From contig JAUWXV010000036.1 of the NCBI GenBank assembly GCA_030616165.1, positions 1-21,896 on the forward strand: a stretch of 21,896 nucleotides of DNA, read 5' to 3'. Both the position numbers and the translations under genes were made by a program. Below are positions 1 through 21,896 of the stretch, piece by piece (the stretch's first letter is position 1; each line of letters starts with the position of its first letter). The DNA is from a bacterium. GTDB lineage: Bacteria; SM23-31; JAUVVT01. Under the pieces are notes generated by a model. It searched no databases. It was given only the letters and a program-made list of their open reading frames with translations, and had not been told where the DNA came from.

Positions 1-446
1 CTTTCACCTCCTGAAATTTCATTCGGCTTATGATGGAATCTTTCTCCAAGTCCAACTTTTTCAAGTGCTTCCAATGCTCTTTTTCTCCTTTGGCTCCCTG
101 CAATACTACCATAAACCAAAGGCAATTCTACATTATTTAAAAGATTAACTCTTGGCAGAAGATTAAATGTCTGAAAAACAAATCCTATCTTTTTATTCCT
201 TATTTCAGCAAGTTGATTATCGTCCTTTTCGTTGACATTCTCTTCCTCAAAAAGATAGTTCCCCTCGGTGGGAACATCCAGACAGCCCAATATATTCAGT
301 AAAGTTGATTTTCCGGAACCAGAAGGTCCCATTATCGATATATATTCATTCTTATCTATTTCAAGGTCTATCCCCCTTAAAGCATGGACACTATCATAGC
401 CCATCTTATATGTCTTCTCTACTCCTATTAATTTTATTACATTCAT
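1..446 (-). CDS. ABC transporter ATP-binding protein, MacB/LolD type (partial, C-terminus missing)
   Basis: About 148 N-terminal residues are present and the rest lies beyond the left edge. The protein begins MNVIKLIGVEKTYKMG. It has a Walker A motif GPSGSGKST (complement of about 307-330), a Q-loop reading FQTFNLLPR, and the beginning of the ABC signature, SGGE, at the window edge. The spacing and the PLVYGS-type segment after the Q-loop fit the MacB/LolD/SalX group, which energises lipoprotein release, macrolide or peptide export, or cell-division permeases. The permease partner is not in the window, so the cargo cannot be said. The ATG at 444-446 is preceded by GGGAG, a plausible Shine-Dalgarno site. 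Walker B and the H-loop are not visible because of the truncation. The family assignment is strong and the substrate is unknown. Confidence 0.9.
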   Translation of the reverse strand, partial: MNVIKLIGVEKTYKMGYDSVHALRGIDLEIDKNEYISIMGPSGSGKSTLLNILGCLDVPTEGNYLFEEENVNEKDDNQLAEIRNKKIGFVFQTFNLLPRVNLLNNVELPLVYGSIAGSQRRKRALEALEKVGLGERFHHKPNEISGGE

Positions 447-697
447 AACCACTCCCAAATAATTTCAGTTATAATCAATCTGCTATAATAAATACAATCT
501 TATATCAAAAAAATTCATAATTATTTTATGGGTGGAAAAAATAGTATAAAACAAACCAAAGCAGAGGTTCAACTGAAAAAATTCTATATTTGTATATTTT
601 AAACGGATTCGAGCCTGCATTCAGCCTCAGATTTTTTATTTCTAATCAAATGCTGACCAAATAAAAACCATAGTAAATAAACTTAACTGAATTAATA

Positions 698-2095
698 CTA
701 TTCAGAAAGGACGCTCTCTTTTATTTTAAGTAAATATTCAAATGCTTTATCGTGGTCGTTAGGAATAATCCCATCAAGGATTGCATCTTCGATTTTCTTT
801 TTCAAGATTCCCACCTTTCTTCCTGGTTTGATATTGCAGACTTTCATAATCTCGTGACCATCAACCGGTGATTTAAATTCCCTCAGTTTATCTTTTTCCT
901 TAACTTCCTCAATCTTTTTAGTTACACGGTTGAAATTCTCGAGGTGAATTGCGGCTCTTTGAGGATTGCCCGATGTTATATCTGCTCTGCACAGGACCAT
1001 CAAGTCATCAATGTCATCTCCAGCCTCGACTATAAACCTCCTTATTGCGCTGTCAGTAACATTCTCTTCAGAGAGTGAGATGGGACGAAGGTGCATTCTT
1101 ATAAGTTTTTTTGCATAATCACCAAAGCTTAGGGGGAGTCTCATTCTTTTTACCACCTCTTTCACCTTTTTTGAACCAAGTTCATCGTGACCATAGAATG
1201 TCCACCCGGATTCAGGAAAAAACCTTTTAGTCAGAGGCTTTGCAATATCATGCATTAATGCCGTAAACCTTAAATTTAAACTATCGGACTTTTCTGCTAC
1301 ATTATCGACAACCTTTAAAGTATGAAGAAATACATCTTTATGCAGATAACCATTCTGGTTCTCAACACCGCTCAAACTATCCAATTCAGGGAGGATTATT
1401 TCCAAGAATTCGCAGTATTTTAATAATTTAAATCCCAAAGATGGTCTTTTTAAAGAGAGTATTTTCATTAATTCATTTGATATTCTCTCCTTTGATACAA
1501 TATTTATACGTTCTTTATTATTTTTTATTGCTTTATATGTGGGTTTTTCTATTCTAAAACCAAATTGTACGGCAAATCTAATTGCCCTCAGCATCCTTAA
1601 TGGGTCATCGCTAAATGAGAGTTTTGGGTCGATTGGTGTCTTTATCAACTTTTTATTTATGTCTTCAATTCCACCAAAAAGATCGATTATATCACCCTTC
1701 GACCTGAAATTTATCTTTCTTGCAAGAGTGTTTATAGTAAAATCTCTCCTTTTAAGGTCTTCTACAATTGTGCCCTCCATCACCTTTGGTTTTCTTGAAT
1801 CAGGAGCATAAATTTCCCTCCGAGCACTCGCAAATTCAATCTTCAAATTCTTATACCATAAAACTGCCGTCCCAAATTCGCTGAATTCCAATGGATTCAT
1901 TATCTTTAATCTCGCCGCAGTTATTTTCGCAAACCTCACACCATCTCCCATTACAAGAAAATCTATATCTTCGGTTTTTATATTAAGAAGTTCATTCCTA
2001 ATATACCCTCCTACCAAATATACATCCGTATTTTTTTCATCGCCAATCTTCCCGACAAAATCGATAAAATTCTCTTTATTTGAAAAATCTTCCAT
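698..2095 (-). CDS. cca: CCA tRNA nucleotidyltransferase / poly(A) polymerase family with HD domain
   Basis: This is a class II nucleotidyltransferase of 465 residues that most likely builds or repairs the CCA 3' end of tRNAs in the cytoplasm. The head domain shows VGGYIRN (about 28-34) with the metal-binding pair D43 and D45, RRDFTINTLA (116-125), DDPLRMLRAIRF (163-174) and the helix ERISNE (203-208), which are the motifs of this family. The C-terminal half carries an HD domain with H258, H282-D283 and H303, a phosphohydrolase module often fused to these enzymes. The ATG has no clear Shine-Dalgarno site. The gene follows the HAD phosphatase by 166 bases that contain repeat DNA. Sequence alone cannot separate a full CCA-adding enzyme from CC-adding, A-adding or poly(A) polymerase members, but no second copy is visible here and CCA addition is the default reading. 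Confidence 0.92.
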   Translation of the reverse strand: MEDFSNKENFIDFVGKIGDEKNTDVYLVGGYIRNELLNIKTEDIDFLVMGDGVRFAKITAARLKIMNPLEFSEFGTAVLWYKNLKIEFASARREIYAPDSRKPKVMEGTIVEDLKRRDFTINTLARKINFRSKGDIIDLFGGIEDINKKLIKTPIDPKLSFSDDPLRMLRAIRFAVQFGFRIEKPTYKAIKNNKERINIVSKERISNELMKILSLKRPSLGFKLLKYCEFLEIILPELDSLSGVENQNGYLHKDVFLHTLKVVDNVAEKSDSLNLRFTALMHDIAKPLTKRFFPESGWTFYGHDELGSKKVKEVVKRMRLPLSFGDYAKKLIRMHLRPISLSEENVTDSAIRRFIVEAGDDIDDLMVLCRADITSGNPQRAAIHLENFNRVTKKIEEVKEKDKLREFKSPVDGHEIMKVCNIKPGRKVGILKKKIEDAILDGIIPNDHDKAFEYLLKIKESVLSE

Positions 2096-2115
2096 ATTTA
2101 TTAATAAATTAAGAA

Positions 2116-2141
2116 CTTACTTTCTTTGAAAAGAAAGTAAG
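2116..2141. repeat. 11-bp-arm inverted repeat, part of a dispersed element
   Basis: CTTACTTTCTT and AAGAAAGTAAG form perfect 11-base arms around a TGAA loop. A diverged relative lies at 11696-11731, where the arms are TACTTTC and GAAAGTA, and both copies are followed by an A-rich stretch ending in AACTTT. It lies between the HAD gene and cca and could attenuate transcription into cca, but there is no T-tract to call it a terminator. Confidence 0.7.
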
Positions 2142-2142
2142 C

Positions 2143-2170
2143 TCCGCCAGGCGGATCCGCCTCAGGCGGA
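2143..2170. repeat. GC-rich double hairpin inserted in the dispersed element
   Basis: Two hairpins stand side by side: TCCGCC-A-GGCGGA and TCCGCC-TCA-GGCGGA. Together they also form one long dyad. This is the most GC-rich patch of an otherwise AT-rich spacer. Compared with the copy at 11696-11731, it sits exactly where the other element has only A residues, so it looks like one small palindromic repeat nested in another. Confidence 0.7.
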
Positions 2171-2198
2171 AAAGAAACTTTTTACTTATTTTAAAAAA

Positions 2199-2218
2199 GG
2201 GCTTGATAAATCAAGCCC
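2199..2218. repeat. Palindrome with 9-bp arms and AA centre
   Basis: GGGCTTGAT and ATCAAGCCC are separated by AA. The arrangement (about nine paired bases, a two-base AA or TT centre, and a GATAAATC core) is the same as in the palindrome at 5029-5048, so both belong to one repeat type. It lies just downstream of the HAD gene stop on the minus strand. Confidence 0.7.
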
Positions 2219-2261
2219 CTACAAATATAAAATTAACATTACTAAAATTAATTTGCCGAAA

Positions 2262-2927
2262 TCATTTCATATTTTCATTCCGAAGATAAGGAGGGTATTT
2301 CTCTTTCAAAACCTTTAAAATATCGTTGAAATTATTAAAATTATAGCACAATATGTTATTTTTTGAGCAATAATTAAAAAAATCTTCCTTGGCAAAAATA
2401 ACATCAACATAAGACACTGCACATCTGTCGGTATATCCATCTCCAATATAAACAGATATTTCGCTATCCGATTTCAGTCTTTTTATCTGTAAACCTTTAC
2501 AATTTGCACACACGGGACAGTCAGGGTCATAATAAGGAAATTCTGGTTTTACGCGGTTACTATCATAAAAAATTAATCTATTAGAATAGTATTTAATATT
2601 TTCAAGTCTGTATTTTTTAAGGACATTACTTATATAATAATCAAAACCATCACTCATAATAGTCAGTTCAATATTATTTTTAGAAAGTACATCAATAAAG
2701 TTTATAAAGGATGTTTCTATCTTTTGATTATTAAGGAGCTTGTCAACTTCTTCTTTTGTAGCCCTGACTAAAGAGCATTCTAGGGTCAGACATTCCCTTG
2801 CGGTTATTTTTCCAGCAATCCAGTCTTTTACAATACCTATATTCTTTTTTTTCGTAAATGTATTAAAGAATTCCGCACCAACATCTTTAACACTAATTGT
2901 TCCATCGAAGTCACAAAAAACTTTCAT
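2262..2927 (-). CDS. HAD-family phosphatase, MtnX-like
   Basis: A 221-residue soluble hydrolase of the haloacid dehalogenase superfamily, subfamily IB. Motif I is DFDGT with nucleophile D6 and acid/base D8, motif II is SDG (92-94), and motif IV is GDGYTD (162-167). The insert carries a three-cysteine cluster CPVCANCKG with C137, C140, C143 and then K144, a pattern typical of the MtnX/phosphoserine-phosphatase-like branch. MtnX dephosphorylates 2-hydroxy-3-keto-5-methylthiopentenyl-1-phosphate in methionine salvage, but no other salvage gene is nearby, so that substrate is only a guess; phosphoserine or another small phosphate ester is possible. The start lies 23 bases after the stop of the S41 protease gene, so the two are probably co-transcribed. 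No strong ribosome-binding site precedes the ATG. Family sure, substrate open. Confidence 0.82.
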   Translation of the reverse strand: MKVFCDFDGTISVKDVGAEFFNTFTKKKNIGIVKDWIAGKITARECLTLECSLVRATKEEVDKLLNNQKIETSFINFIDVLSKNNIELTIMSDGFDYYISNVLKKYRLENIKYYSNRLIFYDSNRVKPEFPYYDPDCPVCANCKGLQIKRLKSDSEISVYIGDGYTDRCAVSYVDVIFAKEDFFNYCSKNNILCYNFNNFNDILKVLKEKYPPYLRNENMK

Positions 2928-2950
2928 TATTTTACTTTACCAGCAATCTC

Positions 2951-4609
2951 CTAATTCATAGAACCTTTACTAATATTAACATCTCTTAATAACTGTTCAT
3001 ATTTATCATGGTCGCCAAGTATTCTAATCGCTTCTTTTAAATCAACATCATCATCAATTGTCGATTCAATTTTACCTATTTCCCCTCCTATTACCCAGTT
3101 TATCTCCTTTTCAAGATTATAAACAATAGGAGGGTCTGAAAAATCAAACTCATATCTATTTTTTTCAATGATAATTTCCTTTGACTTTTTAATATAGTCT
3201 TCAAATTCTGTTCCGTAATTTTTCTCAATTCCTATTTCTTTCAAGTTCTCGATTTCCATTAAACCACTCTCTTCTGTTTTAACTCTGCTTTGAACAACAA
3301 ATTCCTTGAACTGGTCTAAAATCTCACTATCTACATCCACTCTTTGGATATCAGGATGTCTGTTAGCATAACTAATTGCAAACTTCAAAAATGTTGACTG
3401 GTCCAATAAATCCGACATAAAGTTATTATCATCTGAAACAACCATATCCGGAGTAATCCCACCCCCACCCTGAACAATCCTGCCTGACTTGGTATAATAT
3501 ACATTTTCTTTGTTATTAGTATTTTCAGCAGAACTAATCTTTGTTCCATCAATGCATCTTCCACTTGGAGTGTAATATCTTGCAGTAGTCATTTTCAGGG
3601 CTGTTTCCGGTGTTGGATAAAAAATGGTCTGCACCAGTCCCTTACCAAATGTTTTTCTGCCAATGATAATTCCTATGTCAAGGTCTTGAATTGCCCCTGC
3701 AAAAATTTCTGAGGCACTGGCACTCACATTGTCAACTATAACTACAAGAGGTTTGTCATAATAAATCGGATTTTTCTTTGATATATGTTTAGAATTAAAC
3801 TTTTTATTTTTTCCTTTAGTTGAAACTATCAATTCACCCTTTTTTACAAATAGATCAGCTACACCAACAGCCGATGTCAGAAGTCCTCCGGGATTGCCTC
3901 TAAGGTCTAATATCAGTCCATTAAGACCAGATTTCTGAAATTCTCGGATTGTTTTAATCATTTCCCCGGCAACATTTTGAGAAAAATGACTTAACTTTAT
4001 ATATCCAATATGGTTGTCAAGCATCTTCCAATATGGAATATCTTTCACTCGAATATTTCTCCTTGTAATTATAAAATCAAGTGTTTTCAGCACTCCTTCC
4101 CTTTTTATTGTCAATTTTACCTTTGTTCCCTGTTTCCCTTTAATCATACTTGTTATTTCATCCATCTTCAGTCCTTTTATATCAATCCCATTAACCTTAA
4201 CAATAACATCTCCCTGTCTAATTCCTGCTTCTTTTGCGGGTGAATCTTCCATAGGTGAAACTATTGTAAATTCTTCATCAATCATAGTCACGTAGAAACC
4301 AATCCCTCCATATTCTCCGGTGGTAATTGATTTTAACTGGCTCGCTTTGGTCTTATCGTAAAAAGTTGTATATGGATCAAGCCCTCCAAGTATCGCATCT
4401 ATTCCCAATTTTACCAATTCCGACTCATCTATCTCTTCAACATATTCATCCTTCACTTCTCTGAATATTCTACTCAGCAATTTAAAATCAAGTTCATTAT
4501 CAACCGGGGATGAAATTATATATTCATATCCATAATGGAATATATTCACTGTGAAAATTACCAGCAATATCACAATAAATGTGATATAAGTTCTTTTGAA
4601 TTTAATCAT
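2951..4609 (-). CDS. ctpA: C-terminal processing protease, S41 family (CtpA/Prc)
   Basis: A 552-residue serine protease that trims C-terminal tails of envelope proteins. A single hydrophobic helix at about 8-24 (an uncleaved anchor or signal peptide) places it on the outer face of the inner membrane. A PDZ domain spans roughly 88-175, with the GGIGFYV carboxylate-binding loop at 100-106. The S41 core follows: LRGNPGG (236-242), then VSASASE with probable nucleophile S298, and FGKG with general base K323; the 25-residue Ser-Lys spacing matches Prc and CtpA. About 200 residues follow the core, a longer tail than in short CtpA proteins, including a GGGGITPD segment seen in many family members. 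AAAGGA lies six bases before the ATG, supporting this start. It heads a minus-strand run with the HAD gene. A long palindrome-filled spacer lies upstream. Confidence 0.93.
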   Translation of the reverse strand: MIKFKRTYITFIVILLVIFTVNIFHYGYEYIISSPVDNELDFKLLSRIFREVKDEYVEEIDESELVKLGIDAILGGLDPYTTFYDKTKASQLKSITTGEYGGIGFYVTMIDEEFTIVSPMEDSPAKEAGIRQGDVIVKVNGIDIKGLKMDEITSMIKGKQGTKVKLTIKREGVLKTLDFIITRRNIRVKDIPYWKMLDNHIGYIKLSHFSQNVAGEMIKTIREFQKSGLNGLILDLRGNPGGLLTSAVGVADLFVKKGELIVSTKGKNKKFNSKHISKKNPIYYDKPLVVIVDNVSASASEIFAGAIQDLDIGIIIGRKTFGKGLVQTIFYPTPETALKMTTARYYTPSGRCIDGTKISSAENTNNKENVYYTKSGRIVQGGGGITPDMVVSDDNNFMSDLLDQSTFLKFAISYANRHPDIQRVDVDSEILDQFKEFVVQSRVKTEESGLMEIENLKEIGIEKNYGTEFEDYIKKSKEIIIEKNRYEFDFSDPPIVYNLEKEINWVIGGEIGKIESTIDDDVDLKEAIRILGDHDKYEQLLRDVNISKGSMN

Positions 4610-4686
4610 AAATTTCCTTTAAAATTATTAACAGAATTTTGGTAAAATAAATGATAATTAAAAATAAAAGCAATAATATTTAAGTA

Positions 4687-4720
4687 GATTGCCATCCCGA
4701 AGTTTCGGGACTCCTCGTCC
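4687..4720 (-). repeat. GTCATT...GGCAAT repeat family, copy A (partial)
   Basis: Read on the minus strand this has GACGAG, a palindromic core with arms TCCCGAA and TTCGGGA (4695-4710), then TGGCAATC. The CGAG and GGCAAT flanks match copies at 5259-5305 and 15613-15658, while the core sequence differs but still pairs. The GTCATT end is missing, so it is a partial copy. Confidence 0.65.
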
Positions 4721-4986
4721 CAAATCCTCAGCGATTTTCTATGTATAATTAATTTGACTTTTTATTTAATTTAGATTGACAATCTATTTCAAAATCCAAT
4801 AGCAAAAGCTATTTTCAGGTTGATAACTTATGATTCGTGTTCTTAAAAGTCAAGTAAATAATGGTGGTTTATTCATATAATCCGGATTTTATATAATATA
4901 TCTTTCTATATATTTAGTATTTTCTTTATTATTATAAATCATTGAACCGCCATATTACAATAGTCTTTTATAAAATGATTTCTTAA

Positions 4987-5146
4987 AACCGTTAAAACGG
5001 TTATATAATTTTACGATCGTTTTATGATCCCCTCGATAAATCGAGGGGTTAATGATACCTTATTAATTGTAACACTTTATTAATCCCTAACTTTAGTTAG
5101 GGGGTTAGAAGCAACCTTTTAAAAGTAAAACCGTTTTAACGGTTTT
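4987..5146. repeat. Cluster of four palindromes with AA/TT centres
   Basis: Four perfect dyads lie in a row: AACCGTT-AA-AACGGTT (4987-5002), CCCCTCGAT-AA-ATCGAGGGG (5029-5048), CCCTAACT-TT-AGTTAGGG (5085-5102), and AAAACCGTT-TT-AACGGTTTT (5127-5146). All have arms of seven to nine bases and a two-base AA or TT centre. The outer two share the ACCGTT arm sequence, so they can also pair with each other and enclose the inner two. No gene overlaps the cluster. Confidence 0.8.
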
Positions 5147-5225
5147 CATCAACATTTAATTGTAATAAATATGCTTATATTAAATTCAATAAAATTAAAT
5201 ATGCTTAGAAAATCGCTTAATCATA

Positions 5226-5250
5226 GGGATCACTTCGGGACAATGACAAG
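5226..5250 (-). repeat. GTCATT...GGCAAT repeat family, copy D (half element)
   Basis: On the minus strand this reads CTTGTCATTGTCCCGAAG and then GATCCC. It carries the GTCATTG end and about half of a TCCCGAA-type core, without the GGCAAT end. It lies back to back with copy B: AATGACAA (5242-5249) and TTGTCATT (5259-5266) form an eight-base inverted repeat across the junction. Confidence 0.55.
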
Positions 5251-5258
5251 TATGACTG

Positions 5259-5305
5259 TTGTCATTTCGAGTTCCCCCCCAGTTGCGTGGGGGACGCGGC
5301 AATCT
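5259..5305 (+). repeat. GTCATT...GGCAAT repeat family, copy B
   Basis: The element reads TTGTCATTTCGAG, then a hairpin with arms TCCCCC (5273-5278) and GGGGGA (5289-5294), then CGCGGCAATCT. It shares both flanks with copy C at 15613-15658 but has a different stem. It lies about 100 bases past the panD stop, so the C-rich hairpin could slow transcription leaving that operon, although no T-tract follows it on the minus strand. Confidence 0.65.
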
Positions 5306-5409
5306 CACCTTGAAAATTTCGCTATTATCTATGTTTAATATAATTAGAGTAAATTTCTCTGTGGATTTTGTTTGGATTGTTGATTTATCTTTTGGAAATA
5401 CAAGATAAT

Positions 5410-5769
5410 TTAATAAATTATTTCACTAACGGCATTATTTTCATCGACCAAAACAATTTTTGGCTTATGGTCTTTGAGTTTATCTTCTTCAACCTGGGCA
5501 AAAGCAAAAATTATAATCTTATCTCCAAGCTCACCAAGTCTTGATGCGGCTCCATTCAAAGCGATAACTCCAGTACCTCTTTCCCCGGTAATAACATAAG
5601 TTTCAAACCTGTTCCCATTAGAAATATTAGCAACTAATACCTTTTCGTATTCAACAATCCCTGAAGCATCCATTAAGTCTTCATCAATCTCAATACTTCC
5701 TTGATAATTGAGATCGGATTTGGTTATTTTTGCACTATGTATTTTTGATTTTAATAATGTTATAAGCAT
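5410..5769 (-). CDS. panD: Aspartate 1-decarboxylase (pyruvoyl enzyme precursor)
   Basis: PanD makes beta-alanine from L-aspartate for pantothenate and coenzyme A synthesis in the cytoplasm. The proenzyme cuts itself between a Gly and a Ser, and the serine becomes the pyruvoyl cofactor. Starting at the ATG at 5767-5769 gives 119 residues in which the cleavage pair falls at G24-S25, with K9, R54 and Y58 at the same numbers as in the E. coli enzyme. The open frame continues upstream to an ATG at 5817, which has an A/G-rich stretch before it, but that would add 16 residues absent from the family and overlap the upstream gene by 35 bases. The internal start has no visible Shine-Dalgarno site and lies 13 bases after the upstream stop, so translation may be coupled. 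Third gene of the rsmI operon. No panB or panC is in the window. Confidence 0.93.
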   Translation of the reverse strand: MLITLLKSKIHSAKITKSDLNYQGSIEIDEDLMDASGIVEYEKVLVANISNGNRFETYVITGERGTGVIALNGAASRLGELGDKIIIFAFAQVEEDKLKDHKPKIVLVDENNAVSEIIY

Positions 5770-5782
5770 AAATTGATGTTTT

Positions 5783-6496
5783 TTATAAATCCTGTTCCTG
5801 TAAACCTTCTTTCTCATTCTTTTCTTCTTTTATGATAGGACTTAAATTGAATGTCTCTTTCCAAACATAATAAAGTCTCTGGACAGCGGTATAATTTGCA
5901 GAAACAGCAATAATCCATACTACAAACATAAGTGACAGTGGATATGTCGAAACAAAAGTAATATTACCAAATAAAGCACCAAATGCCAAAAACACAATTC
6001 TTTCCTGTCTCTGCATTAAACCCACTTTGCATTGGAGACCAAGACTTTCAGACTTTGCCCTTATATAACTTACCATCAGTGAACCGTTGACTGCGATAAA
6101 TACAGCAATAGAAGTAATATACATTTCATTTACAATAAAATAAAAACATACTCCGAAAAACATTACCACTTCTGAATATCTGTCAATAGCAGAATCATAA
6201 AGAGCACCAAACTTAGAACCTAATCCTGTAGCTCTGGCTACCTTACCATCTACCAAATCGCATGTTCCTGCTACCATTATTGTTAAGCCACCCCAGAAAA
6301 AATAGCCTTTTGCAAGTAGTATTGCTGATAATATGCTAAATATCAAACCAAATGTGGTCAATAAATTCGGATGTACTCCTCTCTTTATCAAAAAGCCAAC
6401 GAGGGGATTTAACAATTTATAATAATAGTCCTGAATAAAATCAGGAAGCAAATTTATCTTCCGGTCTTTGAAAATTGAATTAAAGATTTTTGTCAT
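5783..6496 (-). CDS. CDP-alcohol phosphatidyltransferase family membrane enzyme
   Basis: A 237-residue integral membrane enzyme of phospholipid synthesis that transfers a phosphatidyl group from CDP-diacylglycerol (or a related CDP-alcohol) to an acceptor alcohol at the inner membrane. The full signature D-x2-D-G-x2-A-R-x8-G-x3-D-x3-D is present as D80, D83-G84, A87-R88, G97, D101 and D105; the aspartates bind the divalent metals. Several hydrophobic helices follow and precede it. The acceptor cannot be read from the motif; glycerol-3-phosphate, inositol phosphate and others are all possible. AAAGGA lies nine bases before the ATG. The gene starts 14 bases after the rsmI stop and ends 13 bases before panD, so the three form one transcription unit. 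Family confident, substrate unknown. Confidence 0.9.
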   Translation of the reverse strand: MTKIFNSIFKDRKINLLPDFIQDYYYKLLNPLVGFLIKRGVHPNLLTTFGLIFSILSAILLAKGYFFWGGLTIMVAGTCDLVDGKVARATGLGSKFGALYDSAIDRYSEVVMFFGVCFYFIVNEMYITSIAVFIAVNGSLMVSYIRAKSESLGLQCKVGLMQRQERIVFLAFGALFGNITFVSTYPLSLMFVVWIIAVSANYTAVQRLYYVWKETFNLSPIIKEEKNEKEGLQEQDL

Positions 6497-6510
6497 AAAA
6501 TTTAATCCTT

Positions 6511-7197
6511 TTATTTATCTTTTCCTTCCACAATCAAAACAAACTCCCCTCTTGGTTTTTTCTTAGAAAATAATCTTAATGCCGAATCTATATCTGTTCT
6601 GATAAACTCTTCATAAATTTTAGTTATCTCCCTTGCAATCGAAATCTTTCTATTCCCTAAGAAATTTTTAAGGTCTTCAAGGGTTTTTACAAGTCTGTGT
6701 GGAGATTCAAAAAGAATGATAGTCCTTATTTCATCCTTTAGTCGTAGAAGCCTTTTTTTTCTGCCTTTTTTTGCTGGTATAAAACCCTCAAAAACAAACC
6801 TATCATTAGGAAGACCCGATACCACTCTACCGGCGAGCAGAGCCGAAGCACCAGGAACAGGGACTATCTCTATCCCATCACTAATAGCTCTTTTTACCAA
6901 ATAATACATTGGATCAGATATACCAGGTGTTCCTGAATCTGATACAAGTGCTATTGAACTATTTTCTTGCAACCTTTTTAATATCTTCGGGGTAGTCTTT
7001 GATTTATTAATATCATTATAACTTATAAGAGGTTTCCTTATTCCATAATGCTCGAGAAGAATTTTAGTTCTTCTTGTGTCTTCAGATGCTATTAAATCAA
7101 CCGATGAAAGAACCTCAACTGCACGATAAGTTATATCTTTAAGATTACCAATTGGTGTACTAACTATATATAACTTCGAACAGTTGTCTTTTATCAT
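6511..7197 (-). CDS. rsmI: 16S rRNA 2'-O-ribose methyltransferase RsmI
   Basis: RsmI uses S-adenosylmethionine to methylate the 2'-OH of C1402 (E. coli numbering) in 16S rRNA, helping decoding fidelity. The 228-residue protein has the tetrapyrrole-methylase fold signatures of this family: YIVSTPIGNLKD near the N-terminus, SEDTRRTKILL, SDSGTPGISDP, VPGASALLAG, and FESPHRL in the second domain. The length is slightly short compared with enzymes that carry an extra C-terminal tail but covers both lobes. It is the first gene of the operon with the phosphatidyltransferase and panD and lies about 40 bases downstream of a TTGACT/TAATAT promoter. No ribosome-binding site is visible before the ATG. 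Confidence 0.96.
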   Translation of the reverse strand: MIKDNCSKLYIVSTPIGNLKDITYRAVEVLSSVDLIASEDTRRTKILLEHYGIRKPLISYNDINKSKTTPKILKRLQENSSIALVSDSGTPGISDPMYYLVKRAISDGIEIVPVPGASALLAGRVVSGLPNDRFVFEGFIPAKKGRKKRLLRLKDEIRTIILFESPHRLVKTLEDLKNFLGNRKISIAREITKIYEEFIRTDIDSALRLFSKKKPRGEFVLIVEGKDK

Positions 7198-7242
7198 ATT
7201 AAAAAATAATCTATTACATAATTTAATTAATTTTATCTTTTT

Positions 7243-7271
7243 ATATTAATAATAAAAAAATCAAAAGTCAA
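7243..7271 (-). promoter_or_regulatory. Sigma70-like promoter of the rsmI operon
   Basis: On the minus strand TTGACT (7266-7271) is followed by 17 bases and TAATAT (7243-7248). Transcription would begin near 7236 and reach the rsmI ATG after about 40 bases. The same TTGACT box with a 17-base spacer precedes the CHC2-MinD gene, which raises confidence. The surrounding DNA is AT-rich, so chance matches of the -10 box are possible. Confidence 0.55.
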
Positions 7272-7292
7272 GTGTCATTAATAAAATACCTA

Positions 7293-7321
7293 TTGTAATT
7301 GTTGATATAAATTAATACATT
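7293..7321 (+). promoter_or_regulatory. Possible promoter of the glycosyltransferase operon
   Basis: TTGTAA (7293-7298), 17 bases, then TACATT (7316-7321), the same -10 hexamer as in the CHC2-MinD promoter. The leader would be about 100 bases. A second candidate nearer the gene is TTGTAT at about 7384 with a TTATAA-like box near 7408. The choice cannot be settled from sequence. Confidence 0.3.
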
Positions 7322-7430
7322 AGAATCAAAAAAACTATTTTTTTAAAAAATAATTTTGTATTTAGGATTTTAAGTAAGCAATTTGTATTCCAATTTTCGA
7401 GCAATTTTATAAAGTAATCTCGATTATTCT

Positions 7431-8570
7431 ATGATGTGGATTTTTTACGTTTTATTATTTTATTCTCTAATTTATTCAATTTTTTTATTTCTTTTGAGAA
7501 TCGGTCTAAAAAGATTAAAAAAAGGAAACAATGACAAACACTATTCTGTTTCAGTAATAACTGCAGCAAGAAACGAAGAGAAGAATATAGTAAGATTTTT
7601 GAACTCGATGAAAAATATTGATTATCCTCCTGATAGATGGGAATTGATAGTTGTTGATGACCGTTCAGAGGATTCTACTTTTAGATTGGCAGAATCTTTT
7701 AAATCGGAGATTCCAAATCTTCACATCATTAGAATTGAGAAAAAAGATATCAATATTTCCCCGAAAAAGAATGCTGTAGAGACAGCCATTCGAAACTCCA
7801 CAGGAGAAATAATACTGACTACCGATGCTGACTGCATTCCTGAAAAAAAGTGGATTTCGGAGATTGTATCTTACTTTGACAAAGAGACCGCGATGGTCGT
7901 GGGCTTTTCGCCTCTTATTGACAATGAAAATAAAGATAATTTATTAACATCATTTCAATTTATTGAGTCCATTTCACTTGGTGGATTATCAGCCAGTGCA
8001 ATAGGTCTTGGATTCCCTTTAACATGCTTCGGCAGAAATCTCGCATATAAAAGAGAAATATTTAACAATATCGGAGGATTCGGCAGGTTTAAAACATACA
8101 TTTCCGGTGATGATGACCTTTTAATGCACCTGATTAGAAAAAAAACAAAATTAAAAATTAAATACGCACAGAAATCAATTGTTCCATCTATACCTGCTGA
8201 AAATTTTAAAGATTTTGTAAATAACCGTTTAAGACATGCATCTAAATTCATTCAGTATCCTTTAGATGTTAAAATTATCTCAGCATTTTTTTATTTATTT
8301 AATTTAACTATTATACTTTCCTTTCCATGTATTTTCTTTATGCCCTCATATCTATGGATATTTATTATTTCATTATCAATAAAATATTTCTCAGATTACT
8401 CTTTTATTAAAAAAACCAAAAAAAAGTTCGGCATAAAAGAGCCTATCAAAAAATTTACAGTGGTATTTTTCCTTCATCCGTTTTATATAACAATATTAGG
8501 TCTCCTTGGTCTTAGAGGAAAATTTAAATGGAAAGATAAATTTTACAGAGCAAAAAACAGATGTCAATGA
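7431..8570 (+). CDS. Membrane-bound GT2 family glycosyltransferase (first of tandem pair)
   Basis: A 379-residue inverting glycosyltransferase of the GT-A/GT2 type. A hydrophobic helix (about 3-25) anchors the N-terminus. The catalytic domain shows SVITAARNEE (40-49), VVDD (74-77), TTDADC (130-135) with the metal-binding DAD, and GDDD (226-229). At least two hydrophobic segments follow near 285-320. The position where processive GT2 enzymes have Q-x-x-R-W reads NNRLRHAS here, so the tryptophan is missing. Acceptor and sugar are unknown; by context it could build an envelope glycolipid or polysaccharide. Start at one of two adjacent ATGs (7431 or 7434), with a weak ribosome-binding site. First gene of the only plus-strand operon; it overlaps the next gene by ten bases. 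It is clearly related to that gene along its whole length. Confidence 0.88.
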   Translation: MMWIFYVLLFYSLIYSIFLFLLRIGLKRLKKGNNDKHYSVSVITAARNEEKNIVRFLNSMKNIDYPPDRWELIVVDDRSEDSTFRLAESFKSEIPNLHIIRIEKKDINISPKKNAVETAIRNSTGEIILTTDADCIPEKKWISEIVSYFDKETAMVVGFSPLIDNENKDNLLTSFQFIESISLGGLSASAIGLGFPLTCFGRNLAYKREIFNNIGGFGRFKTYISGDDDLLMHLIRKKTKLKIKYAQKSIVPSIPAENFKDFVNNRLRHASKFIQYPLDVKIISAFFYLFNLTIILSFPCIFFMPSYLWIFIISLSIKYFSDYSFIKKTKKKFGIKEPIKKFTVVFFLHPFYITILGLLGLRGKFKWKDKFYRAKNRCQ

Positions 8571-9688
8571 TTTTTCTTTTAATAATTACAATTATATATT
8601 TCATTTCAGGAACTCTCTTTTTTATCGGTCTTATCAGAAGAAGAAATTTCAGCAGCAGCGAGAAACCATTTACATCGGTGGTAATTGCGGTAAGAAACGA
8701 AGAAAAATACATCAAGAACTGCCTTTTAGACCTTTCAAAACAAAGTTACCCGAATGAACTGTTCGAAATAATATTAGTTGATGACCATTCCGAAGATAAT
8801 ACCGGCAAAATAATAAAAGAATTTCAGAAAAGAGTAAACAATATTAAACTTCTTGAGATTCGAGAGAGAGCCGAAAAATTTTCCCCTAAAAAATATGCCC
8901 TATATGAAGGAATAAAGAAAAGCAGGGGAGAAATAATCTTGACTACAGATGCTGACTGCAGATTACAACCAAAGTGGATTGAATCTATGGTAAAAAACTT
9001 CACTCCAGAGTGTGGAATGGTTGCAGGTTTTTCTCAGATTTCTGAAAAAAACAAAATAGATTCGGTCTCAACCGGAGTCCAAGCCTTAGATTTCTTTTCA
9101 ATGATGAGTGCCGCTGCCGGGGCAATTTCATTAGGTTTTCCACTCGCTGCATCCGGACAAAATCTTGCATACAGAAAAGACGCTTTTTATAAAGTTGGAG
9201 GTTTTTCAAAAATAAAACACAGAATATCAGGTGATGACACTTTATTACTGCAGATGATAAAAAAATACACCGATTTTAAAATCAATTTTTCTTTTAATAA
9301 AGAATCCTTTGTAACTACCTATCCAATAAAATCGCTGAAAGAGCTCTTCAGCCAGAGAGCAAGGTGGGCTTCAAATGCCTTTTATCAGAGAAAAACAGAC
9401 ATCTTATTTTTCATTTATCTCATTAATCTCTATTTAATAAACCTTGGATTAATAATTTTTTTACCTCTCTCGGCATTCTTCAAGGAACTTGGACTTATCC
9501 CGGTTTGTTGTCTATTATTAAAGTGGCTTACTGATTTCTCGGTGATACTAAAAGGGGCAAAAACTTTTGATAGGATAGACCTTTTGAAATATTTTATTTA
9601 CTGGGAATTATTCCAACCCATATATTTTGTTTTTGTCGGAATTACTGGAACAATAGGAAAATTTACCTGGAAAGGAAGAAAATACTAA
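8561..9688 (+). CDS. Membrane-bound GT2 family glycosyltransferase (second of tandem pair)
   Basis: A 375-residue paralogue of the preceding gene with the same order of parts: N-terminal membrane helix (about 3-25), VVIAVRNEEK (40-49), LVDD (72-75), TTDADC (128-133), GDD (224-226) and C-terminal hydrophobic helices near 280-315 and at the end. Unlike its neighbour it keeps the full QRARW motif (265-269) of processive or lipid-linked GT2 enzymes, so this copy is the more canonical catalyst. The start may be 8561 or the ATG at 8567, which forms an ATGA overlap with the stop of the first glycosyltransferase; either way translation is probably coupled. The stop overlaps the start of the lipoprotein gene (TAATG). 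Sugar donor and acceptor cannot be deduced. Confidence 0.89.
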   Translation: MSMIFLLIITIIYFISGTLFFIGLIRRRNFSSSEKPFTSVVIAVRNEEKYIKNCLLDLSKQSYPNELFEIILVDDHSEDNTGKIIKEFQKRVNNIKLLEIRERAEKFSPKKYALYEGIKKSRGEIILTTDADCRLQPKWIESMVKNFTPECGMVAGFSQISEKNKIDSVSTGVQALDFFSMMSAAAGAISLGFPLAASGQNLAYRKDAFYKVGGFSKIKHRISGDDTLLLQMIKKYTDFKINFSFNKESFVTTYPIKSLKELFSQRARWASNAFYQRKTDILFFIYLINLYLINLGLIIFLPLSAFFKELGLIPVCCLLLKWLTDFSVILKGAKTFDRIDLLKYFIYWELFQPIYFVFVGITGTIGKFTWKGRKY

Positions 9689-10671
9689 TGAAAGAGAAGA
9701 TTTACCTTTTATTTTTTAAGTACAAATTCAGTTTGCTATTTATAATATCAATCCTGATTTTAAGTTGTTCAACCGGAACAAATTTAGCAGATGAATTTTT
9801 TAATGCCGGAGACTTTGAGAAAGCACTCTCAGAATACAATAAAATCATAGAAAAGAATCCCCAGAATTGGCACGCTTATATCGGGATTGGCAATTGTTTT
9901 CTTAATATGAACAAATTTGAACCTGCCCTGGATGCATATGAAAAAGCGGTAATATTGAATCCAAATTTAAACAATATTAAAGAAAATATAAAGCAAATTC
10001 AACTAAAAATTTCTCAAAAATATGTTTCTGAAAAGGACTATAAAAGCGCCCAAAAAATTCTTAATAATATAATTAAAACAGAACCAAACAATATTGATGC
10101 CAACTATCAATTTGGCATCCTATACAAAGAAACAAGCAGACCCGAGAAAGCAAAAGAATATTTTGATAAAATTATTAAAACCGACCCCGAAAATAAAAAA
10201 GCATTGGATGAATTGAAATTACTCTCGGTAAAAGAAGATAAATCAGAAAAATACTTTAAAGAAGGGAAAGAATTTTATGATTGGGAACTTTATTATCAGG
10301 CATACGAAGAATTTGAAAAATCATATCAACTGAAACCCGATTTCAAAGATGCAGAATATTTTATGCACATTGCCTTAGGAAGAGTCTATTACAATAATAA
10401 AGATGTATCAGACTTATGGAAGGCGATTTTGGAATTTGGGTATGCAATGGCAATCTATCCCGAAAAAGCCGAACCCCATTATCTTATGGGAATGGCTTAT
10501 CAAAAAAAAGATAAAAAAGATTTTAAAAATCCTATTGAAGAATATGAAAAGGCTATTGAACTTGAACCAAACAGCAAAATAGCAAAAATTTGCAAAGAAA
10601 AAATTAATCAACTATTTAAAACTAAGGAAAAAGTGGAAAAATTTTGGGGAAAAAGTGACGGGAAATTTTGA
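9688..10671 (+). CDS. TPR-repeat lipoprotein
   Basis: A 327-residue secreted lipoprotein. A basic N-terminus and a hydrophobic stretch end in the lipobox LILSC, giving lipidated C27 with S28 after it. The mature part is a chain of tetratricopeptide repeats: recognisable units at about 34-67, 68-101, 109-141, 142-175, 190-224 and 255-300, with the usual A-Y/F-P spacing such as ALSEYNKIIEKNP and ALDAYEKAVILNP. TPR lipoproteins are scaffolds; many serve in exopolysaccharide or outer-membrane assembly, but no enzyme activity is expected. Its TAATG overlap with the second glycosyltransferase makes a shared role in glycan or glycolipid export a reasonable inference, not a demonstrated one. It is the last gene of the operon. 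Only AT-rich DNA separates it from the convergent receiver gene and I see no clear terminator there. Confidence 0.85.
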   Translation: MKEKIYLLFFKYKFSLLFIISILILSCSTGTNLADEFFNAGDFEKALSEYNKIIEKNPQNWHAYIGIGNCFLNMNKFEPALDAYEKAVILNPNLNNIKENIKQIQLKISQKYVSEKDYKSAQKILNNIIKTEPNNIDANYQFGILYKETSRPEKAKEYFDKIIKTDPENKKALDELKLLSVKEDKSEKYFKEGKEFYDWELYYQAYEEFEKSYQLKPDFKDAEYFMHIALGRVYYNNKDVSDLWKAILEFGYAMAIYPEKAEPHYLMGMAYQKKDKKDFKNPIEEYEKAIELEPNSKIAKICKEKINQLFKTKEKVEKFWGKSDGKF

Positions 10672-10725
10672 AATCTTTATTTAATTAATACAAATGATTT
10701 AAAAAATTTATAAATTTTCAGTATA

Positions 10726-11091
10726 TCAATCCTTCAAAAACATTTTAATCCGATCAATAATTTTATCGCTATCAACAGTTTTCAATAGGAAATCCTGTCC
10801 TGATGCAAGGTCATCTATAGCCTCAGTAAAATCAAACGCACCGGCAGTTAGAAAAATAATCGGTATATCTTTTGTCTCTGGATTAGATTTTAGAACCTTA
10901 GTCGCTTCAAAACCATCCATATTGGGCATCATTATATCAAGTATTATCAAATCTGGTTTTTCTTCCGTAACTTTATCAATAAGTTCCTTTCCATCACGAA
11001 CTAGTATATCTTGATAGCCCGCACTTTTAAGCCGTATTGAAATCGCTTTTAAAAAATCTTCTTCATCATCAGCTATTAATATCTTATACAT
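10726..11091 (-). CDS. Stand-alone response regulator receiver protein
   Basis: A 121-residue CheY-like receiver domain with no output domain. The acidic pocket is D8/D9-E10, the phospho-acceptor is D52 in LILDIMMPNMDG, the switch threonine is T82 and the conserved lysine is K104. The proline that normally follows the lysine (KP) is replaced by threonine (FLLKTVD), and the usual GADDY before it reads GQDFL. This changes the beta5-alpha5 loop but leaves the catalytic residues intact. No histidine kinase is adjacent, so its partner is unknown. GGGA lies six bases before the ATG, and a possible promoter lies at 11170-11198. It ends 54 bases from the convergent TPR lipoprotein gene. Confidence 0.92.
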   Translation of the reverse strand: MYKILIADDEEDFLKAISIRLKSAGYQDILVRDGKELIDKVTEEKPDLIILDIMMPNMDGFEATKVLKSNPETKDIPIIFLTAGAFDFTEAIDDLASGQDFLLKTVDSDKIIDRIKMFLKD

Positions 11092-11169
11092 AAATCATCC
11101 CTTTTAAAATTTTTTAATATACAAAATTAAAAAGTAAAAAAATCATTTTATTAGTTCTTAACATTTGAA

Positions 11170-11198
11170 AATATAAATATATATTTTATATAATGCAA
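11170..11198 (-). promoter_or_regulatory. Possible promoter of the receiver gene
   Basis: On the minus strand TTGCAT (11193-11198), 17 bases, then TATATT (11170-11175), with a leader of roughly 70 bases to the ATG at 11091. The -10 box is good and the -35 box is weak. The region is almost pure A and T, so a chance match is possible. Confidence 0.35.
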
Positions 11199-11210
11199 GT
11201 TTTTTCACCT

Positions 11211-11630
11211 TTAAAATAATTTCTGATAAAAGTCACTTTTTTTATTAATTTTACTTCTTAAAAAAATATAGATAAACAAAATCTGTGCTAACAAAATTCC
11301 TGATAAATCCGCAGCGAAATCACCAAGACTTTCAAACCTTCCGGGAATATACCTCTGGTGAATTTCATCTAAGCCTGCAAATGCTCCTCCTATTAATATG
11401 GATAAAATCACCGCAAATTTCCTTATGCTGTTTTTATCCTGAAAATATAAAGCACGAGTTAACAAAAAACCAAATATCCCATATTCAATAATATGTATAA
11501 CCTTATCAAAATTTTTCCACCCTGGAGTAACTTCTGCAAATTGTGGTATAGAAGAAACGGTTAATATTATTACTGCCCACAATATAAAGGGAACTTGATA
11601 AATTAAGAATTTACGTCTTTGAGGGTTCAT
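11211..11630 (-). CDS. VanZ-like membrane protein
   Basis: A small integral membrane protein of 139 residues with about four hydrophobic helices. It has the VanZ-family landmarks: the loop VSSIPQF after the first helix, WKNFDKVIHIIEYGIFGFLL in the second, and DEIHQRYIPGR followed by GDFAADLSG, with conserved D, H and R residues facing the membrane surface. The family takes its name from a teicoplanin-resistance accessory gene, but most chromosomal members have no known function and are not resistance genes. The ATG at 11628-11630 is preferred over the TTG one codon upstream. No Shine-Dalgarno site is seen. Lies 181 bases after nnr, with repeat DNA between. Confidence 0.85.
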   Translation of the reverse strand: MNPQRRKFLIYQVPFILWAVIILTVSSIPQFAEVTPGWKNFDKVIHIIEYGIFGFLLTRALYFQDKNSIRKFAVILSILIGGAFAGLDEIHQRYIPGRFESLGDFAADLSGILLAQILFIYIFLRSKINKKSDFYQKLF

Positions 11631-11695
11631 CAATTGTTATAATTTTAAATTTATACTCTAAATATTTTGTAAATTTTTTTTATTATTAAAAGCCC

Positions 11696-11731
11696 TACTT
11701 TCCTTTGAAAAAGAAAGTAACAAAAAAAACT
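11696..11731. repeat. Second copy of the TTACTTTC dispersed element
   Basis: TACTTTC and GAAAGTA flank a TTT/AAA inner stem with one mismatch, followed by an A-run and ACTTT. It matches the element at 2116-2180 over both arms and the tail, but lacks the GC-rich double hairpin found there. It lies between nnr and the VanZ gene. Confidence 0.6.
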
Positions 11732-11746
11732 TTATAATTATTTTTA

Positions 11747-11762
11747 ATTCCTCCAGAGGAAT
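11747..11762. repeat. Palindrome with 7-bp arms
   Basis: ATTCCTC and GAGGAAT are separated by CA. It lies about 50 bases downstream of the nnr stop on the minus strand and close to the TTACTTTC element. There is no T-tract directly after it, so a terminator call is not supported. Confidence 0.5.
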
Positions 11763-11814
11763 CGGGAAGAATTAGAAACGGTTAAATCTATCCTTTATCG
11801 ATGAGAAAATAAAT

Positions 11815-13362
11815 TTAAGAATCTCTTATGCTTTCAATTGCATATGGAATACATTCAAGAACATCACTTGCAATAAGCCCCATTTCCCCCTTTTCTTTTC
11901 TTGCAATATCACCAGCCTTTCCGTGCAGATAAGCTCCTGCAACACCGGCATCAATCATAGATAATCCCTGTGCAGCAAGTCCTGCTATAATTCCGGTTAA
12001 TACATCCCCTATACCACCTGTAGCCATACCAGGATTTCCAACAGGTATTAAAAATGTATCCCCATCTGGATAAGATATAACAGTCGGAGAACCCTTTAAG
12101 AGAACATTGACTTTAAGAATTGATGCTGCTTTTTTTGCTGATTCAATGCGGTCTTTGAGAACCTCATCAATTTCGGTTTTCATCAGTCTGGAAAATTCAC
12201 CCTCATGGGGAGTTATTATAATATCGCTTTCAATACTTGAAAAAAACTCCAACCTTCCAGAAACAGGAAATAAGCCATCTGCATCCACCACCATAGGTAT
12301 TTTAACCTCAGGAAGAATGCTTAAAATAAGTTCAAGTGTTTCAGGATTCCTTGAAAGTCCAGGTCCTATTGCTAACACATCTGCCCACTCCAGTCTTTCA
12401 ATAATTTTATTTTTTGCTTTAACACTTAAAGTCCCATGTTTAGTTTCAGGAAGTGGAAATGTAATGACTTCGGTAAGTTTCTCCTCCATAATAGGATTAA
12501 GAGATTCAGGAATACCCAAAACAGCCAATCCTGCTCCAGTTCTCAGTACAGCAAGGGATGCCAGCGCCGCCGCTCCTGTCATCCCTCTTGAACCTGAAAG
12601 TATAAAAATCTTACCACATTCCGTCTTGTTACAATTCACCCTTCTTGCAGGAAGAAGCCTAAGTATTTCCGACTCTTCGGGTATATTTAATAAAACATTC
12701 TCTTTATTTATAACCTCCTCAGGATATCCAATATCAGCAACTATAATCTCTCCAGCCATTTCTCTTCCAGGAGAAACGACAAGCCCTTTTTTCTTTAATC
12801 CCATAGTAACAGTTTGCACCGCTTCAATACAATCCCCCTCAAACTGTCCTGTATCTGAATTTAGGCCAGAAGGAATATCAACCGAAACAACAGGAATATT
12901 CAAACTGTTTATCAATTCAATTGCTTTTCCAATTATTCCGTAAACTCTTCCAGATATTCCTGTTCCCAGAAGAGCATCTATAATTATATCACCTTCAATA
13001 AAAAACTCGTCAAACCATTCATCAGAAACAACAAATTCAATATTTAAACCCATATTCTCGGCAATAATAAGATTAGTTAAAGCATCCCCTTTAATCTCTT
13101 CCTTCTTTGCAAAAATATAAACATTAACATCAAATCCTTCATTGAAAAGTTCTCTAACAGCAACTAATCCATCACCACCATTATTCCCTTTGCCACAAAA
13201 AACAAGTACTATATCTCCATTATTTTCATCTAAAAAATCCATTACAGTTCTTGCTACAGTTAATCCCGCTCTTTCCATTAGAACAATCCCGGGAATCCCA
13301 ACTTCTTCAATCGCTCTTCTGTCGATATTCCTGATTTCACTGGCTGTAACAATCTTTTCCAT
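11815..13362 (-). CDS. nnr: Bifunctional NAD(P)H-hydrate epimerase / ADP-dependent dehydratase
   Basis: Nnr repairs damaged hydrated NADH and NADPH. The N-terminal YjeF_N domain (about 1-215) swaps the R and S epimers: GKGNNGGDG (57-65), DALLGTGISG (129-138), DIPSGLNSDTG (162-172). The C-terminal ribokinase-like domain (about 235-515) removes water from the S form using ADP or ATP: GSRGMTGAAAL (257-267), AIGPGLSRNP (331-340), VVDADGLF (358-365), TPHEGEF (384-390), and GNPGMATGGIGDVLTG (442-457), with likely catalytic D453. The ATG at 13360-13362 has AAAGGAG eight bases upstream and is the right family start; the frame runs on to a TTG at 13386, which is rejected. The length of 515 residues is normal for the fused form. 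It is the downstream neighbour of the CHC2-MinD gene, with 209 bases between. Confidence 0.96.
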   Translation of the reverse strand: MEKIVTASEIRNIDRRAIEEVGIPGIVLMERAGLTVARTVMDFLDENNGDIVLVFCGKGNNGGDGLVAVRELFNEGFDVNVYIFAKKEEIKGDALTNLIIAENMGLNIEFVVSDEWFDEFFIEGDIIIDALLGTGISGRVYGIIGKAIELINSLNIPVVSVDIPSGLNSDTGQFEGDCIEAVQTVTMGLKKKGLVVSPGREMAGEIIVADIGYPEEVINKENVLLNIPEESEILRLLPARRVNCNKTECGKIFILSGSRGMTGAAALASLAVLRTGAGLAVLGIPESLNPIMEEKLTEVITFPLPETKHGTLSVKAKNKIIERLEWADVLAIGPGLSRNPETLELILSILPEVKIPMVVDADGLFPVSGRLEFFSSIESDIIITPHEGEFSRLMKTEIDEVLKDRIESAKKAASILKVNVLLKGSPTVISYPDGDTFLIPVGNPGMATGGIGDVLTGIIAGLAAQGLSMIDAGVAGAYLHGKAGDIARKEKGEMGLIASDVLECIPYAIESIRDS

Positions 13363-13571
13363 ATTTGCTACTCCTTTAGTAAACAAAACTTATTCTGCTA
13401 TTTTGGAAAATAATGATAAGGAGAAATACTCATTATTTCTCATATCTTATATTACAAGAAATAATAAATTAAAAATTCTCCATAAAATATAAATTTATTT
13501 TATTAAAAAGTCAAAGAATTTAAAAAAGAAGAAAAAATGGTATGGAAAAGTTTGCAAATCAGGAATGAAAA

Positions 13572-15257
13572 TCAACTAAATACTTTAATCCTTGAGCCCC
13601 ATTTCGATTTAATTTCACGGATATAATCTTTCTGGCTGGATATGACATCAGCGATCGAACCGCTTTTCAGACCAAGAATATTATCGCCGATATGATAAAT
13701 GTCTTCAAGGGCTTCATCTTCAGGATTATATATAACATATGGCATTTTATAATTAGATATGTTAACCAATGACTTACTTTCTCTCAAGTTACCAAGATAG
13801 ATTAATTTCTGAGATAAATAATGTTTCATTTTCTCAGAAACCTCAGATTGAATTTCCCAAGCCTGTGCAGAATCGGTCTTATTGACTACGAGACCGTATA
13901 TGCTCTTGGACAAAATTGAATCCAGACGGTTCACATAGGAATCAAGTCTCTCTGAATTCTCCACAACTTCATTTATCCTTTTATAAATAGAAAGTTTTTT
14001 ATTATAACTAATCGAACTTCCATTATTACCTTTGAATATTAACTCCATTACATTTTCTTTTAATTCTGCAATCTCTTCCCTTACCTTTCCCAAAACAACT
14101 TCTCCAAAAATTCTCGGAGGCAATCCGAGTTCAAATTTTATGGGAAGAACCTCTTTTTTATAAAAACTCTCAAGGTTGCCGTTTCTTATTCTCTTATCAT
14201 CCAGTTTTTTAAGTTCAAACCTCAAGTCATCTATTCGAAACCCGGTTCTCGTGCAGTCTCGGAGTTTTTCTAAAAATTCAAGAATATCTTTTTCCTTCTG
14301 AAAAGCATTCTTTAATTGGTCATATATCATCGTCAACATAAGGCTGAATATTGCATGTTTTGAAGTCTCTTCAGAGGTTATAACAAATATCTTGGCATAT
14401 ATACTATGAAGAAAATCAAGAATATCTTTATTTATTCCCCCACCGAAGTCAGCGAGTTTTATTTTTGCATTAGAATCATTAATCAGATAGATTATCTCAT
14501 TCTTATGAAAATAGAATAGATTTTGTGACCTTCTTACTGGTGAAGGAGAAACAAAACAGAGACTATTAATGTCTGTTTCTTCTTTTATTCTGTTCCATCC
14601 TAAATTTTTCTTTTTATTGTAAAGAATATCCTCGATATAAAATTTTGGCTCGATGCCAATAATTAATCTCTGGTCAGGTTTCCCAAAATCAAGATCAATC
14701 AATTCAACATTTTGAAGTTCATTTTTTCGATAATCAGAAATGAATTTTAAAAGAAGGGCAAAAGAGAATGCAAGATTATTAACTATAAGACTTTTACCTG
14801 TGCCACCTTTCAAAGAAGTAAATCCAAGGAGATTAATACCTCTATTATTATTTATCTCTTTAATTACTTCGCTATATATAGTTTCCTTATTCGGGAAGAA
14901 ATTTCCTTTAAACTTCGGGTTACCTTGCTTTTTAGATTCAATCCCTGCTCTTATTGCAAGAAATTCAATTGCTTTTTTTCTGTCAATATCTTTTATCCGC
15001 ATAACAAGGTCTATAACGTCACCTTTTACATCATTACATATCCAGCATCTAAACGTATTCTTAAGCGGATTAAAGGTCATAGTCGGGTGCCCGTTCTTTA
15101 TTTTATGCCTGTCAATTCTTATACAAGGAATTGTCGAGCGATTGACATTTAAACCTAATTCACGGGCTACTTGTATTATATTATTTTCAGACTGAATTTC
15201 TTTAATGTTATATAATATCTCATCATCATCCTCCGGGATAAATCCAGACATCTTCAT
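13572..15257 (-). CDS. CHC2-type zinc finger fused to a MinD/ParA-type ATPase
   Basis: A 561-residue protein with an unusual domain order. Residues about 17-106 resemble the DnaG primase zinc-binding domain: IKEIQSENNIIQVARELGL, then C45, H51, C71 and C74 as a C-H-C-C zinc site, then KGDVIDLVMRI and AIEFLAIRAGI, which match the helical end of that domain. No TOPRIM or primase core follows. Instead, residues about 143-320 form a deviant Walker A ATPase, SLKGGTGKS (148-156), LIDLDFGKPDQ (187-195) and the Walker B-like ADFGGG (269-274). The remaining 240 residues are mostly helical and unassigned. The ATG at 15255-15257 has GGAG five bases upstream; the longer frame starts at a TTG that is really the -35 box. 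It stands alone between a terminator and nnr. Its function is unknown; DNA positioning or chromosome organisation is a guess from the parts. Confidence 0.85.
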   Translation of the reverse strand: MKMSGFIPEDDDEILYNIKEIQSENNIIQVARELGLNVNRSTIPCIRIDRHKIKNGHPTMTFNPLKNTFRCWICNDVKGDVIDLVMRIKDIDRKKAIEFLAIRAGIESKKQGNPKFKGNFFPNKETIYSEVIKEINNNRGINLLGFTSLKGGTGKSLIVNNLAFSFALLLKFISDYRKNELQNVELIDLDFGKPDQRLIIGIEPKFYIEDILYNKKKNLGWNRIKEETDINSLCFVSPSPVRRSQNLFYFHKNEIIYLINDSNAKIKLADFGGGINKDILDFLHSIYAKIFVITSEETSKHAIFSLMLTMIYDQLKNAFQKEKDILEFLEKLRDCTRTGFRIDDLRFELKKLDDKRIRNGNLESFYKKEVLPIKFELGLPPRIFGEVVLGKVREEIAELKENVMELIFKGNNGSSISYNKKLSIYKRINEVVENSERLDSYVNRLDSILSKSIYGLVVNKTDSAQAWEIQSEVSEKMKHYLSQKLIYLGNLRESKSLVNISNYKMPYVIYNPEDEALEDIYHIGDNILGLKSGSIADVISSQKDYIREIKSKWGSRIKVFS

Positions 15258-15309
15258 AAAGACTCCAAAGAAATAGTTAATAAATTCATCAAAATTTCTA
15301 ATTTTATAT

Positions 15310-15338
15310 AATGTAAGAAAAAAAAAATTTTTAGTCAA
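15310..15338 (-). promoter_or_regulatory. Sigma70-like promoter of the CHC2-MinD gene
   Basis: On the minus strand TTGACT (15333-15338), 17 bases containing a run of T, then TACATT (15310-15315), overlapping TATATAA. Transcription would start near 15303 and the leader would be about 45 bases to the ATG at 15257. A terminator lies directly upstream, so this gene needs its own promoter. Confidence 0.6.
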
Positions 15339-15430
15339 GGTTTACTTACTTTAATTTAAATATTTTATAAAAATTACTTAAACGAATTTATTAAAGAATA
15401 TGTTGTGATTATATAATTTTTAATTAATTA

Positions 15431-15462
15431 TAAAAAAAAAGGAGACCTTTATGAAGATCTCC
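15431..15462 (-). terminator. Intrinsic terminator after the nuo-nrnA transcript
   Basis: On the minus strand GGAGA and TCTCC close a hairpin (15441-15462) with an inner CTT/AAG pairing and one mismatch, followed at once by nine T residues (15432-15440). This is the layout of a Rho-independent terminator and it faces the right way to stop transcripts from nrnA, about 265 bases past its stop codon. Confidence 0.75.
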
Positions 15463-15612
15463 ATTATTTATCACATAACTTTTTAATTACTTACAAGAAT
15501 TTGCAAACTTAAAAACCTGGTAAGGTACTCTATTTAATTACCTGAAAATTGCGATACAAGAATAATAATTTCCAAAAAACCCGAATGTTTTACTAAAATT
15601 AAAAAAATAAAA

Positions 15613-15658
15613 TGTCATTGCCACGTCGTCCCCCGAGTACTCGGGGCTCGCAATGACA
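15613..15658 (-). repeat. GTCATT...GGCAAT repeat family, copy C (complete)
   Basis: This 46-base element has terminal inverted repeats TGTCATTG and CAATGACA and a central perfect palindrome CCCCGAGTACTCGGGG (15631-15646). On the minus strand it reads TGTCATTGCGAG, core, GGACGACGTGGCAAT. It is the most complete copy in the window and shows the nested dyad design of the family. Confidence 0.75.
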
Positions 15659-15726
15659 AAAAGGTCAATTTTTTTTAGCACTTATTTGATTCAAATAATT
15701 ATCTGTTTATATCAATCTTAAAAACT

Positions 15727-16731
15727 CTATTGCAATTTTCGGGTAATTACCTTTTCAATCTCTAAGAGAACTTCATCTTCTGCTTTTTGTAAAGTATAAT
15801 CTTTCATAAGGATGCCGGAAGCATTTTTATGCCCGCCTCCACCAAATATTTCAGCGATGCGATATACGTCATATTTCTTCTTAGACCTTAAACTAACCTT
15901 AATCTTATTTTCAGGAAGTTCTAAAAAAAGTGCGGCTATTTCTACATCTTTAACATCTGTAATATACTCCACAAATCCTTCAATATCTTCTATTTTTGCA
16001 CCCGACGACATCATCATCTCTTTTGAAACTTGAATGGAAACCGCTTTTCCACCTGCAATCTTCTTAAGAGTTGTCAGAGATTTAGAAAACAATATCATCC
16101 TTTCCCAGGAATAAGATTCATAGATATATCCAAATATCTCCCGTGGTTTAATACCCTTTTTCAGAAGTTCCGCGCATATGATGTGAGCCCTTGGAGTAGT
16201 ATTAGAAAAGCGAAATGAACCGGTATCTGTTAATATTGCTACATATAGAAAAAGTGCCATCTTTTCATCTATTTCAAATCCCATTCTGTTTACTAAGTCA
16301 AATACAATTTCTCCTGAGGCGGAAGCCAATTCATCGACTATATTTAAATCGCTCCATTTTATATTTGAATAATGATGGTCGATACATACTTTAGTAGCCC
16401 GACTGCTTTTTACAACTTCATCCATCCCACCCAGCCTTTCCATATTGCTAATATCCATAAGAAAAATTATATCACTTTCAAGAATGCGCTGCCGATATTT
16501 TTCTTCATAATGTTTAATCAATTTTCCATCAGGATCAAGAAATTTAAAAAATTCGGGGGTAGGAGAATCGTTAATAATAACAGAATCTTTACCGAGTTTT
16601 TCTAATAAACGACAAATCCCGAGTTCCGAACCGAGTCCGTCGCCATCGGGATTTATATGAGTAGAGACAATAAATTTGTGATTTTCCCTTATTATCTTTT
16701 CAAGTTTCTCCCAATCATCTTCGCTAATCAT
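15727..16731 (-). CDS. nrnA: DHH/DHHA1 phosphoesterase, NrnA-type oligoribonuclease / pAp phosphatase
   Basis: A 334-residue cytoplasmic enzyme of the DHH superfamily. NrnA proteins degrade very short RNA oligonucleotides and dephosphorylate 3'-phosphoadenosine 5'-phosphate; some members act on cyclic dinucleotide products. The metal-binding motifs are complete: THINPDGDGLGSE with H25, D29 and D31, LMDISN with D93, the name-giving D118-H119-H120, and LTDTGSFRFSNT with D169. The DHHA1 domain ends with FGGGGHKNASG, which binds the substrate. It begins 90 bases after the nuoN stop in the same direction with no convincing promoter between, so it may be read from the complex I transcript, and a strong terminator lies downstream. 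A weak GAGTG precedes the ATG. The exact substrate preference cannot be read from sequence. Confidence 0.9.
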   Translation of the reverse strand: MISEDDWEKLEKIIRENHKFIVSTHINPDGDGLGSELGICRLLEKLGKDSVIINDSPTPEFFKFLDPDGKLIKHYEEKYRQRILESDIIFLMDISNMERLGGMDEVVKSSRATKVCIDHHYSNIKWSDLNIVDELASASGEIVFDLVNRMGFEIDEKMALFLYVAILTDTGSFRFSNTTPRAHIICAELLKKGIKPREIFGYIYESYSWERMILFSKSLTTLKKIAGGKAVSIQVSKEMMMSSGAKIEDIEGFVEYITDVKDVEIAALFLELPENKIKVSLRSKKKYDVYRIAEIFGGGGHKNASGILMKDYTLQKAEDEVLLEIEKVITRKLQ

Positions 16732-16821
16732 TTATATCACTCTATAAATTTATCGTAAATTTTAAAAATATTATCCTTCCAAAAGTAAAAAAAAAATTTG
16801 TATTTACCAGAGTTCTAAAAA

Positions 16822-18273
16822 CTATAAAATATTTGTCAACAGATTTATTAAAGACTGGGGAAATATTCCGAGATATATAATCCCTCCAACAGATATCGAC
16901 AAACTAAGCGCCATAACAGGTCTTGCAGACAAATAAGAAAAATCTAAAACTGCTTCTTTCATATACATAAAAATTACAACTCTTAAATAATAATAAACAG
17001 CGATAACGGCATTTAGAACACCGATAACGGCGAGACCATAGAGTTCGGATTCAACAGCAGAACTAAAGATATAAAGTTTTCCCATAAAACCGGCTGTTGG
17101 TGGTATCCCCGCCAATGAAAACATAAATAATGTCATACATATTGCAGCAAACGGCTTTTTAAATCCGAGACCTGCATAATCTGAAATCTTCAGAACCTCT
17201 TCTTCTGATTTCTCCATATAAATAACAACACCAAACGCACCAATATTCATAAATGTATAGACCAGTATGTAATACATTATTGAAGCTGCTGAGAATTCAG
17301 ATTCAATATTACGTGAAAGTGCAGTCAAAGCAACAAGAATATAACCAGCGTGAGCAATACTCGAATAAGCAAGCATGCGTTTAATATTAGTCTGAACGAT
17401 GGCAATAACATTTCCCACGGTCATAGTTAAAATAGCCAATACAGCAAGTATTCCTGTTATTTGAGAGATGATTGGGCTGAAACCGGTAATGAAAAGTCTT
17501 AAAAATACGGCAAAACTCGCTGCTTTTACTCCTGCTGACATAAAGGCAGTCACGGGAGTAGCAGAACCTTCATAAACATCGGGTACCCACATATGAAATG
17601 GAACAAATGCCGCTTTAAAACCAAATCCCACGATAATAAGTATCATCCCTATGTAAAATAAAATGCCTATTTCAACACTTCCATCCTTTAAAAAATTCAA
17701 AATACTATAAATATTTGTCGTTCCTGTCGAGCCGTAGATGAGTGCAATCCCATAAAGTAGAAAACCAGTTGTAAAAGCTCCCAGCAAAAAATATTTTAAG
17801 CCTGCCTCAAGTGAATCTTCTCGGGACCTTCTAAAAGCGGCAAGTATATAAAGCGATATAGAAAGCGTTTCAAGGCCAAGAAAAATCACTATCAAGTCAT
17901 TGGTGGAAGCCATAAGCATCATCCCCAATGTTGCAAACAAAATCAGCGAAAGATATTCTCCTGTACCGCGTATATATTGATTTATAAAATTACCAGATAA
18001 AAGAAGTGTTAAAAGGGTTCCGATTAAAAAAATTATATCAAATAGAAGAGCAAAATTATCGGCAAGAACCATTCCATCAAAACCAACTTGATTGAGGTTC
18101 CAGAGATAATAAATATCATAAAAAGCAAATATAATCCCTATGAATACTATTGAGATAGACCATCTTCGGTAGTTCGGAAATAATCCGATAATCAGCACTG
18201 AGACGGCTGTTAATAAGATTATTATCTCTGGTCCTATTACACTTAAATTTATTGTCGGTATAGAATAATCCAT
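16822..18273 (-). CDS. nuoN: NADH-quinone oxidoreductase subunit N
   Basis: NuoN is one of the three antiporter-like proton-pumping subunits in the membrane arm of respiratory complex I. The 483-residue protein is hydrophobic throughout, with about 14 membrane helices. Key charged residues lie inside helices: E135 in FLGLETLSISLY, K220 in GFGFKAAFVPFHMWVPDVYEG, and the lysine of GVKAASFAVFLRL, matching the proton path of the family. QTNIKRMLAYSSIAHAGYILV, the conserved segment shared by NuoL, NuoM and NuoN, is complete. It starts three bases after the nuoM stop and lies last in the usual K-L-M-N order. The length is normal (E. coli NuoN is 485). Confidence 0.97.
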   Translation of the reverse strand: MDYSIPTINLSVIGPEIIILLTAVSVLIIGLFPNYRRWSISIVFIGIIFAFYDIYYLWNLNQVGFDGMVLADNFALLFDIIFLIGTLLTLLLSGNFINQYIRGTGEYLSLILFATLGMMLMASTNDLIVIFLGLETLSISLYILAAFRRSREDSLEAGLKYFLLGAFTTGFLLYGIALIYGSTGTTNIYSILNFLKDGSVEIGILFYIGMILIIVGFGFKAAFVPFHMWVPDVYEGSATPVTAFMSAGVKAASFAVFLRLFITGFSPIISQITGILAVLAILTMTVGNVIAIVQTNIKRMLAYSSIAHAGYILVALTALSRNIESEFSAASIMYYILVYTFMNIGAFGVVIYMEKSEEEVLKISDYAGLGFKKPFAAICMTLFMFSLAGIPPTAGFMGKLYIFSSAVESELYGLAVIGVLNAVIAVYYYLRVVIFMYMKEAVLDFSYLSARPVMALSLSISVGGIIYLGIFPQSLINLLTNIL

Positions 18274-18276
18274 ATC

Positions 18277-19848
18277 TTAATCATTAATTTTTTGGCTCAA
18301 TACCTGTTCATCTAAGATTTCAATTTTATATTCATCAATTTCATTAACAAAAAAGGTTCTTTCGCTTTTAAGTTTCCTCACCTCCAGAAGATATTCAACA
18401 GACTTTTCCGTCTTCGTCATAAATGTCAAAGGATAAACACCAATCCATAATATCAAAACAACGATAGGAACCAGTATAGTGACCTCGCGCAGATTTAAGT
18501 CTTTTAATAATTTATTTTTTTCATCCTTCAATTTGCCGAAAATGACTCTCTGATACATCCATAAAAGATAAACAGCAGTCAGGATAATACCAACCGCTCC
18601 GAAAATTGCAAAGGCTTTATTCCTCAAAAACGTCCCGAGAAGAATAAGAAATTCCCCAACAAAACCATTCGTTCCAGGCAGTCCGAGGGAAGAAAGAACA
18701 ACTATCATAAAAAATGCAGAAAATACGGGAATTTGAGATGCAAGCCCTCCGAAATTTTTAATCAAACGTGTATGTCTTCTTTCGTATATCATCCCAACAA
18801 TCAAAAACAATGCCCCCGTAGATATACCATGATTTACCATTTGAATAATACTACCCTGCACACCCTCCTGTGTAAATGAAAATATACCAAGCATAACAAA
18901 TCCCAAATGGCTGACGCTTGAATATGCAACAAGTTTTTTGAGGTCGGGCTGAACCATTGAAACCATCGCACCATATATAATTCCTATTAAAGCAAGAACA
19001 GAAATAAACGGGAAAAACTGTTCAGAAGCGTTTGGAAAAAGCGGAAGACAGAATCTTAAAAAACCGTATGTTCCCATTTTTAGCAAAACAGCAGCCAAAA
19101 TTACACTTCCAGCAGTCGGCGCTTCAACATGGGCATCCGGAAGCCAGGTATGAAACGGAAATAAAGGAACTTTTATCGCAAATGCTATCCCAAATGCCAA
19201 AAACAACCACATCTGGTAATTTAAAGGAAGGTCTATTTCTTTTATTATTTCAACAAGATCAAATGAATTTAATCCAGCTTTAAAATATAAAACAAGAATT
19301 CCTATAAGCATCAATACACCACCGAACATAGTAAAAAGAAAAAATTTCACGGCAGCATATACCCTCTGTGGACCACCCCAAACACCGATTATAAAATACA
19401 TCGGGACAAGCATTGCCTCCCAGAATATATAAAATAAAATCAAATCTAACGAAAGAAATACCCCTAAAATCCCGGTCTGAAGCATAAGGTAAAATATCAT
19501 AAATTTTTTAACTTCTTTATTTATAGCATTCCTGGTGGAAAGAATTACAATAGGACCAAAAAAAGTGGTAAGCATAACGAGAAGAAGGTTTATTCCATCA
19601 ACGCCAAGATAGTAACTAATTCCAAGAGATTTTATCCACTCCTTTTTAACCACAAACTGCATTCCTGCAATATCTGGGTCAAATTTTATAAACAATACTA
19701 CCGAAATTATGAAATCTATAATGGTCACAAGAAGAGTATAAATGCGGATAAATTTTACATTCTCTCTCCTGATAAAAGTAAGAATAATCATCCCGATAAA
19801 AGGAATGAATATTATATATGAAAGAATATTTGAACCTTGGTTAACCAT
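18277..19848 (-). CDS. nuoM: NADH-quinone oxidoreductase subunit M
   Basis: NuoM is the middle antiporter-like subunit of complex I and pumps protons across the inner membrane. The 523 residues form about 14 helices. E144 in FWEAMLVPMYF, K226 in AIKVPLFPFHTWLPDAHVEAPTAGS and the lysine of LLKMGTYGFLRF mark the proton channel, and the shared segment QPDLKKLVAYSSVSHLGFVMLG is present. A charged tail of about 50 residues after the last helix is a little longer than in E. coli NuoM. It starts 23 bases after the nuoL stop, with only a weak GGGA near the ATG, and is followed by nuoN after three bases. Co-transcription and the subunit order are standard. Confidence 0.97.
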   Translation of the reverse strand: MVNQGSNILSYIIFIPFIGMIILTFIRRENVKFIRIYTLLVTIIDFIISVVLFIKFDPDIAGMQFVVKKEWIKSLGISYYLGVDGINLLLVMLTTFFGPIVILSTRNAINKEVKKFMIFYLMLQTGILGVFLSLDLILFYIFWEAMLVPMYFIIGVWGGPQRVYAAVKFFLFTMFGGVLMLIGILVLYFKAGLNSFDLVEIIKEIDLPLNYQMWLFLAFGIAFAIKVPLFPFHTWLPDAHVEAPTAGSVILAAVLLKMGTYGFLRFCLPLFPNASEQFFPFISVLALIGIIYGAMVSMVQPDLKKLVAYSSVSHLGFVMLGIFSFTQEGVQGSIIQMVNHGISTGALFLIVGMIYERRHTRLIKNFGGLASQIPVFSAFFMIVVLSSLGLPGTNGFVGEFLILLGTFLRNKAFAIFGAVGIILTAVYLLWMYQRVIFGKLKDEKNKLLKDLNLREVTILVPIVVLILWIGVYPLTFMTKTEKSVEYLLEVRKLKSERTFFVNEIDEYKIEILDEQVLSQKIND

Positions 19849-19871
19849 ATTCCCGAAATATTTAATTTAAT

Positions 19872-21791
19872 TTATCTAAATATAAAATATCCAATAATTA
19901 TTACAGCACCCAAAATAAGCGAAAGAGCATACTCCTGAACATATCCTGTTTGAACCTTTCTTAATTTATCTCCTGCTGACTGAATAACATTTGCAGTCCC
20001 ATTGACCGCACCATCGACTATTTTTACATCAAAAATCTTCCAAAAAATATCTGAAATCTTTATAAATGGATTAACAATAAATGTGTGGTATATTTCGTCA
20101 ATATAATATTTGTTCAAAAGAACCCTGTAAGCAAGTGAAAATCTTTTTGCCAGTGTTGAAGCAATATCAGGTCTCTTTAAATATATCTGATGTACAATAA
20201 TCAATACAATCAGAACAATAATGATTGATATAATCATCAACAAATATTCCAACCCTAAAGAATTTTCAGCATTTGAAGTAGAATTTGCAATTATTTCGCT
20301 GTTTCGAAAAACAGGTTCCATGAATTTCTTGAAGTGATTTTCACCCCCTAAAGAATGCGAAACCCCTATATAGCCTCCAAAAAGTGAGAAAAAGCCCAAT
20401 ATAATAAGAGGAATGGTCATTATTTTAGGAGACTCATGAATATGTAGTTCTTTTTCTGACTGAAAGCGAGATTCACCAAGAAAGGTCAGATAAAATAATC
20501 GAAACATATAAAAAGCGGTCAAACCAGCAGTAAAAACACCAATGACCCATAATATTGGATTTCCTTTGTCAAAGGCATTCCATAAAATCTCGTCTTTGCT
20601 GAAGAATCCGGAGAATCCTGGAATTCCTGTAATTGCAAGAACCGCAATCAGAAATGTCCAGAAAGTTATTGGTATATATTTTTTAAGCCCACCCATAAAT
20701 CTCATATCCATCTCACCGGAGAGTGAATGAATGACACTTCCTGCCCCAAGAAACAAAAGTCCCTTGAAGAAAGCGTGCGTCATAAGATGGAACATCCCAG
20801 CAGTAAATGCTCCCACTCCGACAGCAAGAAACATATATCCAATCTGGCTTATTGTGGAATAAGCAAGTACCCTTTTTATATCGTTCTGAACAGTCCCGAT
20901 AGACGCTGAATAAACAGCAGTAACTACCCCTACCACAGCGACAATGCTCATAGTCAATGGTGCTAAAAGATAAAGTACATGACATCTAACAATCATGTAA
21001 ACTCCGGCGGTTACCATAGTTGCAGCATGTATAAGCGCACTCACAGGTGTTGGACCCTGCATAGCATCCGGCAGCCAAACATAAAGAGGAATCTGTGCTG
21101 ATTTACCAACCGCCCCTATAAAAAGAAGAAGGGTAATTGCAACAATGACAGGGTCTCCTATTTGCCGGGAAGATGCCATCGAAAAAACACTCTCGAAATC
21201 AAGAGAAGCAAACTCTATAAATATAAAAAAAAGACCAATAAGAAACCCAAAATCGCCTATTCGGTTAACAATAAAAGCCTTTTTACCGGCGTCTGCGTTC
21301 TTTTTATCCTCATACCAAAATCCAATCAATAGATATGAACAAAGACCAACACCCTCCCATCCAACAAACATAAGAAGAAACGAATCAGCCATTACCAGAA
21401 TGAGCATAGAAAATATAAAAAGATTCAAGTATGTAAAATATCTTGCATATCCGGGGTCTTTATGCATATAACCAACTGAATATACGTGAATCACAAATCC
21501 CACTCCGGTGACCACCATAATCATCACAACAGATAAATGATCCAGAATCAGTCCTGCCTCTACCACTAAGTTGCCTGCCGCTATCCATACGAATAATTTT
21601 TGGATATATGAATCCCCAGTAGGTGAATCAAAAACCAGCTTAAAAAGAAAAATACAGGAAATAAGGAAAGATAATCCCACTGCGCCTGGCCCCACCCAGC
21701 TGACAAACTTATCACCGAATTTCTTCCCCAAAAGACCGTTTAAAACAACTCCGATAAGTGTGAAAACAGGGATCAGCCATAAATAGGTCAC
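19872..21791 (-). CDS. nuoL: NADH-quinone oxidoreductase subunit L
   Basis: NuoL is the distal antiporter-like subunit of complex I. The 639-residue protein has the 14-helix core plus the long C-terminal amphipathic lateral helix and final anchor helix that clamp the membrane arm. Proton-path residues are E146 in GWEGVGLCSYLLIGFW and K230 in GAVGKSAQIPLYVWLPDAM, and the histidine-bearing SALIHAATMVTAGVYM helix is intact. QNDIKRVLAYSTISQIGYMFLA is the segment shared by the family. The start is GTG at 21789-21791 with AGGAG eight bases upstream; no ATG fits as well. It begins 22 bases after the nuoK stop. No residue typical of the family appears to be missing. Confidence 0.97.
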   Translation of the reverse strand: MTYLWLIPVFTLIGVVLNGLLGKKFGDKFVSWVGPGAVGLSFLISCIFLFKLVFDSPTGDSYIQKLFVWIAAGNLVVEAGLILDHLSVVMIMVVTGVGFVIHVYSVGYMHKDPGYARYFTYLNLFIFSMLILVMADSFLLMFVGWEGVGLCSYLLIGFWYEDKKNADAGKKAFIVNRIGDFGFLIGLFFIFIEFASLDFESVFSMASSRQIGDPVIVAITLLLFIGAVGKSAQIPLYVWLPDAMQGPTPVSALIHAATMVTAGVYMIVRCHVLYLLAPLTMSIVAVVGVVTAVYSASIGTVQNDIKRVLAYSTISQIGYMFLAVGVGAFTAGMFHLMTHAFFKGLLFLGAGSVIHSLSGEMDMRFMGGLKKYIPITFWTFLIAVLAITGIPGFSGFFSKDEILWNAFDKGNPILWVIGVFTAGLTAFYMFRLFYLTFLGESRFQSEKELHIHESPKIMTIPLIILGFFSLFGGYIGVSHSLGGENHFKKFMEPVFRNSEIIANSTSNAENSLGLEYLLMIISIIIVLIVLIIVHQIYLKRPDIASTLAKRFSLAYRVLLNKYYIDEIYHTFIVNPFIKISDIFWKIFDVKIVDGAVNGTANVIQSAGDKLRKVQTGYVQEYALSLILGAVIIIGYFIFR

Positions 21792-21813
21792 TCTTGATTC
21801 TCCTGAAAATTTC

Positions 21814-21896
21814 TTACCATTTTAAAAGATTTATTTCATCGACATTAACAGTTTCTTTAATCCTGAAAACTGCAATTATAAGGGCAAGTCCGACCA
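21814..21896 (-). CDS. nuoK: NADH-quinone oxidoreductase subunit K (partial, C-terminal end)
   Basis: The last 26 or so residues of a frame that enters from the right edge read VGLALIIAVFRIKETVNVDE and end in INLLKW. This is the typical C-terminus of NuoK, whose last helix runs into a short tail with the DEINLLKW-like end. Its place 22 bases before nuoL agrees with the universal nuoK-nuoL order. The rest of the gene is outside the window. Confidence 0.88.
   Translation of the reverse strand, partial: VGLALIIAVFRIKETVNVDEINLLKW

Follow-up and report, generated by a model that had tools for sequence, protein, structure and literature searches.

A primase-type CHC2 zinc finger joined to a MinD/FlhG-class ATPase in a lineage of uncultured bacteria

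ATPases of the MinD/ParA class as a rule contact their cargo via a distinct partner protein, and the relatives of MinD and FlhG are generally pictured as positioning one dedicated cargo at the expense of ATP, with FlhG, ParC and CpaE being examples that position or regulate protein cargo. The primase CHC2-type zinc finger lets DNA primase read single-stranded DNA, and a primase zinc domain is able to work on the polymerase domain of a different subunit. Published accounts of the MinD/FlhG relatives likewise describe ATP-driven positioning of one dedicated cargo (PMC9178275, PMC10241942), and an N-terminal HTH that binds DNA is present in some ParA proteins (PMC9178275).

Here we analysed a protein in which a CHC2 finger and an ATPase of this class stand in a single chain. 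The window, that is, the whole stretch of 21,896 nucleotides under analysis, is contig C160 of a genome (G000) of 3.74 Mb that is 90% complete, and the nearest named records are MAGs of candidate division KSB1, a group of uncultured bacteria. The open reading frame and its coordinates, as given in the initial annotation, were borne out: the gene encodes 561 amino acids from an ATG at 15257, and the GGAG at 15266-15263 makes the alternative longer TTG start at 15338 less likely. The features of the gene are as follows.

13572..15257, minus strand: coding sequence of 561 aa; a CHC2 zinc finger and a linker precede a MinD/FlhG-like ATPase, which a helical insert divides and a C-terminal helix follows
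15263..15266, minus strand: Shine-Dalgarno-like GGAG, 5 nt ahead of the ATG, read from the sequence
14925..15209, minus strand: CHC2 zinc-finger domain, residues 17-111 (Pfam PF01807, AF2 fold)
15036..15125, minus strand: putative zinc ligands C45 (15123-15125), H51 (15105-15107), C71 (15045-15047) and C74 (15036-15038), arranged CX5H...CX2C
14325..14843, minus strand: first half of the MinD/FlhG-like ATPase, residues 139-311
14790..14810, minus strand: deviant Walker A KGGTGKS with signature lysine K150, residues 150-156; K150 and K155 invariant (alignments A1 and A2)
14682..14705, minus strand: switch-I ELIDLDFG, residues 185-192; the MinD/FlhG DxD is D188 + D190, both invariant (A1, A2)
14436..14450, minus strand: Walker B / switch-II DFGGG, residues 270-274; D270, G272 and G274 invariant (A1, A2)
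13902..14324, minus strand: helical insert, residues 312-452, with AF2 helices at 323-449 (alignment A2)
13665..13901, minus strand: second half of the ATPase (VVNK...YLGN...MPYV), residues 453-531; minD_arch match at 449-532
13575..13661, minus strand: C-terminal helix with conserved W553, residues 533-561 (AF2 model, alignment)

The claim that the protein begins with a CHC2 finger was supported by both the profile and the structure-based approaches. Pfam PF01807 matches residues 57-111 (E = 1.6e-6) with 28.3 bits against a cut-off of 24.9, and among the orthologues it scores 33.8 in L005, 24.9 in L007 and 35.3 in L008, while L006 (14.9) lies under the cut-off; the best E-value in an orthologue is 1.1e-8. 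A profile of five orthologous N-domains matches the Aquifex primase 2au3 over the entire finger (E = 0.0034). The AF2 model of residues 10-118, which was built from orthologues only and without zinc (pLDDT 80), is predicted to adopt the zinc-ribbon fold of the primase zinc domain, with Z = 11.7 over 93 residues at 2.2 Å against 1d0q and Z = 11.1 against 2au3, at 25-30% identity to both; the next fold match is the Twinkle helicase at Z = 6.1. The four ligands, C45, H51, C71 and C74, are those of the DnaG zinc-binding domain and are invariant in the five orthologues (5/5). DnaG of the same phylum, however, shows CX2H within GLCPFHxEK, whereas the first ligand pair of the window protein reads CX5H and contains an insertion at the position of the DnaG motif GLCPFHxEKTPSF, so that the finger belongs to the CHC2 family but departs from the DnaG consensus at this pair. 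The charge of the domain is roughly balanced (19 K+R against 16 D+E), and the nearest CHC2 sequences outside the phylum belong for the most part to primases, helicases or toprim proteins.

The protein has no Pfam or NCBIfam match to the primase catalytic (Toprim) domain, in agreement with the initial annotation, and a separate DnaG of 594 aa is encoded in the same genome (contig C21), which rules out identity as the primase. Orthology with FlhG was ruled out likewise, as the true flhG follows flhF in the flagellar operon of contig C27 and is distinct from the window gene; FlhA is present in 4/6 genomes of the phylum. Because the genome has its own flhF-flhG pair and a separate DnaG, the window gene is neither FlhG nor primase. 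The same genome encodes a third CHC2 protein (G000:C74:3793-3930), whose primase-type finger lies in an open frame of 789 aa and which possibly derives from a mobile element. A diverged accessory of primer synthesis, with the CHC2 module acting in trans with DnaG under the control of the ATPase, would be in keeping with the capacity of primase zinc domains to act across subunits and with the CHC2 proteins that stand alone on plasmids of Manganitrophus, next to the gene for a helicase. We nevertheless hold this option to be improbable, with no dnaG, dnaB or other replication gene in the neighbourhoods read.

In the ATPase part, the KGGTGKS and DFGGG motifs noticed at the outset are present with their key residues invariant. 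The full-length model (pLDDT 74, pTM 0.62) matches FlhG 4rz3 over residues 139-531 (Z = 24.4, 238 residues, 2.3 Å, 18% identity), FleN 5j1j with Z = 23.9 and MinD with Z = 21.8, and the alignment to FlhG/FleN ends at residues 529-532. Pfam CbiA (PF01656) spans residues 146-505 with a score of 21.1, under its cut-off of 25.4, and in the orthologues L005-L007 it exceeds this cut-off (27.7-30.8). By motifs and predicted fold, residues ~139-531 are one MinD/FlhG-class ATPase interrupted by a helical insert. The view that the last 240 residues match nothing thus had to be abandoned, as 453-531 correspond to the second half of the MinD/FlhG fold and 312-452 to a helical insertion. With FlhG/FleN the protein shares the ATPase fold, the deviant Walker A lysine and the DxD of switch I; unlike them, it has a ~140-aa helical insert and a CHC2 N-domain, and its gene has no linkage to flhF or to flagellar genes. 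We considered whether the C-terminal helix could be a membrane-targeting amphipathic helix of the MinD type; a helix is predicted there, and its hydrophobic moment in the window protein is not above that of shuffles (p = 0.26).

The assignment to the MinD/ParA-type ATPases stands as to class, with the fold and sequence being nearer to FlhG/FleN and MinD than to Soj/ParA (Z of 24 against 19). This bears on the idea that the protein is a chromosome or plasmid-partition ParA in which the finger replaces ParB or a DNA-binding N-domain, an idea that the deviant Walker A class and the precedent of an N-terminal DNA-binding HTH in some ParA proteins (PMC9178275) would favour. In addition to the distance from Soj/ParA, no ParB-like gene lies among the neighbouring ORFs read, in contrast to the ParA of ParABS, and there was no full-length plasmid match; a partition role is accordingly very unlikely.

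The joining of the two modules is real, conserved and restricted to the lineage. The fusion occurs in five of the six genomes of the phylum examined, one copy being cut by a contig end, and the sixth, in which it was not found, is 63% complete. An assembly chimera is ruled out because the same fused ORF recurs in five MAGs, the other four orthologues being 42-71% identical to the window protein. Beyond the phylum, only the five genomes of the phylum itself matched among 386 relatives at 1e-22 (at most three candidates scored per genome), and the fusion was found in no genome among 64 of another phylum, one in which the parent family has a close member, in a search with no positive control there. 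A phage or plasmid origin was rejected: full-length tblastn against phages and plasmids gave partial matches only, to the CHC2 or to the ATPase part, viral contigs searched with alignment A1 yielded nothing, and viral CHC2 loci had no P-loop within the same ORF. Among viral models, Foldseek placed first a 'ParA' of 456 aa from Siphoviridae sp. ctHip2 (E = 8.5e-5, rmsd 24). Two 'phage' ATPase matches turned out to be ordinary FlhG and MinD genes on bacterial-looking contigs. The records in question (MT835847.1 and MT836105.1) are filed as bacteriophage and look like bacterial contigs, with flhA-flhF-flhG and cheB, and with a penicillin-binding protein beside minD. No CHC2-MinD protein of this domain order was found in the databases searched or in the open-access literature, in line with the earlier statement that no described protein of this order was known; to the extent covered by these searches the combination is undescribed, both modules being already known.

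Relatives without the finger include short MinD/FlhG-like paralogues of ~330 aa (G000 contigs C93 and C248; alignment A3), which are homologous to the window protein from the P-loop to the C-terminal Trp (hhalign probability 99.6%, residues 143-554) but lack CHC2, have a ~60-aa equivalent of the ~140-aa insert and form a separate clade. This wider family is common, being found in 40/290 genomes at 1e-40, and of 28 members GYF_2 occurs in two and PilZ in one. GYF_2 lies at the N-terminus of MinD/FlhG-like ATPases of other phyla (L046 and L053), which share a cysteine-rich C-terminus (CSxRCxYWGDC...GGxPC). A sister protein was located in another genome of the phylum:

L009:1202-2851, minus strand (contig C299 of G003): J-domain paralogue, a long-insert ATPase with a J-domain where CHC2 stands

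The protein is 33% identical overall to the window protein and has the same ATPase and long insert, but its N-terminus is a DnaJ J-domain (PF00226, 2.8e-14), with a readable HPD motif, in place of CHC2. Its flanking genes read as nadD-like and as D-cysteine desulfhydrase/ACC-deaminase-like. In the tree the CHC2 and J-domain proteins group together (100/100), the CHC2 proteins form one clade (99/97) and the short paralogues fall apart from them, so that a long-insert ancestor most likely acquired or swapped its N-terminal domain inside this lineage. The presence of a J-domain at the place of CHC2 suggests that the N-terminal domain is an exchangeable adaptor.

Placing these results into a functional model, we tentatively lean toward an orphan MinD/FlhG-type switch whose CHC2 adaptor would direct it to single-stranded DNA or to a replication partner. 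The role first proposed for the protein, reading of DNA with ATP-driven localisation, is a reasonable suggestion. By analogy with MinD and FlhG, the ATPase would dimerise on ATP and be released on hydrolysis, while the CHC2 ribbon would bring the dimer to its target, the likeliest being single-stranded DNA at forks or gaps, or a primosome or helicase partner. A partner or a surface may be held by the enlarged insert together with the C-terminal helix, and the protein would place, load or regulate a factor at such sites, making no primers itself. The N-terminal domain would select the target, which for the J-domain paralogue we guess to be DnaK. This switch model draws support from the recognition of CHC2 by Pfam and by fold, with the closest outside CHC2 sequences lying mostly in replication proteins; from the FlhG/FleN-like fold with invariant K150, K155, D188, D190 and D270; and from the absence of a Toprim match alongside a separate DnaG, together with the J-domain paralogue and the GYF_2 and PilZ domains added in members of the parent family. 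Against the reading of DNA by the switch speak the CX5H insertion, the balanced charge and the lack of a linked partner gene in the neighbourhoods read, where the neighbours are nrnA, nnr, vanZ or hyuA/B.

It is also possible, and nearly as likely, that the CHC2 ribbon acts as an adaptor for protein partners, without any role at DNA, and that the ATPase positions or regulates a protein cargo, such as an envelope, polar, chemotaxis or secretion component, with the J-domain paralogue likewise recruiting DnaK clients. The reason is twofold. As the J-domain swap demonstrates, the N-terminal domain does not have to bind nucleic acid, and the first ligand pair is changed: with CX5H and an insertion in place of GLCPFHxEKTPSF, the ribbon may no longer read DNA and may bind protein instead. 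The GYF_2 and PilZ additions agree with such an adaptor, whereas the replication proteins that hold most of the closest CHC2 sequences and the close match to the primase zinc-domain fold argue against it. Returning to the switch directed to replication sites, its boldest form is a positioning ATPase that directly reads replication intermediates, where the ribbon would sense single-stranded DNA or the primosome, a MinD-like cycle would place or time a cellular process, and the sensor (CHC2 or J-domain) would be exchangeable; this we regard as rather unlikely. If the ribbon still binds single-stranded DNA, the replication state would be tied directly to a spatial regulator. Because the apparent targeting domain is fused onto the ATPase and is exchanged for a J-domain in the sister paralogue, the sequence may disclose which cargo is chosen, and domain swaps would offer a test of that choice.

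The surroundings of the gene comprise the following features.

15727..16731, minus strand: gene on the upstream side for a DHH-family phosphoesterase (reads as NrnA-like), which has the same upstream place in G001
15441..15462, minus strand: strong intrinsic-terminator-like hairpin between the DHH phosphoesterase gene and the CHC2-ATPase gene
11815..13386, minus strand: nnr on the downstream side (reads as NAD(P)HX epimerase/dehydratase), found downstream in G003 as well and in G004, there with inserted genes

The hairpin at 15462-15441 separates the gene from the one upstream, so that its description as sitting behind a terminator was upheld; that of an own promoter was not, since the number of promoter-like sites in this region does not exceed chance (10 against 12.1 expected). 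The order DHH phosphoesterase, CHC2-ATPase, nnr and vanZ is kept whole or in part in G000, G001, G003 and G004, in the last with insertions, a pattern better explained by vertical descent than by a shared pathway. The neighbourhood with nnr is thus kept, though with inserted genes in G004, and does not show a functional link to nnr. Elsewhere in the window, positions 15631-15657 hold a palindromic repeat (GTCATTGCGAGCCCCGAGTACTCGGGG) that is REP/MITE-like and has 14 copies in the genome at no more than 3 mismatches (0 for the reversed control), and positions 7431-8570 and 8561-9688 of the plus strand hold two overlapping genes in tandem whose products read as family-2 glycosyltransferases of related kind; a TPR lipoprotein comes next.
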